Shown here piece by piece: positions 1 to 64,000 of a stretch of DNA of 64,000 nt. Below the pieces are notes generated by a model. That model saw only the letters and a list, made by a program, of their open reading frames with translations. It was not told where the DNA came from and searched no databases. The translations under genes and the position numbers were made by a program. Numbering within the stretch: position 1 is the first letter of the stretch; every line of letters starts with the position of its first letter. The DNA comes from Affinirhizobium lemnae (GTDB taxonomy: Bacteria > Pseudomonadota > Alphaproteobacteria > Rhizobiales > Rhizobiaceae), in assembly GCF_022968395.1 (NCBI RefSeq), contig NZ_JALJQZ010000017.1, positions 1-64,000 of the forward strand, written 5' to 3'.

Positions 1-60
1 CCGATCTCCAAAATCAGCTTTGAATCCGATTTGCGCTCTTTTGGGAATCCCAATCCTTAA

Positions 61-219
61 ATCATCACCACGACCTACAAAGGCTATCACTTTTGGGCGC
101 GGGGATACTACGTGTCCACGGCTGGGCACGATGAGCAGGTCGTCAGACGGTATATCCGTAATCAAGAAAAGGCCGACAAAGCTTCCGACTTTGCCGACCT
201 CTTTAATCGCAGCTACTAA
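61..219 (+). pseudogene. IS200-type transposase C-terminal remnant
   Basis: The reading frame carries KGYHFWARGYYVSTAG followed by DEQVVRRYIRNQEKADK, which matches the C-terminal end of IS200/IS605-family TnpA transposases (HFWARGYxVST...YIxNQE). A stop codon at 58-60 interrupts the frame and the residues before it do not look like the family, so only the last ~50 residues survive. The catalytic HUH motif and Tyr are not visible. It lies just upstream of two hairpins that resemble the right end of such an element. Alternatively the break may be a frameshift whose upstream part is mostly outside the window. Confidence 0.7.
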
Positions 220-229
220 CTTATAGCAA

Positions 230-285
230 AACCGCTTCTAGCGGTTCAAGCGCAGCGTTTCAAACCTCCACCTCTGGTGGAGGTT
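230..285. mobile_element. Hairpins of the IS200-like right end
   Basis: Two perfect stem-loops follow the transposase remnant: a 7-bp stem (230-236 with 240-246) and a 10-bp stem (263-272 with 276-285, AACCTCCACC / GGTGGAGGTT). Both have the loop TCT. IS200/IS605 elements end in subterminal hairpins instead of inverted repeats, so this is read as the right end of the decayed element. The exact boundary with the apt promoter is not visible. Confidence 0.6.
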
Positions 286-334
286 ATGACTTGTTGGTGG
301 TATCCCTGTTCACCCTTCTGGACGTTTGAATCCC

Positions 335-877
335 ATGGCTGATATTCCGCAGACCCTTGCTGCCTCGATCCGCGCTATTCACGATTATCCGAAGCCGGGG
401 ATCATCTTCCGCGATATCACGACGCTTCTAGGGGATGCTGCAGCGTTTCGCAGCGCGGTCGATGAACTGGTCCGTCCCTATGCGGATCTGGCGATCGACC
501 AGATTGCGGGCATTGAGGCGCGCGGGTTCATTCTCGGCGGCGCCATGGCGCATCAACTTTCGGCAGGCTTCGTTCCAATCCGCAAGAAGGGCAAGCTGCC
601 GCACACCACCGTTCGTGTGGCCTATAGCCTCGAATATGGCGTCGACGAGATGGAAATGCATGTGGATGCGGTGAAGCCGGGCGACAAGGTCATTCTCTGC
701 GACGATCTGATCGCGACGGGTGGCACGGCCGAAGGCGCTGTGAAGCTGCTTCGTCAGTTGGGTGCCGAGGTGGTGTCCGCCTGTTTCGTCATTGATTTGC
801 CGGAACTGGGCGGGCGCAAGAAGCTGGAGGCGCTCGGCGTCGAGGTCCGCACGCTGGTGTCCTTCGACGGGCATTGA
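335..877 (+). CDS. apt: Adenine phosphoribosyltransferase
   Basis: This enzyme converts adenine plus PRPP to AMP in cytosolic purine salvage. The 180-residue product has the usual family length. It contains the start [16 protein letters not shown], the region [15 protein letters not shown] and, at about residues 119-132, the PRPP-binding loop [13 protein letters not shown]. The ATG at 335 (MADIPQ) gives the usual N-terminus; a TTG three codons earlier is possible but no strong ribosome site separates them. In many rhizobia petABC lies upstream of apt; here an IS200-type remnant is directly upstream. Confidence 0.95.
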
Positions 878-933
878 CGGCTGAGCAACGCTCTGTTCTG
901 CTGCGGTTCCATTGATGTCCACAGGAGAGTCAC

Positions 934-1548
934 ATGGAATTCACATCGCTGATTGGGTTTGCGCTTGCATTCTTCATTTTCGCGGCCAGCCCCGGCCCGG
1001 ATAATATGACTATCCTTGCGCGAACGCTTCATCACGGTCCGGCATCCGGTCTGGCTTACGGTCTCGGTACGGTTACAGGTATCCTCATCTTCCTGTCCCT
1101 TGCGGCCTTCGGCTTGTCCGCCTTCGCGGCAGAGATGGGTTGGGCGATGGTGGTGCTCCGCTATCTCGGAGCGATCTACCTGATCTGGATGGGATTTCGG
1201 CTGTGGACTGCGCCCGCTGCCTTACCGGAAGCGCGGCATGTGGCCGGTCATGGGGAATTATGGCGCGGTTATCTGGCGGGGGTGTTTCTTAATCTCGGAA
1301 ACCCCAAGATGCCGCTGTTCTACATCGCTCTGCTGCCAAACGTCGTTGATGCACATCTCTCGCTCGGCGATTTCAGTCTGCTGGCGGCGGCGATCCTGAT
1401 CGTCGAGGCCATCGTGATTGGCGGGCACATTCTGCTGGCCTTGCGCACACGCGGATTGCTGCGCAATCCGGTGGTCCTGCGCCGTCTTAACAAAGGCGCA
1501 GGCGCTTTGATGGTGGGAGCCGGGGCCACGGTGATCGTGGCCCGCTGA
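934..1548 (+). CDS. LysE-family translocator
   Basis: The 204-residue product is a predicted inner-membrane exporter of the LysE/RhtB superfamily, which pumps out amino acids or derivatives. It opens with the family signature, a first hydrophobic helix ending in FAASPGPDN (about residues 12-22), and has about six hydrophobic segments; GNPKMPLFYIALLP fits the conserved NPK motif. A ribosome site (aggagag) sits ahead of ATG 934. It is 56 bases after apt on the same strand and could be co-transcribed. The substrate cannot be told from sequence. Confidence 0.88.
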   Translation: MEFTSLIGFALAFFIFAASPGPDNMTILARTLHHGPASGLAYGLGTVTGILIFLSLAAFGLSAFAAEMGWAMVVLRYLGAIYLIWMGFRLWTAPAALPEARHVAGHGELWRGYLAGVFLNLGNPKMPLFYIALLPNVVDAHLSLGDFSLLAAAILIVEAIVIGGHILLALRTRGLLRNPVVLRRLNKGAGALMVGAGATVIVAR

Positions 1549-1559
1549 GCTCGTGCTCC

Positions 1560-2027
1560 TCAGGTGAATTCCAGCACGCTGCTTTCGAAGCGAATAACGG
1601 TCTCGCCGTTCTGGTTGACGCCTTCATTCAGGGTCGAGTTCAGCCAGACACCCGGGCGCGAGGCCAGTTCGCGGCTGTTGAGCAGCGTCGTGTAATAGGT
1701 GATCCGGTCGCCGGCATAGACCGGCTTCAGCCACTGGAGCTTGCGAAAGCCGGGCGATGGGCCGAGCTTGGGTGGGGCAATGCCTTGCTTGTGCAATCGA
1801 ATACATTCCTTGGTCCAGTAGGCTAGAAAGGTTTTCATCCAGCCTGCTGCACTCTGCCATCCGGAAGCGCACAGGCCGCCGAACACGAAATCCTTGGCAG
1901 CCTCGGCATCCAGATGGAAGGGCTGAGGATCGAACTTGCGTGCAAAGCCGATGATGCTGTCTGCGGTGAATTCCATGGTGCCCACTTCGAGGCGCGTGCC
2001 GACCGTGTTGAGTTCAGCCATTCTCAT
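1560..2027 (-). CDS. MaoC-family (R)-hydratase, second of a pair
   Basis: The 155-residue protein has a hot-dog fold MaoC dehydratase domain with the hydratase motif FDPQPFHLD (about residues 31-39) followed by GGLCASGWQ. Such proteins hydrate enoyl-CoA thioesters. It overlaps the preceding gene by 4 bases (2024-2027), so the two are translationally coupled. A second start two codons in (MAELNT) is possible. Paired MaoC proteins often act together, each on its own or as a heteromer; the substrate is not known. Confidence 0.85.
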   Translation of the reverse strand: MRMAELNTVGTRLEVGTMEFTADSIIGFARKFDPQPFHLDAEAAKDFVFGGLCASGWQSAAGWMKTFLAYWTKECIRLHKQGIAPPKLGPSPGFRKLQWLKPVYAGDRITYYTTLLNSRELASRPGVWLNSTLNEGVNQNGETVIRFESSVLEFT

Positions 2028-2509
2028 GGTGCAGTCTCCTGAACAGCCCGCATCCGGAACATGATTGCCTGCTCCAGCACGCAGACGGTTTCGCCGCGCT
2101 GGTTGTCAACTTTGCTTCGCATACGGATCAATCCGATGCCGGGCTTCGAGCGGAGTGTTCGAGCTTCCAGAACCACTGCCTGCCCGGAGAGTGTGTCACC
2201 TGCCAGAACCGGTTTTTTCCAGTCCATGAAGTCAACGCCCGGCGCACCCTCACAGGTGGAGTTCAGCAGAAAACTGTCAATAGTCATGCGCATGTGCAGC
2301 GCAGACGTATGCCAACCGGATGCCGCAAGGCCGCCTAGAATGCTCGCTTTACCGGCTTCCTCGGAAAGATGCATTGGCTGCGGATCATATTCGGAAGCGA
2401 ATTCGATGATCTCTTCAGCACTGACCGTAAGCGGCCCGAGCGGAAATGCGCGCTCCGGGGTGAAGTCTTCAAAGTGAAGCTTCCCATTCGTCATGCCTGG
2501 TTCCTTCAT
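2024..2509 (-). CDS. MaoC-family (R)-hydratase, first of a pair
   Basis: The 161-residue hot-dog fold protein carries YDPQPMHLSEEAGK and GGLAASGWHTSA, the MaoC hydratase-2 motif and following helix. It is about as long as its downstream partner and clearly a paralogue. Start choice: ATG 2509 (MKEPGM) or ATG 2494 (MTNGKL). A near-perfect dyad at 2525-2546 lies just upstream of the start, so the two-gene operon is probably controlled there. Confidence 0.85.
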   Translation of the reverse strand: MKEPGMTNGKLHFEDFTPERAFPLGPLTVSAEEIIEFASEYDPQPMHLSEEAGKASILGGLAASGWHTSALHMRMTIDSFLLNSTCEGAPGVDFMDWKKPVLAGDTLSGQAVVLEARTLRSKPGIGLIRMRSKVDNQRGETVCVLEQAIMFRMRAVQETAP

Positions 2510-2524
2510 GAGACTGGGTTATCA

Positions 2525-2546
2525 TCGATGAATAGCGTTTCATCGA
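2525..2546. promoter_or_regulatory. Dyad operator upstream of the MaoC operon
   Basis: A perfect inverted repeat, TCGATGAA - 6 bases - TTCATCGA, sits 16 bases upstream of the first MaoC gene. Its 22-bp length and placement fit the binding site of a dimeric repressor. Which regulator binds it is unknown. The rest of 2510-2820 holds only the two divergent promoters and a short GGGCAT/ATGCCC hairpin near 2745-2761; no gene is visible. Confidence 0.45.
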
Positions 2547-2820
2547 ACTTGTTCCAGCAGTTGTTTTAGCAATTCAATAGATAAAGCCTCAGTACGCTCG
2601 TTCCTGAAATGCCTTGTGGGGGTTGTTAGTATGCAATGATTTCACGGTCGCGTCCATTCCTGGTTGCGTCTTTCTGTCTTTGTCCGTCTCGGAAATGCGA
2701 CAGCAGACACTTGGCTTGTAAGCACAGGTTCTAGGTCGCCGATGGGCATGGACAATGCCCGGCCGCGGAGATTATTCAGGATGGTGGGAGTTCTGCTCTC
2801 AAGGCATCGGGAGGAGAAAC

Positions 2821-3900
2821 ATGAACACGCTGAGAGCTGCACTACAGGGTGCTGTCGAGAAAGGGCTTGTTGATGCCGCCAAGGTCGCGGATCTCGAGCG
2901 GCATTTGTCGAAAGCGCTTGCCTTGCCTGCTGGCTCCGTGGCGGACGGTATGCTGTCGTCACCGCCGGATACGGAAGCCCCCCGGTTTCTACGTGGTTTT
3001 CACGATGTGCTGATCAGCATCGGCATCCTGATCCTGTTTGCCGGCCTTTGGGGGCTCGGCAATATCTTCGTCATCACGCCTGCCATCATTCTCCTGTCTG
3101 AAATACTGGTCGCGCGCCAGCGTCTGGCTTTGCCCGCGGTCGTGCTGACCATTTCGGCTGCGGCGGTGACCTGGATTGCGGGGTTGGTGATCCTGGGCGA
3201 TTACGTCGATGCTGACACTTCGCTGGGTATTGCCGCTTATGTGGCCCCGTTTCCGGCGGTGCTCGGGCTCTATGCCTTGCGTTACCGAGTTCCGCTCGCC
3301 GTTGCGCTCTTCATTGCCTTCTGTCTGGCTCTGGCTACGATGCTTGTCTTCGCACTGCTGGAGCGAGTGTTCGGGGTGCAACATTTCATCACGAGCTATC
3401 CGTTTCTGCTGGTCTGCATTCTGTTGCTCTCGGCGGGCGGGCTGTTTGCCATTGCTATGCGTTTTGATCTTGCTGACCGCCATCGAATTTCGAGAAGCGC
3501 CGATATTGCCTTCTGGCTTCATCTGATGACGGCGCCTGCCTTGCTGTATGCCGTTCTTTCCTTTGTCATCTACCTTCGGACCGGAGCGTTGAGAATCGCC
3601 CCGGAGAGTTGGCAAGGCGATCTGGCGCTGCCGATCATAGCCGTCGTGTCCTGCCTGATGCTGGTGGGCATTCTGATAGACCGGCGCGCGTTTGCGACCT
3701 CCGGACTTGTAGCGCTTGTCGTCGCCGTGATCGGGATCCTGAAGGAACAGCAACTGACCGGCGATCTGATCGTGTTCATGGCGCTTGCCGTTGTCGGCAT
3801 CGTCGTGCTGCTGGTGGGCGTGGGATGGCGTTATCTGCGCCACCGGGTGCTGGAACTCTTTCCGCCTGCCATGGCCGAAAAGCTGCCGCCTGCTGCGTGA
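2821..3900 (+). CDS. DUF2157 membrane protein
   Basis: A 359-residue polytopic inner-membrane protein. The soluble N-terminal ~60 residues (VEKGLVDAAKVADLERHLSK) match the DUF2157 start and are followed by many hydrophobic helices (from about residue 60 to 345). The ATG at 2821 is chosen over upstream in-frame codons because a strong ribosome site, gggaggag, precedes it. No enzymatic motif is visible. Function unknown; DUF2157 proteins are widespread in proteobacteria without an assigned role. Confidence 0.8.
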   Translation: MNTLRAALQGAVEKGLVDAAKVADLERHLSKALALPAGSVADGMLSSPPDTEAPRFLRGFHDVLISIGILILFAGLWGLGNIFVITPAIILLSEILVARQRLALPAVVLTISAAAVTWIAGLVILGDYVDADTSLGIAAYVAPFPAVLGLYALRYRVPLAVALFIAFCLALATMLVFALLERVFGVQHFITSYPFLLVCILLLSAGGLFAIAMRFDLADRHRISRSADIAFWLHLMTAPALLYAVLSFVIYLRTGALRIAPESWQGDLALPIIAVVSCLMLVGILIDRRAFATSGLVALVVAVIGILKEQQLTGDLIVFMALAVVGIVVLLVGVGWRYLRHRVLELFPPAMAEKLPPAA

Positions 3901-3902
3901 GT

Positions 3903-4808
3903 TTAGGTCGGTCGGTTCATGTTGCTCCGCGCACAGCTGACGATGGTCTCTGTGAGGGCCTTGAGAGGCGTTACGGCGGAGGACTTTATCTGCCAGTACA
4001 GCGGAACGTCGATCGGATGTGCAGGCGCCAGATCCACGAGTGTGCCGTTGGCGAGATGGTGGTGCAAGAGATAAAGTGGGCTCATACCCCATCCCAATCC
4101 CAGCAGACAGGCATCGATAAAGGCATGGCTGGAGGGGAGCCAATGGTTTGGAAAAGCGACCTGTTGGCCGGTGACCCTGCGAACCCAGCTGTCCTGCAGC
4201 CGATCCTTACGGTTGAAGACAATGCCGGGCGCCTTCTGCAGCGTTTCTCTCGTGAGCCCCTTGCTGAAATATTTCTGGCGGAATGCGGGTGAGGCGGTCG
4301 CAAGATAGGTCATGGCACCGAGCGAGAACGTCTTGAAGCCCGCAACAGGTTCCGGCTGTGCGGTGACTGCACCGATAGCCCGACCTGCTTTCAGGATGTC
4401 GGTCGTATGATCCTGATCATCCACAATCACATCGAACAGATAGCCCGTACTGGAACTCGCGGCGGCGGCAGCGCTGAGAAACCAGGTGGCGAGACTGTCG
4501 GAATTGACCGCCAACGGGATCGTAACCCGGTCCTCGCTGTCACGGTTGGGAGGCAGGGCCGGGAGGGCGGCGGAAAGGTCATGCTCCAGCATCAAGACCT
4601 GCTCGACATGGCGACAGATCAACTCGCCCTCGCTGGTCGCGGTGCAAGGCTGGCCACGTACAATCAAGATCGTGCCAAGGCGTTCTTCCAGCGCCTTGAC
4701 CCGCTGCGAGACCGCAGAAGGTGTAACGGACAGCTTCTGGGCAGCCTTTTCGAAGCTGCCCGTGCGCACCACCATCGCCACTGCCTGCAGTCCGCCATAG
4801 TCCAGCAT
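3903..4808 (-). CDS. argP: ArgP/LysG-type LysR regulator
   Basis: A 301-residue LysR-family activator. The N-terminal winged helix reads LDYGGLQAVAMVVRTGSFEKAA with KLSVTPSAVSQRVKALEERLG as recognition helix, typical of ArgP (IciA)/LysG regulators. ArgP activates export of arginine or lysine when these are in excess. It is divergent from the LysE/ArgO-type exporter at 4902, the classical arrangement of this pair, which supports the assignment. Confidence 0.88.
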   Translation of the reverse strand: MLDYGGLQAVAMVVRTGSFEKAAQKLSVTPSAVSQRVKALEERLGTILIVRGQPCTATSEGELICRHVEQVLMLEHDLSAALPALPPNRDSEDRVTIPLAVNSDSLATWFLSAAAAASSSTGYLFDVIVDDQDHTTDILKAGRAIGAVTAQPEPVAGFKTFSLGAMTYLATASPAFRQKYFSKGLTRETLQKAPGIVFNRKDRLQDSWVRRVTGQQVAFPNHWLPSSHAFIDACLLGLGWGMSPLYLLHHHLANGTLVDLAPAHPIDVPLYWQIKSSAVTPLKALTETIVSCARSNMNRPT

Positions 4809-4821
4809 CGGATTAGTTTTC

Positions 4822-4872
4822 CTTAATTCGCGTAAGGAGCCTTCATTTTACTTAACTCGCCTGGCCGGTTAA
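4822..4872. promoter_or_regulatory. Divergent argP-argO control region
   Basis: The 93-base gap between the divergent genes contains two dyads: CTTA - 7 bases - TAAG (4822-4836) and TTAAC - 11 bases - GTTAA (4852-4872). LysR-type regulators bind T-N11-A dyads, so these are the likely ArgP sites. The assignment is by position and shape only. Confidence 0.45.
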
Positions 4873-4901
4873 TTCCAGACTATTCAGTTAAAGGAAATGG
4901 C

Positions 4902-5510
4902 GTGATCACAACGGCCTACACGACGGGTTTCAGTATCGGGCTTAGCCTCATCGTCGCGATTGGGGCTCAAAATGCCTTCGTGCTGCGGCAGGGTTTGCGA
5001 AACGAGCATGTTCTGGCCGTCGCCCTGACCTGCGCGCTTTCCGATGCATTGCTTATCTTCTTCGGCGTCAGTGGTTTTCAGCAAATCCTTGCGTCTGCGC
5101 CATGGATCGATCCTGTCATGCGCTATGCGGGGGCGGCGTTTCTGCTGTGGTATGGCGCGCGCAGCCTGCATTCCGCCGTGACGGAAGCTTCCAGCCTCGT
5201 GATCACGGAGGGCGCCGGACTGCCTTTCTCGACGGTGATCTCCACCTGTCTCGCTTTCACCTGGCTCAATCCGCATGTCTATCTGGATACGGTCGTGCTG
5301 GTAGGGACGCTTTCAACCCGCTTCCCGGGCGAGGAACTGATCTTCGCCGCAGGAGCATCAACGGCTTCACTGGTCTTCTTTTTCTCGCTCGCTTACGGCG
5401 CGACTTATCTGAGGCCCCTGTTTGCGAAGCCCTCGGCGTGGCGCTTACTCGATACCTGCATTGCCCTCATCATGTGGACGATTGCCGCAACGCTGCTCCT
5501 CGAGGTTTGA
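4902..5510 (+). CDS. argO: ArgO/LysE-type basic amino acid exporter
   Basis: A 202-residue inner-membrane exporter of the LysE superfamily with about six hydrophobic helices. GFSIGLSLIVAIGAQNAFVLRQGL (about residues 8-31) is the signature start of the LysE/ArgO branch, and WLNPHVYLDTVVL matches its conserved NPxxxLDT segment. The start is GTG 4902, preceded by aagga at the right distance. The divergent ArgP-type regulator supports a role in arginine or lysine efflux. Confidence 0.88.
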   Translation: MITTAYTTGFSIGLSLIVAIGAQNAFVLRQGLRNEHVLAVALTCALSDALLIFFGVSGFQQILASAPWIDPVMRYAGAAFLLWYGARSLHSAVTEASSLVITEGAGLPFSTVISTCLAFTWLNPHVYLDTVVLVGTLSTRFPGEELIFAAGASTASLVFFFSLAYGATYLRPLFAKPSAWRLLDTCIALIMWTIAATLLLEV

Positions 5511-5530
5511 GCCTCTTCGCGAACAACAAA

Positions 5531-5556
5531 GCCGCCGGTGCGGGTGCAGCGGCGGC
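5531..5556 (-). terminator. Possible terminator after ychF
   Basis: A GCCGCC/GGCGGC stem with a 14-base loop lies between the convergent argO and ychF genes. On the minus strand it is followed by TTTGTTGTT, a weak T-rich tract; on the plus strand there is none. Confidence 0.4.
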
Positions 5557-5581
5557 CAGTATGGAGCGAATGTCGCTTTGA

Positions 5582-6685
5582 TCAGGTATTGAAGCGGAAA
5601 TGGATGACGTCGCCGTCATTCACGACATATTCCTTGCCTTCATCGCGGCCCTTGCCCGCTTCCTTGGCACCGACTTCGCCCTTGAAGGCAATGTAGTCGT
5701 CATAGGAAATGGTGAAGGCGCGGATGAAACCACGTTCGAAATCGGAGTGGATAACGCCTGCCGCCTGTGGCGCCTTGGTGCCGCGAACGATGGTCCAGGC
5801 ACGCGTTTCTTTTGGGCCAACGGTGAAGTAGGTGATCAGATCGAGCAGGTGGTAGCCAGCGCGGATCAAGCGATCAAGGCCTGCTTCGTCAAGGCCGAGC
5901 GCAGAGAGGAATTCGGTTGCTTCCTCTTCCGGCAATTGAGCGACTTCGGCTTCGATGGCAGCGGAAATGATGACGCATTCTGCGCCCTGTTCCTTCGCCA
6001 TGGCAGCAACCGCTTCGGTATGCTTGTTACCCGTGGCGGCATCTGCCTCTGCGACGTTGCAGACATAAAGAACCGGATGGGAAGTCAGCAGGTTGAGACC
6101 CTTGAGAACGGCAATCTCATCGGTTCCCAGTGTCTTCAGCAACAAGCGAGCCGGCTTGCCCTCATTGAGAAGCTTGATCACGGCTTCCATGACCGGAAGC
6201 TGTGCCAGCGATTCCTTGTCCTTGCCGGTCGCACGCTTGCGGGTCTGTTCCACGCGGCGCTCCAGGCTTTCGAGGTCCGCCAGCATCAGTTCGGTTTCGA
6301 TGGTTTCGGCGTCACCGACCGGGTTGATGCGGCCTTCGACGTGGGTGATGTCGTCATCTTCGAAGCAACGCAGAACGTGGACCACAGCATCCACTTCGCG
6401 AATGTTGGCGAGAAACTTGTTGCCGAGACCTTCACCCTTCGAGGCGCCGCGCACCAGGCCGGCAATATCCACGAAGGAAATGCGGGTCGGGATGATTTCC
6501 TTCGAGCCCGCGATGGAAGCCAGCTTCTGCATGCGTGCATCTGGCACGGCCACTTCACCCGTATTGGGCTCAATGGTGCAGAAGGGATAGTTGGCGGCCT
6601 GTGCAGCAGCCGTTTTCGTCAGCGCGTTGAAGAGCGTCGACTTGCCGACATTGGGCAGGCCGACGATGCCGCATTTAAATCCCAT
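5582..6685 (-). CDS. ychF: Redox-regulated ATPase YchF (EngD)
   Basis: An Obg-related P-loop ATPase of 367 residues, the usual length. It has the Walker A GLPNVGKST (residues 8-16), the switch region DIAGLVRGASKGEGLGN, and NVAE in place of the GTPase NKxD motif, which is the YchF hallmark for ATP preference. The C-terminal TGS-like domain holds DLITYFTVGPKETRAW. The ATG at 6685 (MGFKCG) is chosen because it gives the standard N-terminus; the open frame extends a further 100 codons upstream without family similarity. It associates with ribosomes and affects oxidative-stress responses. Confidence 0.95.
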   Translation of the reverse strand: MGFKCGIVGLPNVGKSTLFNALTKTAAAQAANYPFCTIEPNTGEVAVPDARMQKLASIAGSKEIIPTRISFVDIAGLVRGASKGEGLGNKFLANIREVDAVVHVLRCFEDDDITHVEGRINPVGDAETIETELMLADLESLERRVEQTRKRATGKDKESLAQLPVMEAVIKLLNEGKPARLLLKTLGTDEIAVLKGLNLLTSHPVLYVCNVAEADAATGNKHTEAVAAMAKEQGAECVIISAAIEAEVAQLPEEEATEFLSALGLDEAGLDRLIRAGYHLLDLITYFTVGPKETRAWTIVRGTKAPQAAGVIHSDFERGFIRAFTISYDDYIAFKGEVGAKEAGKGRDEGKEYVVNDGDVIHFRFNT

Positions 6686-6932
6686 AAGGGTTGACCCGTC
6701 GTTGTTTTCGATTTGGCTTCGGCTATGGGGGAAGAAGGTCATCGGGTCAAGGGCAAGCGATGCGAGCAGAGGCTTAAATCCCGTCCGTGGAGGGCTGCGC
6801 GACTTGTCCGCGACCTTTTCAGGCAGTAAGCTTGCTATGACGCGGGGCTGATGCCCGTCGCGCATCTTGCCATCTATCAATATCCGTGCTGATCGCTTGT
6901 GAGCGACAATTGAGCCTGTTGGGAACGCGGCC

Positions 6933-7241
6933 ATGAGTGAGAATACGACTGTCAAGCCGACGACAAAGGCGAAGCCAAAGCTCGAAAGACCCAAGCTCTA
7001 CAAGGTCATTCTCTTGAACGACGACTACACGCCGCGCGAATTCGTGACGATCGTGCTGAAGTCGGTGTTCCGCATGAGCGCGGAGGCTGGACACCGCGTG
7101 ATGATGACGGCGCACCGCATGGGGCTTGCTGTCGTTGTCGTCTGTGCCAAGGATATTGCCGAGACGAAGGCGAAGGAAGCGGTGGAGCTCGCCAAGGAGG
7201 CCGGGTTCCCGCTGATGTTCATCACTGAACCGGAAGAGTGA
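6933..7241 (+). CDS. clpS: ATP-dependent Clp protease adaptor ClpS
   Basis: A 102-residue ClpS adaptor. The core reads KLYKVILLNDDYTPREFV (about residues 22-39), the N-degron-binding patch, then HRMGLAVVVVCAKDIAE, the conserved end. ClpS docks on ClpA and delivers N-end-rule substrates to ClpAP. Alphaproteobacteria commonly carry two copies; this one is isolated, with no clpA next to it, which fits the second copy (ClpS2), but that split is an inference. Confidence 0.9.
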   Translation: MSENTTVKPTTKAKPKLERPKLYKVILLNDDYTPREFVTIVLKSVFRMSAEAGHRVMMTAHRMGLAVVVVCAKDIAETKAKEAVELAKEAGFPLMFITEPEE

Positions 7242-7245
7242 GCCT

Positions 7246-7977
7246 TCACTCCCCCTTCGGGCCGAACATCTTTTTCAGCATATCTGCCATGGGGCCGGAC
7301 GCTGGAAGGGCAGGGCCGCGATTGCTTCGCGCCTGATGGATGTGGGACTGGTTGGCGGGCTTGGATGGCTTTGGCGCTTTTGCAGGTTTTGCCGTCGGGT
7401 CTGTACTCTGGTCACCGGTGGCCAGCGCGATCTTGTTCATCAGTTGCGAATCTTCACCCTTCACAAGATGGCCGATATTGGCAGCAATCGCATCGAGCAG
7501 TGTCTCAAGCCAGGGCTGATCAGATTTCGCAAAGTCGCCCAGAACATGGTTATGAACCAGTTCCTTGGAGCCGGGATGGCCGATGCCCAGCCGCAGGCGC
7601 CGGTAGTCCTTGCCGCAATGGGCATCCAGCGATTTCACGCCGTTATGTCCGCCGTGTCCGCCACCTGTCTTGATGCGCGCCTTGCCGGGAGGAAGGTCGA
7701 GTTCATCATAGATCGCAACGATGTTCTGGGGGCCGAGCTTGTAGAAGCGCATGGCTTCACCAACCGCTTCTCCGGAGAGATTCATGAAGGTCTGCGGCTT
7801 CATCAACAGGACCTTCTCCCCGTTGATTTCGCCTTCGGAAATCTCGGCCTTGAACTTTTTCGACCAGGAGCCAAAGCCAGGCAACCGCTGGATTGCATCA
7901 ACGGCCATGAAGCCGATGTTGTGGCGATTGCCGCGGTATTGACTGCCCGGATTTCCCAAGCCTGCGATGATGATCAT
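7246..7977 (-). CDS. pth: Peptidyl-tRNA hydrolase
   Basis: Releases tRNA from stalled peptidyl-tRNA. The 243-residue product starts [14 protein letters not shown] and has the catalytic His in GNRHNIGF (about residues 16-23), [13 protein letters not shown] and [16 protein letters not shown] 7977 gives the normal start; an upstream in-frame ATG would add 12 non-family residues. The last ~55 residues, rich in Lys, Pro and Ala, form a tail beyond the usual ~190-residue enzyme. In related genomes pth lies next to rplY; here two genes separate them. Confidence 0.95.
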
Positions 7978-8086
7978 GATGGTTTGGACCTTTGCTCTCG
8001 ATCGCTTTCCCACTCCGAAAGGGCAGTAAAGTCAAGAGCTATGTCGTCAGGCGGGCCTTTGCAGGACCAAGACATGACTGTGCGAG

Positions 8087-8821
8087 TCAACGAGGAGGCA
8101 GCAGGCCATACTTGCGCAAGATGCGATCCTGTTCCCCGGTAGAGCGCAGTGTATCCAAAGCGGCCTGCATTCTGGCGATCAGGTCGGGCGAGATCGCGCG
8201 ATTGCAGGCAATACCCAGTTTTTGTTCCGAGAAGATCATCAGACGGCGCAATTCGGCTCCGTCCCGGATCAGCTTGTTGTAGACCGATTCCGACATCGGA
8301 ATGAGGTCGATGCGTCCCGCCATGAGTTTTGCCAGCGAGGTCTCGAAATTTGCGCTGACATCGATTTTTTCGAACCCTTGTTCCTTCAACAAGCTGTGTG
8401 TGTAATCACCCCGCTGGGTGCTGACGGTATACCGCCGCGCTTGCTCGATCGTGCGGGCATCGACCGGAGATGATTTGAGTGCGACGAGCAGATTGATATC
8501 CGAGAAAAAGGGGGTGACCCACTGAAAGCTCTTTTCGCGTTCCTTGGTACGGGCTGCGGCAAAGACGCAATGATCCTTCGAGGTTTCCGCAAGCGCCAGA
8601 GCTCTGGCCCAAGGCATGACCTCGATTGTGTAGCTGGCCTTGACGCTATTGGCGCGCATGATGGCATCCACCAGGTCGACTCCGACGCCGGATGGTTTTC
8701 CAGTCGATGAAACAAAGCTGTAGGGGGGGTAGGATTCGGTTGTGAAGGTTAACTGCTCGGATCGTACCGACGCCGCCATAAGTACCATTATACCTGTCAG
8801 GAGAAGTCGGTTCACGCTCAC
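8087..8821 (-). CDS. Periplasmic solute-binding protein (SBP_bac_3 type)
   Basis: A 244-residue protein with a signal peptide (LLLTGIMVLMAASVRS, cut near residue 21) and the fold start FTTESYPPYSFVSSTGKP, with GVGVDLVDAIM and EVMPWARAL, typical of amino-acid-type binding proteins. No permease or ATPase gene is adjacent. It lies 30 bases downstream of a membrane GGDEF-EAL gene on the same strand, so it more likely acts as a ligand sensor for that enzyme than as part of a transporter. The start is GTG 8821. Confidence 0.82.
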   Translation of the reverse strand: MSVNRLLLTGIMVLMAASVRSEQLTFTTESYPPYSFVSSTGKPSGVGVDLVDAIMRANSVKASYTIEVMPWARALALAETSKDHCVFAAARTKEREKSFQWVTPFFSDINLLVALKSSPVDARTIEQARRYTVSTQRGDYTHSLLKEQGFEKIDVSANFETSLAKLMAGRIDLIPMSESVYNKLIRDGAELRRLMIFSEQKLGIACNRAISPDLIARMQAALDTLRSTGEQDRILRKYGLLPPR

Positions 8822-8851
8822 CCCCAGTTGAATCGCTAGTTCAGTTTGCGC

Positions 8852-11227
8852 TTATGCAATGCGCGACTCCAGTAAATTCGCGGTCGTGTTCAGATTTGTG
8901 ATGAGATCCGGCACGGCCATGGGCTTGGAGAAGAGATAGCCCTGTGCACAATCGACGCCGATGGCGCGCAACTGCGTGAACTGCTCCTCCGTTTCCACGC
9001 CCTCGGCGACCACGATGCAGTTCATCTTATGCGAGATAGCAGTGATACCTTCCATCAGCATCCGGTTTTTCTGCTTGATCTCGACTGCATCGGTCCCCAG
9101 CGATTTCACGAAGGACTGATCGATCTTTACGATGTCGACCGGGAAGCGGCTCAAATAACTCAGTGAAGAATAGCCTGTTCCGAAATCGTCCAGTGCGATG
9201 CGGCAGCCGAAACTGTGCAACTGATCCAGGATTGTACGTATTTCCGGGTTGTCGTGCATCAGAACCGCTTCGGTGATCTCTATCACAACTTGGCCGGGGC
9301 TGAGGCCGAAACGGGACGCATGGGCTGCGATACGTGTCGGCAAGCTGTGTTCGAATTGCAGCGGTGAGAAGTTCACGGCCACGTAGCAGCGCTCCATGCC
9401 CGGTATGCGGCATACATTTGCGAGACTTTCGAGCGCGTCCTCCAGGATCTCATTGCCAATCCTGTCGATCGAGCCTGTGTCCTCGGCAACGCTGACAATG
9501 GCCGCAGGAGACTGAAGGCCCTTGCGTGGATGACGCAGGCGCATCAATGCCTCGAAGCCCATTGTAGAGCGGGTACGCGTATCGACGATGGGTTGGAAGT
9601 GCGCCTCGAACCAGTTGTTGGCGAGAGCGGCCTCGATATCGGACTCGATTTCGGCCCTCTGGCGTGTCCGATCCAGGATGGCATCATCATAGACGCTGGC
9701 GCCATTCTTGCCCTCGCGCTTGCGCGCATACATCGCCATGTCGGACCGCTGAAGAAGCTCTGCGGCGCTTTGCGCATGCTGCGGATAGACGGCAAGGCCG
9801 ATGCTGGCGCTGAGGCGCACTGAAGCACTATCGAGCTCGAAGGGATTATTGAAAGCGGCGACGACCTGCGCACAAATTTGCGATGCCCTCGCATTTGCAT
9901 CCTTGCCGGTAATAAGGAGGGCAAATTCGTCGCCTCCCAAACGGGAGGCACAATCCTGCGCTGCAATCATTGGTGCAATACGCTCGACGAACTCACAAAG
10001 GACGCAATCGCCGGCAGCGTGACCAAGCGTATCGTTGATCGATTTGAAGCGATCCAGATCGATGAACAGACAAGCGACTTCGGTCTTGCTCTCGTCTGCC
10101 TCTTCAATCTTCTCGTCAAGCGCGATCTCGAATCCCTGACGGTTCAGTAAACCGGTCAGGTGATCGGTGATGGCCTGATGGTGGTTGCGAATCTCAGACT
10201 GCTTCAGCTCTGTGACATCCGTCATGACGCTAAGCGAGGTCGGCAGCTCGGCGGATGCCGACTTGAGAAGCGTCTCCATGATAAGCACGTCGATTATGCG
10301 ATTATCTGCACATTGAAAACGGACTGTGACACCATGGCTGGCGTTGCCCCCGTCGGATTCCGTCCCACGGTCGAGATAGGCCCGGCGATCCTCCGGAATG
10401 ATGAGATCAACGAAGGGCCGGCCCAGGACATGTCGGCGGCTGTAACCCGTGGCGAGAAGCCAATAATCGCTCACCGCCCAGATCATGCCGTCGGCATCCA
10501 GCGAGAAGAGCATTGCAGGCGTAAGGTTATAGATTTCGGTTGTTTGCTGATGGGCGCGCTTCAGCTCCCGTTCTTCACGATCCAGCTGGATCTGCATTTC
10601 ATTAAAGCTTTTCGCAAGGCGGCCCATCTCATCCTTAGAGCGCCAGTCCACGTGGTGGCGCGAGCCAAGTCGACGCGTCGCTTCGACTGCAGCGGTGAGG
10701 CGCAGGAGCGGGCGGATGACCATCAGTCGGTTGCCGACGATTGCCGCTGCGAACACCACAAAGATCGTGACCGCAAAGATGGAGATCAATGTGATCTCCA
10801 TTCTGTTCAATGCCGAAAACAGCCCGACCCTGTCGTAGTGGACGGTGATTGTGCCGATTCGCTGGACGCTGTCAGGCGCACGGTACATGATCGGGCGCGA
10901 CATCTTTTCCAGATCTTCGCTGCTGTCGCGAAGGTTGCTTTCGGTTACATCGAACTTGCCAAGCGTATCGATGACCTGAACGACACGGATTGCACCTTCG
11001 CCCACAAGCTGCTCGGTGACCTGCCGGATACTTTCGATATCGAGATCCCAGAGCGGCTTCGAGAGGGCCTGCGCATTAGCGCCGATCAATACCTGGATGT
11101 GGTCGTGCTGGCTTTCACTGGCCTGCCTGGAGGACAGAGCGAGGAAGAGAGAGAAAAGAGGAGCGACGACGATGACTAGAGCTGCAGAAATGATCGCGAT
11201 AAAGCGGCTTTCGACAGATCGTGTCAT
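8852..11227 (-). CDS. Membrane GGDEF-EAL protein with HAMP and PAS
   Basis: A 791-residue dual cyclic-di-GMP enzyme. Visible in order: a membrane helix (about 8-30), a ~100-residue periplasmic domain, a second helix (about 138-160), HAMP, a PAS domain (TEIYNLTPAMLFSLDADG), GGDEF with intact RLGGDEFALL, and EAL with FEALMRLRHP, DDFGTGYSSL and AEGVETEEQ. Both catalytic signatures are intact, so it could make or break c-di-GMP. A ribosome site (ggagaaa) precedes ATG 11227. The downstream partner is a lone periplasmic binding protein, which suggests ligand control. Confidence 0.93.
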   Translation of the reverse strand: MTRSVESRFIAIISAALVIVVAPLFSLFLALSSRQASESQHDHIQVLIGANAQALSKPLWDLDIESIRQVTEQLVGEGAIRVVQVIDTLGKFDVTESNLRDSSEDLEKMSRPIMYRAPDSVQRIGTITVHYDRVGLFSALNRMEITLISIFAVTIFVVFAAAIVGNRLMVIRPLLRLTAAVEATRRLGSRHHVDWRSKDEMGRLAKSFNEMQIQLDREERELKRAHQQTTEIYNLTPAMLFSLDADGMIWAVSDYWLLATGYSRRHVLGRPFVDLIIPEDRRAYLDRGTESDGGNASHGVTVRFQCADNRIIDVLIMETLLKSASAELPTSLSVMTDVTELKQSEIRNHHQAITDHLTGLLNRQGFEIALDEKIEEADESKTEVACLFIDLDRFKSINDTLGHAAGDCVLCEFVERIAPMIAAQDCASRLGGDEFALLITGKDANARASQICAQVVAAFNNPFELDSASVRLSASIGLAVYPQHAQSAAELLQRSDMAMYARKREGKNGASVYDDAILDRTRQRAEIESDIEAALANNWFEAHFQPIVDTRTRSTMGFEALMRLRHPRKGLQSPAAIVSVAEDTGSIDRIGNEILEDALESLANVCRIPGMERCYVAVNFSPLQFEHSLPTRIAAHASRFGLSPGQVVIEITEAVLMHDNPEIRTILDQLHSFGCRIALDDFGTGYSSLSYLSRFPVDIVKIDQSFVKSLGTDAVEIKQKNRMLMEGITAISHKMNCIVVAEGVETEEQFTQLRAIGVDCAQGYLFSKPMAVPDLITNLNTTANLLESRIA

Positions 11228-11420
11228 GGGTTTCTCCCTTGCGCGTTCCAGCAGTGTCGCCGGATATCGACGTAAGCTGCTTTGATCGTGGCACGTATTC
11301 TTTAAATTTTACGAAACAGAACGTGTTCGTTCAATCATGGCACGAGCAGGTGTGACCTTAACTTGCAATATTGCGATATTGGAAACGTTTCGAGACAAAA
11401 GCCTTAAGCGTCGGTAAAAA

Positions 11421-11452
11421 TCAAAAACCCGCCCAGCTGTCGCCGGACGGGC
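11421..11452 (-). terminator. rplY terminator
   Basis: On the minus strand a CCCGTCC/GGGCGGG stem (one G-T pair) with an intervening loop is followed by TTTTTG and a further T-rich stretch, 30 bases after the rplY stop codon. This isolates rplY from the GGDEF-EAL gene downstream. Confidence 0.75.
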
Positions 11453-11480
11453 TAAAACTAACTGAAGGTTAGAATGAAGC

Positions 11481-12083
11481 TTATTCTGAAGCTTCAGCTG
11501 CGCCTTCTTCAGCTTCTTCTGCAACTGGAGCAACGATGGATGCGATCGTGAAGTCGCGATCGATCGTCGTCTCTACGCCCTTTGGAAGCTTGATGTTGGA
11601 GATGTGGATGGAATCTCCAAACTGAAGACCTTCGAGGTCAGCCGTCAGGAATTCCGGAATGTCGTTTGCCGGGCATACGAGTTCGACTTCGTGACGAACG
11701 ACGTTCAGCACACCACCCGTCTTGATGGCGGACTTTTCTTCGTTGATGAAACGAACCGGGACTTCAACTGTAACGCGGCTGTCTGCGGAAACGCGCAGGA
11801 AGTCGACGTGCATCGTGAAATCGCGAACCGGGTCCAGCTGGTAGTCCTTCGGGAGAACCGAGATCTTCTGGCCATTGACGTCGATCGTAGCAACGGTAGT
11901 CATGAAACCGCCAGCGTGAATACGCTTCGTTACTTCGTTCGTGGACAGGGCGATGGAAATCGGAGCCTGCTTGTCACCATAGATGACGGCAGGAATCAAA
12001 CCGTTGCGGCGAAGTTCGCGGGAGGACCCCTTACCAACCCGATCGCGCGCCTCGGCCTTGAGCTCATAAGTAGCGTTGCTCAT
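11481..12083 (-). CDS. rplY: 50S ribosomal protein L25/CTC
   Basis: A 200-residue long-form L25 (CTC family) that binds 5S rRNA. The N-terminal L25 domain reads [21 protein letters not shown] and [10 protein letters not shown]; the C-terminal TL5-like domain covers about residues 95-185, and the tail is acidic ([12 protein letters not shown]). A structured leader lies at 12111-12142. prs is upstream on the same strand but is separated by a long gap and a terminator. Confidence 0.95.
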
Positions 12084-12110
12084 GGCATATCCTTTTCGAG
12101 GTTATTGGAG

Positions 12111-12142
12111 AATCCGGGCCGGGAACCTGTCCCCGCCGGATT
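12111..12142 (-). promoter_or_regulatory. Structured rplY leader hairpin
   Basis: AATCCGG and CCGGATT form a perfect outer stem, with an inner GGGGAC/GTTCCC stem (one wobble), 28 bases upstream of the rplY start codon. No T run follows, so it is not a terminator. A role in autoregulation by the ribosomal protein is possible but unproven. Confidence 0.4.
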
Positions 12143-12342
12143 TGAAGGGCATCATCCGACGCGCTTCATCCGCGTTGCCTCCAAGGGTGTCTACGCGGAC
12201 GCCCGCGCTATAGACGATCTCTGTCTGAAGTGCAAGCTGGAGACCTTTCAACGTTCTCTTCGCGATCCCGCCTGATCCAGGATCACAACCTTCGTCATGC
12301 CACCGCCGCAGAATTCATTCTGATTGCAGAGTGCTCTGAGGC

Positions 12343-12471
12343 TTGAGTGTCGAGATTGGTGCCTGTGTTCCTCAGTATTTCTATGAACAGCAAAGGGTGC
12401 TGATCATCATTCGGCATTTGAAGGATCTCAGCGTAAAAATCGCCATGGATGATTATGACACCGGCTATTGA
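12343..12471 (+). pseudogene. EAL-domain remnant
   Basis: A short frame ends in RVLIIIRHLKDLSVKIAMDD followed by YDTGY and a stop. This matches the EAL phosphodiesterase core segment (LxxLxxLGVxIAxDDFGTGYSSL), with DDYDTGY standing for DDFGTGY. About 40 residues remain, the frame stops right after the motif, and there is no ribosome site, so it is a decayed fragment. It is on the opposite strand to the intact GGDEF-EAL gene at 8852-11227. The rest of 12084-12547 contains the rplY leader, promoter DNA and the prs terminator. Confidence 0.65.
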
Positions 12472-12486
12472 TCAGCCCATAAAGAC

Positions 12487-12522
12487 ATTGGCCGCACGTG
12501 CTTTGAGCGCAGTGCGGCCAAT
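12487..12522 (-). terminator. prs terminator
   Basis: A perfect 11-bp stem (ATTGGCCGCAC / GTGCGGCCAAT, 14-base loop) lies 26 bases beyond the prs stop codon. On the minus strand it is followed by TGTCTTTAT, a weak T tract. Confidence 0.6.
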
Positions 12523-12547
12523 GCTATTCGTATTGCGCGGGATTGTG

Positions 12548-13480
12548 TCAGTCGAACAGGCTGGATACGGACTCTTCGAGTGCCGTCCGGTTGATCGCCT
12601 CGCCCAGTAGACCGGCAGTCGAGACGACGCGGATATTGGGAGCAGACTGAACCGCCGTTGTCGGCTGTATGGAATCGGTGATCACAAGTTCCTTGAGTTT
12701 TGATGAACTGACGCGAGCGACAGCGCCGCCAGACAGAACACCGTGCGTGATGTAGGCTGTAACGCTGGTTGCGCCATTTTTCAGCAGCGCCTCTGCGGCG
12801 TTGCATAGGGTGCCGCCGGAATCGACGATATCGTCGATCAGCAAACAGTCCTTGCCGGTCACATCACCGATGACATTCATGACTTCGGATTCACCGGCGC
12901 GCTCACGACGCTTGTCGACAATCGCCAGCTGGCAATCCAGACGTTTCGCAAGAGAGCGAGCACGAACTACGCCGCCGACATCCGGCGAAACGACCATGAC
13001 GTTCTTCAGGTCATAGTGTTCCTTCACGTCACGGGCCAAGATTGGCACGGCGTAAAGATTGTCGGTCGGGATATCGAAGAAGCCCTGGATCTGGCCCGCA
13101 TGAAGATCGAGCGTCAGAACGCGATCCGCGCCGGCTTCCGTGATCAGGTTTGCAACCAGCTTGGCAGAGATGGGCGTGCGCGGACCCGCTTTGCGGTCCT
13201 GCCGGGCATAGCCGAAATAGGGCAAAACTGCGGTGATGCGCCGTGCGGAAGAGCGACGGAACGCATCGATCATGATGAGCAATTCCATCAGGTGGTCGTT
13301 TGCAGGGAACGATGTGGACTGAACGACGAAAACGTCCTCGCCACGGACGTTCTCCTGAATCTCCACGAAGATTTCCTGGTCGGCAAAGCGCCGTACGCTC
13401 GCTCTTCCAAGTGGTACATTGAGGTAAGAACAGATCGCGTCGGCCAGATGCCGGTTCGAATTGCCTGCGAAAACCTTCAT
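12548..13480 (-). CDS. prs: Ribose-phosphate pyrophosphokinase
   Basis: Makes PRPP from ribose 5-phosphate and ATP for nucleotide, His and Trp synthesis. The 310-residue product matches class I enzymes. It has [16 protein letters not shown] (about residues 32-47), the ATP-binding region [26 protein letters not shown] and the PRPP loop [18 protein letters not shown] (about residues 213-230). The start ATG 13480 (MKVFAGNSN) is standard. Confidence 0.97.
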
Positions 13481-13616
13481 TTGGGTCCGCCCATTTTGAC
13501 GCTGGATGCGGGCCTTTTACCGAGGCGGGCCTCGAATGCAAGACTGTTCCGCCTCAGAGGTCGGATTTTTATGTAACCAGTGTTAGAGGTGGCAAATTTG
13601 CCTCAACTCAGAATAA

Positions 13617-14354
13617 TCAGGCGCGATTGTTGCGCCACTCAAGATAGCTTTTTATCGTGGTTTGGCCGACCGATTGCATGAGTTCCGCCGGTACTGAGGC
13701 CCAGGGATCCGCGCCGCCGCGCGAGGGTGTGGATAACTGTCCCTGAATCCGGTTGAGGCGGGCACCTGTGGCGTCCAGCACATCCCAGACGTACACGACC
13801 GTTACCTTGCCGTCATCCTCGAAAGCGGAGAGATAGCCCTTAAGGATATGCCCGGCGGAGGAGTCCGCCGCAGCCTTGATGGTCAGGCCAGCGGCACGCG
13901 CCGAGGAGCCGAGCTCCTTGGACAGAGGTGTCACCGCCTGAACGGGCGCACCGATAATCGGAAGAAAACGGATGCTTTCTGCCTCGGTAGCGGAGGCGGT
14001 GGGGGCAGATGCAACCGCTGCAGCGCTTTGCGAGGAAGCGTGTGGAGGTGGCGATGAGAGCGGGGCGCTCTGGACCGTGCTCTGGCTTGAGGCAGAAGCG
14101 CCTTCAATCATGGCACGCGACTGCGCTTGCTTGGAGTTTTGCGGTCCAGCCGGATAGGAAGGTGCGGGCGGGATGGATCTTGCCTGTGGTTCAGGGCTTC
14201 CGGCCATGCGCTGGGCTTCGGCTTGCGTTACCGGGCTTGTCGGATGCAGTCCACCGCCAACATCCACCTTCGGTGTCAGCGCATCGGATGTGTTGCAGCC
14301 GCAGAGAAGGGTGGCCGCCAGCGGTGCCCAAACCTGCAGTTGGTGCTTTCGCAT
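13617..14354 (-). CDS. Putative lipoprotein of unknown function
   Basis: A 245-residue protein with a lipoprotein signal: hydrophobic stretch and lipobox LLCGC with the acylated Cys at residue 20. The middle (about 30-125) is low-complexity, rich in Ser, Pro, Ala and Gln. The C-terminal ~110 residues (FLPIIGAPVQAVTPLSKELG, GHILKGYLSAFEDDGKVTVVYVWDV, IQGQL) form a compact domain that resembles lipoprotein domains conserved in Rhizobiales. No function is recognised. It is followed by the M24 protein on the strand's upstream side. Confidence 0.75.
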   Translation of the reverse strand: MRKHQLQVWAPLAATLLCGCNTSDALTPKVDVGGGLHPTSPVTQAEAQRMAGSPEPQARSIPPAPSYPAGPQNSKQAQSRAMIEGASASSQSTVQSAPLSSPPPHASSQSAAAVASAPTASATEAESIRFLPIIGAPVQAVTPLSKELGSSARAAGLTIKAAADSSAGHILKGYLSAFEDDGKVTVVYVWDVLDATGARLNRIQGQLSTPSRGGADPWASVPAELMQSVGQTTIKSYLEWRNNRA

Positions 14355-14424
14355 CCCGTTTCTCCTGCCGTCTTCCCGAGAAAGAGAGTAGGGGCGAGGA
14401 AAGGTTCAAGTCAACGCCAGTGAC

Positions 14425-15579
14425 TCATCCACGCACAATGAGATCCAGACTGTATCGCGAAAGGCTACGGGGTGTATCATGCGTGGTGAGGTAGGTCTGA
14501 CCCAGCGACATTGCAGCACCACTGTCGGAGTCCATGATGATCATGTGCACGAACAGCGACATACCGGCCAGGATCTCCTGTTCGTTTCCGGCATGGAACA
14601 TCTGCTGCTCCATCCAGGACGGCGAAAAGCGGGCTCCGAGCGAATAGCCGCAGCTGTTCAGGCGATGTCGTGTCAGGCCCCGCTCATCGATGATGCGGGC
14701 GTGCACGTCGAATACGTTCCCAAAGGTGTTGCCGGGTTTCAGAACGTCCTCGATTGCGAGCAGGGCTTCTCGGCATGCATTATAAAGTTCGCGATGGCGG
14801 CTACTTACCTCGCCGACCAGCACGGTGCGCATCATCGCAGCGTGGTAGTGGGCAGAAACGCCCGCCCATTCCAGCGTCAACTGGTCGATGGCATCCAGTC
14901 TGCGGCGACCTGCCTTGTAGCGGCAGAGAAGTGCGTCTGGTCCAGAGCCGATAATGAATTCGTTGGCGGAATAGTCTCCGCCACCCTTCAGAACCGCGCC
15001 CTGCATGGCAGCCAGAATCTCTGCCTCATCAGCGCCGGGAGCAATCAGACCGAGCGCGGCATCCAGCGCATCATCCGCCAGTTCGGCAGCGCGAACAATA
15101 TGCGCGATCTCCGCGGGGCTCTTGATGAGACGCAGTTCGCCGACGAGATTTGACGCATCGCTTAAGGATGCAAACGTGGAAAGCTGGTTATCGAGAAGCC
15201 GCGCAACGCGGCCCGTCATGCCATGCGTATCGTATTCGACGCCAATCTTCGCGCCCAAAAGGTCCAGATCGCTCAGCAGGTTCTTCAAGTCCAGCGTTGG
15301 ATCCGCATTCACCCGGTCCACCCAAATGAAGATGTTTTCGACTGTAGACGTATGACGTGCCTGCCGCATGTCCGCAGAACGGGTGAGGAGCGAAATGGAG
15401 CCGTCTGCCTTCACGACCATGCATTGGAAAAAGCAGTAGCCAAAGGTGTCGTACCCGGTCAGCCAGTACATGCTCTCTTGCGCAAACAGCAAAAGCGCGT
15501 CGAGCTTCTGTGCTTCCATGACATCCGTCAGGCGCCGAAGGCGCTCGGTATATTCGCTTCTGTCGAAATGCAACGCCAT
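14425..15579 (-). CDS. M24-fold (creatinase/aminopeptidase P-like) protein
   Basis: A 384-residue protein with an N-terminal creatinase-type domain (about 1-150; RLRRLTDVMEAQKLDALLLF, YWLTGYDTFGY) and a C-terminal pita-bread domain. The usual metal ligands of M24 peptidases are not seen: the first Asp site reads LEWAGVSAHYHAAMMRT and the GHGIG site reads CGYSLGARF. Such degeneration fits metal-independent members (creatinase, ectoine hydrolase-like). It is often annotated as Xaa-Pro peptidase; that activity is doubtful here. It ends its run one base from pgeF, in the same operon. Confidence 0.82.
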   Translation of the reverse strand: MALHFDRSEYTERLRRLTDVMEAQKLDALLLFAQESMYWLTGYDTFGYCFFQCMVVKADGSISLLTRSADMRQARHTSTVENIFIWVDRVNADPTLDLKNLLSDLDLLGAKIGVEYDTHGMTGRVARLLDNQLSTFASLSDASNLVGELRLIKSPAEIAHIVRAAELADDALDAALGLIAPGADEAEILAAMQGAVLKGGGDYSANEFIIGSGPDALLCRYKAGRRRLDAIDQLTLEWAGVSAHYHAAMMRTVLVGEVSSRHRELYNACREALLAIEDVLKPGNTFGNVFDVHARIIDERGLTRHRLNSCGYSLGARFSPSWMEQQMFHAGNEQEILAGMSLFVHMIIMDSDSGAAMSLGQTYLTTHDTPRSLSRYSLDLIVRG

Positions 15580-15580
15580 G

Positions 15581-16372
15581 TCACGTCTCCATTATTGCAA
15601 TGGCTGAAATCTGTCTGCCGTAATCTGGTTCCCTGGCATGTGTCGTGCGACGGTAGGAAAAGAAGCGATCCTGATCGGGATAGGTATCGATAGCGAGATT
15701 TTCAGCCCGGACGCCCGCATTGAGCAGCCGCTGCGTCGTGAGCGATGGAAGATCGAACATGGCGTGCCCAGCCTTGGTCGATGGCGTAAAGTACCGCTCG
15801 AACCGCGGGTCCTGCGTGACGAAGCGCTCCACAAATTCCGGGCCGACTTCGTAACTGGCCGGCCCGATGGAGGGCCCAAGCGCTGCGGTGATATTCTCAA
15901 GGCTTGCGCCCAAGGAAATCATCGCGCTGATGACGTTTTCCGCAATCCCGCCGAGAGCACCTTTCCAACCGGCATGGGCCGCACCGATAACCCCCGCCTT
16001 GGCATCCGCAAACAGGATTGGGCCGCAATCGGCAGCCAGGACGCCCAAGATCAGGCCGGGTGTCGCTGTCACCATGGCGTCCGCCTGCAGTCGTGTTCCG
16101 TTATATCGGTCATCCATGATGATGACATCGGTTGAATGGATCTGATGCACGGTCGCCAGCCGTTCCGGTGGTTGCCCGAACCAGGCGGCGACACGGCGTC
16201 TGTTTTCCAGCACCTTCTCAGCATCGTCATGTGAGCCAAGGCCCACATTCAAACTGGCATAGATGCCATCTGACACGCCGCCTTCCTTCGTGAAAAAGCC
16301 GTGGCGAATGCCAAAAGGCTCCAGTTCGGATAGGCTTGGGCTATGGACCGGCGATAGGGCTTGTTGCTGCAT
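15581..16372 (-). CDS. pgeF: Peptidoglycan editing factor PgeF (YfiH/laccase domain)
   Basis: A 263-residue member of the YfiH/multicopper-oxidase-like family. Conserved zinc ligands are visible in TVHQIHSTDV, AADCGPILFAD and AAHAGWKGALGG, followed by GPSIGPASYEVGPEF. PgeF removes wrongly incorporated amino acids from peptidoglycan precursors. ATG 16372 (MQQQAL) is chosen; an upstream in-frame start at 16498 would add 42 basic residues without family similarity. It lies between the MidA-type gene and the M24 gene on the same strand. Confidence 0.9.
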   Translation of the reverse strand: MQQQALSPVHSPSLSELEPFGIRHGFFTKEGGVSDGIYASLNVGLGSHDDAEKVLENRRRVAAWFGQPPERLATVHQIHSTDVIIMDDRYNGTRLQADAMVTATPGLILGVLAADCGPILFADAKAGVIGAAHAGWKGALGGIAENVISAMISLGASLENITAALGPSIGPASYEVGPEFVERFVTQDPRFERYFTPSTKAGHAMFDLPSLTTQRLLNAGVRAENLAIDTYPDQDRFFSYRRTTHAREPDYGRQISAIAIMET

Positions 16373-16597
16373 AAGTTCCCGCTGCGTGAGACGTTGGTGC
16401 TGACGTGTCGTTTTACGGTTCCGGTTCCGGGCGGATTTGATCTGCGCCGCCAGTCTGTTGGTCATAGGCATGCTCGTCCGTGCCGACGTTTCCGGCATGC
16501 CATCTGTGCGGCAGGCGCCATGCCCACTGCTTCGTTCGGTGCGGACTGTGGCCCGGCGGCTGCAAACCTGTCAACCGCTCAGCTCAGAAGATCAGGT

Positions 16598-17701
16598 TCA
16601 GCGCGTGACAGGCTTGAACGGGGCCAGGGCTACCTTGGGGGAGGAGACTGCCATGACCTTGAACAACTCGCCCATCTTGCCTTCACCGGCACCGGCCAGA
16701 CGGTCTGCCGCCAGCGCGATTGCTCTTTGCTCCTGCTCTGCCTTGCCCGAAGCCAGCGCCTGCGCGCGCTGGGCAAGGCCAAGGCCGTAGAGGAAATCGC
16801 CCTGATGAAGGCAGCCGTTGATCTGCAGGTTGGAGGCGCGCGCCACCCGTGCAAGATCTTCAAAATCGACATGGCTGGTCAGATCCGCTTCGCCGGGATG
16901 CGCGAGGGGATGATCATAATCATGGCGAAGGACCGCCTGCAGCGTATCGCCGAAGGAGGTCGCCATGTGGCCATAATCGATGATGACTGCGGTGCCACCA
17001 TTTTGTGTCAGCCGGTCGCACAAGGCCTGCATCACCGCCTGCCGTGCCGGGGCAACCTCATAGACCGTGCCCTCCGGTTCGCCCCCACTTCCCTGTGGGA
17101 GAAGCGTGGGATCGATGGTGGCCATTCCAACGCCGAAGGCCAATTCGTCATCGGCATCGAGGCCCACAAGGCGTTCCCGGAAGCCGGTGCCTGTCTTGAC
17201 GAACTGGCGGATGGGGATTGCGTCAAACAGTTCGTTGGCGGCAATCAGCGTGAAACCGGGCGGGACATCGTCAAATCCGCGATGCCAGTGAACCTTGGCG
17301 GAAAAGGCTTCCAGCGTCACCCTCTGCACGCCACGCAAACGATCGCTCGTTTCCACGAGATGGATCTGGAGTTCGTCAAACAATGTCGGCGCAAGCCGCC
17401 GCACGACGCGCATGATGTCCAGCATCATTGTGCCGCGTCCCGGCCCGATCTCCACCAGATTGACCGGTATCGGGCTGCCGTGCTGCTGCCAGGCGTGAAC
17501 CAGGAAGACGCCGATCATTTCGCCGAAAAGCTGGCTGATCTCCGGAGCCGTGATGAAATCGCCCGACTGGCCGAAAGGCTCGCGCGTCCGGTAGTAGCCG
17601 TGTTCCGGATCGGCAAGGCACAGGGCGAAATAGTCCGTAACGCTGATGGGACCGTTGAGCTTGATCAGGTTCTTGATTTTGTCTGCGAGCGGCGTGGTCA
17701 T
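16598..17701 (-). CDS. MidA/NDUFAF7-type SAM-dependent methyltransferase
   Basis: A 367-residue class I methyltransferase of the COG1565 family. It has DPEHGYYRTREPFGQSGDF (about residues 31-49), EISQLFGEMIGVF, and the SAM-binding loop LVEIGPGRGTMMLDIMR (about 82-98). The mitochondrial relative NDUFAF7 methylates an Arg of complex I subunit NDUFS2, so a role in complex I assembly is likely but inferred. It starts 18 bases after lgt on the same strand. Confidence 0.88.
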   Translation of the reverse strand: MTTPLADKIKNLIKLNGPISVTDYFALCLADPEHGYYRTREPFGQSGDFITAPEISQLFGEMIGVFLVHAWQQHGSPIPVNLVEIGPGRGTMMLDIMRVVRRLAPTLFDELQIHLVETSDRLRGVQRVTLEAFSAKVHWHRGFDDVPPGFTLIAANELFDAIPIRQFVKTGTGFRERLVGLDADDELAFGVGMATIDPTLLPQGSGGEPEGTVYEVAPARQAVMQALCDRLTQNGGTAVIIDYGHMATSFGDTLQAVLRHDYDHPLAHPGEADLTSHVDFEDLARVARASNLQINGCLHQGDFLYGLGLAQRAQALASGKAEQEQRAIALAADRLAGAGEGKMGELFKVMAVSSPKVALAPFKPVTR

Positions 17702-17719
17702 GCTTGCCTCGTCTTCGCC

Positions 17720-18562
17720 TCAAGGAGTGGGAGCCGCGGCGCGTGCGCGGAGGATTGCCCACATGCCGATCACCAGCATGGGCAGGGAAAGCACCATTCC
17801 CATGGTCAGCCAGCCGAACGCGAGATAACCGAGCTGCGGATCCGGCTCCCGGAAGAATTCCACGAAGATACGCGACAGCGCGTAACCACAGACGAAGGCG
17901 CCTGCCACCGTGCCGGGCTTCCGCAGTGCTTTGACGTGATGAGTCAGGACACGAAGAACGAGCAGCAGGACGATGCCTTCGAGCACGGCCTCGTACAACT
18001 GGCTGGGGTGGCGTGCAAAAGGCCCGCCCGTCGGGAAAACCATGGCCCAGGGAACATCGCTGATGCGACCCCAGAGTTCGCCATTGACGAAATTTGCGAG
18101 GCGGCCAAAGAATAACCCGAACGGCGCAACGGTCGCTACCGTATCGAACAGGCTCCAGACCGGGATGGCGTTGCGTCTGGCGAAGAAGATCATTGCCAGA
18201 GTGGTGCCGATCAATCCTCCGTGGAACGACATGCCGCCATTCCAGATCTGGATCGCCCTGATCGGGTTCTCGATCACCGCTCCCATATCGTAGAAGAGGA
18301 TGTAGCCGATACGTCCGCCAAGAACGATACCAGCGGCGACCCAAACAAGGAAATCGTCCAGTTTTTCCGCCGTCATGGGCGATGTGCCGTTCGGCCAGAG
18401 CTCCGGTCTGGTGACCATGCGCTTGGCATAGTGCCAGCCTAGCATGATACCGACGACATAGGCGATGCCATACCAATGCACGGCAAGAGGACCGATCGAA
18501 AACGCGATCGGGTCTATGTTCGGATAGGGTAGTATGGCGAGAAGACCAGGTGCTGAGTACAA
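17720..18562 (-). CDS. lgt: Prolipoprotein diacylglyceryl transferase
   Basis: Transfers diacylglycerol from phosphatidylglycerol to the lipobox Cys. The 280-residue integral membrane protein has [41 protein letters not shown], and the Lgt signature [14 protein letters not shown]. The start is taken as TTG 18562 because a ribosome site (gagg) sits at the right distance; an in-frame ATG at 18589 would add nine residues. It is divergent from ubiK. Confidence 0.93.
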
Positions 18563-18785
18563 ATGAAAATACCTCGGCCGGAAAGCCAATTCTTTCGCGG
18601 AAGATGACTTTCGTCCCTGAACGGGTCAAGGCTTATCTCGCCAAAGCTCTGGTCATCCTCAGACAATTGCAGGAATCCGATCCAGGGAGTGCCAAAAATC
18701 TTGCAAGCAGGTTCGTCTGCGCCTACCTCAGTTGGGAAGATCAACGGCTTGCCGCCGCGGCGGCCCGGATAAGGAGTAGAGATCC

Positions 18786-19043
18786 ATGTCTACCGGCAGC
18801 AATCGCATTCTCGATGAATTCGCCCGCCTGATGACGGATGCGGCGGGAGCGGCGCAGAGTGTGCGCAAGGAGGCCGAAACGGCAATCCATGCGCAAATGG
18901 AGCGTTTCATCAATTCGCTGGACGTGGTGAAGCGCGAGGAATTCGAGGCCGTGCGTGAGATGGCCATCAAGGCTCGCGATGAGAACGATGCGTTGAAAGC
19001 GCGGATCGAGGTATTGGAAGCCAAGCTTGCCAATAACGGCTGA
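18786..19043 (+). CDS. ubiK: Ubiquinone biosynthesis accessory factor UbiK
   Basis: An 85-residue BMFP/YqiC-family protein. The N-terminal amphipathic region (ILDEFARLMTDAAGAAQSVR) is followed by VKREEFEAVREMAIKARDEN and a leucine-rich coiled coil (LKARIEVLEAKLAN). UbiK assists the Ubi complex that makes ubiquinone in proteobacteria. A ribosome site (aaggagta) precedes ATG 18786. Confidence 0.9.
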   Translation: MSTGSNRILDEFARLMTDAAGAAQSVRKEAETAIHAQMERFINSLDVVKREEFEAVREMAIKARDENDALKARIEVLEAKLANNG

Positions 19044-19068
19044 AACGTCTCTTCCAACAGGGTTTCGA

Positions 19069-19104
19069 GGCGCATTCCTGTTAACGGGGGATGCGTCTTT
19101 TTTT
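19069..19104 (+). terminator. ubiK terminator
   Basis: A 10-bp stem (GGCGCATTCC / GGGATGCGTC, two wobble pairs) followed by seven T residues, 26 bases past the ubiK stop codon. Confidence 0.75.
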
Positions 19105-19144
19105 GTGTTGACCGGTTTCAGCCGTCAGCCTGTACAAACAAAAT

Positions 19145-19228
19145 TCGGGCCTGTGGACAGGTTGGAAAAACGCAAGTCGCAGAGTCGCTTAATCATAAAA
19201 TCTTAACCCTCGTGAGAGGGTGTTTTTT
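19145..19228 (+). ncRNA. Candidate small RNA between ubiK and ybjN
   Basis: After the ubiK terminator there is a TTGACC box (19108-19113) and a TGTACAAA box (19131-19138), then ~85 bases without a frame, ending in a perfect terminator: ACCCTC - GTGA - GAGGGT (19206-19221) plus GTTTTTT. Two terminators with a promoter-like pair between them suggest a small transcript. The start is estimated from the -10 box. No known family is recognised. The rest of 19044-19460 (19229-19460) holds only the upstream region of the YbjN-domain gene. Confidence 0.4.
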
Positions 19229-19460
19229 GAGTCGTCCCCGCAAAATGTGGCAAGAGGGACTGGTACTCGGATTCTCTGCCTATACACTGATTTTAAATGA
19301 TGATTCGAAACAGCGGTCACAAGCTCCAGACAGGGCTGATGCTCTAGTGTGGCTGTTGTAGGGAGCATCGAGACTATCAGTTTCCGGTCATTGTGTGTGC
19401 GTCTGTTGGTGCGTAGTCCTTGCACGAATGCCGCTTCCATTCCGGTTTAGAAGGTGCCGC

Positions 19461-19961
19461 ATGAGCCTAATTGAGATCCAGACGGAACGTCACTCGAACC
19501 CGGTCGACATGATCGAGTTCGTCGCCGCCTCGAACGACTGGACGTTCGAGCGTTCCGGCGAAGACGAAATCGCCATGACCGTAGAGGGTCACTGGACGGA
19601 TTACCACGTTTCCTTTTCCTGGATGGAGGAGTTCGAAGCGCTTCATCTGGCCTGTGCCTTCGATCTGAAGGTGCCTGAAATTCGCGTGAACGAGATCATC
19701 CGGCTGTTGTCGCAGGTCAACGGTCAGGTGCTGATGGGTCACTTCGATCTCTGGCGGCAGGAAGACGTGGTCATTTTCCGCCAGTCCCTGCTTCTGGCAG
19801 GCGGCGCGGAGCCGACGAACCAGCAGGTTGAAGTTCTGCTTTCCAACGCCCTGGAGACCTGCGAAACCTATTATCAGGCGTTCCAGTTCGTCGTGTGGTC
19901 TGGGCTCGATGCAAAATCTGCCATGGAGGCCGTGCTGTTCGAGACTGTTGGTGAATGCTGA
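19461..19961 (+). CDS. YbjN-domain protein
   Basis: A 166-residue cytosolic protein of the YbjN family, an alpha/beta fold related to type III secretion chaperones. It has VDMIEFVAASNDWTFERSGED (about residues 16-36), YHVSFSWMEEFEALHLACAF and VNEIIRLLSQVNGQV, typical of the alphaproteobacterial group. ATG 19461 is used. The stop overlaps the start region of proC (TGATG), so the two are coupled. Function unknown. Confidence 0.85.
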   Translation: MSLIEIQTERHSNPVDMIEFVAASNDWTFERSGEDEIAMTVEGHWTDYHVSFSWMEEFEALHLACAFDLKVPEIRVNEIIRLLSQVNGQVLMGHFDLWRQEDVVIFRQSLLLAGGAEPTNQQVEVLLSNALETCETYYQAFQFVVWSGLDAKSAMEAVLFETVGEC

Positions 19962-20779
19962 TGCCTGTTTCTGCCCAAAATCCGATCGTGCTGGTTGGCG
20001 CCGGCAACATGGGTGGCGCCATGCTGTTTGGCTGGCTGAAGAACGGCGTTTCACCGGAGAATGTTCTGGTGATCGATCCGGCGCCCTCCGAGGCGACGAA
20101 GGGCAGACTGGCTGAGGCCGGCGTGCGCCATGCAACGCAAGCGCCTGCGGGTATTGTCGCATCCATTCTGTTCATAGCGGTTAAGCCGCAGGTCATGGAT
20201 GCGGTGCTGCCGCCGCTGCAAGGTCTGGTCGGGTCTGGAACCGTGGTGGTGTCCGTTGCGGCGGGCAAGACGCTTAGATCGATCGAAAATGCTCTTGGAG
20301 AGGCTGGCATGGTTCGCGCCATGCCCAACACGCCTGCGATGGTCGGTCGTGGCGTGACAGGTGCTTTCGCCAATGCCAGGGTTTCCGCCGAGCAGAAGCA
20401 ATCCGTGCATGACCTTCTGAAGGTCAGCGGTCCTGTCGAGTGGGTCGCGACTGAAGCAGATATCGATTCCGTCACGGCGGTCTCGGGCAGCGGTCCGGCT
20501 TACGTGTTCTACCTCGTGGAATGCATGGCGGAAGCTGGCCGCAAGCTGGGTCTTCCCGCAGATCTTGCCATGCGTCTTGCTCGCGAAACCGTGGCGGGCG
20601 CAGGGGAACTGCTGCATCAATCGACGGAGGAGGCTGCGCAGCTTCGCAAGAATGTGACGTCTCCCGGCGGAACAACGGCTGCGGCACTTTCCGTGCTGAT
20701 GGCGGACGATGCCATGCAGCCGCTGTTCGACAGGGCAATTGAAGCGGCACGCACGCGTGCGCAGGAACTGGGAAGCTGA
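19961..20779 (+). CDS. proC: Pyrroline-5-carboxylate reductase
   Basis: Last step of proline synthesis: NAD(P)H-dependent reduction of pyrroline-5-carboxylate. The 272-residue product has the Rossmann start VLVGAGNMGGAML (about residues 8-20), MVRAMPNTPAMVGRG, SGSGPAYVFYL, and the family signature ETVAGAGELL with NVTSPGGTTAAAL near the C-terminus. ATG 19961 overlaps the preceding stop codon by one base; an ATG six bases earlier is equally in frame. Confidence 0.96.
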   Translation: MPVSAQNPIVLVGAGNMGGAMLFGWLKNGVSPENVLVIDPAPSEATKGRLAEAGVRHATQAPAGIVASILFIAVKPQVMDAVLPPLQGLVGSGTVVVSVAAGKTLRSIENALGEAGMVRAMPNTPAMVGRGVTGAFANARVSAEQKQSVHDLLKVSGPVEWVATEADIDSVTAVSGSGPAYVFYLVECMAEAGRKLGLPADLAMRLARETVAGAGELLHQSTEEAAQLRKNVTSPGGTTAAALSVLMADDAMQPLFDRAIEAARTRAQELGS

Positions 20780-20782
20780 GCC

Positions 20783-21121
20783 TTGGCCGAGATCACCTTT
20801 GACGACTTCGAAAAAATCGACATCCGTGTCGGCACCATTGTCGAGGTCGAGGATTTTCCGGAAGCGCGCAAGCCCGCCTACAAGCTTCGGATCGACTTTG
20901 GCCCGGAGATCGGCGTGAAGCGCTCATCCGCGCAAATCACCGTACATTATACGCCGGAGACCCTTCTGGGGCGGCAGGTTCTGGGCGTCGTCAACTTCCC
21001 TCCGCGTCAGATCGGGCCGGTGCGTTCCGAAGTGCTGACGCTGGGTTTTGCCGATGAGAATGGCGCAATTGTTCTGGCCAGCGTCGAGCGTGGTGTTCCG
21101 AACGGCAAGAAGATGGTGTGA
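20783..21121 (+). CDS. csaA: tRNA-binding protein CsaA
   Basis: A 112-residue protein consisting only of the EMAP/Trbp111-type OB-fold tRNA-binding domain. It has [20 protein letters not shown] (about residues 9-28), [27 protein letters not shown] and the ending [10 protein letters not shown]. CsaA has chaperone-like activity and binds tRNA. The start is TTG 20783, three bases after the proC stop, in the same operon. Confidence 0.92.
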
Positions 21122-21134
21122 TCTTGTCCAGTCT

Positions 21135-22595
21135 TCAGGCTGGCACTCGCACCACAGCGCGCAGGCCGCCGAGAGGGCTATCGTACAAGGTGACGTTACC
21201 GCCATGGCCACGGGCAATGTCTCTGGCAATGGCAAGCCCGAGGCCCGTGCCGGAAGCGTTCAGATTGCGTGCCTCATCCAATCTGTAGAACGGTTTGAAC
21301 ACATCCTCACGTGAGGCTTCCGGAATGCCGGGGCCGTCATCGTCAAATATGAGAGTTAGCCATTTGGCGCTGTGCCGGGCTTCGATCGTCAGGCGGTTCG
21401 CATAGCGCTGGCTGTTGGAAGCGAGATTGCCGACAAGACGCATGAAAGCATTGGGACGCACAGACAGCAGATCCTCGCCATCGATGGTATAGTCCATCTG
21501 CTTGCCGTGCAGATCGAAGTCGACCTTGATCTTTTCCAACAATTCGCTGAGGCGAAGTTCACCAAAATCCTCTTCCGCTTCGCCGCGCGCGAAGGCGAGA
21601 TAGCCCTCCAGCATGCTCTGCATGTCCTCGACATCCGCTTCCATGCCTTGCAGGTCCGGATTGTTTCCCGCCAGTGCTAATTGCAGCTTGAAGCGGGTGA
21701 GGATCGTTCGAAGGTCGTGGCTGATGCCCGTCAGCATGGCGGTGCGCTGCTCGATCTGCCGCTCGATGCGCTCGCGCATCTGGTTGAAGGCGATGCCTGC
21801 GCGGCGAATTTCATCGGCTCCGCGAGGCACAAAGCCATCATTGCGCTGGCCCTTGCCAAAGCTTTCGGCGGCATCCGCCAGCATGAGGATAGGGCGGATC
21901 TGACCGCGCAGGAACAGGATTGAAATACCGATGAGGAGAAGTGATGTACCGAACATCCAGACCAGGAAGATATGCGTGTTGGAAGCGTAGGTCTGGTTGC
22001 GAATTGTAAAGACGCGCAGCACCTTGTCATCCAGCTGGATGCGAATTTCCACCAGACGGCTGTCGCCGACCGTATCGATCCAGTAGGGCAGGCGGATCTG
22101 CTGATTGATCTGGTCCGCGAGAATATCATCCAGGATCGAAAAGAACGGCTTCGGGCGCGGCGGCGGCAGCTGGGTATCGGGCAGAACCGATATGTTCAGC
22201 GATAGCTGGTCACGGGCGATACGGGTTATCTCCGTATAATCGCCATTGGCGGGCGGATAGGTCTTGATGATCTCGATGATCGCCGCGATGTCACGCGTTA
22301 CGGCCTGCGACAGCCGCTCGGTCACGTTTCGCCAGTGCCGTTCCATGAAGACGGCTGATACGACGGTCTGTAAGAGAAGCATCGGAATGATGACGATCAG
22401 CACGGATCGGGTGTAGAGGCCGGTCGGCATGCGGCGCTTCAGCCACCGCGTTGCTTTCGTCCAGCCAGGAGGCTTGAGCCGGTCCATCACAGGCTCCACC
22501 CGCTGCTTCAGGCTGCCGGTCGCGTTGGAGAGGGTGGCGGAGAGCCGCTTCAGCTGATCGAGAGAGCGGTTGAGTGGTGGACGAAGATCAGTCAA
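21135..22595 (-). CDS. EnvZ-type sensor histidine kinase
   Basis: A 486-residue membrane kinase. Helices lie at about 63-83 and 215-235 with a ~130-residue periplasmic domain between, then HAMP, H-box GISHDLRTILTR (His about 293), N-box NLASNSQRYANR, DDGPGIPEASREDVFKPF and GTGLGLAIARDIARGHGG. The H-box has Ile where most EnvZ-type kinases have Pro (HDLRTPLTR). It overlaps the response-regulator gene by 8 bases, so it is its cognate kinase. The signal is not known. Confidence 0.92.
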   Translation of the reverse strand: MTDLRPPLNRSLDQLKRLSATLSNATGSLKQRVEPVMDRLKPPGWTKATRWLKRRMPTGLYTRSVLIVIIPMLLLQTVVSAVFMERHWRNVTERLSQAVTRDIAAIIEIIKTYPPANGDYTEITRIARDQLSLNISVLPDTQLPPPRPKPFFSILDDILADQINQQIRLPYWIDTVGDSRLVEIRIQLDDKVLRVFTIRNQTYASNTHIFLVWMFGTSLLLIGISILFLRGQIRPILMLADAAESFGKGQRNDGFVPRGADEIRRAGIAFNQMRERIERQIEQRTAMLTGISHDLRTILTRFKLQLALAGNNPDLQGMEADVEDMQSMLEGYLAFARGEAEEDFGELRLSELLEKIKVDFDLHGKQMDYTIDGEDLLSVRPNAFMRLVGNLASNSQRYANRLTIEARHSAKWLTLIFDDDGPGIPEASREDVFKPFYRLDEARNLNASGTGLGLAIARDIARGHGGNVTLYDSPLGGLRAVVRVPA

Positions 22596-23298
22596 TGCTC
22601 AGGCGGTAGCCTATGCCGCGAACGGTCTGAAGGTAGACCGGGTTGGCCGGATCATCCTCGATCTTCCGGCGCAGTCGGTTGATCTGCACGTCTATCGTTC
22701 GCTCTCCTACTTCGGCATCGTCGCCGATCAGTTCATGGCGCGGAATTGTATCTCCCGCGCGCAGCGCAAACAGAAGCATAATTTCCTGTTCGCGATCCGT
22801 CAGACGAATTGTCTCGGCGGCGCGGCGAAGTTCCTTGCGGGCAATCGAGAAGGTGAAGGGGCCGAACATGATCTGATCGATCTTCGGAACCTCCGGATTG
22901 GAATTGCGCCGCAGGATATTGTTGATGCGCAGGACGAGTTCGCGTGGATCAAACGGCTTCGGCAGATAGTCGTCGGCTCCCGCCTCCAGTCCTGCGATGC
23001 GCGATTCCGCTTCGGCCCGCGCGGTCAGCAGAATGATGGGGATTGCCCGCTTTTCGCGCATGGACTGGGTGAGCGAGATGCCTGTCTCGCCCGGCATCAT
23101 GACATCGAGAATGATGAGGTCGAATTCTATTCCTTCGAGCCGGCGTCTGGCTTCGGCAGCATCGCCTGCCACCGTGACGCGAAAGCCCTGTTCCATCAGG
23201 TAGCGATGGAGGAGATCGCGAATACGCCGGTCATCATCGACCACCAACAGGTGGGCGGCGTCATCGGATGGTGACACTGCTGGATTCGCCATATTCAC
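22588..23298 (-). CDS. petR: OmpR-family response regulator (PetR-like)
   Basis: A 236-residue regulator: receiver domain with acidic pocket VVDDDRR (about residues 19-25), phosphorylated Asp in LIILDVMMPG (about 66-75), and Lys in DYLPKPFDP; then a winged-helix domain ending in DVQINRLRRKIEDDP and TVRGIGYRL. It overlaps the MarR-family gene upstream by 4 bases and the kinase gene by 8. In Rhodobacter the MarR protein PetP and regulator PetR form the same pair, needed for cytochrome bc1 expression; the name here is by that analogy. Confidence 0.85.
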   Translation of the reverse strand: MNMANPAVSPSDDAAHLLVVDDDRRIRDLLHRYLMEQGFRVTVAGDAAEARRRLEGIEFDLIILDVMMPGETGISLTQSMREKRAIPIILLTARAEAESRIAGLEAGADDYLPKPFDPRELVLRINNILRRNSNPEVPKIDQIMFGPFTFSIARKELRRAAETIRLTDREQEIMLLFALRAGDTIPRHELIGDDAEVGERTIDVQINRLRRKIEDDPANPVYLQTVRGIGYRLSID

Positions 23299-23810
23299 TC
23301 GACCTCGGTTTCAACCGGCTCTACGCCGTCTTCGCGACCGCGCATCGCCTTCAGAAACGCCAGCACACCACCGCGTTGCTCCGGCGTCAACTCTTCCAGT
23401 GCGCGCGCTATGCGGCGGGATTGCGGTTCCGAAAGCGCCAGCGCCAGTTCGCGCCCCGCCAATGTGGGATAAAGCCGCCGCTGGCGCCGATCCTTGGCGC
23501 CTGCCATCTGGCGGATATAGCCGTTATCGATCAACTGCTTGAGAACACGGGCGAGGCTCTGCTTGGTGATCTGCAAGGTATCAAGAAGATCGGTCACCAT
23601 CATGCCCGGCTGGCGGCAGACGAAGTAGACCACGCGGTGGTGAGCTCGCCCCATGCCGATCTTGGAAAGAATAGCATCGGGATCGGACACGAAATCCCGA
23701 TAGGCGAAGAAGAACAGCTCTATCGTTTCGAAATCGATCTGCGCCTCATCGACGGCAGGCATTGGCGGGTGAACCTTTGCAGCGGCTTTCCCTGTCGAAC
23801 CCGATGGCAC
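23295..23810 (-). CDS. petP: MarR-family regulator (PetP-like)
   Basis: A 171-residue MarR protein. The winged-helix core is about residues 48-125: MVTDLLDTLQITKQSLARVL with LIDNGYIRQMAGAKDRRQRRLYPT as wing. PetP of Rhodobacter is MarR-like and lies upstream of petR, as here. A dyad at 24004-24033 in the upstream region could be its operator. The start could also be the Met in MPAVDE, 16 codons in. Confidence 0.8.
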   Translation of the reverse strand: MPSGSTGKAAAKVHPPMPAVDEAQIDFETIELFFFAYRDFVSDPDAILSKIGMGRAHHRVVYFVCRQPGMMVTDLLDTLQITKQSLARVLKQLIDNGYIRQMAGAKDRRQRRLYPTLAGRELALALSEPQSRRIARALEELTPEQRGGVLAFLKAMRGREDGVEPVETEVE

Positions 23811-24003
23811 TGTAGTGTTTCCTCTTCGGCAAACCGTTCGCGGCGTCGCCGTGTCACGGTTGTTCTTATCGCTTCGTTGCGCCTGATAAAGCGCGAAGTG
23901 CCTCCGGAATCAACAGTGTTGTGCGCTCCTCGCCGGAATGTCAGCGTCTCGCTAGCGCAAAAAACAATGTGCACGCCAGCTCCGCTCAAGTCACGTGTTG
24001 AAT

Positions 24004-24033
24004 TCATGCAACATCATATTCTGCGTTGCATGA
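24004..24033. promoter_or_regulatory. Dyad in the petP divergent promoter region
   Basis: A perfect inverted repeat, TCATGCAAC - 12 bases - GTTGCATGA. The half-site centres are 21 bases apart, i.e. two helical turns. It lies between petP-like (minus) and the small membrane peptide gene (plus) and could serve both. Binding by the MarR protein is an inference from position. Confidence 0.45.
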
Positions 24034-24090
24034 TCGGTGGAACCTTTCTTTGTGCTGCGCCGTTTTTTGGCCGGAATAAGGAGAAAGACC

Positions 24091-24282
24091 ATGGCCTTGA
24101 TCACAAGCGATATGGCGGAACAATTGGAAGACCGCAGCATGACCGAAACAACACATCACCCGCTTCGCCCTGTATTCGTGGCCGTACTCGCGTTGAAGAT
24201 CGCCGTTGCTTCTCTTCTGATTGGCGCGGCTGCCTTTGCCCCCTCCGTCTCCGCCGAAGGCAGCTACTTCGTTTCGGAGTGA
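24091..24282 (+). CDS. Small membrane peptide, 63 residues
   Basis: A short gene with a strong ribosome site (aaggag) at the proper distance from ATG 24091. The product has a polar N-terminus (about 1-27), one hydrophobic helix (VFVAVLALKIAVASLLIGAAAFAP, about 28-51) and a short tail SVSAEGSYFVSE. The helix ending in SVSA could also be a late signal peptide. No family is recognised. It is divergent from the petP-like operon, with a dyad between them. Confidence 0.6.
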   Translation: MALITSDMAEQLEDRSMTETTHHPLRPVFVAVLALKIAVASLLIGAAAFAPSVSAEGSYFVSE

Positions 24283-24352
24283 TTTTTTCGCTGCAGGCCA
24301 GGACGAAGGGCGCTATAGGGAACCTTTCGTCAGCATCCTTCAGTGAGGCATC

Positions 24353-25000
24353 ATGGGTCAGCTCCAGGCAGGCATTATTCCCGTCACACCCTTCCAGCAG
24401 AATTGTACGATCATCTTCGACACGGAAACGAAGGAAGGGGTCGTCGTCGATCCGGGTGGCAATGCGGACCGCATTGCTGAAACTGCTCGCCGGGAAGGCA
24501 TCACCATCAAGGAAATCTGGATCACGCATGGCCATATCGACCATGCGGGCGGTGCTGACGAGTTGAGAGAAATGACCGGGGCTCCGGTTGTTGGTCCGCA
24601 CAAGGACGACCAGTATCTCCTGGACGGGCTTGCTGCTCGAGGTCAGGAATTCGGTTACAAGGCGCCAGCCCGCAATCTGGTTTCCGACCGCTACCTTGAG
24701 GACGGTGATATTGTGACGCTCGGCACGCACACCTTCAATGTGCTGCACTGCCCGGGACATGCGCCAGGCCATGTCATTTTCGTCAACAAGGATATGCGCT
24801 TCATTGTCATGGGAGATGTACTGTTCAACGGTTCGATTGGGCGTACCGATCTCCCGGGCGGCAACCATGATCAGCTGCTGGCATCGATCCGCGACAAGGT
24901 TCTGCCTCTGGGCGATGATTTCGGCTTCATCTGTGGCCACGGACCGGGTAGCCGAATTGGCGACGAACGCCGCAGCAATCCATTCCTTCAGGGGATTTGA
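24353..25000 (+). CDS. MBL-fold hydrolase, glyoxalase II-like (YcbL type)
   Basis: A 215-residue metallo-beta-lactamase-fold enzyme. The metal-binding motif is THGHIDHAGG (about residues 61-70), with further ligands in HCPGHAPGHV and GHGPGS and the Asp in VMGDVLF. FNGSIGRTDLPGG is typical of the YcbL/glyoxalase II branch, which cleaves hydroxyacylglutathione thioesters. The substrate is inferred from the family. Confidence 0.9.
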   Translation: MGQLQAGIIPVTPFQQNCTIIFDTETKEGVVVDPGGNADRIAETARREGITIKEIWITHGHIDHAGGADELREMTGAPVVGPHKDDQYLLDGLAARGQEFGYKAPARNLVSDRYLEDGDIVTLGTHTFNVLHCPGHAPGHVIFVNKDMRFIVMGDVLFNGSIGRTDLPGGNHDQLLASIRDKVLPLGDDFGFICGHGPGSRIGDERRSNPFLQGI

Positions 25001-25048
25001 CTCCATCCTCCGATGCCTTCAATGACGCCGAATTCTACCAACCGGGCA

Positions 25049-25076
25049 TAAAAAAACCCGGCATTCCTGCCGGGCT
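25049..25076 (-). terminator. Terminator of the cold-shock gene
   Basis: On the minus strand, CCCGGC / GCCGGG with a 6-base loop is followed by seven T residues, 28 bases past the csp stop codon. It also lies beyond the plus-strand MBL gene. Confidence 0.85.
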
Positions 25077-25102
25077 TCAACTAGAGAGATCCGTAGCGGA
25101 TA

Positions 25103-25318
25103 TCAGCCAGAAATCTGCAGGTTAACTGCCTTCGGGCCCTTGCCGCGACGATCCGGTTCCGTGTCGAAGCTTACTTTTTGGTTTTCGGTAAGTCCGGACA
25201 GGCCAGAAGCCTGTACAGCTGAGATGTGGACGAAGATATCGGCGCCGCCGTTATCTGGCTTGATAAAACCAAAGCCCTTGTCCGTATTAAAGAATTTTAC
25301 AGTGCCAGTCTCGGCCAT
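25103..25318 (-). CDS. Cold-shock domain protein
   Basis: A 71-residue CspA-family protein with a single cold-shock domain: GTVKFFNTDKGFGFIKPD (contains RNP1 KGFGFI, residues 14-19) and DIFVHISAV (RNP2, about 28-36). It binds single-stranded RNA and DNA and melts mRNA structure. The upstream ~185 bases appear to form a long leader, usual for cspA-type genes. Rhizobia have several paralogues; which one this is cannot be told. Confidence 0.93.
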   Translation of the reverse strand: MAETGTVKFFNTDKGFGFIKPDNGGADIFVHISAVQASGLSGLTENQKVSFDTEPDRRGKGPKAVNLQISG

Positions 25319-25516
25319 GCATCAGGTCCTTTTTCCTCTGTCCGTGTTCAGCGGCGGACAGCATCATGATATTGCCCACGAGGGGCTTGGCGGCAGGCAT
25401 TTCGAAAATGGAGGAAAGGGGCCTGTGTTACCGCAGGAAATCCGATCAAATATCATTTCTGATACTCTTCTTATCTCCTACCCGGAAGTTTTGGCGCTTC
25501 CGGAGCGCTTATTATA
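25319..25516 (-). promoter_or_regulatory. Promoter and long leader of the cold-shock gene
   Basis: On the minus strand a perfect TATAAT -10 box lies at 25511-25516, ~190 bases upstream of the start codon; the -35 region is weak. This would give a leader of ~185 bases with a GCGCTCCGGAAGCGC-type hairpin near its 5' end. Cold-shock mRNAs often carry such leaders as thermosensitive structures. The rest of 25517-25733 is AT-rich with no gene seen. Confidence 0.45.
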
Positions 25517-25733
25517 GCTCTTCCCATGCTCGTAAATTGCCCGAACATGCACAGAGTGCTGTGTAATTTGCTACTTGGCAAGAAAAACTTTTGTGCAACT
25601 AATTAGCAACACATGAACTATTGCGCTTCATGCTGAAAAATCAGCGAAATTACCGCAACCAAAAGATGAGATCCTGTGTCAAAACTGGCTTGAGTAGTTG
25701 GTTTTGTCTCAAAAAGGTGCAACGCGATTCGGC

Positions 25734-26645
25734 TTAAGTGAAGTCTGCGCCGATGCTTTTGCCGTTCCGTCGCCGTTTTAGCAGTTCTGGCACAACTTCC
25801 ACGATCAGCATGGCCGCAAAAATGAGGGCACAGCCGACATAACCGATAGCAGGCAGTTTTTCCCCGAGGAAAAGGGCGCCGAAAAAGGAGCCGAACAAGG
25901 CTTCAGAGGATAGGAAAATGGCCGCCTGGGGTGCAGTCGTATAGCGCTGCCCGATGACCTGGAGCACGAAGGCGAGGCCTGAGGATATCAGTCCGACATA
26001 CAGGATTTCGATCAAGGCGCCTTCGATGGCGGCAAGCGAAATCGGCTCGAGTGCGATTGCCATTGACAGCGCCAGAACGGAGCAGGTTGCAAATTGCATT
26101 GCTGACAGCCCAAGCGGACGCGGTGAGCGTGCGATGAAGTGGCCGGCAAGAACAATCTGCATGGCCCAGAAGGCAGCGCAGACGATGCTCCATAGATCGC
26201 CAACGGTCATATGCGCCAGTGTCCCGCCGCTGAGAAGGAATATTCCGGCGAGTGCCATCAGCGCGACCGGCCAGATGATCCAGTGAGGGGCTTTGCGAAA
26301 CAGAATGATCGAGATGACCGGTACGAAGACGACATAAAGTCCGGTCAGGAAGCTGGAGTTTGTGACCGTTGTCGTCTGCAATCCGATCTGCTGGGTTATC
26401 GCGCCGCCAAACAGCGCGAAGCCGACCAGTGCGAAGGCGCCGAAGTCGCGGCCTTGCGCAGGTTTGCCAAGCTTGCGGTGCTCAAGAAGCGCAAAGGGAA
26501 GGCAGGCGAGGGCGGCGATGGCGAAGCGCAGACCCACGAACCAAAACGGGCCTATCGCATCCATGGCCGTCGCCTGGGCCACGAAACCGCCGCCCCAAAT
26601 GGCTGCAGCGAGTAGAAGAACGAGATTTGCCTGTATGCGGGTCAT
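25734..26645 (-). CDS. EamA/DMT-family transporter
   Basis: A 303-residue inner-membrane protein with ten predicted helices in two EamA repeats. The first repeat begins LVLLLAAAIWGGGFVAQATA and ends near residue 135; the second holds LWSIVCAAFWAMQIVLAGHF and SEALFGSFFGALFLGEKLP, the usual last-helix motif. Such proteins export metabolites such as amino acids or nucleosides. The substrate is unknown. Confidence 0.88.
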   Translation of the reverse strand: MTRIQANLVLLLAAAIWGGGFVAQATAMDAIGPFWFVGLRFAIAALACLPFALLEHRKLGKPAQGRDFGAFALVGFALFGGAITQQIGLQTTTVTNSSFLTGLYVVFVPVISIILFRKAPHWIIWPVALMALAGIFLLSGGTLAHMTVGDLWSIVCAAFWAMQIVLAGHFIARSPRPLGLSAMQFATCSVLALSMAIALEPISLAAIEGALIEILYVGLISSGLAFVLQVIGQRYTTAPQAAIFLSSEALFGSFFGALFLGEKLPAIGYVGCALIFAAMLIVEVVPELLKRRRNGKSIGADFT

Positions 26646-26796
26646 TGTGGGCCTGATACCTGGAGGTCAGGCGCCGGAATATTCACCAATCAGATAGACC
26701 AGGAATATGGATGCCGCTTTGTCGGTCTGCGGCGCGCCCTGTGTTATATCGGGCTTTAGCAGGAGTGCGGATAAGGTTCAAGCGAGAGAGAGCGGG

Positions 26797-27132
26797 CTAT
26801 CGTGACTTGCTGGTCTGCTCGTCGAGCCGATCCAGAGATGTATTGGAGACGGGCATCCGGAAGATCCGGAGCCACAGTCCCGCCGCAGCGATAGAGAAAA
26901 CCATAATCATGGCCGAAAAAATCGTACGCGTATCGACGTCAACGGTGTCGCCGAGAAGCAGTTGTGGGGTAAAGATCTCGCTTATGCTGCGCATGTCCGC
27001 GGCGCGGGCATTGCCGATCATGGCCAGCATCATCACAACGCAAGCCAGAAGCGCCGTTGCGGCAACCCAAAGCGTCGAGAAGCTTTGCCGGATACGAATG
27101 CGTACTGTCGCTTCCTCATCATCCAGAAACAT
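26797..27132 (-). CDS. Hypothetical two-helix membrane protein
   Basis: A 111-residue protein with two hydrophobic helices (about 20-42, LWVAATALLACVVMMLAMIG, and 70-88, FSAMIMVFSIAAAGLWL) joined by a ~27-residue loop, and a charged C-terminus. A good ribosome site (ggaagag) precedes ATG 27132. No family is recognised. Confidence 0.55.
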   Translation of the reverse strand: MFLDDEEATVRIRIRQSFSTLWVAATALLACVVMMLAMIGNARAADMRSISEIFTPQLLLGDTVDVDTRTIFSAMIMVFSIAAAGLWLRIFRMPVSNTSLDRLDEQTSKSR

Positions 27133-27160
27133 TTTCTCTTCCCTTCACTGCGCTTGACCT

Positions 27161-27261
27161 AAAGCGTCTCGCGATCTTTCAGATTCGCTCCTGACGCTTT
27201 AGCTCTTTGTGTTATCGCATGTCGTTATCGCAAAACCGCTACACACTTTTGCGCGACATGC
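27161..27261. repeat. RIME-like intergenic repeat
   Basis: Two palindromes lie side by side: AAAGCGTC...GACGCTTT (27161-27200) and GCATGTCG...CGACATGC (27217-27261). This layout and wording match the RIME1-type intergenic mosaic elements that are scattered through rhizobial genomes. One copy is seen in this window. The rest of 27133-27549 is the aatA upstream region and includes a CCGTTTC/GAAACGG dyad at 27454-27472. Confidence 0.65.
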
Positions 27262-27537
27262 TTTCGTTTGAGAAAAAGCCGTGTGAAAGAGACGCCACGA
27301 AGACTGGATTGAGGCAGACGCAGGCATTTATTGTGGCGAAATCAAGACATTGGTTAACGCGGTTGAACTGACGGGCGAAGATCTGCCTTCGGCGCGGCCC
27401 GTTTAGGCGTGTCGTACCGTTCTTTTCAGTATTCGATCAGATTTTAAAAATTACCGTTTCCGCTTGAAACGGGCACGAACATTATTCATAGAAACATCCG
27501 GCAAAACTGAGCTGGTTTGCCGTTTCAACAGTCTTAG

Positions 27538-28752
<1,215 letters not shown>

Positions 28753-28772
28753 GCCTTGTTGTCTCAAGACAG

Positions 28773-28806
28773 AAAGGGCTCGCCTTGTCGGCGGGCCCTT
28801 TCTTGT
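28773..28806. terminator. Bidirectional terminator between aatA and the sugar dehydrogenase
   Basis: AAAGGGCTCGCC and GGCGGGCCCTTT form a 12-bp stem (one G-T pair) with a 5-base loop between the convergent genes, followed by TCTTGT on the plus strand; the A-run on the other side gives a T-run for the minus strand. Confidence 0.7.
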
Positions 28807-28811
28807 CTGGG

Positions 28812-30047
28812 TCAAGCCTTCGTCAGCTTGATGATGGTTGATGCACCACCACCGCGCCGTTCGGTAACGGCGTAGACGGCGCCATCGGGGCCAACCTTGA
28901 CGTCACGAATGCGCGCGTCCAGCGGGACGCGCTCCTCGGATTTCACCTTGTCACCGTCCATGTGAAGGACGACGACGCCTTGGCTCACAAGTCCGCCGAC
29001 GAGGAAGGCGCCTTTCCATTCAGGAATGGCATTGCCATTGTAGAAAGCCATGCCGGAGGGCGCGATGACCGGATCCCAATAATAGACCGGCTGCTCGGTC
29101 TTCGCCATTTGCGTCACCCCTTTACCGACCGGGCTCCCGCTGTATTCCACGCCGTAGGTCACTTCCGGCCATCCGTAGTTCTTGCCTGCTTCCGGCAGGT
29201 TCAATTCATCTCCGCCACGAGGGCCGTGCTCGACAGTCCAGAGGCGGCCCTTGTCATCGACAGTGGCGGACTGAAGATTACGGTGACCAAGCGACCAGAT
29301 TTCCGGCAGCGCGTCCTTTTGGTTCACGAACGGATTGCCATCAAATGGTTTGCCATCCATCGTGATACGGAAGATCTTGCCGAGACCGCTGGACAGTTCC
29401 TGCGCCTGAACGCGAGGTTCCGGGTCCGAGCGCTCACCGACCGTCACATAGAGTTCGTTTTTGGCCCCGAAGGCGAGGCGAGAGCCAAAATGCTTGTTGC
29501 CGTCATAGCTTGGCGTCTGGCGGAAAATGACGTTGACGTTTTCCAGTTTCGCGCCGCCATTCGCGTCGGGTACGAGTTTGGCGGAGGCGACGGATGTGCC
29601 ATTGCCATCTTCCCGCTCTTCGGAGAACGAGAAGAAGATCATGCCGGATGAGGCGAAATCTGGCGCAAGCGCGACATCCAGCAAGCCGCCCTGGCCGCTT
29701 GCCAGAACTTTCGGGACGCCATCAATGGCCGGACCGGGCTTCCCGTCCTTCGAGATGATGTGCATCTTGCCCTGCTTTGCGGTTACCAGCATCCGGCCGT
29801 CGGGCAGAAACTCCATGGCCCAGAGATGTGGCAGACCCTGCGCCACCACTTCCTTTTTGACCGTCACCATCTGTGCGGGCTGCGGTGCGCGCGTCTGACC
29901 GGCGAAGGCCGGCTTCTGGTCCGGCGCATTGGCCGGTTTGGTCTCGGCAGGTTTCGTCGTTGCGGTCTGCGCCTGCGCGGACATCGGCGCGAGTGCCGCC
30001 ATGCCGAGGAAGGTGGCTGCGGCCAGGACGTTGAAGCGGTTCATCAT
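28812..30047 (-). CDS. PQQ-dependent sugar dehydrogenase (YliI/Asd type), secreted
   Basis: A 411-residue soluble glucose/sorbosone-dehydrogenase-like beta-propeller. A signal peptide (NVLAAATFLGMAALAPMSAQAQ) is followed by a Pro/Ala-rich linker (about 28-55). The propeller includes LPHLWAMEFLPDGRMLVTAKQGKM, FGSRLAFGAKNELYVTVGERSDP, HRNLQSATVDDKGRLWTVEHGPRGGDELN and NYGWPEVTYG, the family signatures. The start is the first of two adjacent ATGs (30047) after gggaga. It oxidises aldoses in the periplasm if PQQ is available; substrate inferred. Confidence 0.88.
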   Translation of the reverse strand: MMNRFNVLAAATFLGMAALAPMSAQAQTATTKPAETKPANAPDQKPAFAGQTRAPQPAQMVTVKKEVVAQGLPHLWAMEFLPDGRMLVTAKQGKMHIISKDGKPGPAIDGVPKVLASGQGGLLDVALAPDFASSGMIFFSFSEEREDGNGTSVASAKLVPDANGGAKLENVNVIFRQTPSYDGNKHFGSRLAFGAKNELYVTVGERSDPEPRVQAQELSSGLGKIFRITMDGKPFDGNPFVNQKDALPEIWSLGHRNLQSATVDDKGRLWTVEHGPRGGDELNLPEAGKNYGWPEVTYGVEYSGSPVGKGVTQMAKTEQPVYYWDPVIAPSGMAFYNGNAIPEWKGAFLVGGLVSQGVVVLHMDGDKVKSEERVPLDARIRDVKVGPDGAVYAVTERRGGGASTIIKLTKA

Positions 30048-30230
30048 GTTCTCCCAAATCATTCAATGGACTGCCGCTTCCGCGACGTTTGATCTGATCT
30101 AGGGTCGGGTCTCGCCTTTTGCTCTACACGAAGCGTTCAAGTTTGTTTTATCGGAAACATTTCTTCATGTTCTGATTCAGGTCGCTCCGGATCGGATTCC
30201 GGACTTGCCCGTAACATCTTCAAATCACTC

Positions 30231-31340
30231 TCAAAGTCCCAGAACCGTCAGCATGACGAAGGTGGCGAAAAGGACGAAATGCGTCATGCCTTCGATGGCG
30301 TTTGTTTCGCCGTCATTGAGGTTGATCGCTGCGGCAATCAGCGTGATGGTGACCATGACCGTTTGCACGGGCGTCATTGCCATGACGAAGGGCTGACCAC
30401 TGTAGAGGGCAATGCCCTCCATGACCGGCACCGTCAGGATCACCGTTGAGAGTGACGCACCCATGGCGATGTTGACGGTGGCCTGCATGCGGTTTCTGAG
30501 CGCTGCGCGCAAGGCGGTGAGAATCTCGGGTGCTGCCGATATCGAAGCCACGATGACCGCCATCAAGGCAGGCGGCGCGCCACTGCCTTTCAGGCCCAGA
30601 TCCAGGAACGCGGACATGAATTCGGCAAGGACGCCGATGATAACGACCCCTGCAAGGATGACGCCGATGGCGGAGGCGGAAGATTGAGAGGGCTCTTCCG
30701 GCTCAGAGTGTGATGCGTTGCCTGTCGCTGGTTTCGGCTTCGTTTGTCGTGGATAGCTGTAGCTGAAGAAATAGCTGTGCGGACCCACCTGCATACGCAG
30801 AAAGAGGGCATAGAGCGCAATCATGGCGCAGATGGTGAAGGCGGAATAATAGTGCCAGCGATCTGCCGGGATGAATTCGGGCACGATCATCGAAATGCCC
30901 ATGGCGGTCAGGATCATCACGCCATAGGTCTTGCCGGAATTGTCATTATAGGGTTGTTCGCCATGGCGCAGCCCACCAAGCAGTGCGGCGAGGCCCAGAA
31001 TTCCGTTGATGTCCAGCATCACTGCTGCGTAGATCGTATCTCGCACCAGGGTCGGCGATGCGGAATTGTTCATCAGGATTGCCAGGATGATGACCTCGAC
31101 GGCGACCGCCGAGAGCGTCAGGATCATTGTGCCATAGGGGTCGCCCACCTTGTGCGCCAAAATTTCTGCCGAATGCGCCACGCGGGTGGAGGCAAGCACG
31201 ATGACGCCGATCAGCGCGACTGCGGCGATCATGGCCGCCAGTTTGCCCATCTCCTGAATTGAATGCTCCACGAAAAAGCCTGACACTACGACCAGCGCTG
31301 CCAGAACAAGAAACTTTTCGCGGCTGAGAAGAGATGGCAT
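30231..31340 (-). CDS. ChaA-type cation/proton antiporter
   Basis: A 369-residue CaCA-superfamily membrane protein with ~11 helices in two halves. VAHSAEILAHKVGDPYGTMILTLSAVAVEVIIL (helix 2-3) and ASISAAPEILTALRAALRNRMQATVNIAMGASLSTVIL are the paired alpha repeats of the family. A polar loop (about 185-230) links the halves. ChaA exchanges Na+, K+ or Ca2+ for protons. ATG 31340 is chosen; a further in-frame start lies 10 codons upstream. Confidence 0.88.
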   Translation of the reverse strand: MPSLLSREKFLVLAALVVVSGFFVEHSIQEMGKLAAMIAAVALIGVIVLASTRVAHSAEILAHKVGDPYGTMILTLSAVAVEVIILAILMNNSASPTLVRDTIYAAVMLDINGILGLAALLGGLRHGEQPYNDNSGKTYGVMILTAMGISMIVPEFIPADRWHYYSAFTICAMIALYALFLRMQVGPHSYFFSYSYPRQTKPKPATGNASHSEPEEPSQSSASAIGVILAGVVIIGVLAEFMSAFLDLGLKGSGAPPALMAVIVASISAAPEILTALRAALRNRMQATVNIAMGASLSTVILTVPVMEGIALYSGQPFVMAMTPVQTVMVTITLIAAAINLNDGETNAIEGMTHFVLFATFVMLTVLGL

Positions 31341-31533
31341 GCTGACAATGCTCCGGCGTGATGGGAGCATTATCTATGGCAGTGCGCAGAACCATCAAGC
31401 GAGCAGACTAGCGTTTATTCAGCCTGCTCAAATGGCATAAATTTTCTGCCTATCGCATTCTTCCGGAACCGGAAGTGCCACTTTTCGATTTCCGGCATGT
31501 GCAACCCAAAACGAACTCGATCAGGAGAAAATC

Positions 31534-31797
31534 ATGACCAAAGTCGTCTATCAGGTGGTGCAGCATGACGGTGGCTGGGCCTATCGCCAGGGTGACGTCT
31601 ATTCCGAGACCTTTGCCACGCATTCCGATGCCTTGCAGGCTGCCAAGATTGTTGCGGCCGAGCAGCAGGTCGGCGGGGATTCGGAGGAGATCAGCTGGCA
31701 GGATGCCAAGGGCATCTGGCACGTGGAGCATAGCGATGGCGGAGACAGGCCGGAGGCGGAAGTTGAAGATTCTGTCGAAGCTCGCCCAACGCATTGA
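31534..31797 (+). CDS. DUF2188 protein
   Basis: An 87-residue protein matching DUF2188: VVYQVVQHDGGWAYRQGDVYSETFATHSDALQAA and the ending WQDAKGIWHVEHSDGGDRPE. It is a small beta-rich cytosolic domain of unknown function, frequent in Rhizobiales. A ribosome site (aggagaa) precedes ATG 31534. Confidence 0.82.
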   Translation: MTKVVYQVVQHDGGWAYRQGDVYSETFATHSDALQAAKIVAAEQQVGGDSEEISWQDAKGIWHVEHSDGGDRPEAEVEDSVEARPTH

Positions 31798-31846
31798 TGC
31801 TTTGAGGGACGGTGAGGCCCGCCGGAGCGGGCCTCCCTAAAGCGTC

Positions 31847-32968
31847 TTATTCAGCTGCTTCCAGCGTTGGGTAATCGGTGTAGCCCTCGGCGCCGCCGCC
31901 ATACAGCGTCTGCGGGTTCACATCGTTCCAGGCAGCGCCGTCCTTGATGCGGCGAACGAGGTCCGGATTGGCGATGAACGGCTTGCCGAAGGAGACGAGA
32001 TCCGCATGGCCGGTCTCGATCGCCTTGGCGGCAGTCTCGGCGTCATAGCCGTTGTTGACCATCCAGGCACCTTTGCCGCCAGCTTCTACATACGCTGCCT
32101 TGAAGGCGGCGTAGTCGAAGGATGTGCCTGCGTATTGGTGGTCACGCGGGCCGCCCGTTGCGCCTTCAATCACATGGACGAATGACAGATCGCGCTTGGC
32201 CAGTTCCTTGACAACGGCATTGAACACAGCTTGCGGATCGCTATCACTGACATCGTTTGCCGGTGTCGTTGGCGACAAGCGAATGCCCGTCTTGCCCGCG
32301 CCAATCTCTGATGCCACGGCATCGACCACTTCAAGGGCCAGCCGGATACGGTTCTCGATGGAGCCGCCATAGGCATCGGTACGCTGGTTGGCGCCATCCT
32401 TTATGAACTGATCAAGCAGGTAGCCATTGGCTGCGTGAATTTCGACGCCGTCGAAACCGGTATCGACCGCATTGCGTGCTGCCTTGCGGAAATCATCCAC
32501 GATACCCGGCAGTTCGGAGAGTTCCAGCGCACGGGGTTGCGAGGTTTCCGCAAAACCGCCGCTGCCGTCCTCGTTCAGAATGTAGGTCTTCGACTTCGCA
32601 GTGATTGCAGAGGGTGCGACAGGTGCCGCACCGTTTGGCTGCAGCGAGACGTGGGAAATGCGGCCGACATGCCAAAGCTGCACAACGATCTTGCCACCAC
32701 GCGAGTGGACGGCATCAGTAACCTTCTTCCAGCCAGCCAGGGCTTCCGGCTTGTAGAGCCCCGGGACATCGGCGTAACCCTGACCCTGATGCGTAATGGC
32801 AGTTCCTTCCGATACGATCAGGCCAGCGGTCGCGCGTTGTTCGTAATAGACAACATTCAGGTCGTTCGGGACCGCCTTCGGGGAGCGATTGCGGGTCAGG
32901 GGCGCCATGACGATGCGATTGCGAAGCTCGATATCGCCAAACTTCACGCTGTCGAACAGTGTAGGCAT
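31847..32968 (-). CDS. nemA: Old Yellow Enzyme family alkene reductase
   Basis: A 373-residue FMN-dependent oxidoreductase. It starts LFDSVKFGDIELRNRIVMAPLTRNRS, has VQLWHVGRISH (about 95-105), DGVEIHAANGYLLDQFIKDGANQRTD (substrate-binding His-Asn pair), and SFGKPFIANPDLVRR near the C-terminus. Members reduce N-ethylmaleimide, nitrate esters or enones. ATG 32968 after gagga is used. It is 31 bases from the ArsR-type gene, transcribed the same way. Confidence 0.92.
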   Translation of the reverse strand: MPTLFDSVKFGDIELRNRIVMAPLTRNRSPKAVPNDLNVVYYEQRATAGLIVSEGTAITHQGQGYADVPGLYKPEALAGWKKVTDAVHSRGGKIVVQLWHVGRISHVSLQPNGAAPVAPSAITAKSKTYILNEDGSGGFAETSQPRALELSELPGIVDDFRKAARNAVDTGFDGVEIHAANGYLLDQFIKDGANQRTDAYGGSIENRIRLALEVVDAVASEIGAGKTGIRLSPTTPANDVSDSDPQAVFNAVVKELAKRDLSFVHVIEGATGGPRDHQYAGTSFDYAAFKAAYVEAGGKGAWMVNNGYDAETAAKAIETGHADLVSFGKPFIANPDLVRRIKDGAAWNDVNPQTLYGGGAEGYTDYPTLEAAE

Positions 32969-33002
32969 GATAATCCTCATAGATTGAAAAGGTGAGGTTG
33001 CC

Positions 33003-33299
33003 TCAGAGCGAGGTCTTCAGGTGATCGATGAAGGACCGAATTCTGTCCTCATCACGATGATAAAAGGTCCACTGGCCCACCTTGTTCGTTTTCACGAGGC
33101 CGGCTTTCTCGAGCATGGCCAGATGGGCGGATACGGTGGATTGGGACAGGCCGCAGCGCATTTCAAACTGTTTGGCGCAGATGCCCATATCCAAGGGATG
33201 AGCCTGGGAGGAGAAATGTGCCTCCGGTTCGCGCATCCATTCCAGAAACTCGACACGGGCAGGGTGGGAGAGCGCTTTCAGAATTTCTGTCTTGTCCAT
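33003..33299 (-). CDS. ArsR-type HTH regulator
   Basis: A 98-residue winged-helix protein: EILKALSHPARVEFLEWM (residues 4-21), then CGLSQSTVSAHLAMLEKAGLVKTNKVGQWTFYHRDE. It lacks the classical ELCVCD metal site. A strong ribosome site (ggagg) selects ATG 33299. It lies upstream of, and probably with, the Old Yellow Enzyme gene, so it may sense its inducers; the adjacent AbcR RNAs are a conserved neighbourhood. Confidence 0.88.
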   Translation of the reverse strand: MDKTEILKALSHPARVEFLEWMREPEAHFSSQAHPLDMGICAKQFEMRCGLSQSTVSAHLAMLEKAGLVKTNKVGQWTFYHRDEDRIRSFIDHLKTSL

Positions 33300-33382
33300 T
33301 CTCAGCCCTCCTGTTTTCTGACCGGATAAATCGTTTCTGACCGATATGTAGATCGTTATTTTACGATTTAAAGGAGGTTGGC

Positions 33383-33484
33383 AAAAAAAAGGGCCTCGAA
33401 TTTCTTCGGGCCCGTGAGGATGAAGGTTTACCAAACCTCCAGAGGGGAACAGCTGAGGGCGACAGGATTGCCGCCGGGACAGCT
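33383..33484 (-). ncRNA. AbcR-type small RNA, downstream copy
   Basis: A ~102-base RNA predicted by promoter and terminator. On the minus strand TTGTTG (33514-33519) and CATATC (33491-33496) are 17 bases apart. The RNA starts AGCTG, contains AGCTGTTCCCCTCTGGAGG, and ends in a GGGCC...GGCCC hairpin followed by eight T (33383-33413). It lies between arsR and lsrB, the place of the tandem AbcR1/AbcR2 genes of Sinorhizobium and Agrobacterium, Hfq-dependent repressors of ABC-transporter mRNAs. Confidence 0.75.
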
Positions 33485-33573
33485 AAACTAGATATGGAAG
33501 CTGTCACCAGCTTCAACAAGGGGCTGGGATCGTCCGGGGCAAGAATTTTGTTCAACAAGGGCAATGGAAGCTT

Positions 33574-33692
33574 AAAAAAAGAGGGCCGCCGGATCGCTCC
33601 AGGGCCCTTGTAAGTGTGAAGGTATATAAACCTCCAGAGGGGAACAGCTGCTGCGGCGGAACTGGGAGGAAAAGCCGCCATGTGCATCAGCT
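33574..33692 (-). ncRNA. AbcR-type small RNA, upstream copy
   Basis: A ~119-base RNA with the same build as its neighbour: TTGTTC (33722-33727), 17 bases, CATATC (33699-33704), start AGCTG, and the shared block AGCTGTTCCCCTCTGGAGG. The first stem, GGCGG/CCGCC, presents TTTTCCTCCCAG in its loop, an anti-Shine-Dalgarno-like sequence typical of AbcR target pairing. It ends in a GGGCC/GGCCC-type hairpin with seven T residues. Which copy is AbcR1 cannot be decided from sequence. Confidence 0.75.
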
Positions 33693-33820
33693 GAGGGCGA
33701 TATGGTGCTTTCATGAGCAGAGAACAATGCTTTTTTGTGCAGGGCAGCCATGCTTGAACTGCAATGCTGTATCAGCTTTTCCAGATCGTTCGCTCGGCGA
33801 GCATTTTTACCCTGCTCGTA

Positions 33821-34723
33821 TCAGAAGCTCCAGTTGCGGGCCTTGGCAACAATGAAGTCACGAAAGACCTTCAGCTTGGCAGCGTTCTTCATCTCGTCCG
33901 GGTAGCAGAAATAGGTATCGAATGACGGGATATCCGCGTTGATGGCAAGCTGGATGAGGCCCGGGTCGCGACCGACGATGTAATCTGGCAGCACCGCGAT
34001 GCCGATGCCGAGCAGGCACGCGCGCTTGATCGATGTCTGGCTGTTGATCTGCAGATGCGGCAGTCGAGGATTGTCAGACGAGCGCCCGGCATATTCGAGC
34101 CAGTTCACGTCCAGCAGGTAGTTGGGCGCCGGTTCACCAAATGTGATGATGCGGTGCGTATCCAGATCCTCGATAGTCTGGGGCTCTCCAAAACGATTGA
34201 TGTAGGAGGGTGCCGCATAGACATGCATGTGCACGGTAAAGAGCTTGCGCTGAATGAGGTCCGATTGCTGCGGCTGACGCAGACGGATGGCGCAATCGGC
34301 GTGGCGCATGTTCACATCCAGCTCCTCGTTATCGAGGATGAGCTGTATAGACATTTCTGGGTAAAGCTGCAGGAACTCCTGCACCTTGTCGGTCAGCCAG
34401 CCCTGGCCAAGGCCGACGGTTGTGGTGACACGTAATTTGCCACTTGGCTTTTCCGTTGTCTCGGTCAGCTGAACCTTGACGGATTCCAGCTTGAGCAAGA
34501 CATCGTGTGCCGTTCTGTAGAGGAGTTCGCCCTGTTCCGTCAGGATCAGGCCGCGCGCATGGCGGTGGAAGAGCTTGACGCCCACATCCTGTTCCAGCGC
34601 GCTGACCTGACGGCTGATGGCCGACTGGGATAGGTGCAACTTATCCGCCGCATGCGTGAAAGAACCGGCCTCCGCTGCCGCGTGGAAGATGCGCAATTTA
34701 TCCCAATCGAGTGGCACGCCCAT
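33821..34723 (-). CDS. lsrB: LysR-type regulator LsrB/VtlR
   Basis: A 300-residue LysR-family protein. HTH: WDKLRIFHAAAEAGSFTHAADKLHLSQSAISRQVSALEQDVGVKLF (about residues 6-51); the rest is the effector-binding domain. The neighbourhood (trxB 2 bases upstream, lrp, tandem AbcR RNAs downstream) is that of lsrB in Sinorhizobium and vtlR in Brucella/Agrobacterium. That regulator controls oxidative-stress and envelope genes and an AbcR copy. It is co-transcribed with trxB. Confidence 0.88.
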   Translation of the reverse strand: MGVPLDWDKLRIFHAAAEAGSFTHAADKLHLSQSAISRQVSALEQDVGVKLFHRHARGLILTEQGELLYRTAHDVLLKLESVKVQLTETTEKPSGKLRVTTTVGLGQGWLTDKVQEFLQLYPEMSIQLILDNEELDVNMRHADCAIRLRQPQQSDLIQRKLFTVHMHVYAAPSYINRFGEPQTIEDLDTHRIITFGEPAPNYLLDVNWLEYAGRSSDNPRLPHLQINSQTSIKRACLLGIGIAVLPDYIVGRDPGLIQLAINADIPSFDTYFCYPDEMKNAAKLKVFRDFIVAKARNWSF

Positions 34724-34725
34724 AT

Positions 34726-35700
34726 TTACTCCGCAGCCTGAGCCATAGGTTGGATGCCGGCAAGGAACCGCTCTGCTTCAAGAGCTGCCATGCAGCCCAT
34801 GCCGGCGGCGGTAATGGCTTGGCGGAATGTGTCGTCTGTCACGTCGCCCGCGGCGAAGACGCCGGGAATGCTGGTCGCTGTCGAGTCCGGCGCCGTCCAG
34901 AGATAGCCGTTAGATTTCAGCTTCAACTGATCCTTGAACAGTTCCGTTGCCGGAGCGTGGCCGATGGCGACGAAAACACCATGGATCGGCATCTCGGTTA
35001 TCGCTCCGGTTCTGGTGTCGCGGATCCGGGCACCGGTGACCGATGGCGGCATCGGCGGCTTGGCGGGCTCGCCAATGATTTCCGCAATCTCCGAATTCCA
35101 GAGAACATTGACATTGGGGCGCTGGAACAGGCGCTCCTGTAATATCTTTTCTGAGCGGAAGCTATCCCGGCGGTGAACGACGGTGACAGACTTCGCGATG
35201 TTGGACAGGTACAGTGCCTCTTCGACGGCGGAATTTCCGCCTCCGACCACGATGACATCCCGGTTGCGATAGAAGAAGCCGTCGCAGGTTGCGCAGGCCG
35301 AGACGCCAAAGCCCTGGAAATGCTGTTCGCTCTCGATGCCCAGCCACTTCGCCTTGGCACCGGTTGCGATCACCAGCGTGTCGGCCGTCCAGGTCTGGCC
35401 GGAATCGGTGCTGATAACGAACGGTTGCTGCGACAGCTCAACCTTCGTCACCAGATCGTTCACGATTTCCGTGCCGACATGGTGCGCCTGCTTAAGCATC
35501 TGTTCCATCAGCCACGGACCCTGGATGGGGTCAGCAAAGCCTGGATAATTTTCCACATCGGTGGTGATCATCAACTGGCCACCCTGTTCCATGCCGGCGA
35601 TGAGAACGGGCTTCAGCATGGCGCGGGCGGCGTAGATGGCTGCAGTGTATCCTGCGGGGCCGGAGCCGATGATCAGGACCTGCGTATGACGGGCAGACAT
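34726..35700 (-). CDS. trxB: Thioredoxin reductase
   Basis: A 324-residue flavoprotein that reduces thioredoxin with NADPH. FAD motif IIGSGPAGYTAAIYAARA (about residues 10-27), redox pair ACATCDGFFY (about 140), NADPH motif VVGGGNSAVEEALYL, and GVFAAGDVTDDTFRQAITAAGMGCMAALEA at the C-terminus. Upstream partner of lsrB in the same operon and divergent from lrp. Confidence 0.96.
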   Translation of the reverse strand: MSARHTQVLIIGSGPAGYTAAIYAARAMLKPVLIAGMEQGGQLMITTDVENYPGFADPIQGPWLMEQMLKQAHHVGTEIVNDLVTKVELSQQPFVISTDSGQTWTADTLVIATGAKAKWLGIESEQHFQGFGVSACATCDGFFYRNRDVIVVGGGNSAVEEALYLSNIAKSVTVVHRRDSFRSEKILQERLFQRPNVNVLWNSEIAEIIGEPAKPPMPPSVTGARIRDTRTGAITEMPIHGVFVAIGHAPATELFKDQLKLKSNGYLWTAPDSTATSIPGVFAAGDVTDDTFRQAITAAGMGCMAALEAERFLAGIQPMAQAAE

Positions 35701-35950
35701 GATTTCTATCCTTCAGGGATTGCAGGGGAACGAGCGCTGTTCGCGCAGAAGCAATCCATCGATTATGTTAACTCGCTCCCATTTATGATTGAACCATGTT
35801 CCAGTTCAAGGGCAGCTTTGCATCAGAGGCAGGCCAGCCTTGCGTTCTGCACAATATTAGGTGCGTCTTTCAGTGCACATTGGCGTGAATTTCTTGCGTT
35901 CAGGGCAGCAATGGCTAATACCACTGGAAAACATATCAGAGGAATTCCGC

Positions 35951-36418
35951 GTGCTGCGAGTCGAACTCGACACCACTGACATCAAGATCTTGCGTGAATT
36001 GCAGCGTGATGGCCGCATGACCAATGTGGAATTGGCAGAGCGCGTTGGCATTTCCGCGCCTCCTTGCCTGCGACGCGTTCGCAAGCTGGAGGAGATGGGG
36101 ATCATTGAAGGTTATGCCGCCATCCTGAACGGGCCGAAGCTCGGATACGATCTGGTGGCCTTTTGCCTCATCGGCCTGAAGCATCAATCGGAAGCCAATC
36201 TGAAGGCCTTTGCTGCTCTGGCCGAAAGCTGGCCGATCGTGCGCGAAGCATGGATGGTGTCCGGCGACAGCGATTTTCTGCTGCGTTGCACAGCTGAAAA
36301 TCTGACGAAGTTTCAGGATTTCGTCATCGAGGTTCTAGCCGCCAACGAGCATGTGGACACGGTTCGCACGATGCTGACGATCCGGCAGGTCAAGAAACTG
36401 GGGCTGGTCGAGATCTGA
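35951..36418 (+). CDS. lrp: Lrp/AsnC-family regulator
   Basis: A 155-residue feast/famine regulator. The HTH is LDTTDIKILRELQRDGRMTNVELAERVGISAPPCLRRVRKLEEMG (about residues 5-49); the RAM/ligand domain follows, with SGDSDFLLRCTAENL. The GTG at 35951 after agagga gives the usual length and is preferred over an upstream in-frame start. Divergent from trxB-lsrB, as in Sinorhizobium. Confidence 0.92.
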   Translation: MLRVELDTTDIKILRELQRDGRMTNVELAERVGISAPPCLRRVRKLEEMGIIEGYAAILNGPKLGYDLVAFCLIGLKHQSEANLKAFAALAESWPIVREAWMVSGDSDFLLRCTAENLTKFQDFVIEVLAANEHVDTVRTMLTIRQVKKLGLVEI

Positions 36419-36420
36419 TC

Positions 36421-37230
36421 TCAGGGCCGATCAAACGGAACCCGCAGATTACGTACCCGGCTCGACGGATTGAACCGATTGCCGCGCCACGCAAACGTCG
36501 CCTGGGATGCGAGACGTCGAACTTCGCGGTCGAGTTTCTGAAGAAGCGTTCGCTTCTGCTTCTTTTTCTCCACTGCCCAGGCCCGCTCGATTTCTCCGCC
36601 AAGGCCCACCTGATGGCTCGGCAGGAACTGATCCTGGATGCAGAGGGCAGGAAGCGTCTGATAGATCACAAGTTCGTCAAACAGAGGCGAGACCGGATCG
36701 AAGACCAGATGATCAACCGCATGCGCGCTTTGTCCGATGGCTTTCAGCAGTCGGAGTGCGGCTTTTGGCGTGATGATGTAACCCGCCAGACCAAGATGGC
36801 CTGATCTCAATCGCGCCAGCTGTAGCCCGGAACCCGCGTTGATGTCCTGCCGATCAACCGAGACAGGGCGCAGGGTGGTTTCGAACTTGACGATATCCGC
36901 ATCCGCTGGCAGCCAATCCGTATGCGCCAGCCAGTGACGCGCGCTGGCAGCGATATGGACATCATCTTCCAGCACGACACACGGCTTGTCTTGCTCAACC
37001 GTATTTTGCCAGGCCTGTCTCTGGCTTAGCAGAATGCCCACTTCGCCGGGTGTCAGGATCAGGCTTCCGTCGTCTCTTGCCGCCGACCACGTGCGCAAGG
37101 CTTCGGGTTCCAGCGCCTTGCCGTCCACGGCGGGAATTCGGGCCCAGGCGAGACCAAGGCCGTCCAGCAGCGTCCGCATGCGCTGCATGCGGTCTGTGGC
37201 GCGATCCAGATTGATGACGAAGACCTGCAT
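36421..37230 (-). CDS. Glycosyltransferase family 25 (LPS type)
   Basis: A 269-residue enzyme of the LOB/GT25 family. It begins MQVFVINLDRATDRMQRM, has PGEVGILLSQRQAWQ (the GExGC.LSH-type motif) and VLEDDVHI, the DxD-like metal site (about residues 88-95). Such enzymes add galactose or a related sugar to lipopolysaccharide. The lpsB stop codon lies just before it, with a TTG overlap three codons upstream, so the two are co-translated. The acceptor is inferred from the neighbour. Confidence 0.85.
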   Translation of the reverse strand: MQVFVINLDRATDRMQRMRTLLDGLGLAWARIPAVDGKALEPEALRTWSAARDDGSLILTPGEVGILLSQRQAWQNTVEQDKPCVVLEDDVHIAASARHWLAHTDWLPADADIVKFETTLRPVSVDRQDINAGSGLQLARLRSGHLGLAGYIITPKAALRLLKAIGQSAHAVDHLVFDPVSPLFDELVIYQTLPALCIQDQFLPSHQVGLGGEIERAWAVEKKKQKRTLLQKLDREVRRLASQATFAWRGNRFNPSSRVRNLRVPFDRP

Positions 37231-37235
37231 CACGG

Positions 37236-38294
37236 TCAACCGCGCGCCAAGAGGCGAGCATAGACTTCGCCGATTGCCCGCGCTTCTCCTTCTATGGAGA
37301 AATTCTGGCGTGCATGGGCAAGAGAATTGCTGCTCGCCTGCGCCAGCCGTTCATCGTCTTCGAGGTAAGGACCAAGAGCCGTCACGAAATTTTCGACGGA
37401 GCCGCGGCCAACGATATGGCCGGTCTGGCCCTCCACGACAAGTTCCGGAAATGCGCCGACATCGGATGCAATCACAGGCACAGCGCTTGCCATCGCTTCC
37501 AGCGGGGTCAGGCCGAAACCCTCCCAGCGTTGCGGTGCAACGAACAGGTCTAGAGCGCGATACCAGTCGGGAATATTCGTATGTTCACCGACGAACAGGA
37601 TACGGTCTGAAAGCCCGGCAGCCTTGACCTTTTGCTTCAGTTCTTCCTCGAAAGCCATGTGCTTGGCAGTGGCGCGACCGGCAATCACGCCTTTCCAATC
37701 CGGGTGAGACGGCAGAAGGCGGAGCAAGGCATCTACAAAAAGATCGGTCCCCTTCTGATGTCGGACGCGACCGAAGCAGCCGATGTAGCGAAAACCGGGA
37801 TCAAGGCCGACAGCAGACTTTGCGGCAGCCTTGTCCGCAGCCGGAGAAAACCGCTCGAGATCAATGCCGTGAAGGATCACCGTGCTCTCGCGCTCAAGGT
37901 ATGAGGCTGTTTTCTGGCAGACGGCGATGACGCCATCCATGCGCGAGATCAACCACTTCGTCCAGCCGCTATGATGCCGTTGCGAGGCCGAAGTGAACAG
38001 AAGTCTGAGCGGCATTCGAAACACATCCCGCAGGATGATGCCGGGCAGCATTTCGATGTTCCGACGAGCGTGCCACACGCGGCAGGTCTGGCCTGAAGGC
38101 GGCTTCCAAAGCTGAGGTGCTTGCCATGCCTTCATGGAAGGCAAAGAAGAAGGAAGTCCCGGCCCGAAGGTGATGACCTTCTGGCCGAGTGCATTCTGGA
38201 CCGGGACAAGCTGGATGACGGTCGAGGTGACGCCCGACAATCTTCGCTTGAAGTGCGGGGCAATGATCTCAACCTGAGAAAGAGGTGAGGGCAC
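37236..38294 (-). CDS. lpsB: LPS core glycosyltransferase LpsB (GT4)
   Basis: A 352-residue GT4 enzyme, near the 351 residues of Sinorhizobium LpsB, which adds mannose to the LPS inner core. It has VEIIAPHFKRRLSGVTSTV at the N-terminus, FGRVRHQKGTDLFVDA, and the GT4 E-x7-E region APQRWEGFGLTPLEAMASAVPV. The GTG at 38294 is chosen to fit that start; an upstream frame adds 21 basic residues. It lies 19 bases after greA, the order known from Sinorhizobium. Confidence 0.87.
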   Translation of the reverse strand: MPSPLSQVEIIAPHFKRRLSGVTSTVIQLVPVQNALGQKVITFGPGLPSSLPSMKAWQAPQLWKPPSGQTCRVWHARRNIEMLPGIILRDVFRMPLRLLFTSASQRHHSGWTKWLISRMDGVIAVCQKTASYLERESTVILHGIDLERFSPAADKAAAKSAVGLDPGFRYIGCFGRVRHQKGTDLFVDALLRLLPSHPDWKGVIAGRATAKHMAFEEELKQKVKAAGLSDRILFVGEHTNIPDWYRALDLFVAPQRWEGFGLTPLEAMASAVPVIASDVGAFPELVVEGQTGHIVGRGSVENFVTALGPYLEDDERLAQASSNSLAHARQNFSIEGEARAIGEVYARLLARG

Positions 38295-38313
38295 GAGTGC
38301 TTTGCGCCTTCTA

Positions 38314-38790
38314 TCAACCCCAGGAGACGGAGAGGATCTCGTAAGCCTTCGAGCCACCCGGCGCGTTGACCTCGATCGAATCGCCGACCTCTTTGCCGAT
38401 CAGGGCGCGGGCGATGGGCGAAGAAATGGAGATGCGACCTTCCTTGACGTCAGCTTCCTGATCGCCAACGATCTGGTAGGTCTTCTCTTCGTCAGAGTCT
38501 TCATCAACGAGTTTGACCTTGGCACCGAACTTGATCTTTGAACCCGACATCTTGGTCAGGTCAATGACTTCCGCGCGCGCCGTCAGGTCTTCGAGTTCCG
38601 TAATGCGGCCCTCGTTAAGGCTTTGGGCTTCCTTGGCGGCATGATATTCAGCGTTTTCCGAAAGATCGCCGTGGGCGCGTGCCTCCGCAATGGCTTCGAT
38701 AATGCGGGGACGTTCCTCCTGCTGGCGCCAGCGCAGCTCTTCCTGCAGCTTGGTGAAGCCAGACGGCGTCATCGGTACCTTTTCAACCAT
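38314..38790 (-). CDS. greA: Transcription elongation factor GreA
   Basis: A 158-residue cleavage factor that rescues backtracked RNA polymerase. The N-terminal coiled coil reads [40 protein letters not shown], with Asp and Glu at the tip (GDLSENAEY, about residues 41-49); the C-terminal domain has [18 protein letters not shown]. Full length and typical. Confidence 0.96.
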
Positions 38791-39068
38791 TTCTCATTTT
38801 CCTCAGTCTTATGCCCACAACTGGCAGACACAAAAAGAAACAGGTTCCGGAGCGGTGCTTCGGAACCATGTGAAAACTCTTCTAGCGTCATCATAGCAGA
38901 ATCGCGAAGCGGAAAGCCAGCAAATTCGAGACAGGGTTTTTTCTGCTGCCGAACAGGGGATGGTCGGCTCGCCCGATAATCCGATCGAAAGCGAAAGCGC
39001 CTATTTTGTAACCAACTCCGAAAAGGATCGTTGACTCCATCGACAAGAACTTTTAGTGAACATCCGTG

Positions 39069-40301
39069 ATGAAAAAGTCGCTGAAAGAACGTTTGGCTAT
39101 CCTTTCCGATGCAGCGAAGTATGATGCGTCCTGCGCGTCTAGCGGTACTACGCGGCGCGATTCAATCTCGTCTGGAGGATTGGGGTCGACAGAAGGGTCT
39201 GGCATTTGCCACGCCTATGCGCCCGATGGCCGCTGTATTTCGCTTCTGAAAATACTGCTGACGAACTTCTGCATTTATGATTGCGCCTACTGCATCAATC
39301 GGTCGTCCTCAAATGTAGAGCGTGCGCGCTTTACGCCGGAAGAGGTGGTTTGGCTGACCATGGAGTTCTATCGCCGGAATTACATCGAGGGCTTGTTTCT
39401 TTCCTCCGGCATTATCCGCTCGTCTGACCACACGATGGAGGAAATGGTCAAAATCGCGCGGGATTTGCGCACGGTTCACAATTTTCGCGGCTATATTCAC
39501 CTGAAGACGATCCCGGAAGCGTCTGCGGCATTGATCGAGGAGGCTGGGCTTTATGCCGACCGTTTGTCGATCAATATCGAATTGCCCACGGACAAAGGCA
39601 TCAGCCAGTTCGCACCGGAAAAGAAGCCCGAGGGTATCCGTCGCGCCATGGGTGATCTTCGGTTGAAGATCGAGGATGCATCCGAGCCGACATTAAAGAC
39701 CAAGCGTCGGAAGAAGTTCGTACCGGCCGGGCAGAGTACGCAGATGATTGTTGGCGCTGATGGAGCCAATGACGCGACCATTCTCGGGACGAGCGCACGG
39801 CTGTACGGAAGTTACGGTCTGAAGCGGGTTTATTATTCGGCGTTTAGTCCGATACCGGATGCATCCTCCAAGTTGCCGCTCATCAAGCCGCCGCTCGTGC
39901 GAGAGCATCGTCTTTACCAAGCGGACTGGCTTTATCGTTTCTACGGCTTTGATATCGGCGAAATCACATCTGCAACCGCAGACGGAAACCTCGATCTGGA
40001 ACTGGATCCCAAGCTGGCATGGGCGCTTGCGCATCGGGATTGCTTCCCCGTAGATATCAACAAGGCCCCGAAGGAGATGCTTCTCCGGGTGCCGGGCTTC
40101 GGTACCAAGACGGTCAGATCCATCCTGTCGTCGCGGCGTTTCCGTCGGCTCAGGATCGAAGATCTCGGTCGTCTCGGTGTGTCCTTGCGCAAGGTGCAGC
40201 CCTTCATTGTGGCTGATGGCTGGACGCCGCACCGGATGATCGATCGCAGTGATTTGCGACAGATGTTCTCGCCGCAGCCTGAGCAATTGACGCTATTCTG
40301 A
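39069..40301 (+). CDS. Radical SAM protein, putative DNA modification/repair
   Basis: A 410-residue radical-SAM enzyme of the family annotated as putative DNA modification/repair radical SAM protein. The [4Fe-4S] motif is CIYDCAYC (Cys-x3-Cys-x2-Cys, about residues 66-73), ending a segment LLKILLTNFCIYDCAYCINR. The C-terminus has a helix-hairpin-helix DNA-binding element, EMLLRVPGFGTKTVRSIL (about 336-353). It overlaps the next gene by one base (TGATG), which is a DUF4130-UdgX fusion; the pair acts together. The substrate is unknown. ATG 39069 follows a GTG that is also in frame. Confidence 0.88.
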   Translation: MKKSLKERLAILSDAAKYDASCASSGTTRRDSISSGGLGSTEGSGICHAYAPDGRCISLLKILLTNFCIYDCAYCINRSSSNVERARFTPEEVVWLTMEFYRRNYIEGLFLSSGIIRSSDHTMEEMVKIARDLRTVHNFRGYIHLKTIPEASAALIEEAGLYADRLSINIELPTDKGISQFAPEKKPEGIRRAMGDLRLKIEDASEPTLKTKRRKKFVPAGQSTQMIVGADGANDATILGTSARLYGSYGLKRVYYSAFSPIPDASSKLPLIKPPLVREHRLYQADWLYRFYGFDIGEITSATADGNLDLELDPKLAWALAHRDCFPVDINKAPKEMLLRVPGFGTKTVRSILSSRRFRRLRIEDLGRLGVSLRKVQPFIVADGWTPHRMIDRSDLRQMFSPQPEQLTLF

Positions 40302-41773
40302 TGCTGAAGATCTGTCTCAATGGATGTGGCGACTTTACGGAATGGCGCTACGCGGCGCGTGTTCTTCTAATGTGTGATGTGACCCCGGCCGATGTGGTGT
40401 GGGAAAGCGGCTCATCGGTCGAGAGCGGTCTGGGTTTCGGCGAGAGCGAATTGCCGGTTCCGTCGCCAACAGCGGCTGCACCCAGTGTACCGCCGGCGTT
40501 TCTCGATCTGGCGCAGACGGTCATCTGTCATTCGAATCCGGACCGCTTTGCCCTGCTGTATCGGTTGCTCTGGCGCATTCGATCAGAGCGTCATCTGATC
40601 GGTATCGTTTCAGACCCGGATGTCATTGCTGCGCGCAAGCTGGAGAAATCTGTCCGCCGCGACAGCCACAAGATGAAAGCCTTCGTGCGCTTCAAGGAGG
40701 TTCCCTCTCGCGATCCGATGGAGCGGCGGCGGGCGTTTTTTGCCTGGTTCGAGCCGGATCATTACATCGTGGCGCGGATGGCACCGTTCTTCAAACGCCG
40801 CTTCTTCGATATGGACTGGGTCATTGCAACACCGAAGGGCTCTGCCGCCTGGGACGGCGAGGAGCTGACCGTCTCCGACGAACCCGCCGAGAAGCCGGAA
40901 ATCCGCGACGACGCCGATGATCTCTGGCGTATCTACTATGCCAATATCTTCAATCCCGCGCGGCTGAAGGTGAAGGCAATGACGGCGGAGATGCCGAAGA
41001 AATACTGGAAGAACCTGCCGGAGGCGGACCTTATTCCCGACCTCATTGCCAATGCCGAAGCCAAGGTGCGGGAGATGGCCGAACGTGCTGCCTCCCAGCC
41101 GCCTGCGTTTCACCAGCGGCTTCAGGACCGCATGGCTGCCGGCGAACTGAATGAGCCATCATTTCCAGAGGGGACACTGGAAGCTCTGCGTCAGGATGCC
41201 CGTCACTGTACCCGTTGCGAACTGCATTGTCGGGCAACCCAGACTGTGTTTGGCGAAGGCTCGCAATCGGCCAGGGTCATGTTCGTCGGTGAACAGCCGG
41301 GGGATCAGGAGGATCTGGCTGGCCGTCCCTTCGTTGGTCCGGCTGGCAAGGTTTTCGACACGGTGGTCAATGAGGTCGGGTTGGATAGGCGTGAGTTTTA
41401 CGTCACCAACGCGGTGAAGCATTTCAAATACGAACCGCAGGGAAAGCGCCGTATTCACCAGAAGCCGAACCAGGGTGAGATACAGGCTTGCCGGTGGTGG
41501 TTGACCAAAGAGGTGGAACTGATCAAGCCGTCTCTGGTGGTGGCTATGGGTGCGACGGCCTATTACGCTTTGACCGATCACAAGGAAAAGCTTCAGGATG
41601 TGCGCGGCATGTCCATCGCGATGAGTAGCGGTTGCACGTTGTTTGTGACTGTTCATCCATCCTATTTGCTACGCATTCCCGACGAAGCTAGGAAGTCAGC
41701 GGAATTCGAGAAGTTCCGGTTGGATATGGCGGCTGTCCGGCGGCTGGCGCAAGAATCTCCAGCGATACGGTGA
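40301..41773 (+). CDS. DUF4130-UdgX uracil-DNA glycosylase fusion
   Basis: A 490-residue two-domain protein. The N-terminal ~250 residues match DUF4130 (KMKAFVRFKEVP, MAPFFKRRFFDMDWVIATPKGSAAWDG). The C-terminal ~200 residues are a UdgX-type family 4 uracil-DNA glycosylase: CTRCELHC, GEQPGDQEDLAGRPFVGPAGK, KRRIHQKPN and HPSYLLR. The KRRIH loop is the hallmark of UdgX, whose His binds covalently to the abasic site after uracil removal. Cotranslated with the radical-SAM gene. Confidence 0.9.
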   Translation: MLKICLNGCGDFTEWRYAARVLLMCDVTPADVVWESGSSVESGLGFGESELPVPSPTAAAPSVPPAFLDLAQTVICHSNPDRFALLYRLLWRIRSERHLIGIVSDPDVIAARKLEKSVRRDSHKMKAFVRFKEVPSRDPMERRRAFFAWFEPDHYIVARMAPFFKRRFFDMDWVIATPKGSAAWDGEELTVSDEPAEKPEIRDDADDLWRIYYANIFNPARLKVKAMTAEMPKKYWKNLPEADLIPDLIANAEAKVREMAERAASQPPAFHQRLQDRMAAGELNEPSFPEGTLEALRQDARHCTRCELHCRATQTVFGEGSQSARVMFVGEQPGDQEDLAGRPFVGPAGKVFDTVVNEVGLDRREFYVTNAVKHFKYEPQGKRRIHQKPNQGEIQACRWWLTKEVELIKPSLVVAMGATAYYALTDHKEKLQDVRGMSIAMSSGCTLFVTVHPSYLLRIPDEARKSAEFEKFRLDMAAVRRLAQESPAIR

Positions 41774-41815
41774 AATGATTGATGGTATGGGCCACGTGGA
41801 AACGTCTGTGCTCCT

Positions 41816-42088
41816 TAGAGCGTTTCAGGGCTCAATGGAATCGTTCTGCCGTGATCGGTTTCAGTCAGGATCAAGGCTTTGGCGAAGGGCATACCCGCAA
41901 GGTACGATTGAGACAAAAGCCGCAGATAATGGCTGAAAATGATCCGGCCCTCCGGGTTTGAGATGGCGGGTCATCTGCTTTGTCGCAGGGCTTGGCCCTA
42001 TGCTGAGGCTACGACACGCGCCCTTCTCCTCGCATCTGCTCCCGCCCTCCCAAACAGAACTCTGTCCATTTAGCCCTGAAGCGCTCTA
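41816..42088. mobile_element. MITE-like element, 273 bp
   Basis: A noncoding segment bounded by ~24-bp imperfect inverted repeats: TAGAGCGTTTCAGGG (41816-41830, continuing CTCAATGGA) and its counterpart ending CCCTGAAGCGCTCTA (42074-42088), with a few mismatches. No transposase frame is inside. Clear target-site duplication is not seen beyond TA. It looks like a miniature inverted-repeat element or a genus repeat. The remaining 42089-42393 is AT-rich and holds the small frame at 42111-42287. Confidence 0.55.
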
Positions 42089-42110
42089 GTTGTATGTGAC
42101 GAGGAGAGCC

Positions 42111-42287
42111 TTGAAATCTGCGCTCCACTACAAGGTGGATCATGGGAAACACTTTAGCCAATCCTTACAAGATCTCCGCTCAGAATTAGTGGAAACCCTG
42201 CGGTGCTCGGTAATCGATCACCTGCTCGATTTTTTACAATTTAAAGATGTATTACTGATTAAACAAATTCTACCTAGCAAGATTTGA
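42111..42287 (+). CDS. Possible small protein, 58 residues
   Basis: A TTG-started frame with gaggaga four bases upstream. The product reads KSALHYKVDHGKHFSQSLQDL and ends in a leucine-rich LLDFLQFKDVLLIKQILPSKI. Codon use is AT-rich and unlike the neighbours. No family is recognised; it may be a random frame in AT-rich DNA next to the MITE-like element. Confidence 0.3.
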   Translation: MKSALHYKVDHGKHFSQSLQDLRSELVETLRCSVIDHLLDFLQFKDVLLIKQILPSKI

Positions 42288-42393
42288 CCCATGAATATTT
42301 ATAGTTGCTTTTATTTTTTGTTTTTCTACCAATGGTAGTGCGATGGCGGAGATCTGAGATTTGCTGTCAGCGTATTTTTGAAGGAGCTATATT

Positions 42394-42816
42394 ATGACTG
42401 AAATTCATCCAATAGAAGCGGGCCTTTTCCAACTTAAATTGCAGAGCACAGGTGCGCCCGGCGCTCCTACGGTGGCGCTTACGCTTGGCGTCTATACTCC
42501 AACCGGCAAGGTGACTGGCTTTGCCGAAGTCAAACAAGCCACGAATCCGCCTCTGGATGTACGTTCGCATGTCCTAGGCGACTTGATCTATGAGACGGTC
42601 ATTGGTCCCGGCTCCAAGGTCCGCATCGACCTGACAGGTTATCCGGAAATCGTTTGGCCGAAGGACGGGGGCGTTGGACCTGCCATTCCCTTGAACTTCA
42701 AGGCGATCATCCTGCTCGAGCCGGATTTCTCCAAGGGTACGATAGAGTATCAGTACCGCAAGGACTTGACCGGCAAATGGCACGTTGTGCGCGAGCCGAT
42801 CCACAAGCTTGCCTGA
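42394..42816 (+). CDS. DUF1842 protein
   Basis: A 140-residue cytosolic protein that resembles DUF1842: VYTPTGKVTGFAEVKQATNPPLDVRSHVLGDLIYETVIGPGSKVRIDLTGYPEIVWP. It is predicted to be all-beta. A strong ribosome site (aaggag) precedes ATG 42394. The function of the family is unknown. It lies downstream of the AT-rich stretch and may be a recent arrival. Confidence 0.65.
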   Translation: MTEIHPIEAGLFQLKLQSTGAPGAPTVALTLGVYTPTGKVTGFAEVKQATNPPLDVRSHVLGDLIYETVIGPGSKVRIDLTGYPEIVWPKDGGVGPAIPLNFKAIILLEPDFSKGTIEYQYRKDLTGKWHVVREPIHKLA

Positions 42817-42823
42817 AATAGAT

Positions 42824-42847
42824 CTGGCGGCCCATCGGGGCCGCCAG
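42824..42847. terminator. Possible bidirectional terminator between DUF1842 and carB
   Basis: A perfect 9-bp stem (CTGGCGGCC / GGCCGCCAG, 6-base loop) between convergent genes. No strong T run follows on either strand, so it is a weak terminator or a REP-like hairpin. Confidence 0.4.
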
Positions 42848-42876
42848 TCCTTATCCGGTTGGGCTCTGATCTTTGA

Positions 42877-45800
42877 TCAGAAGTAGCTTTGCAACGGAGC
42901 CACTTCCAACTGGCCCTTCTTCAGAGCCTCGATTGCTTCTGCCGCAGCCAGGGCACCAGCCATTGTGGTGTAATAAGGCACCTTCTGCATCAGAGCAGCA
43001 CGACGAAGCGACTTGGAGTCGGAGATCGCCTTGTTGCTATCGGTCGTGTTGATGACCAGTTGAACCTGACGGTTGCGGATCGCATCCTCGATATGCGGAC
43101 GACCTTCCAGAACCTTGTTCACCTTCACAGCTTCAATGCCGTTCTCAGCGAGGAAGCGCTGCGTGCCGCCGGTTGCCAGAACCTTGAAGCCGATTTCGAC
43201 CAGCAGTTTGATAGCTGGCAGGACGCGAGTCTTGTCGTCATCGCGGACCGAGACGAAGACAGAGCCTTCACGCGGGAGTTCTACGCCAGCACCCAACTGG
43301 CTCTTGGCGAAGGCGAGCGGAAAGCTGCGATCGAGGCCGATGACCTCTCCAGTGGAGCGCATTTCCGGGCCGAGCAGCGTATCGACACCCGGGAAGCGGG
43401 CAAACGGGAACACTGCTTCCTTGACGGCAATGTGCTTCAGGTTGCGCGGATCCGGCTTTGAACCGTAGGCGCCAATGGCCGCATCCAGCTTTTCACCGGC
43501 CATGATGCGGGCGGCGATCTTGGCGATCGGCGCGCCGATGGTCTTGGCGACGAAGGGCACGGTGCGCGAGGCGCGTGGATTGACTTCCAGAACGTAGATC
43601 GTGCCGTCCTTGATCGCGTACTGAACGTTCATAAGACCGCCGACATTCAGAGCCTTTGCAAGAGCGGTCGTCTGGCGCTCCAGTTCGTCCAGTAATTCTG
43701 GCGAGAAGGATCGGGATGGCAACGAGCAGGCGCTGTCGCCGGAGTGGATGCCGGCTTCCTCGATATGCTCCATGATGCCGGAGACAAACACGTTTTCACC
43801 GTCGCACAGCGCATCCACGTCGACTTCGATGGCGTTGGTCAGATAGCTATCGAACAGCAGAGGGTTCTTGCCGAGAAGCGTGTTGATCTGGCCCGTCTTG
43901 TCGTTCGGATAGCGCTGCTTGATGTCTTCCGGCACCAGTTCCGGCACCGTGTCCAGAAGATAGGCCTGGAGCATGGTCTCGTTGTGGATGATCTGCATGG
44001 CGCGGCCACCCAGAACGTAGGACGGCCGGACAACCAGCGGGAAGCCGATTTCGGACGCGACGAGACGCGCCTGTTCCACCGAGTAGGCAATGCCGTTGTT
44101 CGGCTGGGCGAGATCCAGCTTCATCAGGAGTTTCTGGAAGCGGTCGCGATCTTCCGCAAGGTCGATCATGTCCGGCGCTGTGCCAAGAATCGGGATACCG
44201 TTCTTTTCGAGGGCTTCGGCCAGCTTCAGAGGTGTCTGGCCGCCAAACTGGACGATGACGCCGACGACTTCACCCTTTTCCTGTTCTGCACGAAGAATCT
44301 CGATCACGTCTTCGGCTGTCAGCGGCTCGAAATAGAGGCGGTCGGAGGTATCGTAGTCGGTGGAAACGGTTTCCGGGTTGCAGTTGATCATGATGGCTTC
44401 GAAGCCTGCATCCTTCAGCGCGAAGGCCGCATGGCAGCAGCAGTAATCGAACTCGATGCCCTGGCCGATACGGTTTGGACCGCCGCCGAGGATTACGACC
44501 TTCTTGGCGTCGGATATTTCTGCTTCCGAGCGGGCGACGCCGACGAACGGTGTCTCATAGGTCGAATACATATAGGCGGTCGGTGAGGCGAATTCGGCAG
44601 CGCAGGTATCGATGCGCTTGAAGGCCGGGCGCACATTCAGGCTGTTGCGCAGGACCGCGACATCCTTCGGCTTGGTCGATGTGAGCGAGGCGAGGCGGGC
44701 ATCGGAGAAGCCCATGGCCTTCAGCATGCGCAGGTTGTCAGCGTCCTGCGGCAGGCCGTGTTCGCGCACGCGCGCTTCCATATCCACAATAGCCTTGAAC
44801 TGGGCGATGAACCACGGGTCGATCTTGCAGCCTTCGTGAACTTCAGCTTCCGACATGCCGAGACGAAGCGCCTGAACCACCATGCGCAGGCGGTCCGGCG
44901 TCGGGGTACCGATGGCGGCGCGGATGGCGTTCTTGTCATCACCCTGGCCCAGGCCCGGAATTTCGATTTCATCGAGACCCGTCAGGCCGGTTTCCAGGCC
45001 GCGCAGGGCTTTCTGCAGAGATTCGGCAAAGGTGCGGCCAATGGCCATGACTTCACCGACCGACTTCATGGCGGTGGTGAGCGTCGGCTCTGCACCCGGG
45101 AACTTCTCGAAGGCAAAGCGCGGGATCTTGGTGACGACGTAGTCGATGGATGGTTCGAAGGAGGCGGGTGTGGCGCCACCGGTGATATCGTTCTCCAACT
45201 CATCCAGGGTGTAGCCGATGGCGAGCTTGGCCGCGACCTTGGCAATCGGGAAGCCGGTTGCCTTGGAAGCGAGCGCGGAGGAGCGAGACACGCGCGGGTT
45301 CATTTCGATGACGACCAGGCGGCCATCCTTAGGGTTCACGGCAAACTGAACGTTCGAGCCGCCAGTTTCCACGCCTATTTCGCGCAGTACCGCGATCGAT
45401 GCGTTACGCATGATCTGGTATTCCTTGTCCGTCAGTGTCAGCGCCGGAGCGACAGTGATGGAGTCACCCGTGTGAACGCCCATCGGATCAATGTTTTCGA
45501 TAGAGCAGATGATGATGCAGTTATCCGCGCGGTCGCGGATGACTTCCATCTCATATTCCTTCCAGCCTAGAACCGATTCTTCAATCAGCACTTCCGTGGT
45601 CGGAGAGGCGTCCAGACCGGAATTGATGATCTCGAAGAATTCGGAGCGGTTGTAGGCAATGCCACCGCCGGTGCCGCCCATGGTGAAGGAAGGACGGATG
45701 ATGGCAGGCAGGCCCACGACATCCAGCGCCTGCGCAGCGATGGCCATGGCATGGCTCATGTAACGCTGCTTGCGGTCTGTCTCGCCAAGGTTCCACTTGT

Positions 45801-46359
45801 TTTCCAGCTCGTCCAGCGCCTTGTCCAGAGCATCACCGGACAGTGTTTCGCGCAGCTTTGCGCGCTCAGCCTCGTGCTTCTTGCGGTCGGCATCCTTGAT
45901 TTCTGTTGCGTTCGCCAGCATGGAGCGAGGCGTTTCCAGCCCGATCTTCGCCATCGCCTCACGGAAGAGAGCACGGTCTTCGGCCTTGTCGATGGCCTCC
46001 GGCTTCGCGCCGATCATTTCGACATTATAGCGGTCCAGAACACCCATTCGCTTCAAAGAAAGCGCGGTGTTGAGCGCGGTTTGTCCGCCCATTGTCGGCA
46101 GCAGCGCGTCCGGACGTTCCTTGGCGATGATCTTGGCTACAACTTCCGGCGTGATGGGCTCAACATAAGTCGCGTCTGCCAAGCCCGGATCGGTCATGAT
46201 CGTTGCCGGGTTGGAGTTGACCAGAATGACCCGGTAGCCTTCTTCCTTCAGCGCCTTGCAGGCCTGAGTGCCTGAATAGTCGAACTCGCAGGCCTGACCG
46301 ATGACAATCGGTCCTGCTCCGATGATGAGGATTGACTTAATATCTTGGCGCTTCGGCAT
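42877..46359 (-). CDS. carB: Carbamoyl-phosphate synthase large subunit
   Basis: Makes carbamoyl phosphate from glutamine-derived ammonia, bicarbonate and 2 ATP for pyrimidine and arginine synthesis. The 1160-residue product has two ATP-grasp halves: [25 protein letters not shown] opens the first and [22 protein letters not shown] the second. The last ~150 residues form the allosteric MGS-like domain. ATG 46359 (MPKRQDIKS) is standard; the GTG 18 codons upstream falls inside the leader hairpin. Confidence 0.97.
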
Positions 46360-46385
46360 GGGCTCAATTCCATAAACATGTTGCG

Positions 46386-46426
46386 CGAAAAACCGGCCAG
46401 GGTGAGGCTTCACCGGCCGGGCGCAA
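46386..46426 (-). promoter_or_regulatory. Terminator-like attenuator in the carB leader
   Basis: On the minus strand, just ahead of carB: CCGGCC + GGTGA, loop AGCC, TCACC + (CT bulge) + GGCCGG, then TTTTT, ending 29 bases before the start codon. The stem is very stable. It is flanked by GCGC/GCGC-type sequence that extends as TTGCGC...GCGCAA and could form an alternative structure. A terminator before the gene suggests transcription attenuation. The rest of 46427-46843 holds the carB and ypfJ promoters with no gene. Confidence 0.5.
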
Positions 46427-46843
46427 TGGATGGGTCTTTTCAGGCTAGAAGCGGCTTATAGGGAAATGTTCGCGCGGAAGGAACCCCCAAAATTTAGTTT
46501 CCGCACTTGTCTCTGCCAATAAGGACTGGGGGTCTCTATCTCGTTGTCAGTTCTTTACTGGAATAAACGTATGTCGTCGCATGAGGACAACCTATATCAA
46601 GCCGCCACGAGAATGAACAATCTGCGCTCTCTGTCTTCATCCGGGTCATAGATGACTCAGATTTCTGGCGATAAGCCTTGCTGCAGTCTAGTTTAGCTTC
46701 AGCTTGCAATTGCTGGGCATTCCGCCGCTGCCGGTGATTCTTGGAAGAGGTCCGCGCGTATTCCCGCTTGCATCCCATGGAACGATGGTTGAGATTCCCC
46801 ATTATCGTGCACGCGGCGTGCAGCAACGGCAGAGGGTGCAGCG

Positions 46844-47752
46844 ATGGAATGGCGTGGCAGACGGCAATCGGACAATATCGAAGATCGCCGCGCGGATGGC
46901 GGCGGCGGTTTCCGTTCCGGTCCGGGCTTTCGAATTCCAATCGGTGGCGGCACTCGCGGCGGTGGCATCGGGATTGGCGGGCTGATCTTCATCGTGATCG
47001 TCTGCTTCATTCTCGGCATCAATCCGCTCACGCTTCTATCCGGTGGCGATATCGATCTTGGCGGTGGTGCATCCAGTCAGCAGCAGGCTCAGCGCACGCC
47101 GCAGAATGACGAAATGAAAGCGTTCGTTTCGACTGTTTTGGCGGAAACCGAAGATACCTGGACGCGGGTTTTCCAGCAGCGTGGTGGCCAGTATGAGGAG
47201 CCGAAGCTTGTGCTCTTTCCGGGACGGGTCGAATCTGCCTGTGGACTTGCGTCGGCAGCAACCGGCCCGTTCTATTGTCCGGGCGACCGTAAGATCTACC
47301 TCGATACGTCGTTTTTCAACCAGTTGTCGCACCAGTTCGGGGCTCCTGGCGACTTTGCCGAAGCCTATGTCATCGCTCATGAAGTTGGTCACCACGTCCA
47401 GAACCTGATCGGTGTCCTTCCCAAATTCAACCAGATGCGCAAGTCCATGAGCGAGTTGGATGCCAACCGCATGTCTGTGCGCGTGGAACTTCAGGCAGAT
47501 TGTTTTGCAGGCGTATGGGGTAAGTACACCGACCAGAAGGGTATTCTGGAAACGGGCGATCTTGAGGAGGCGCTCAACGCCGCGCAGAAGATCGGTGACG
47601 ACACATTGCAGCGCCGCTCGCAGGGTTATGTGATTCCGGATAGCTTCAATCACGGAACTTCGGCGCAGCGCGTCAAATGGTTCCGCAAGGGCTTTACGAG
47701 CGGCAACATGCAGGCTTGCGATACGTTCACGCCGAGCTACCAGCAGCTATGA
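46844..47752 (+). CDS. ypfJ: YpfJ-type neutral zinc metallopeptidase
   Basis: A 302-residue membrane-anchored protein. A Gly-rich N-terminus (about 1-45) leads to one helix (GGLIFIVIVCFILGI, about 44-58); the catalytic domain is outside. It has GDRKIYLDTSFF and the zinc motif VIAHEVGHHVQ (HExxH, about residues 177-187) followed by ELQADCFAGVWG with the third ligand Glu. Substrate unknown. Confidence 0.92.
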   Translation: MEWRGRRQSDNIEDRRADGGGGFRSGPGFRIPIGGGTRGGGIGIGGLIFIVIVCFILGINPLTLLSGGDIDLGGGASSQQQAQRTPQNDEMKAFVSTVLAETEDTWTRVFQQRGGQYEEPKLVLFPGRVESACGLASAATGPFYCPGDRKIYLDTSFFNQLSHQFGAPGDFAEAYVIAHEVGHHVQNLIGVLPKFNQMRKSMSELDANRMSVRVELQADCFAGVWGKYTDQKGILETGDLEEALNAAQKIGDDTLQRRSQGYVIPDSFNHGTSAQRVKWFRKGFTSGNMQACDTFTPSYQQL

Positions 47753-48610
47753 TGGTTGCCGGTCAGAAAACTTCAGGCGGATCTCTGCCTCATTGGGTCT
47801 GCTGACGGGGAGCTCTTCGCCAGCTTTCGTTACGACCAGAAGTCTGCCGTTTGCGCGTTTCAGATGTGAGACATGTTCGTCTGCCATCCAATGCGAGCGG
47901 TGAATGCGCTGGCCCGCCACCGGCGCGGTTTCGTTCAGCGCGTCGCTGAAGCGCAACAGGACCAGTTCCTTGCCGCGTGATGTTACCACTTCAGTGTAGT
48001 GGTCCTGCACAGCGAGCCTCAGCAACCTGCCACGGTTTTGGGGTTTCAGCCGCGACAGGATTGCCGGATCGGCAGGATGCTCTGCACTGGATTGCGACGA
48101 CGGCTCCGGCTGAGAGACAGCGGGAGGTTTGCTCTTGTGCTGCAAATCTATCTGCTCATCGGGGTGCCTCTCAGAAGCGGGCGGGCTCATCGTCAGATAG
48201 GTCAGGGCGCAGAGCAGGGGGCTTAGCAAGAGCGAAATCTTGATCTGCTCGATCGTGCTCCCGACAGAAATGGACTGCCCCGTAAACCCCGCCTGCAAAA
48301 CTTCCACCGCAAGGCCAATGGGCAAGGCTGCGATGATCGCGCCGATCATCATGATGGGGAGCCGGTGTCTGCCGCTGCGCCCCAAGATCGTCAGTGCCAG
48401 CACGATGACGAAGCTCGCGAGCGAAAAGGCTGTCGCCTGCAGGAAAAGCCAGAACGCCAGGCGGCGAAGGAAGGGCATCGATGCGCCGGTGCCGAACGGC
48501 CCGACAACCGTGAACACAATACTGACAATCACCATTGTCGCCCAGAAGCGCGACGAGCCGAAAAACCTCTGCAATTCGCGAAGCGTGGATTGCAAATAGA
48601 CGCTTCTCAC
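47747..48610 (-). CDS. LytTR regulator with four membrane helices
   Basis: A 287-residue protein with four hydrophobic helices (about 20-140), a polar Ser/Pro linker (about 155-190) and a LytTR DNA-binding domain at the C-terminus (RLLRLAVQDHYTEVVTSRGKELVLLRFSDAL, IHRSHWMADEHVSHLKRANGRLLV). Membrane-bound LytTR proteins sense signals directly. GTG 48610 after gaggg is chosen. It ends 6 bases inside the end of ypfJ (convergent overlap) and is divergent from the DUF2306 gene. Confidence 0.85.
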   Translation of the reverse strand: MRSVYLQSTLRELQRFFGSSRFWATMVIVSIVFTVVGPFGTGASMPFLRRLAFWLFLQATAFSLASFVIVLALTILGRSGRHRLPIMMIGAIIAALPIGLAVEVLQAGFTGQSISVGSTIEQIKISLLLSPLLCALTYLTMSPPASERHPDEQIDLQHKSKPPAVSQPEPSSQSSAEHPADPAILSRLKPQNRGRLLRLAVQDHYTEVVTSRGKELVLLRFSDALNETAPVAGQRIHRSHWMADEHVSHLKRANGRLLVVTKAGEELPVSRPNEAEIRLKFSDRQPS

Positions 48611-48700
48611 GAACTTTACCCTCACATTAACGCCAATCCAGTTGGCTGCACCCAGGTTTTCGCCAATCTCGGGGACGAATTCAACCGGAGAACCGCCGTC

Positions 48701-49234
48701 ATGATGCTTGCCCCTCTTCTTGAAGCACCACTTGCCGTCCAAATCCATGTGGCCGCTGTTTTACCCGCCGCGGTGCTTGGTGCTTTCCTTCTCATCTGGA
48801 AGGGACGAGGAACTCCGCTTCACAGGCTGTTCGGCAAGATCTGGCTGTTTCTGATGCTCGTTACGGCGGGCTCCAGTTTCTTTATCCATAGCCTTGATAT
48901 GATCTGGGGCTTTTCTCCAATTCATCTACTGTCAGTCATGGTGATTGTCAGCAGCTGGCGCGTTTACCGGACTGCGCGTGCGGGAAACATCCGCGCGCAT
49001 GCCGCGACCGTTCGTCAGCTCTATTTCTGGGGCATCGTCGTGGCAGGCGGGTTCACGCTTATTCCTCATCGATTGATGCATGCAGTTGTCATCAAGGATA
49101 GATCGTCCCTGCAGTTGGTCCTGCTGATCTTCGTGGTCGCTCTCCCGTTGCTGGTTTTCTACCTACAACAGAACCGAAGAATTCGAGCTGCTGCGGCTGT
49201 CGATCCGATCCAGGCGACCCATCAATCCGGTTGA
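48701..49234 (+). CDS. DUF2306 membrane protein
   Basis: A 177-residue membrane protein with about five helices: VQIHVAAVLPAAVLGAFLLIWKGRGTPLHRLFGKIW (family start), SSFFIHSL, and HAATVRQLYFWGIVVAGGFTLIPHR. It matches DUF2306. Function unknown. It is divergent from the LytTR gene, 90 bases apart, and may be its target. Confidence 0.82.
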   Translation: MMLAPLLEAPLAVQIHVAAVLPAAVLGAFLLIWKGRGTPLHRLFGKIWLFLMLVTAGSSFFIHSLDMIWGFSPIHLLSVMVIVSSWRVYRTARAGNIRAHAATVRQLYFWGIVVAGGFTLIPHRLMHAVVIKDRSSLQLVLLIFVVALPLLVFYLQQNRRIRAAAAVDPIQATHQSG

Positions 49235-49363
49235 TGGCTTCATTCAATTCTTCTACTTTATTAGGCAAAAGGGTTGCTACTCTGGAGGGTGTGATCTAAG
49301 TCCGTTCATGGCCGACTGCCCATTTTCCGTGCAGCGGCCTTTTTTCGTTTCCGGAGCATGGTC

Positions 49364-50752
49364 ATGTCCACCGTTCTTGCGCCAGCGCAGTCCTCATCGA
49401 TGTCTGATAACTCGTGGGGCTCCCATGTGAAGTCGACAATCGGGCTTGGCGTTCCGTTTGTCGGCGCACAATTGGCGCAGATGGCGATCAATACGACGGA
49501 TGTGGTGATGGTCGGCTGGCTGGGGACGACCGAACTGGCGGCCGTGGTGCTTGCCAGCCAGATGTTCTTCGTTGTCTTCATTTTCGGCAGCGGTTTTTCA
49601 AACGCTGTAATTCCGCTTGTAGCGCAGGCTGTCGGGCGAGGGGACCAGAAGCAGGCACGCCGTTCGGTGCGGATGGGAATGTGGGTGGTGATAGCCTATG
49701 GCATCGTTACCGCACCAATCCTGTTCTTCTCCAAGGCGATTTTGCTGACTCTGGGGCAGGCGCCTGACGTTGCTGAACTGGCGCAATCCTATCTTCGCAT
49801 TCTCCAGTGGGGCATGTTTCCGGCGCTGCTGGTGATGGTGCTGCGCTCCTTTGCCAGTGCCTTGCAGCGCGCGGGTATCGTGCTTTACGTCACGCTCGGC
49901 ATGTTCGCCTTCAATGCGGTGGTCGACTACGGCCTCATCTTCGGTAATCTCGGCATGCCGAAACTTGGGCTCAACGGTGCTGCGATCGCCTCGCTGAGCG
50001 CCAACCTTTTGGGGTTTGCGTTGCTGGTGGCCTATATTCAGAGCCGCAAGGAAATGCGCGCCTATGAGATTTTCGTGCGGTTCTGGCGTCCAGACTGGAG
50101 CGCCTTTCGAGAGATCTTTGCGGTAGGTTTGCCCATTGGCTTCACCATTCTTGCCGAAGCGGGCCTGTTTACGGCTGCGTCGCTGCTGATGGGTATGCTT
50201 GGAAAGCTGGAACTGGCGGCGCACGGCATTGCCCTGCAACTGGCGTCTATCGCCTTCATGGTGCCGCTGGGTCTGGCGCAGGTTGCCACTGTGCGTGTGG
50301 GCCTTGCCTATGGCCGCGGCGACCCTATCGGCGTCAATCGCGCGGCGGTAACGGTGCTGGTGGTGGGCCTGGGCTTTTCGATCGTTGGAAGCACACTGTT
50401 TGCAGTAGCTCCGGCTTCGCTGGGCCGGTTGTTCCTGGATACGAGCCTGCCGGACGCCCAGCGCGTTCTGGAGCTTGCGGTGCCGCTCATCATGCTGGCC
50501 GGCGCATTTCAGTTGTTCGACGGACTTCAGGCAGTTGCTGCGGGGCTTCTGCGCGGCTTGAAGGATACGCAGGTGCCAATGGTGCTCGCCCTGATCGCCT
50601 ATTGGCCCATCGGTTTCGTATTTGCCTGGGTCTTTGCTTTCCCTCTGGAATGGCGCGGGCCGGGCGTCTGGATCGGGTTTGTGATGGGCCTAACGGCAGC
50701 AGCCGTCATGCTGTGCGTGCGTTTCTGGCTTCTTGTCAGGGAACGGGGCTGA
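49364..50752 (+). CDS. norM: MATE-family multidrug efflux pump
   Basis: A 462-residue inner-membrane antiporter with 12 helices in two MatE repeats. It has VPFVGAQLAQMAINTTDVVMVGWLG (helix 1), GMFPALLVMVLRSFASALQR and, in the second half, VGLPIGFTILAEAGLFTAASLLMG. NorM-type MATE proteins expel cationic drugs with Na+ or H+. ATG 49364 is preferred to ATG 49358, because ggag is then 7 bases upstream. Confidence 0.92.
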   Translation: MSTVLAPAQSSSMSDNSWGSHVKSTIGLGVPFVGAQLAQMAINTTDVVMVGWLGTTELAAVVLASQMFFVVFIFGSGFSNAVIPLVAQAVGRGDQKQARRSVRMGMWVVIAYGIVTAPILFFSKAILLTLGQAPDVAELAQSYLRILQWGMFPALLVMVLRSFASALQRAGIVLYVTLGMFAFNAVVDYGLIFGNLGMPKLGLNGAAIASLSANLLGFALLVAYIQSRKEMRAYEIFVRFWRPDWSAFREIFAVGLPIGFTILAEAGLFTAASLLMGMLGKLELAAHGIALQLASIAFMVPLGLAQVATVRVGLAYGRGDPIGVNRAAVTVLVVGLGFSIVGSTLFAVAPASLGRLFLDTSLPDAQRVLELAVPLIMLAGAFQLFDGLQAVAAGLLRGLKDTQVPMVLALIAYWPIGFVFAWVFAFPLEWRGPGVWIGFVMGLTAAAVMLCVRFWLLVRERG

Positions 50753-50770
50753 AAGGCCTGGTCTTACGCA

Positions 50771-50800
50771 AATGGCCCGCACGAAGCGGGCCATTTTTTT
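50771..50800 (+). terminator. norM terminator
   Basis: A perfect 10-bp stem (AATGGCCCGC / GCGGGCCATT) with loop ACGAA, followed by a run of T residues, 18 bases past the norM stop. carA ends convergently just beyond. Confidence 0.85.
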
Positions 50801-50822
50801 ATTCCAACGCGTCTGATGTGGA

Positions 50823-52028
50823 TCAGCGCTCGGCCAGTGCAGCCTCACCCTTGCGCTCACGCACCAGGTTGATGAAGCGGCGGAACAGGTAGTGGCTGTC
50901 CTGCGGTCCGGGTGAGGCTTCCGGGTGATGCTGGACCGAAAAGACGGGCTTACCTGCCAGGCGCAGGCCGCAATTGCTGCCATCGAACAGGGAAATATGA
51001 GTCTCCTCCACACCTTCCGGCAGCGACTTCGAGTCGATTGCAAAGCCGTGGTTCATGGAAACGATCTCAACCTTGCCGGTGGTGTGATCCTTGACCGGAT
51101 GGTTGGCGCCATGGTGACCCTGGTGCATTTTCTCGGTCTTTGCGCCAAGCGCCAGACCCAGCATCTGGTGGCCAAGGCAAATGCCGAATGTCGGTGTTTC
51201 CGTCTTGATGATATGCTGGATGACCGGTACCGCATACTTGCCAGTTGCCGCCGGATCTCCCGGACCGTTTGACAGGAACACGCCATCGGGGTTCAGCGCC
51301 ATGATGTCTTCGGCAGACGTGTTGGCAGGAACGACGGTTACCTTGCAATCCAAGCCGGTGAAGAGGCGCAGAATGTTGCGCTTCACACCATAGTCGACGC
51401 AGACGATGTGATACTTCGCGTCGTCTGCCTTGAGGTTGTCATAGCCTTCATTCCAGACCCATGGCTTTTCGGTCCACTGCGAAGACTGACCTGATGTGGC
51501 TTCCTTGGCGAGGTCGAGATCCACCAGACCGCTCCACGCGCGGGCTTCCGCCTTTAGCGCTTCGATGTCGAACACGCCGTTCGGGTCATGGGCGATAACC
51601 GCGTTCGGTGCGCCATGCTCGCGGATCCAGGCAGTCAGCGCACGGGTGTCGATACCCGAAAGGCCGATGATGCCGCGACTTGCCAGCCAGTCGTTCAGGT
51701 GCTTCGCCGCACGGTAGTTCGATGGCTCAGTGATGTCTGCCTTGAAGATGGTACCCACTGCGCCGCGGCGTGCTGCTGGCGTCAGGTCTTCCACGTCTTC
51801 GTCGTTGGTGCCGATATTGCCGATGTGCGGGAAGGTGAAGGTGACGATCTGTCCGAGATAGGACGGGTCTGTCAGGATTTCCTGATAGCCGGTGAGCGCA
51901 GTGTTGAAGCAGACTTCTGCCGTCACCTTGCCCGTGGCGCCAATACCGACGCCTTCGATTACCGTACCATCCGCGAGGACAAGGACAGCCGTTGGCTTGC
52001 GAGAGGTCCAGGGTGCAGTGTTGGTCAT
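50823..52028 (-). CDS. carA: Carbamoyl-phosphate synthase small subunit
   Basis: The glutamine amidotransferase subunit that feeds ammonia to CarB. 401 residues. The N-terminal CPSase domain has LADGTVIEGVGIGATGK; the class I GATase domain has the nucleophile Cys in GICLGHQMLGLALGAK and the His-Glu in HHPEASPGP. ATG 52028 (MTNTAPW) after ggag; an in-frame extension upstream has no similarity. carA and carB are 4.5 kb apart here, not in one operon. Confidence 0.96.
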   Translation of the reverse strand: MTNTAPWTSRKPTAVLVLADGTVIEGVGIGATGKVTAEVCFNTALTGYQEILTDPSYLGQIVTFTFPHIGNIGTNDEDVEDLTPAARRGAVGTIFKADITEPSNYRAAKHLNDWLASRGIIGLSGIDTRALTAWIREHGAPNAVIAHDPNGVFDIEALKAEARAWSGLVDLDLAKEATSGQSSQWTEKPWVWNEGYDNLKADDAKYHIVCVDYGVKRNILRLFTGLDCKVTVVPANTSAEDIMALNPDGVFLSNGPGDPAATGKYAVPVIQHIIKTETPTFGICLGHQMLGLALGAKTEKMHQGHHGANHPVKDHTTGKVEIVSMNHGFAIDSKSLPEGVEETHISLFDGSNCGLRLAGKPVFSVQHHPEASPGPQDSHYLFRRFINLVRERKGEAALAER

Positions 52029-52096
52029 AACAGTTTGTCTCCGCCCGTTGCCCGGCCACTCAGCGCGGCAGAGCCATAGGGCCATCTATGGTCGCG

Positions 52097-52122
52097 AAAA
52101 ATGGCGCACGGAAGGTCGCGCC
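52097..52122 (-). promoter_or_regulatory. Terminator-like hairpin in the carA leader
   Basis: On the minus strand GGCGC / GCGCC (10-base loop) is followed by ATTTTTCGCG, ~70 bases upstream of the carA start. The wording after the stem (TTTTTCGCG) is the same as after the carB leader hairpin. The stem is short, so the case is weaker than for carB. The rest of 52029-52347 holds the divergent carA and yqeY promoters; no gene is seen. Confidence 0.35.
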
Positions 52123-52347
52123 TGGCTTTGGATACAATTCTCGTGCAGGTGCGGGAAAATAGTGAAAGTGTTTGCGATGGTCAATCCGAGTTCTCAAGGT
52201 AATCTGTCATTTGAACAGGGTAGATGCAAGTATTCCAACCTCCGAATTGATCCGCATCGCCGGGTGGTTTAAGAGAGCGCCCACCAAAGGCGTCGTGCTT
52301 CAGCAAAACGAAATGCGCGGACGCCTTTACAAGGAGATAAGAAGAAG

Positions 52348-52800
52348 ATGATGCGCGACACACTTTCCAATGCGATGAAGGAAGCCTTGAAGGCCAAGGA
52401 TAGTCGTCGCCTTTCCACCGTCCGCCTGATCCAGACCGCGGTCAAGGATCGCGACATCGCCCATCGCGGCGTAGGCAAGGACCCGGTAACTGACGATGAG
52501 ATCCTGCAGATCCTGCAGAAGATGATCAAGCAGCGCGAAGAATCGGCCAAGATCTATGACGAGGGCGGTCGCGCCGAACTTGCTGCGCAGGAGCGGGAGG
52601 AAATCGAAATCATTCGTTCCTTCATGCCCGAACAGATGTCAGACGAGGCCGTGCGTGCTGCCTGCGAGGCGGTGATTGCAGAGATTGGGGCTCAGGGTCT
52701 GCGCGACATGGGCAAGGTCATTGGCGTTCTGAAAGAGCGCTATGCCGGACAGATGGATTTTGCAAAGGCATCCGGGCTGGTCAAAGAACTTTTGAAGTAA
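52348..52800 (+). CDS. yqeY: GatB/YqeY-domain protein
   Basis: A 150-residue GatB/YqeY protein: KEALKAKDSRRLSTVRLIQTAVKDRDI, KMIKQREESAKIYDEGGRAELAAQEREEIEII and DMGKVIGVLKERYAGQMDFAKASGLVK. The domain binds tRNA-like acceptor regions in GatB; the role of the stand-alone protein is not settled. A ribosome site (aaggaga) precedes the double ATG at 52348. In many genomes it lies upstream of dnaG and rpoD, as here. Confidence 0.93.
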   Translation: MMRDTLSNAMKEALKAKDSRRLSTVRLIQTAVKDRDIAHRGVGKDPVTDDEILQILQKMIKQREESAKIYDEGGRAELAAQEREEIEIIRSFMPEQMSDEAVRAACEAVIAEIGAQGLRDMGKVIGVLKERYAGQMDFAKASGLVKELLK

Positions 52801-52822
52801 GCCGATCTCGATTTAACCTATA

Positions 52823-52866
52823 CGAAAGGGCTGGATCCGGGGAAGAGGATCCAGCCCTTTCGTTTG
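52823..52866 (+). terminator. yqeY terminator
   Basis: A perfect 16-bp stem (CGAAAGGGCTGGATCC / GGATCCAGCCCTTTCG) with an 8-base loop, 22 bases past the stop codon. The T tract is inside the stem end (CCCTTTCGTTTGG). The rest of 52867-53247 has no convincing gene; it holds a perfect 10-bp hairpin at 52893-52921 and the dnaG promoter. Confidence 0.75.
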
Positions 52867-53247
52867 GAGGTCATTTTGTATCAGAGGCAAGCGAGGCAGG
52901 ACTTAGGGATGGTCCTGCCTCTCTATGCCTGGACATTTGCAACGCGCTCCAGGGAAGAGCTGTTGCTGAAGGCGCGAGCGGGGGGCTGCATCTGCGCCTT
53001 TTCTGTCAACCTTCCCGATGGAGAGTGGGACGTCGAGAAGGCATTGGTAGAAAACGCCCCCAGCTGCAAACAATCAAATTACAAAATTATAATTTTTGCT
53101 CCGCAACATGCGCCTTAGTTTGGTCACAAGCCGGGCGAGAAGTAAGAGGTTATCTTGTTTGGAGCTGTGGATAGTGGGGGCTGCTGTCGATGATGATGGC
53201 GCATTGGCCGGGCACGTACTACATGGTTGAATAAGCTTGAGGGTCCA

Positions 53248-55284
53248 ATGCGCTTTTCCAACACTTTCCTAGACGAGATACGCGACCGGGTGCCGATCTC
53301 GACGGTGATTGCGCGCCGCGTCACATGGGACCGCAAGAAGACGAATGTCTCTCGCGGTGACTTCTGGGCGTGCTGCCCATTTCATGGTGAAAAGAGCCCG
53401 AGCTTCCACTGCGAGGATCGCAAGGGGCGCTACCATTGTTTCGGCTGCGGTGTTTCTGGTGACCATTTTCGGTTTCTGCAGGAAATCGAGGGCATGAGTT
53501 TCGTCGAATCGGTACAGACCATCGCCGATCTGGCGGGCATTGCCATGCCGCAGCCGGATGTACAGGCGGAAAAGCGCGAGAAAGAGCGCGCGACCCTGAT
53601 CGATGTTATGGAAATGGCGACCCGTTTTTTCCAGGATCAGCTTCAGAGTGCGGTGGGAGCCAAGGCACGGGCCTATCTGCGTGACCGTGGCTTGAGTGCG
53701 AAGACTATTGATACGTTCCGCCTCGGCTATGCTCCCGACAGCCGCAACGCGCTGAAGGAGCATTTGGCGAGCAAAGGCATTCCGAAGGAGCAGATCGAGG
53801 CTTGCGGCCTGGTGGTGCATGGCGAGGGTATTGCCGTTTCCTACGACCGGTTTCGTGACCGCGTCATGTTTCCCATTCTCTCGTCCCGCGAGAAGGTGAT
53901 CGCCTTTGGCGGGCGGGCCATGTCGCCGGATGCGCCTGCGAAATATCTGAACTCCAATGAGACAGAACTCTTCCACAAGGGCAATGTGCTCTACAATTTC
54001 ACGCGGGCCCGCAGGGCGTCGCAGATCGGTGCCCGCGGACAGGCGGAGCAGGGCACCATCATCGCTGTCGAAGGCTATATGGATGTCATCGCGCTGCATC
54101 AGGCGGGCGTTGAAAATGCGGTGGCACCGCTCGGCACCGCGCTGACGGAAAACCAGCTTGAGCTGCTTTGGCGCATGACATCGGAGCCTGTTCTCTGCTT
54201 CGATGGCGACGGTGCCGGTGTTCGCGCTGCCCATCGTGCCGCCGATCTGGCGCTTCCGCACTTGAAACCCGGCCGCTCGGTGCGTTTTGCGCTTCTGCCC
54301 GATGGCAAGGATCCCGATGATCTCGTGCGGCATGAGGGTCGGGAGCCGTTCGACCGTGTCATGGCGCAGGCCAAGCCGCTCTCCGAGATGATCTGGTCGC
54401 GCGAGACGGCGGGTGGCGGTTTCGAGACTCCGGAAAAGAAGGCCGAGCTCGAGGCGCGCTTGAAGCAGATCGTCTCGGTGATTGCGGACGAAAGCGTGCG
54501 CCGCCTCTACCAGCAGGATGTTCGCGAGCGGCTAAACTCGTTTTTTCGCCCACAATACGGTGCTGGACAAGGGTTTGGAGGACAGGCCTATGGTGGGCAG
54601 GCGCAGCGGGGGCAGGGCCGACGACCAGGTGGTGGTGCTGCCGGAGGCTTCGGCAGCAAGGGGCCGGCGGCAGGTTCGAGCCGTAGCATGAGCGTGTCGG
54701 ATCGTTTGGCGCGGACGGGTGTCGTTCGTGGGTATCAAGAGCTTCCGGCACTGCGCGAGGTCGTTCTGGCGATCACCATCGTCAACCACCCGCAATTGCT
54801 GCTGGAGGAATATGACGAGATCGCCGCCATCGACTTCGATAATCGCGATCTCCAGCGTTTCTGGTCGGCCATGCTCCCGGTTGCAGCTACGGCTGGTCCG
54901 CATCTATCGCGGGACTATCTTTTGGAAAAACTGAGCGCACAGGGTCTAGAGCAACTGGTGGCGGCGCTGGATCAGCAGGTGCGCAATGCGCGTCTCTGGA
55001 TTGCAACCGAACAGGCCGCCATTGAAGATGCGCGAGAAGGGTATCGGCAGGCGCTTTCGCTACATAAGAGGACTAAGGCCCTACGTTTCGAAAAAATGGG
55101 ACTCGAGCGCGAAATTGCGATCGCGACCGAAGCCGGTGATGAAAACAATATCGAGCCTTTGTTGCGGGCGCTTTCGGAAGTTCAGCTCGAAATCACGCGC
55201 ATGGAAAACCAGGAGGCCATCATCGACGGTTTCGGTGTCATGTCAGGCCGCGTGAAAGGCGCAGCGGTTAGTCATGGAAATTGA
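53248..55284 (+). CDS. dnaG: DNA primase
   Basis: A 678-residue primase that makes RNA primers for replication. The zinc-binding domain is CPFHGEKSPSFHCEDRKGRYHCFGCG (about residues 42-67). The TOPRIM core has IIAVEGYMDVIALHQAG and CFDGDGAGVRAA. A Gly/Gln-rich linker (about 445-490) precedes the DnaB-interacting C-terminal domain. ATG 53248 is chosen for the normal N-terminus (MRFSNTFLDEI); the frame extends 7 codons further. Confidence 0.96.
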   Translation: MRFSNTFLDEIRDRVPISTVIARRVTWDRKKTNVSRGDFWACCPFHGEKSPSFHCEDRKGRYHCFGCGVSGDHFRFLQEIEGMSFVESVQTIADLAGIAMPQPDVQAEKREKERATLIDVMEMATRFFQDQLQSAVGAKARAYLRDRGLSAKTIDTFRLGYAPDSRNALKEHLASKGIPKEQIEACGLVVHGEGIAVSYDRFRDRVMFPILSSREKVIAFGGRAMSPDAPAKYLNSNETELFHKGNVLYNFTRARRASQIGARGQAEQGTIIAVEGYMDVIALHQAGVENAVAPLGTALTENQLELLWRMTSEPVLCFDGDGAGVRAAHRAADLALPHLKPGRSVRFALLPDGKDPDDLVRHEGREPFDRVMAQAKPLSEMIWSRETAGGGFETPEKKAELEARLKQIVSVIADESVRRLYQQDVRERLNSFFRPQYGAGQGFGGQAYGGQAQRGQGRRPGGGAAGGFGSKGPAAGSSRSMSVSDRLARTGVVRGYQELPALREVVLAITIVNHPQLLLEEYDEIAAIDFDNRDLQRFWSAMLPVAATAGPHLSRDYLLEKLSAQGLEQLVAALDQQVRNARLWIATEQAAIEDAREGYRQALSLHKRTKALRFEKMGLEREIAIATEAGDENNIEPLLRALSEVQLEITRMENQEAIIDGFGVMSGRVKGAAVSHGN

Positions 55285-55677
55285 GGTCTGATCGGTTCTT
55301 GGTACGTTTGGGTATCTTGCCAAACGGAAAATCATCACCACTTAAGCGACAACCGTGATGTGGTGTGAGGAAGCACGGTGGTTTGCGTTTTTCCACTTTA
55401 ATCGCTGTGTTGGCCGCATAAAGGCTTGACGGGAGGGAAATTTGTGGGAATCACCGTCCTAGACATTCATAGGCGGAGTGAAGCACACCGACATACGATC
55501 ATGGTCCTTCGCCTTAGCGATAACCAGGTTTTGTTTTGTGGCTGACTTCCGCCTTGGTTAATCGGGAATTAATTGTCCACCCGGTACGTGTTCTGGTGCG
55601 ATTCGCGACGCTGTTTTACAGGGTCGTGGCGGCGAAGCCGAAGCGCTGCGAATGACGTCCAAGGAAAGACGAAATAC

Positions 55678-57729
55678 ATGGCAACAAAAGTCAAAGAAAA
55701 CGAAGAAGCTGAAAACGAACGCGACGGCGCAAGCGACGGTCCGCTTCTCGACCTTTCGGATGACGCGGTCAAGAAAATGATCAAGCTCGCGAAGAAGCGC
55801 GGCTATGTGACCATGGACGAGCTGAACGCGGTGCTTCCTTCGGAAGAAGTGACCTCCGAGCAGATCGAAGACACGATGGCAATGCTGTCCGACATGGGCA
55901 TCAACGTTGTGGAAGACGATGACGCCGAGGAAAAGGAAGCCGAGGAAGACAGCAGCGACGATGAGGCCGAAAGCGAAGGTGGCGAACTGACCACCACGAC
56001 CGGCACGGCTGTTGCTGCGACCAAGAAGCGCGAGCCGACAGACCGTACCGACGATCCGGTGCGCATGTATCTGCGTGAAATGGGGTCTGTCGAGCTTCTG
56101 TCGCGCGAGGGCGAAATTGCCATCGCCAAGCGCATCGAGGCCGGCCGCGAAACCATGATCGCGGGTCTGTGCGAAAGCCCGCTGACCTTCCAGGCGCTCA
56201 TCATCTGGCGTGACGAGCTGAACGAAGGCACGACGCTGCTTCGCGAAATCATCGATCTGGAAACCACCTATTCCGGTCCGGAAGCCAAGGCTGCGCCGCA
56301 GTTCCAGAGCCCGGAAAAGATCGAGGCCGACCGCAAGGCTGCCGAGGAAAAGGAAAAGACGCGCCGGTCGCGTTCTCCGGCCAATGACGACGACATCACC
56401 AATGTCGGCGGCGATATGCCCATGCCGGAAGAAGAGGAAGAGGACGATGATGAATCGAGCCTTTCCCTTGCCGCCATGGAAGCGGAACTGCGCCCGCAGG
56501 TCATGGAAACGCTTGACCTGATTGCAGATACCTACAAGAAGCTGCGCAAGCTGCAGGACCAGCAGGTGGAGGCCCGCCTGTCCTGCACCGGCACGCTTTC
56601 GTCCGGCCAGGAGCGTCGCTACAAGGAACTGAAGGATCAGCTGATCACGGCGGTCAAGTCGTTGTCGCTCAACCAGAACCGTATCGACAGCCTTGTCGAG
56701 CAGCTCTACGACATCAACAAGCGCCTCGTTCAGAACGAAGGTCGCCTGTTGCGTCTTGCCGAATCCTATGGCGTGAAGCGCGAGAGCTTCCTCGAGCAGT
56801 ATCAGGGTGCCGAACTCGATCCGCACTGGATGAAGTCCATCGCCAACCTCGCTGCGCGCGGCTGGAAGGAATTCGCCAAGTCGGAAAACCAGACGATCCG
56901 CGACATCCGTCAGGAAATCCAGAATCTGGCGACGGAAACCGGCATTTCGGTCACGGAATTCCGCCGTATCGTGCATATGGTGCAGAAGGGCGAGCGCGAG
57001 GCGCGCATTGCCAAGAAAGAAATGGTCGAGGCAAACCTGCGTCTCGTCATCTCCATCGCCAAGAAATACACAAACCGTGGCTTGCAGTTCCTGGATCTTA
57101 TTCAGGAAGGTAATATCGGGTTGATGAAGGCGGTCGATAAGTTCGAATATCGTCGTGGCTACAAGTTCTCGACCTACGCGACTTGGTGGATTCGTCAGGC
57201 TATCACGCGTTCGATTGCCGACCAGGCGCGTACGATCCGTATTCCGGTGCACATGATCGAAACGATCAACAAGATCGTTCGTACATCGCGCCAGATGCTG
57301 CACGAAATCGGTCGTGAGCCGACACCGGAGGAGCTGGCGGAAAAGCTGGCCATGCCGCTGGAAAAGGTGCGCAAGGTTCTGAAGATTGCCAAGGAGCCGA
57401 TCTCTCTCGAAACCCCGGTGGGCGACGAAGAAGACAGCCACCTCGGCGATTTCATCGAGGACAAGAACGCGCTTTTACCGATCGATGCTGCCATTCAGGC
57501 AAACCTGCGCGAGACTACGACACGCGTTCTGGCATCGCTGACGCCGCGTGAAGAGCGTGTTCTGCGCATGCGCTTCGGTATCGGCATGAACACTGACCAT
57601 ACGCTGGAAGAAGTCGGACAGCAGTTCTCGGTTACCCGCGAGCGTATCCGCCAGATCGAGGCGAAGGCCCTTCGCAAGCTGAAGCACCCCAGCCGCTCGC
57701 GCAAACTGCGCAGCTTCTTGGATAGCTAA
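55678..57729 (+). CDS. rpoD: RNA polymerase sigma factor RpoD
   Basis: The 683-residue primary sigma factor. Acidic region 1.1 (about 1-110), a long non-conserved region with an acidic patch (EEEEEDDDE, about 248-257), region 2 with [47 protein letters not shown], and region 4.2 with [25 protein letters not shown]. Length fits rhizobial RpoD. The 393-base gap 55285-55677 upstream contains no gene, only promoter DNA and a CGTTTGG/CCAAACG dyad at 55305-55326. Confidence 0.97.
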
Positions 57730-57755
57730 ACTCATCTTGTCTCAACGACCAAGAC

Positions 57756-57787
57756 CCGGCGGAACCGACCTTCCGCCGGTTTTTTTG
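57756..57787 (+). terminator. rpoD terminator
   Basis: A perfect 9-bp stem (CCGGCGGAA / TTCCGCCGG) with a 6-base loop followed by eight T residues, 26 bases past the rpoD stop. Confidence 0.9.
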
Positions 57788-57850
57788 TTTGTGCACTTGC
57801 TTTTGATGCGTGAAGCTCTCGATTGTCTCGGTTTATCCGCCTACATGTGA

Positions 57851-58885
57851 ATGATGCAGGATGAACCTGACCATCAGTCGCCAATTCAAGAGGCCGCTCC
57901 AAAACCCGGTTACCCGCTGGGAGCCTTGGCGTCTGTTGCCATTCACGTTGTGGTTCTCGGCGCGATCCTGATCGGTCTGCCTCACTCCGATCCGCCGCAG
58001 CCGACGGAAGAGACAGTTTCAGTCGAGATCGTTCCACCGCCTGAACCTGAGCCGGAAAAGCCGCCTGAGCAACCTCCGGCAACAAAGGCTGAAGAACCGC
58101 CACCCCCACCGCCACCGCAGGACAAGCCGGATCCCGAAAGGCCGGTGATTTCTACGCAGACACCCGTTCTTCGGCCTGCGTTTCAGTTCGGTGAAAAGGA
58201 TAGCGGCCCGGAAAGGGCACTGGATGGCGATGGTGCCGAGGCAGCCAGGCCAGAGCCTTCGCCACCTGTGCAGCAGGAAACACCGGCTGAAGCCAAACCC
58301 GTTGAAGCGCCGCAGGAGCCCCCGCCGCCCGCGGATGCCCAGACCGCCGAACAGGTTGAGAAGCCCGCTGAAGCCCAGCCGGAGATCGGCTTGCCGGAAG
58401 TCGACACACCGGCCAATGCGGGGCAGGGAGAGGCTCTTGCCTCTGTTGTTCCCCTGCCGATGGCAAAGCCTGAGAAACCCGCCGATGCTGAACTCAAGCC
58501 ACCGGCAGCCCAGACGAAGGCTACGCTGCGGGAGGCCAGGAAACTCTATTCCGCATCGGCCAGCGGTGAAATGGTGGCGATGATGGCAATGGCTGGTGTG
58601 CCGCGGGAGCAGCGCGCATCACAGCTGTGCGCCACGGAATTGCGTGAGCAGTTGAAACATAGCAAAGAACGGTTCGACCCGGAATATCTGCCGAATATTC
58701 GCCTTCAGACAGGAAATGTGATGCAGGTCGATCTCGCAGCTTTTCGTGCGTCCGGCGTCTGGTACGATATCCACTATCGATGCGAAGTGGATGGCGATGC
58801 CACGCGGGTGACGAGCTTCCAATTCGCCGTGGGGGAGAAGGTGCCTCGCAGCCAATGGGCAGCGCGCCGCTTCCCGGTTCATTGA
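57851..58885 (+). CDS. DUF930 protein with TonB-like Pro-rich linker
   Basis: A 344-residue protein with one N-terminal helix (LGALASVAIHVVVLGAILIGL, about 23-43) and a long Pro/Glu-rich, TonB-like linker (about 50-225). The C-terminal DUF930 domain (about 230-344) has QLCATELREQLKHSKERFDPEYLP and WYDIHYRCEVDGDATRVTSFQFAVGEKVPRSQW. The topology suggests it spans the periplasm. It is not a TonB; the function of DUF930 is unknown. yjbQ follows 13 bases later. Confidence 0.83.
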   Translation: MMQDEPDHQSPIQEAAPKPGYPLGALASVAIHVVVLGAILIGLPHSDPPQPTEETVSVEIVPPPEPEPEKPPEQPPATKAEEPPPPPPPQDKPDPERPVISTQTPVLRPAFQFGEKDSGPERALDGDGAEAARPEPSPPVQQETPAEAKPVEAPQEPPPPADAQTAEQVEKPAEAQPEIGLPEVDTPANAGQGEALASVVPLPMAKPEKPADAELKPPAAQTKATLREARKLYSASASGEMVAMMAMAGVPREQRASQLCATELREQLKHSKERFDPEYLPNIRLQTGNVMQVDLAAFRASGVWYDIHYRCEVDGDATRVTSFQFAVGEKVPRSQWAARRFPVH

Positions 58886-58898
58886 GAAAGGCGCAAGC

Positions 58899-59321
58899 AT
58901 GCCGCAGACGACGCTGAGGATACCCACGCGAGGCCAGGGGCTTTACGAGTTCACCGAACAGGCGAGCTCCTTCGTGGGTCAGGCTGGTATTCTCGAAGGC
59001 CTATTGACTGTTTTTGTCCGACATACGTCGTGTTCGCTGATCATTCAGGAGAATGCCGATCCTGACGTCCAGACCGACTTGAAGCATTTCTTTCAGCGGC
59101 TGGTTCCACCGAGCGACGACGCTTCGATGCGGTGGATGATCCATACGACGGAGGGGCCGGATGATATGCCTGCCCATATAAAATCTGCACTGACTCAGGT
59201 ATCGATCGGAATTCCCATCATGGCCGGTCGTTTGGCGCTTGGCACGTGGCAGGGCATATATCTGTTCGAACATCGCGACCGGCCTCATCAGCGTGAGGTT
59301 GTCTTGCATGTGTCTTCGTGA
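58899..59321 (+). CDS. yjbQ: YjbQ/UPF0047 protein
   Basis: A 140-residue protein of the YjbQ family (secondary thiamine-phosphate synthase-like). It has GLLTVFVRHTSCSLIIQENADPDVQTDL (about residues 36-63), MPAHIKSALTQVSIGIPI and LGTWQGIYLFEHRDRPHQREVVLHV. His and Asp residues in HTSCSL and ENADPD are the conserved site. Thiamine-phosphate synthase side activity has been shown for E. coli YjbQ; the main role is not clear. Confidence 0.92.
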   Translation: MPQTTLRIPTRGQGLYEFTEQASSFVGQAGILEGLLTVFVRHTSCSLIIQENADPDVQTDLKHFFQRLVPPSDDASMRWMIHTTEGPDDMPAHIKSALTQVSIGIPIMAGRLALGTWQGIYLFEHRDRPHQREVVLHVSS

Positions 59322-59426
59322 GCAGATGAACGTTTTCTGAACGCGAAATTCGGAACCTGTTCAGAAGTTTGGTGCTATTTCTCCATCATCGCCGAAGAGG
59401 CCAGGAATTAGCCGGAGACCCCGCCC

Positions 59427-59813
59427 ATGAAAATGATCATCACCAAGACCGTTCTTGCCGCCGCCGTGATGGCAACGGCTGCTCTGGCCCCGCTTGCCAG
59501 TGCGTCAGCCTCTGACGATCTGCGCATCCAGGTCCAGTTCTTCGATGGTCGTCGTGATGAAGGACCGCGCTGGGACCGTGGCCCGGATCGTGATTGGGGT
59601 CGTGATCGTGGCCGTGACTGGGGCCGCGACCGTGATCGCGACCGGGGCTGTGCTTCCTGGATGGCTGAGGAAAAGGCCTCCCGCATGGGCCTTCGCCGCG
59701 CGCATGTTGTTGATGTCAATCGTCGTGTCGTTGTCGTCAACGGCTATGATCGCGGCGGACCAAACCGTATCATCTTCGCCAACGAGCGTGGTTGCCCAGT
59801 CGTGAGCCGCTGA
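59427..59813 (+). CDS. Secreted Arg/Asp-repeat protein, unknown function
   Basis: A 128-residue protein with a signal peptide (MIITKTVLAAAVMATAALAPLASASA, about 3-28). The mature part has a repeated RD-rich stretch (DRDWGRDRGRDWGRDRDRDR, about 54-73) and a C-terminal domain with CASWMAEEKASRMGLRR and NERGCPVVSR, two Cys that may form a disulfide. It resembles small periplasmic rhizobial proteins but no function is recognised. Confidence 0.65.
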   Translation: MKMIITKTVLAAAVMATAALAPLASASASDDLRIQVQFFDGRRDEGPRWDRGPDRDWGRDRGRDWGRDRDRDRGCASWMAEEKASRMGLRRAHVVDVNRRVVVVNGYDRGGPNRIIFANERGCPVVSR

Positions 59814-59839
59814 ACATACCATTCGTCCTGATTATCAAG

Positions 59840-59882
59840 TGCCGTCGATATCGAGGTTCGTCCCGAAATCGACGGCATTTTT
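59840..59882 (+). terminator. Terminator of the secreted repeat protein gene
   Basis: A perfect 10-bp stem (TGCCGTCGAT / ATCGACGGCA) with an 18-base loop followed by five T residues, 26 bases past the stop codon. Confidence 0.75.
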
Positions 59883-59967
59883 GCGTCAAGGCGGTAAGGT
59901 TTATCATCTGACGGCGTCATGGATTGCGGGGCGGCGAGTCTATTTGCCTTGAATTTAAATTTCTTTC

Positions 59968-61008
59968 TCAAACAAAGAAGCTTCCGGCCAGCGTCACGCC
60001 GTCTGCATTCAGCTTCAAGCCGGTGATGCCTGTGACTTCAATCAGCCGATCTGCATCGATGTTCCAGCTCGCCGAGCCTGGACCGCTACTGCCGCCAGGA
60101 TCGCCACTCGTCATGTCATCGATGAATAGATATGTTTTCAGTTGGCCCTGCGCTTTGAATGAGAATAGGACCGACTCGCCCACTTTCAACGGATCCAGAT
60201 TGCTCACACGCTGTCCGCTGTGAGCAAAACCCAAAGCGCCAAATACTGCAAATCTTAGTTCTGATCCGGCAGGTGGCGTCCCACCGAAGTTGAAGAAGTC
60301 CTCGTAGTAAACGTAAGTTGAGCCTACGACCTTCACCGGTACAGCATTAACCGACTTCAGGATAATCTTGTCTTCCCCAAACCGAAAATTGAGGGCTTTG
60401 GCAGTGTCAAAATCGAAGTTCGGCCCAGTCGGAACGGACTTGTTCCAGCCTATCGAAAACTCGAACGTCTTTGCCGGTGTCGTATCTTTCACCGGCGAAA
60501 AAATGCCAGAGAGGCTGGATTCAGCTGCGATTTTTGATGCTACCTTGTCGGTGATCGTCGAAAGCCAGGTTCTGGCGTTCGCGAGAACAGTGCCCGCGTA
60601 AGCGCTATCGCCTCCCTTGCCAGCAAGCGAACTGGTAAAGGTCGCAGCTGCATCAGCCTTGTTGTCGATGGTCGTTTTGTCACTTCCCAGAGCCGAACTC
60701 AGCGCTGTGTAGGCTACGTTTCCGATCGATATGTGCCCTGACTGCAACTCGGTTGACCAGAACTGCAGTCCGCCCGATTCAGGGTCTCGTCCAAACAGAT
60801 TGTTGTAGACCTTCTTCACCACATCAGAAGCAGACGAGCCCGAATATAGAGATCTATATTCATCAGTTGTGGCAAACGAAGAGGTCAGCTGTTCAAGCGT
60901 CATCTTTCCGGAACTGATTGCGGATGTCCAAAAACTGAGGCCGCCGCTGTCAGCAGGGCGGTTGAAATAAGCGATGTATACTTTTTGGATGTCTGCCGCC
61001 GTAGCCAT
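59968..61008 (-). CDS. DUF4214-repeat protein
   Basis: A 346-residue protein with two DUF4214 repeats at the N-terminus: DIQKVYIAYFNRPADSGGLSFWTSAISSG (about 6-34) and VVKKVYNNLFGRDPESGGLQFWSTELQSG. The rest is Ser/Thr/Gly-rich beta-type sequence with no signal peptide. DUF4214 proteins are usually exported, often by type I secretion. ATG 61008 after ggaa is chosen. It lies 24-36 bases after the zincin-RTX gene on the same strand, so the two form an operon. Confidence 0.8.
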   Translation of the reverse strand: MATAADIQKVYIAYFNRPADSGGLSFWTSAISSGKMTLEQLTSSFATTDEYRSLYSGSSASDVVKKVYNNLFGRDPESGGLQFWSTELQSGHISIGNVAYTALSSALGSDKTTIDNKADAAATFTSSLAGKGGDSAYAGTVLANARTWLSTITDKVASKIAAESSLSGIFSPVKDTTPAKTFEFSIGWNKSVPTGPNFDFDTAKALNFRFGEDKIILKSVNAVPVKVVGSTYVYYEDFFNFGGTPPAGSELRFAVFGALGFAHSGQRVSNLDPLKVGESVLFSFKAQGQLKTYLFIDDMTSGDPGGSSGPGSASWNIDADRLIEVTGITGLKLNADGVTLAGSFFV

Positions 61009-61044
61009 ATCGTTCCCCAAACCACTATCTGAATTGAAAATGTC

Positions 61045-62397
61045 CTAGAACCAGATCCCGTCTTTTATCGCCTGCGCAGTTCCCGATACGTTTTCGGCAC
61101 TCTCTGCGAAGCTTGCGAGCACTTGCGCTTTGGAAATGCCTGATTCGAGTTGACCCAGCCAGTATGACACGCCCGCTTGCTCGCCATCGCGGTTCAGCAC
61201 GTTTTGATACAGTTTCTGAACGAACGCCTGGTTGGACGGTGATGTGCCATATACGGTCTTGAATTCCCCGGAATCAATGAAACCTTGTGAAACTCTGATC
61301 AATGACGTTCCAGCATCCATCGATTTGATCCAGAACGATAGACCGCCTTGATCCGGTGTTCGGTTGAAGGCGGCCTCATATACACGATACGCCTGACCCG
61401 CAGTGCCGTTTACATCAAGAGCAAGCGTTCCATTGTCGAACTGGACACGTTCAATATTGTCGAATGTTACCGATGTTTGGGGTGCGGTGATTGTGCTCGA
61501 GAGGCTCTTGATACTGATCGTGTAGGAAGACGAATTGCCGCTCAGAATGATTGTATCCTTACCGTCGCCGCCGTCGATCAGGTCCGTGCCTGACTGAGGT
61601 GCAAATACGTCGTTACCGGCCAGACCAATCATCATATCATTCAGTGAACTTCCGGATATCCTATCATCGCCTCTGGTTCCGATATAGTCTCCCGGTGTCC
61701 AATCGTCAGATCGGTAAATGGAACGCATCAATTCATATCCGCGAGGATCGTACGCGAGCAACTCTGAGCGGAGATTGATTGAATTGTGGGTGCCGGGAAC
61801 TGCACCAGGAGGATTTGACTCAAGCCACACCTGAGATAGCTCAGCGAAATACTCTTCTGAGTTCGTAATGGCATATGTCCCAACCCATAGTCCGGATTGT
61901 TTCGCGTTGGCATAGGCTGCGGCAATGGCTGAGTTAAAACTCGACTGGGGCAGAGCCCAGAGGTTCATGATCGCGTGACTGAATTCGTGGGAGAGGATCG
62001 ATTCCGTGCCGCCGTATGGGTCTCCAGATAAAGTCCCAAAAGTAAATTGTAACAGATTCTCTTCACCAGCAGACGACATTGGAATGAAGCTGGTTCCGCC
62101 CAGACCTCGATACTGTGACCAGTCAGTGCCCGGAAACTGGGTGTTGAGGTTGGCGTATTCAGGAAGCTGAGTCACCTTTTCTGTTGAATCGATGACACCA
62201 ATCGTGGCGCCAGCTCCATTGAGGCTGGCAATCATCCCGCTGTTGTTATTGACCATGTTCGCGACGGTCTCGGCCGCAGCCAGCATTGCAAGATCATCAA
62301 CTTTTGATGACCCCAGTATCTTGATTCCGAAAACGGTGATTTGTTTACTGTAGAAGCCCTTGACGTCAGTGTCGGCAGGTCTTGTAATCTCGAACAT
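61045..62397 (-). CDS. Putative secreted zincin with RTX-like stretch and DUF4214 repeats
   Basis: A 450-residue protein. N-terminal domain with zinc motif [13 protein letters not shown] (HExxH, about 137-141) and 40 residues on [11 protein letters not shown], a third-ligand Glu pattern seen in zincins. Then an RTX-like Gly/Asp-rich run ([32 protein letters not shown], about 240-285), and two DUF4214 repeats ([42 protein letters not shown]). No signal peptide, as in type I secreted proteins. ATG 62397 after ggag is chosen; an ATG 16 codons upstream lacks a ribosome site. Confidence 0.75.
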
Positions 62398-62584
62398 GTG
62401 TCGCGTCTCCAGAATCCAATCTAGCTTTGAGAGCAAAATACTCATAAAGATTGTAATTTTAAAGACATTCTTGCGTCGGATTCCAACTGACGGATGTCGC
62501 CACTTTGGACTACGGTGTTGTTGAAAAGTCCGTGGTCTTGTCGAACTGGGAACATTTATCCGAATTGGATTCGGGGATCATGGA

Positions 62585-62671
62585 ATGCGTGAAGCTGATG
62601 CGATGACAGGTGAGCTTTGCAGCTATATCGCACTTGAGGTTCGGGTATGGCTGGATCCTCTTCTGCGCTAG
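62585..62671 (+). pseudogene. IS5/IS1182-type transposase N-terminal remnant
   Basis: A 28-residue frame, MREADAMTGELCSYIALEVR and onward, resembles the N-terminus of IS5/IS1182-group transposases (MRG.D..TG.LFSY.DLE.RV). It ends at a stop after DPLLR. No ribosome site is visible. It is read as a short transposase remnant. The region 62398-62889 also holds two perfect dyads, CGTTTGCC/GGCAAACG (62691-62709) and CCGATCGCT/AGCGATCGG (62728-62757), and no intact gene. Confidence 0.45.
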
Positions 62672-62889
62672 ACTTGAGACCCCGCCTCCCCGTTTGCCTC
62701 TGGCAAACGCGTACCTGGACAAAGCTGCCGATCGCTCTGCGTCGCTTGAGCGATCGGTGGGATGGGCGCTTTTTCGCCGATACCAGCGCCGGGGCACTCG
62801 ACCGCATCAAATGATATGCTCTTCAGCAAACCCCGTGATCCTGACAGAACTCCAGTGCCGCAGAATCATTCAATTCGATCGAACTTCGC

Positions 62890-63369
62890 TTATTGCCGGC
62901 ATTGGCGGCGGGGACCGTTGAGCGGCTGGTATGTGTTGTCCGATGCGCGGTAAGACCGATATTTGGACGCGCAGTATTCTGCGTGCGAACCGCCATAGGA
63001 CCGTGCGGCGGGCTGCGAAGCGATGAGGCCACCGATCAATGCGCCAGCCGCCAAGCCACCAATGACCGCCCCTGCGTTCCCGTGTCTACGATCTCGGTAG
63101 TATCCGTCCCGGTAGTAGCGGCGATCATCCCAATTCCGGTAATGACGACGTCCCTCCCAGCGATCGCCACCACGATAGTAGTGACGGTTGTCCCACCGAG
63201 GATTGATCTGCGGGCAATTGGTTCCATTGTTGCAACCGACCTTTACGATGCCTTCCGCGTTCTCCGCCTCAACTGCAGATAAGGCGATCGCACCTGTCGG
63301 TCCGGCAAAAGCAGGAACTCCACTGAAGGTAGTCGTAAGAGCGATTGCAATGACCATCAGTTTTTTCAT
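62890..63369 (-). CDS. BA14K-family protein
   Basis: A 159-residue secreted protein. A signal peptide (MKKLMVIAIALTTTFSGVPAFA) precedes a low-complexity Arg/Tyr/Trp/Asp stretch (about 55-95) and a Gly/Ala helix (AVIGGLAAGALIGGLIAS). The C-terminus HAEYCASKYRSYRASDNTYQ with the ending RQCRQ is the BA14K signature, two Cys included. BA14K proteins have lectin-like and immunoreactive properties in Brucella. ATG 63369 after gaggtgat is used; the longer frame upstream is not supported. Confidence 0.88.
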   Translation of the reverse strand: MKKLMVIAIALTTTFSGVPAFAGPTGAIALSAVEAENAEGIVKVGCNNGTNCPQINPRWDNRHYYRGGDRWEGRRHYRNWDDRRYYRDGYYRDRRHGNAGAVIGGLAAGALIGGLIASQPAARSYGGSHAEYCASKYRSYRASDNTYQPLNGPRRQCRQ

Positions 63370-63440
63370 CTTAATCACCTCAAAATGCTGATTCTTCAAA
63401 GAAACGCTTCCCGTGTATTTGGGTTCCGCTTTGTGCTTCC

Positions 63441-63470
63441 AAAAAAGAAGACCCGCATGTTCTGCGGGTC
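63441..63470 (-). terminator. Terminator of the small Pro-rich protein gene
   Basis: On the minus strand GACCCGC / GCGGGTC with a 7-base loop is followed by TTCTTTTTT, 30 bases past the stop codon of the 63694-63500 gene. Confidence 0.7.
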
Positions 63471-63499
63471 GAGGAAAGGGAAGGGTATTTTTTACTTTG

Positions 63500-63694
63500 T
63501 TAGGCGGCGCCTGCCGGATCACCGATTGGCAATAAAGCTGGGTTGAGCGGCGGATCATTTGGGTTTTTTGTATCAGCCGGATCCTGCGCTGGTGTCAGTG
63601 GCGGCTTTTCCTGAACACGATCAGGCACGCCGGGTGCTGGGGTAGGGCCTCGCGGTGAATCGACTGGATTTTCTGTCGGCAATGTCGTGGGCAT
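63500..63694 (-). CDS. Small Pro-rich protein, 64 residues
   Basis: A 64-residue Pro/Asp-rich, probably disordered protein (PTTLPTENPVDSPRGPTPAP and NPNDPPLNPALLPIGDP). A good ribosome site (ggaggcaagg) selects ATG 63694; an upstream frame of 31 more codons is not supported. It has its own terminator. No family is recognised. Confidence 0.55.
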   Translation of the reverse strand: MPTTLPTENPVDSPRGPTPAPGVPDRVQEKPPLTPAQDPADTKNPNDPPLNPALLPIGDPAGAA

Positions 63695-63869
63695 CCTTGC
63701 CTCCTTCGATGCGGTCATCTGAAAGAACAACCCACCGAGAAACGCTTTGTTCCCCTGAAATCGGCGGGTAAGCCGGTCGAATTGCAAGAGAGGAGCGCCA
63801 ACGGTCTTGAAAGCTGTCTTGCTCGCCAGTAATACGAAGCCAGATATACGCTTTTACGAGGCGAGCCCG

Positions 63870-64000
63870 ATGATTGATTTTGAAGCAGCGCGGACCAAGA
63901 TGGTGGAAAACCAGATACGGACTACCGACGTCACGTCGCACTCCGTGTTGCGCGCATTTTACAATGTCCCGCGCGAAACCTTCGTGCCGGAAAGGTCGAG
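63870..64000 (+). CDS. pcm: Protein-L-isoaspartate O-methyltransferase (partial)
   Basis: The first 43 residues of a gene that runs off the window: MIDFEAARTKMVENQIRTTD, then VTSHSVLRAFYNVPRETFVP. This is the conserved start of PCMT-type methyltransferases, which repair isoaspartyl residues. In rhizobia this gene commonly precedes tolC. A ribosome-like gaggcgag precedes ATG 63870. Confidence 0.75.
   Translation, partial: MIDFEAARTKMVENQIRTTDVTSHSVLRAFYNVPRETFVPERS

Follow-up and report, generated by a model that had tools for sequence, protein, structure and literature searches.

A predicted SOS operon pairing a radical-SAM protein with a DUF4130-UdgX fusion in Affinirhizobium lemnae

The stretch of DNA analysed here, called the window, comprises 64,000 nucleotides of A. 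lemnae contig NZ_JALJQZ010000017.1. It contains two overlapping genes, for a radical-SAM protein and for a fusion of DUF4130 with a UdgX-type uracil-DNA glycosylase (UDG), preceded by a predicted LexA operator (Table 1). The genes meet in CTGATGC, where the TGA stop codon of the first (40299-40301) and the ATG start codon of the second (40301-40303) have exactly one base, 40301, in common, as the preliminary description had stated. Since the two genes share 1 or 4 bases at 66 of 80 related loci of the genome collection, the arrangement is not due to chance. The radical-SAM gene has an ATG start at 39069 and an alternative GTG start at 39066.

Table 1. Features of the operon and their positions in the window
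Feature	Positions	Strand	Evidence
Predicted LexA (SOS) operator GAACTTTTAGTGAAC, alphaproteobacterial class GTTC-N7-GTTC	39047-39061		Conservation
Radical-SAM/HhH protein, 410 aa, TIGR03916	39069-40301	+	ORF list and profile scores
Cys22, Cys47, Cys56 codons (39132, 39207, 39234), candidate second-cluster ligands	39132-39236	+	Conservation
CxxxCxxC (Cys68, Cys72, Cys75), SAM-binding Fe-S cluster	39270-39293	+	C in 91/91
C-terminal helix-hairpin-helix (HhH), limits approximate	40032-40199	+	Profile match to ComEA-related 2duy
DUF4130-UdgX fusion, 490 aa	40301-41773	+	ORF list, profile scores, junction
N-terminal region with DUF4130/TIGR03915, Pfam core residues 80-241	40301-41050	+	Profiles
UdgX domain (TIGR03914)	41030-41737	+	Profile and structure matches
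Motif A GEQPG, residues 330-334	41288-41302	+	E331, Q332 in 70/70 fused proteins (selected by presence of G[ED]QPG)
R-loop KRRIH, residues 382-386	41444-41458	+	His in 70/70
Motif B HPSYLLR, residues 452-458	41654-41674	+	H452, R458 in 69/70

The upstream protein is a radical-SAM enzyme, as described earlier, by its matches to PF04055 (36.5 bits, cut-off 29.5) and TIGR03916, rSAM_link_UDG (579.8 bits, curated cut-off 343.5); of the features of TIGR03916 membership, the locus has the CxxxCxxC motif and the adjoining DUF4130 gene. Three further cysteines, Cys22, Cys47 and Cys56, are invariant in 90 of 90 close relatives (the window counted in) and absent from a distant paralogue (L116), which suggests a second Fe-S cluster; because the loop carrying them (residues 22-57) is modelled at pLDDT <50, this suggestion comes from conservation alone. 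The C-terminal HhH tail named in the preliminary description is supported at positions 322-377 of the protein's profile, which match the ComEA-related 2duy (E 0.0016), and by sub-threshold matches to HHH_3 and HHH_5 in one relative, while the Pfam scan of the window's own protein at E 0.001 returned no HhH family.

The model of this protein, predicted from an alignment (A3) of the window's sequence with 66 of 81 relatives, has its best fold matches among lipoyl synthase, HydE, BioB and HydG. The leading match, 4u0p of the lipoyl synthase group, gives Z 13.9 and rmsd 3.5 over 215 residues, with HydE and BioB about one Z unit away and identities of 8-18% over the aligned part; matches within one Z unit count as tied, and non-sulfur enzymes are among them. 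Lipoyl synthase has an N-terminal auxiliary cluster ahead of CxxxCxxC, and the cysteine spacing of the lipoyl synthase, HydE and biotin synthase group differs from that of the radical-SAM protein, which, unlike them, carries an HhH DNA-binding tail. No spore photoproduct lyase (SPL) chain or name occurs among the fold and sequence matches listed for the protein (50 in each of two fold lists).

In the downstream protein all parts of the fusion described earlier were recovered, with 133 bits for PF13566 (DUF4130; cut-off 27), 205.4 bits for TIGR03915 (cut-off 112.25) and 336.5 bits for TIGR03914, the UdgX family (cut-off 189.95). The UdgX residues E331, Q332, N370, H386, H452 and R458 are present, and His386, in the KRRIH loop, aligns with the cross-linking His109 of the solved Mycobacterium smegmatis UdgX. 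The single fusion in which H452 and R458 are not readable (L051) has a gap there and is cut by a contig end. With these catalytic residues kept, it is plausible that the window's UdgX forms the covalent bond typical of its family. The model of the fusion (mean pLDDT 90, pTM 0.63) superposes in its UdgX part on 6l6s_A (Z 30.2, rmsd 1.5, 196 residues); the Foldseek PDB and VIA-align matches listed are UDG chains throughout, and the BFVD list is headed by UDG or polymerase-borne UDG-like entries. By alignment, GEQPG, the histidine of KRRIH and the HPS motif are common to M. smegmatis UdgX (PMC10359453; PDB 6ail and others); unlike that protein, the window's UdgX is fused to DUF4130 and encoded in a predicted SOS operon with a radical-SAM gene.

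Seven DUF4130 residues, R130, F131, P152, F164, R167, I175 and R221, and no others, are identical in 88 of 88 proteins. For the DUF4130 profile (18 sequences), no PDB match had an E value below 0.29; six proteins scanned against Pfam at lax settings gave DUF4130 itself and, in one of them, two sub-threshold matches, and the PHROGs scan gave weak matches only. As neither a fold nor a catalytic residue is assignable from these searches, DUF4130 may still be an enzyme. The alignment of downstream proteins (A4) comprised the window and 67 of 80 sequences; those cut by a contig end (L037, L051), containing an unread base (L046) or of doubtful start (L077, L093) were left out, as were the near-copies L044, L059, L060, L067, L069, L091, L096 and L108.

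The linkage of the three families is already curated in NCBIfam: the locus exceeds the cut-offs of TIGR03916, TIGR03915 and TIGR03914, whose names rSAM_link_UDG and SAM_7_link_chp record the association, and it shows no essential difference from them, being a typical fused member. Neither this curation nor the operator at 39047-39061 had been remarked on in the preliminary description.

The operator GAACTTTTAGTGAAC ends seven bases before the ATG. Of 80 relatives, 78 have a GTTC-N7-GTTC box upstream, with a likewise conserved spacer, whereas reversed, N6 and N8 control patterns were found in 0-1 of 80; the host's own lexA gene has a box of the same class, GTTCCATATGTGTTC, roughly 48 bp past the matched start. 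All 25 additional alphaproteobacterial loci in the set L127-L155, some of them species of the same genera, have the box too. The pattern by itself is unspecific: the genome contains 179 matches, and 161 when the pattern is reversed; the window contains four where 2.1 are expected, and 19 of 100 shuffles reach four. The evidence for the operator is therefore its conservation. Among 11 loci from other groups, three (L117 from Cupriavidus, L152 and L155) have CTGT-N8-ACAG in place of the GTTC box, the beta/gamma class of LexA box, and eight (L113, L114, L115, L119, L120, L121, L127 and L148) gave no match to the LexA patterns tried; L164 lacks the GTTC type, the type scanned for there. From the conserved box we conclude that the two genes probably form an SOS operon, apparently induced by DNA damage.

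COG4277 is, we assume, the radical-SAM family of this operon. LexA control of COG1573-COG4277 operons, likewise a UDG with a second gene, is described in a portion of PMC8565304 for Bacteroidetes, with Verrucomicrobia and Alphaproteobacteria cited, and an excerpt of PMC3828012 places CAC3343-CAC3344, likewise a radical-SAM gene with an unknown gene, under putative LexA control. That portion of PMC8565304 views the operon in terms of UDG-based base excision repair, whereas in the family of the window's operon the UDG part is dispensable.

The radical-SAM gene occurs in 53 of 299 Pseudomonadota genomes, and DUF4130 accompanies it in all 53; the two genes are thus not found apart in most genomes, in agreement with the earlier proposal that they form a pair. 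UdgX is fused in 37 of these pairs, and 15 gave no UdgX match at E 1e-60; the state of the remaining one is undecided. A DUF4130-only partner also follows the radical-SAM gene at 12 of 80 genome-collection loci, and DUF4130 is without UdgX at six other loci (Acinetobacter, Phocaeicola, Fusobacterium and three gut contigs). Conversely, in nine of 190 alphaproteobacterial genomes UdgX alone exceeds its cut-off, the radical-SAM and DUF4130 families both remaining below theirs. Neither member of the pair is strictly obligate: G373, G389, G458 and G182 have DUF4130 but no full radical-SAM gene, and in L112 the radical-SAM gene stands beside a different ORF; weak partial radical-SAM matches below cut-off in seven further genomes (only that of G182 described) were not counted. 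The core is therefore the radical-SAM/DUF4130 pair, with UdgX as an add-on.

On a tree of 116 rows, made by a quick method with no bootstrap, at least five changes of the UdgX state are forced; L113, L115, L119, L120 and L127 are among its flagged long branches. The distant L116, the contig-end loci L037, L051 and L146, and L112, which has no DUF4130, were omitted, L142 and L145 having been set aside beforehand. L147 and L150, whose labels were undecided at the edge, gave way to two other loci of their genomes, L160 and L161, and L139, with a broken UDG reading frame, was scored as lacking UdgX.

The LexA operator, the overlapping genes, the near-obligate DUF4130 partner and the optional UdgX lead us to read the operon as an SOS-induced, translationally coupled lesion-processing module in which the radical-SAM and DUF4130 proteins act jointly on DNA, a reading to which we give about an even chance. 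Cleavage of LexA would lead to co-production of both proteins, which would cooperate on DNA, the radical-SAM protein performing the lesion chemistry aided by a second Fe-S cluster, and DUF4130 binding DNA as a partner or substrate-presenting subunit. Where present, the fused UdgX would excise uracil and stay covalently attached to the abasic site, so that the radical-SAM/DUF4130 pair would be parked where SOS gaps contain uracil or abasic sites, or these sites would be shielded; UdgX would be an anchor and would not itself undergo the radical step.

The preliminary description had instead proposed a repair pair in which radical chemistry resolves or modifies the site made by UdgX. The repair pair is upheld as a DNA-damage system by the LexA box (78/80) and the co-occurrence (53/53). 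The radical chemistry made for the UdgX site is not. Fixed gene order, the one-base overlap and retention of the UdgX catalytic residues in 69-70 of 70 fusions would fit resolution of the covalent adduct, but no UdgX was matched in 15 of 53 pairs, at 12 of 80 loci or at the six further ones, and 9 of 190 alphaproteobacterial genomes have UdgX but not the pair; an add-on UdgX argues against radical chemistry evolved for resolving its adduct, which we regard as very unlikely. SPL is a single-cluster enzyme and acts alone. Set against it, the three extra invariant cysteines and the almost invariant partner make it unlikely that the radical-SAM protein works like SPL, by direct reversal of base damage from UV or oxidation, with DUF4130 merely helping. 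The HhH tail and SOS control would suit such reversal, and the lack of an SPL chain among the sequence matches listed does not exclude SPL kinship. In a passage of PMC3765255 the DUF4130-associated proteins are called SplB-like radical SAM photolyases, and both they and SplB are radical-SAM proteins in DNA-damage operons; unlike SplB, the window's protein has the HhH tail, the Cys triad and a protein partner. The same paper mentions enzymes that might modify thymines, in line with the idea that the pair modifies damaged pyrimidines, e.g., by sulfur or methyl transfer, and does not repair them. The N-terminal Cys triad and the lipoyl-synthase-like fold rank would agree with this decidedly improbable alternative, except that the tied fold matches include the non-sulfur enzymes.

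That the operon is a mutagenesis factor appears quite improbable, even though in PMC3765255 DUF4130 figures as a predicted enzyme related to mutagenesis. In four genomes (L140, L141, L143 and L144) the intact operon and imuA-imuB point away from each other across a gap that contains a LexA box; a DnaE-type polymerase gene 3' of imuB was confirmed in L168, a larger stretch of the L141 genome. In L166, L167 and L170 the operon follows imuB in the same orientation, in Rhizobium sp. Leaf371 (L050) it is close to imuAB, and in L157-L159 DUF4130 keeps its position divergent from imuAB although the radical-SAM gene is absent. However, ImuA or ImuB was seen at only ten of the screened loci, most of which had 1.5 to 5 kb of flank. 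Neither was matched in the window, and its genome gave a single DnaE and no match to an ImuB query from another family, which recovers the L050 ImuB at 43% identity; the genome thus appears to lack imuA-imuB. Defence against phages with uracil-containing DNA, which the UdgX domain might bring to mind, is an extremely remote prospect in view of the SOS control and of the PADLOC models, none of which matched either protein at E 0.01.

The reading as a joint lesion-processing module may be taken further, in a form that we consider possible, if doubtful: the radical-SAM/DUF4130 pair would be a two-cluster radical enzyme on damaged DNA, representing, for SOS repair or base modification, a chemical class other than SPL, with DUF4130 as the DNA-binding subunit, UdgX as a repeatedly gained or lost covalent anchor, and several lineages wired to the ImuAB(-DnaE2) mutasome via shared or neighbouring LexA operators. 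A search of the open-licence literature brought up neither biochemical nor genetic work on the pair. Several groups of bacteria have such a LexA-controlled pair, according to print or to the present loci. Should it prove to be a radical enzyme for DNA repair or modification, a chemical class would be added to the SOS response. The residues singled out by dissection are Cys22, Cys47 and Cys56 of the radical-SAM protein and Arg130, Arg167 and Arg221 of DUF4130.

Clustering of neighbours over the 80 loci revealed no recurrent same-strand partner as a third operon gene. The test is weak, as ORFs were chosen greedily and, in GC-rich loci, even the two known genes were retrieved at no more than 70 and 63 of the 80. 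Recurrent neighbours such as carB and greA (named by eye) look like Rhizobiaceae synteny. A phage origin was considered and rejected: IMG/VR contains one full-length locus and one partial; INPHARED has 10 records, and of the four inspected, one, with glyS and glyQ, looks chromosomal. In PLSDB there are 158 records, 142 of them typed as non-mobilizable.

The radical-SAM and DUF4130-UdgX genes were found at the positions assigned to them by the preliminary description, and the one-base overlap it proposed is borne out by the junction TGATG. The radical-SAM protein scored 579.8 bits against TIGR03916 (rSAM_link_UDG), and the fusion protein scored 205.4 bits against TIGR03915 (DUF4130) and 336.5 bits against TIGR03914 (UdgX), which confirms the gene pair. 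As both proteins match these models, the linkage of the three domains is already curated NCBIfam knowledge. In the literature searched, PMC3765255 was the sole paper using the name DUF4130, and the model numbers TIGR03916 and TIGR03915 were absent from the papers found.

Coordinates of the operon and its candidate operator
Feature	Position	Strand	Basis
LexA (SOS) operator candidate GAACTTTTAGTGAAC	39047-39061		GTTC-N7-GTTC pattern; ends seven bases before ATG
Radical-SAM ORF	39066 (GTG) or 39069 (ATG) to 40301	+	ORF reading
DUF4130-UdgX fusion ORF	40301-41773	+	ORF reading

Among 190 alphaproteobacterial genomes, the radical-SAM family exceeded the cut-off in 10 and DUF4130 in 10; both were present in nine, and adjacent in all nine. 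The tenth radical-SAM match is a fragment in a genome that is 85% complete (G045), and the tenth DUF4130 gene (genome G182) lies behind a reduced radical-SAM ORF, of which the C-terminal end alone is kept. UdgX exceeded the cut-off in 16 of the 190 genomes; six of the nine pairs carry it as a fusion, and nine genomes have it with neither of the other families over cut-off. In 299 Pseudomonadota genomes, a set partly overlapping with the 190, the radical-SAM gene was over the cut-off in 53, all 53 of which had DUF4130; three more genomes had DUF4130 without a radical-SAM gene over cut-off. UdgX was fused in 37 of these pairs (judged by adjacency from match coordinates), undecided in one at a contig end (G367), and had no match at E 1e-60 in 15; it was missing in 12 of the 17 pairs outside Alphaproteobacteria. 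In one of the 15 (genome G330, locus L139), a frameshifted UDG remnant without motif A follows intact radical-SAM and DUF4130 genes, which points either to natural UdgX loss or to a sequencing error. Bacteroides ihuae, used as a control genome, matched the radical-SAM and DUF4130 models and not that of UdgX. The 80 genome-collection loci comprised 67 fusions, 12 DUF4130-only partners and one locus cut by a contig end. Mapped onto a tree with 116 radical-SAM proteins, presence or absence of UdgX requires 8 changes, of which starred branches force at least 5; shuffling gave a mean of 22.9. Together, the counts and the tree indicate that radical-SAM and DUF4130 form the conserved core, with UdgX a module gained and lost repeatedly. 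The earlier reading, of a DNA repair system in which radical chemistry may resolve or modify the abasic site made by UdgX, is supported in part; the identity of the core is its main correction.

The operator candidate belongs to the GTTC-N7-GTTC class, that of the alphaproteobacterial LexA box. Genome-wide, this pattern occurs 179 times vs 161 for the control, so the motif alone proves little. It was found within 200 bases upstream, at -17 to -44, in 78 of 80 related loci (named Alphaproteobacteria as far as titles tell), and reversed patterns or wrong spacings in 0-1 of the same 80. The spacer is also conserved, its first three positions being A in 72, T in 74 and A in 73 of the 78, and the two remaining loci (L057 and L058) have a copy with one mismatch. 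All 25 further alphaproteobacterial loci among L127-L155 possess the box, and in the window's genome the lexA gene itself carries GTTCCATATGTGTTC some 48 bases past the matched start. Among the 11 loci from other groups, CTGT-N8-ACAG, the beta/gamma LexA class, is seen at three: L117 (Cupriavidus), and L152 and L155 from other classes of the phylum. None of the LexA patterns tried was found at the other eight (L113, L114, L115, L119, L120, L121, L127 and L148). COG4277 is the same radical-SAM family as the window's protein. PMC8565304 describes a LexA-controlled COG1573-COG4277 two-gene operon in Bacteroidetes, citing Verrucomicrobia and Alphaproteobacteria; PMC3828012 gives putative LexA control of CAC3343-CAC3344 in Clostridium acetobutylicum, PMC13130816 an Acinetobacter gene bearing the family's name that is up on drying, and PMC12700426 the box GTTCttgttatGTTC for two Caulobacter SOS genes. 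Since LexA control is in print for relatives, SOS control of this operon is not new, and the depth of its conservation here is a confirmation; the system is already known, both from its set of families and from SOS control in its relatives. A further GTTC-N7-GTTC site, GTTCAGAAAACGTTC, lies at 59328-59342 of the window, between an ORF ending at 59321 and one at 59427; by chance, some two sites of this kind would be expected in each window. The same genome also has a gene with a LexA/UmuD-like peptidase domain (L125, G000:C16:57131-57472), which carries GAACAAACAGGGAAC about 86 bases beyond the matched start.

At several related loci the operon lies near genes of the SOS mutasome (ImuA-ImuB-DnaE2); most flanks were short, so that the counts are not a frequency. 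One family has four genomes (L140, L141, L143 and L144) in which the intact operon and imuA-imuB point away from each other, a LexA box lying between them; in the two read further (L168 and L169), this box is the sole GTTC-N7-GTTC of the stretch, and a DnaE-type polymerase gene follows imuB, Pfam-confirmed in L168 and recognized by eye in L169. In L157, L158 and L159 (genomes G389, G458 and G373), DUF4130 adjoins imuA and a LexA box is present, two having UdgX and one lacking it. Neither a radical-SAM gene nor a convincing remnant was found in these three genomes, which share a genus code with L141, L143 and L144, where the intact operon adjoins imuA; the gene has probably been lost. In another family (L166, L167 and L170), imuB is encoded on the same strand 0.9-2.5 kb upstream, both units being preceded by boxes, and in Rhizobium sp. 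Leaf371 (L050) imuAB is 2.9 kb upstream. ImuA was assigned by weak NCBIfam hits of 34.7-39.4 bits, which fall below cut-off, and ImuB by hits to IMS, IMS_C and DUF6504, not all of which reached threshold. In the genome of the window, ImuB was unmatched and a single DnaE was found, so that mutasome is apparently not required by the module here. No report of the adjacency was found in the literature searched; the figures or additional file of PMC3765255 may show it.

Six cysteines (C22, C47, C56, and C68, C72 and C75 of CxxxCxxC) are kept in all 90 aligned radical-SAM proteins other than distant L116, and the motifs around C22 and C56 in 32 further distinct loci (34 rows, two of them repeats). 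L116, a Gemmatirosa paralogue and a single comparison, has no equivalents of C22, C47 and C56 even when read upstream, and no adjoining DUF4130. An IMG/VR contig (L112) keeps all six, yet its downstream ORF is not DUF4130, making it either an exception or an artefact of the contig. A second Fe-S cluster may naturally be inferred, and is not a result. The predicted structure is moderate (pLDDT 76, below 50 for residues 22-57); its closest match is lipoyl synthase 4u0p (Z 13.9, rmsd 3.5, 215 residues), with which HydE, biotin synthase and HydG tie within about one Z unit. For the HhH tail, a ComEA-related structure was matched, along with a weaker match to RuvA. In DUF4130, R130, F131, P152, F164, R167, I175 and R221 are identical in 88 of 88 sequences, whereas D105, H123, E151 and E241, which are acidic or histidine, each vary or are gapped in at least one sequence; this weakly favours nucleic-acid binding over classical acid- or metal-dependent catalysis. 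All 70 fusions, themselves chosen by UdgX motif A, retain the UdgX residues E331, Q332, N370, R384 and H386, which align with E52, Q53, N91, R107 and H109 of M. smegmatis UdgX (roles in PMC10359453); covalent capture is therefore likely retained.

The operator, overlap, co-occurrence and conserved residues were observed directly, and a scheme with about an even chance of being correct may be built on them. DNA damage would remove LexA, and the radical-SAM and DUF4130(-UdgX) proteins would then be made together. Kept on DNA by its own HhH tail and the DUF4130 protein, the radical-SAM protein would carry out radical chemistry at a lesion. A fused UdgX, where there is one, would bind covalently at uracil or abasic sites, parking the complex there or shielding the site. 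Here we infer induction in this organism, the interaction, the substrate, the second cluster and the order of events.

Some loci differ in arrangement. On the Gemmatirosa plasmid, the L116 radical-SAM/HhH paralogue (3501-4595), possibly a separate family, is followed by a long non-DUF4130 ORF (4623-6962). In L113 (CAKLQH020000003), a record named Acinetobacter phage, glyS and glyQ adjoin the pair, and the record looks like host chromosome. In L160 and L161 (genomes G401 and G413), an insertion of about 3 kb separates the radical-SAM and DUF4130-UdgX genes, that of L160 containing a parallel beta-helix protein gene (TIGR03805).
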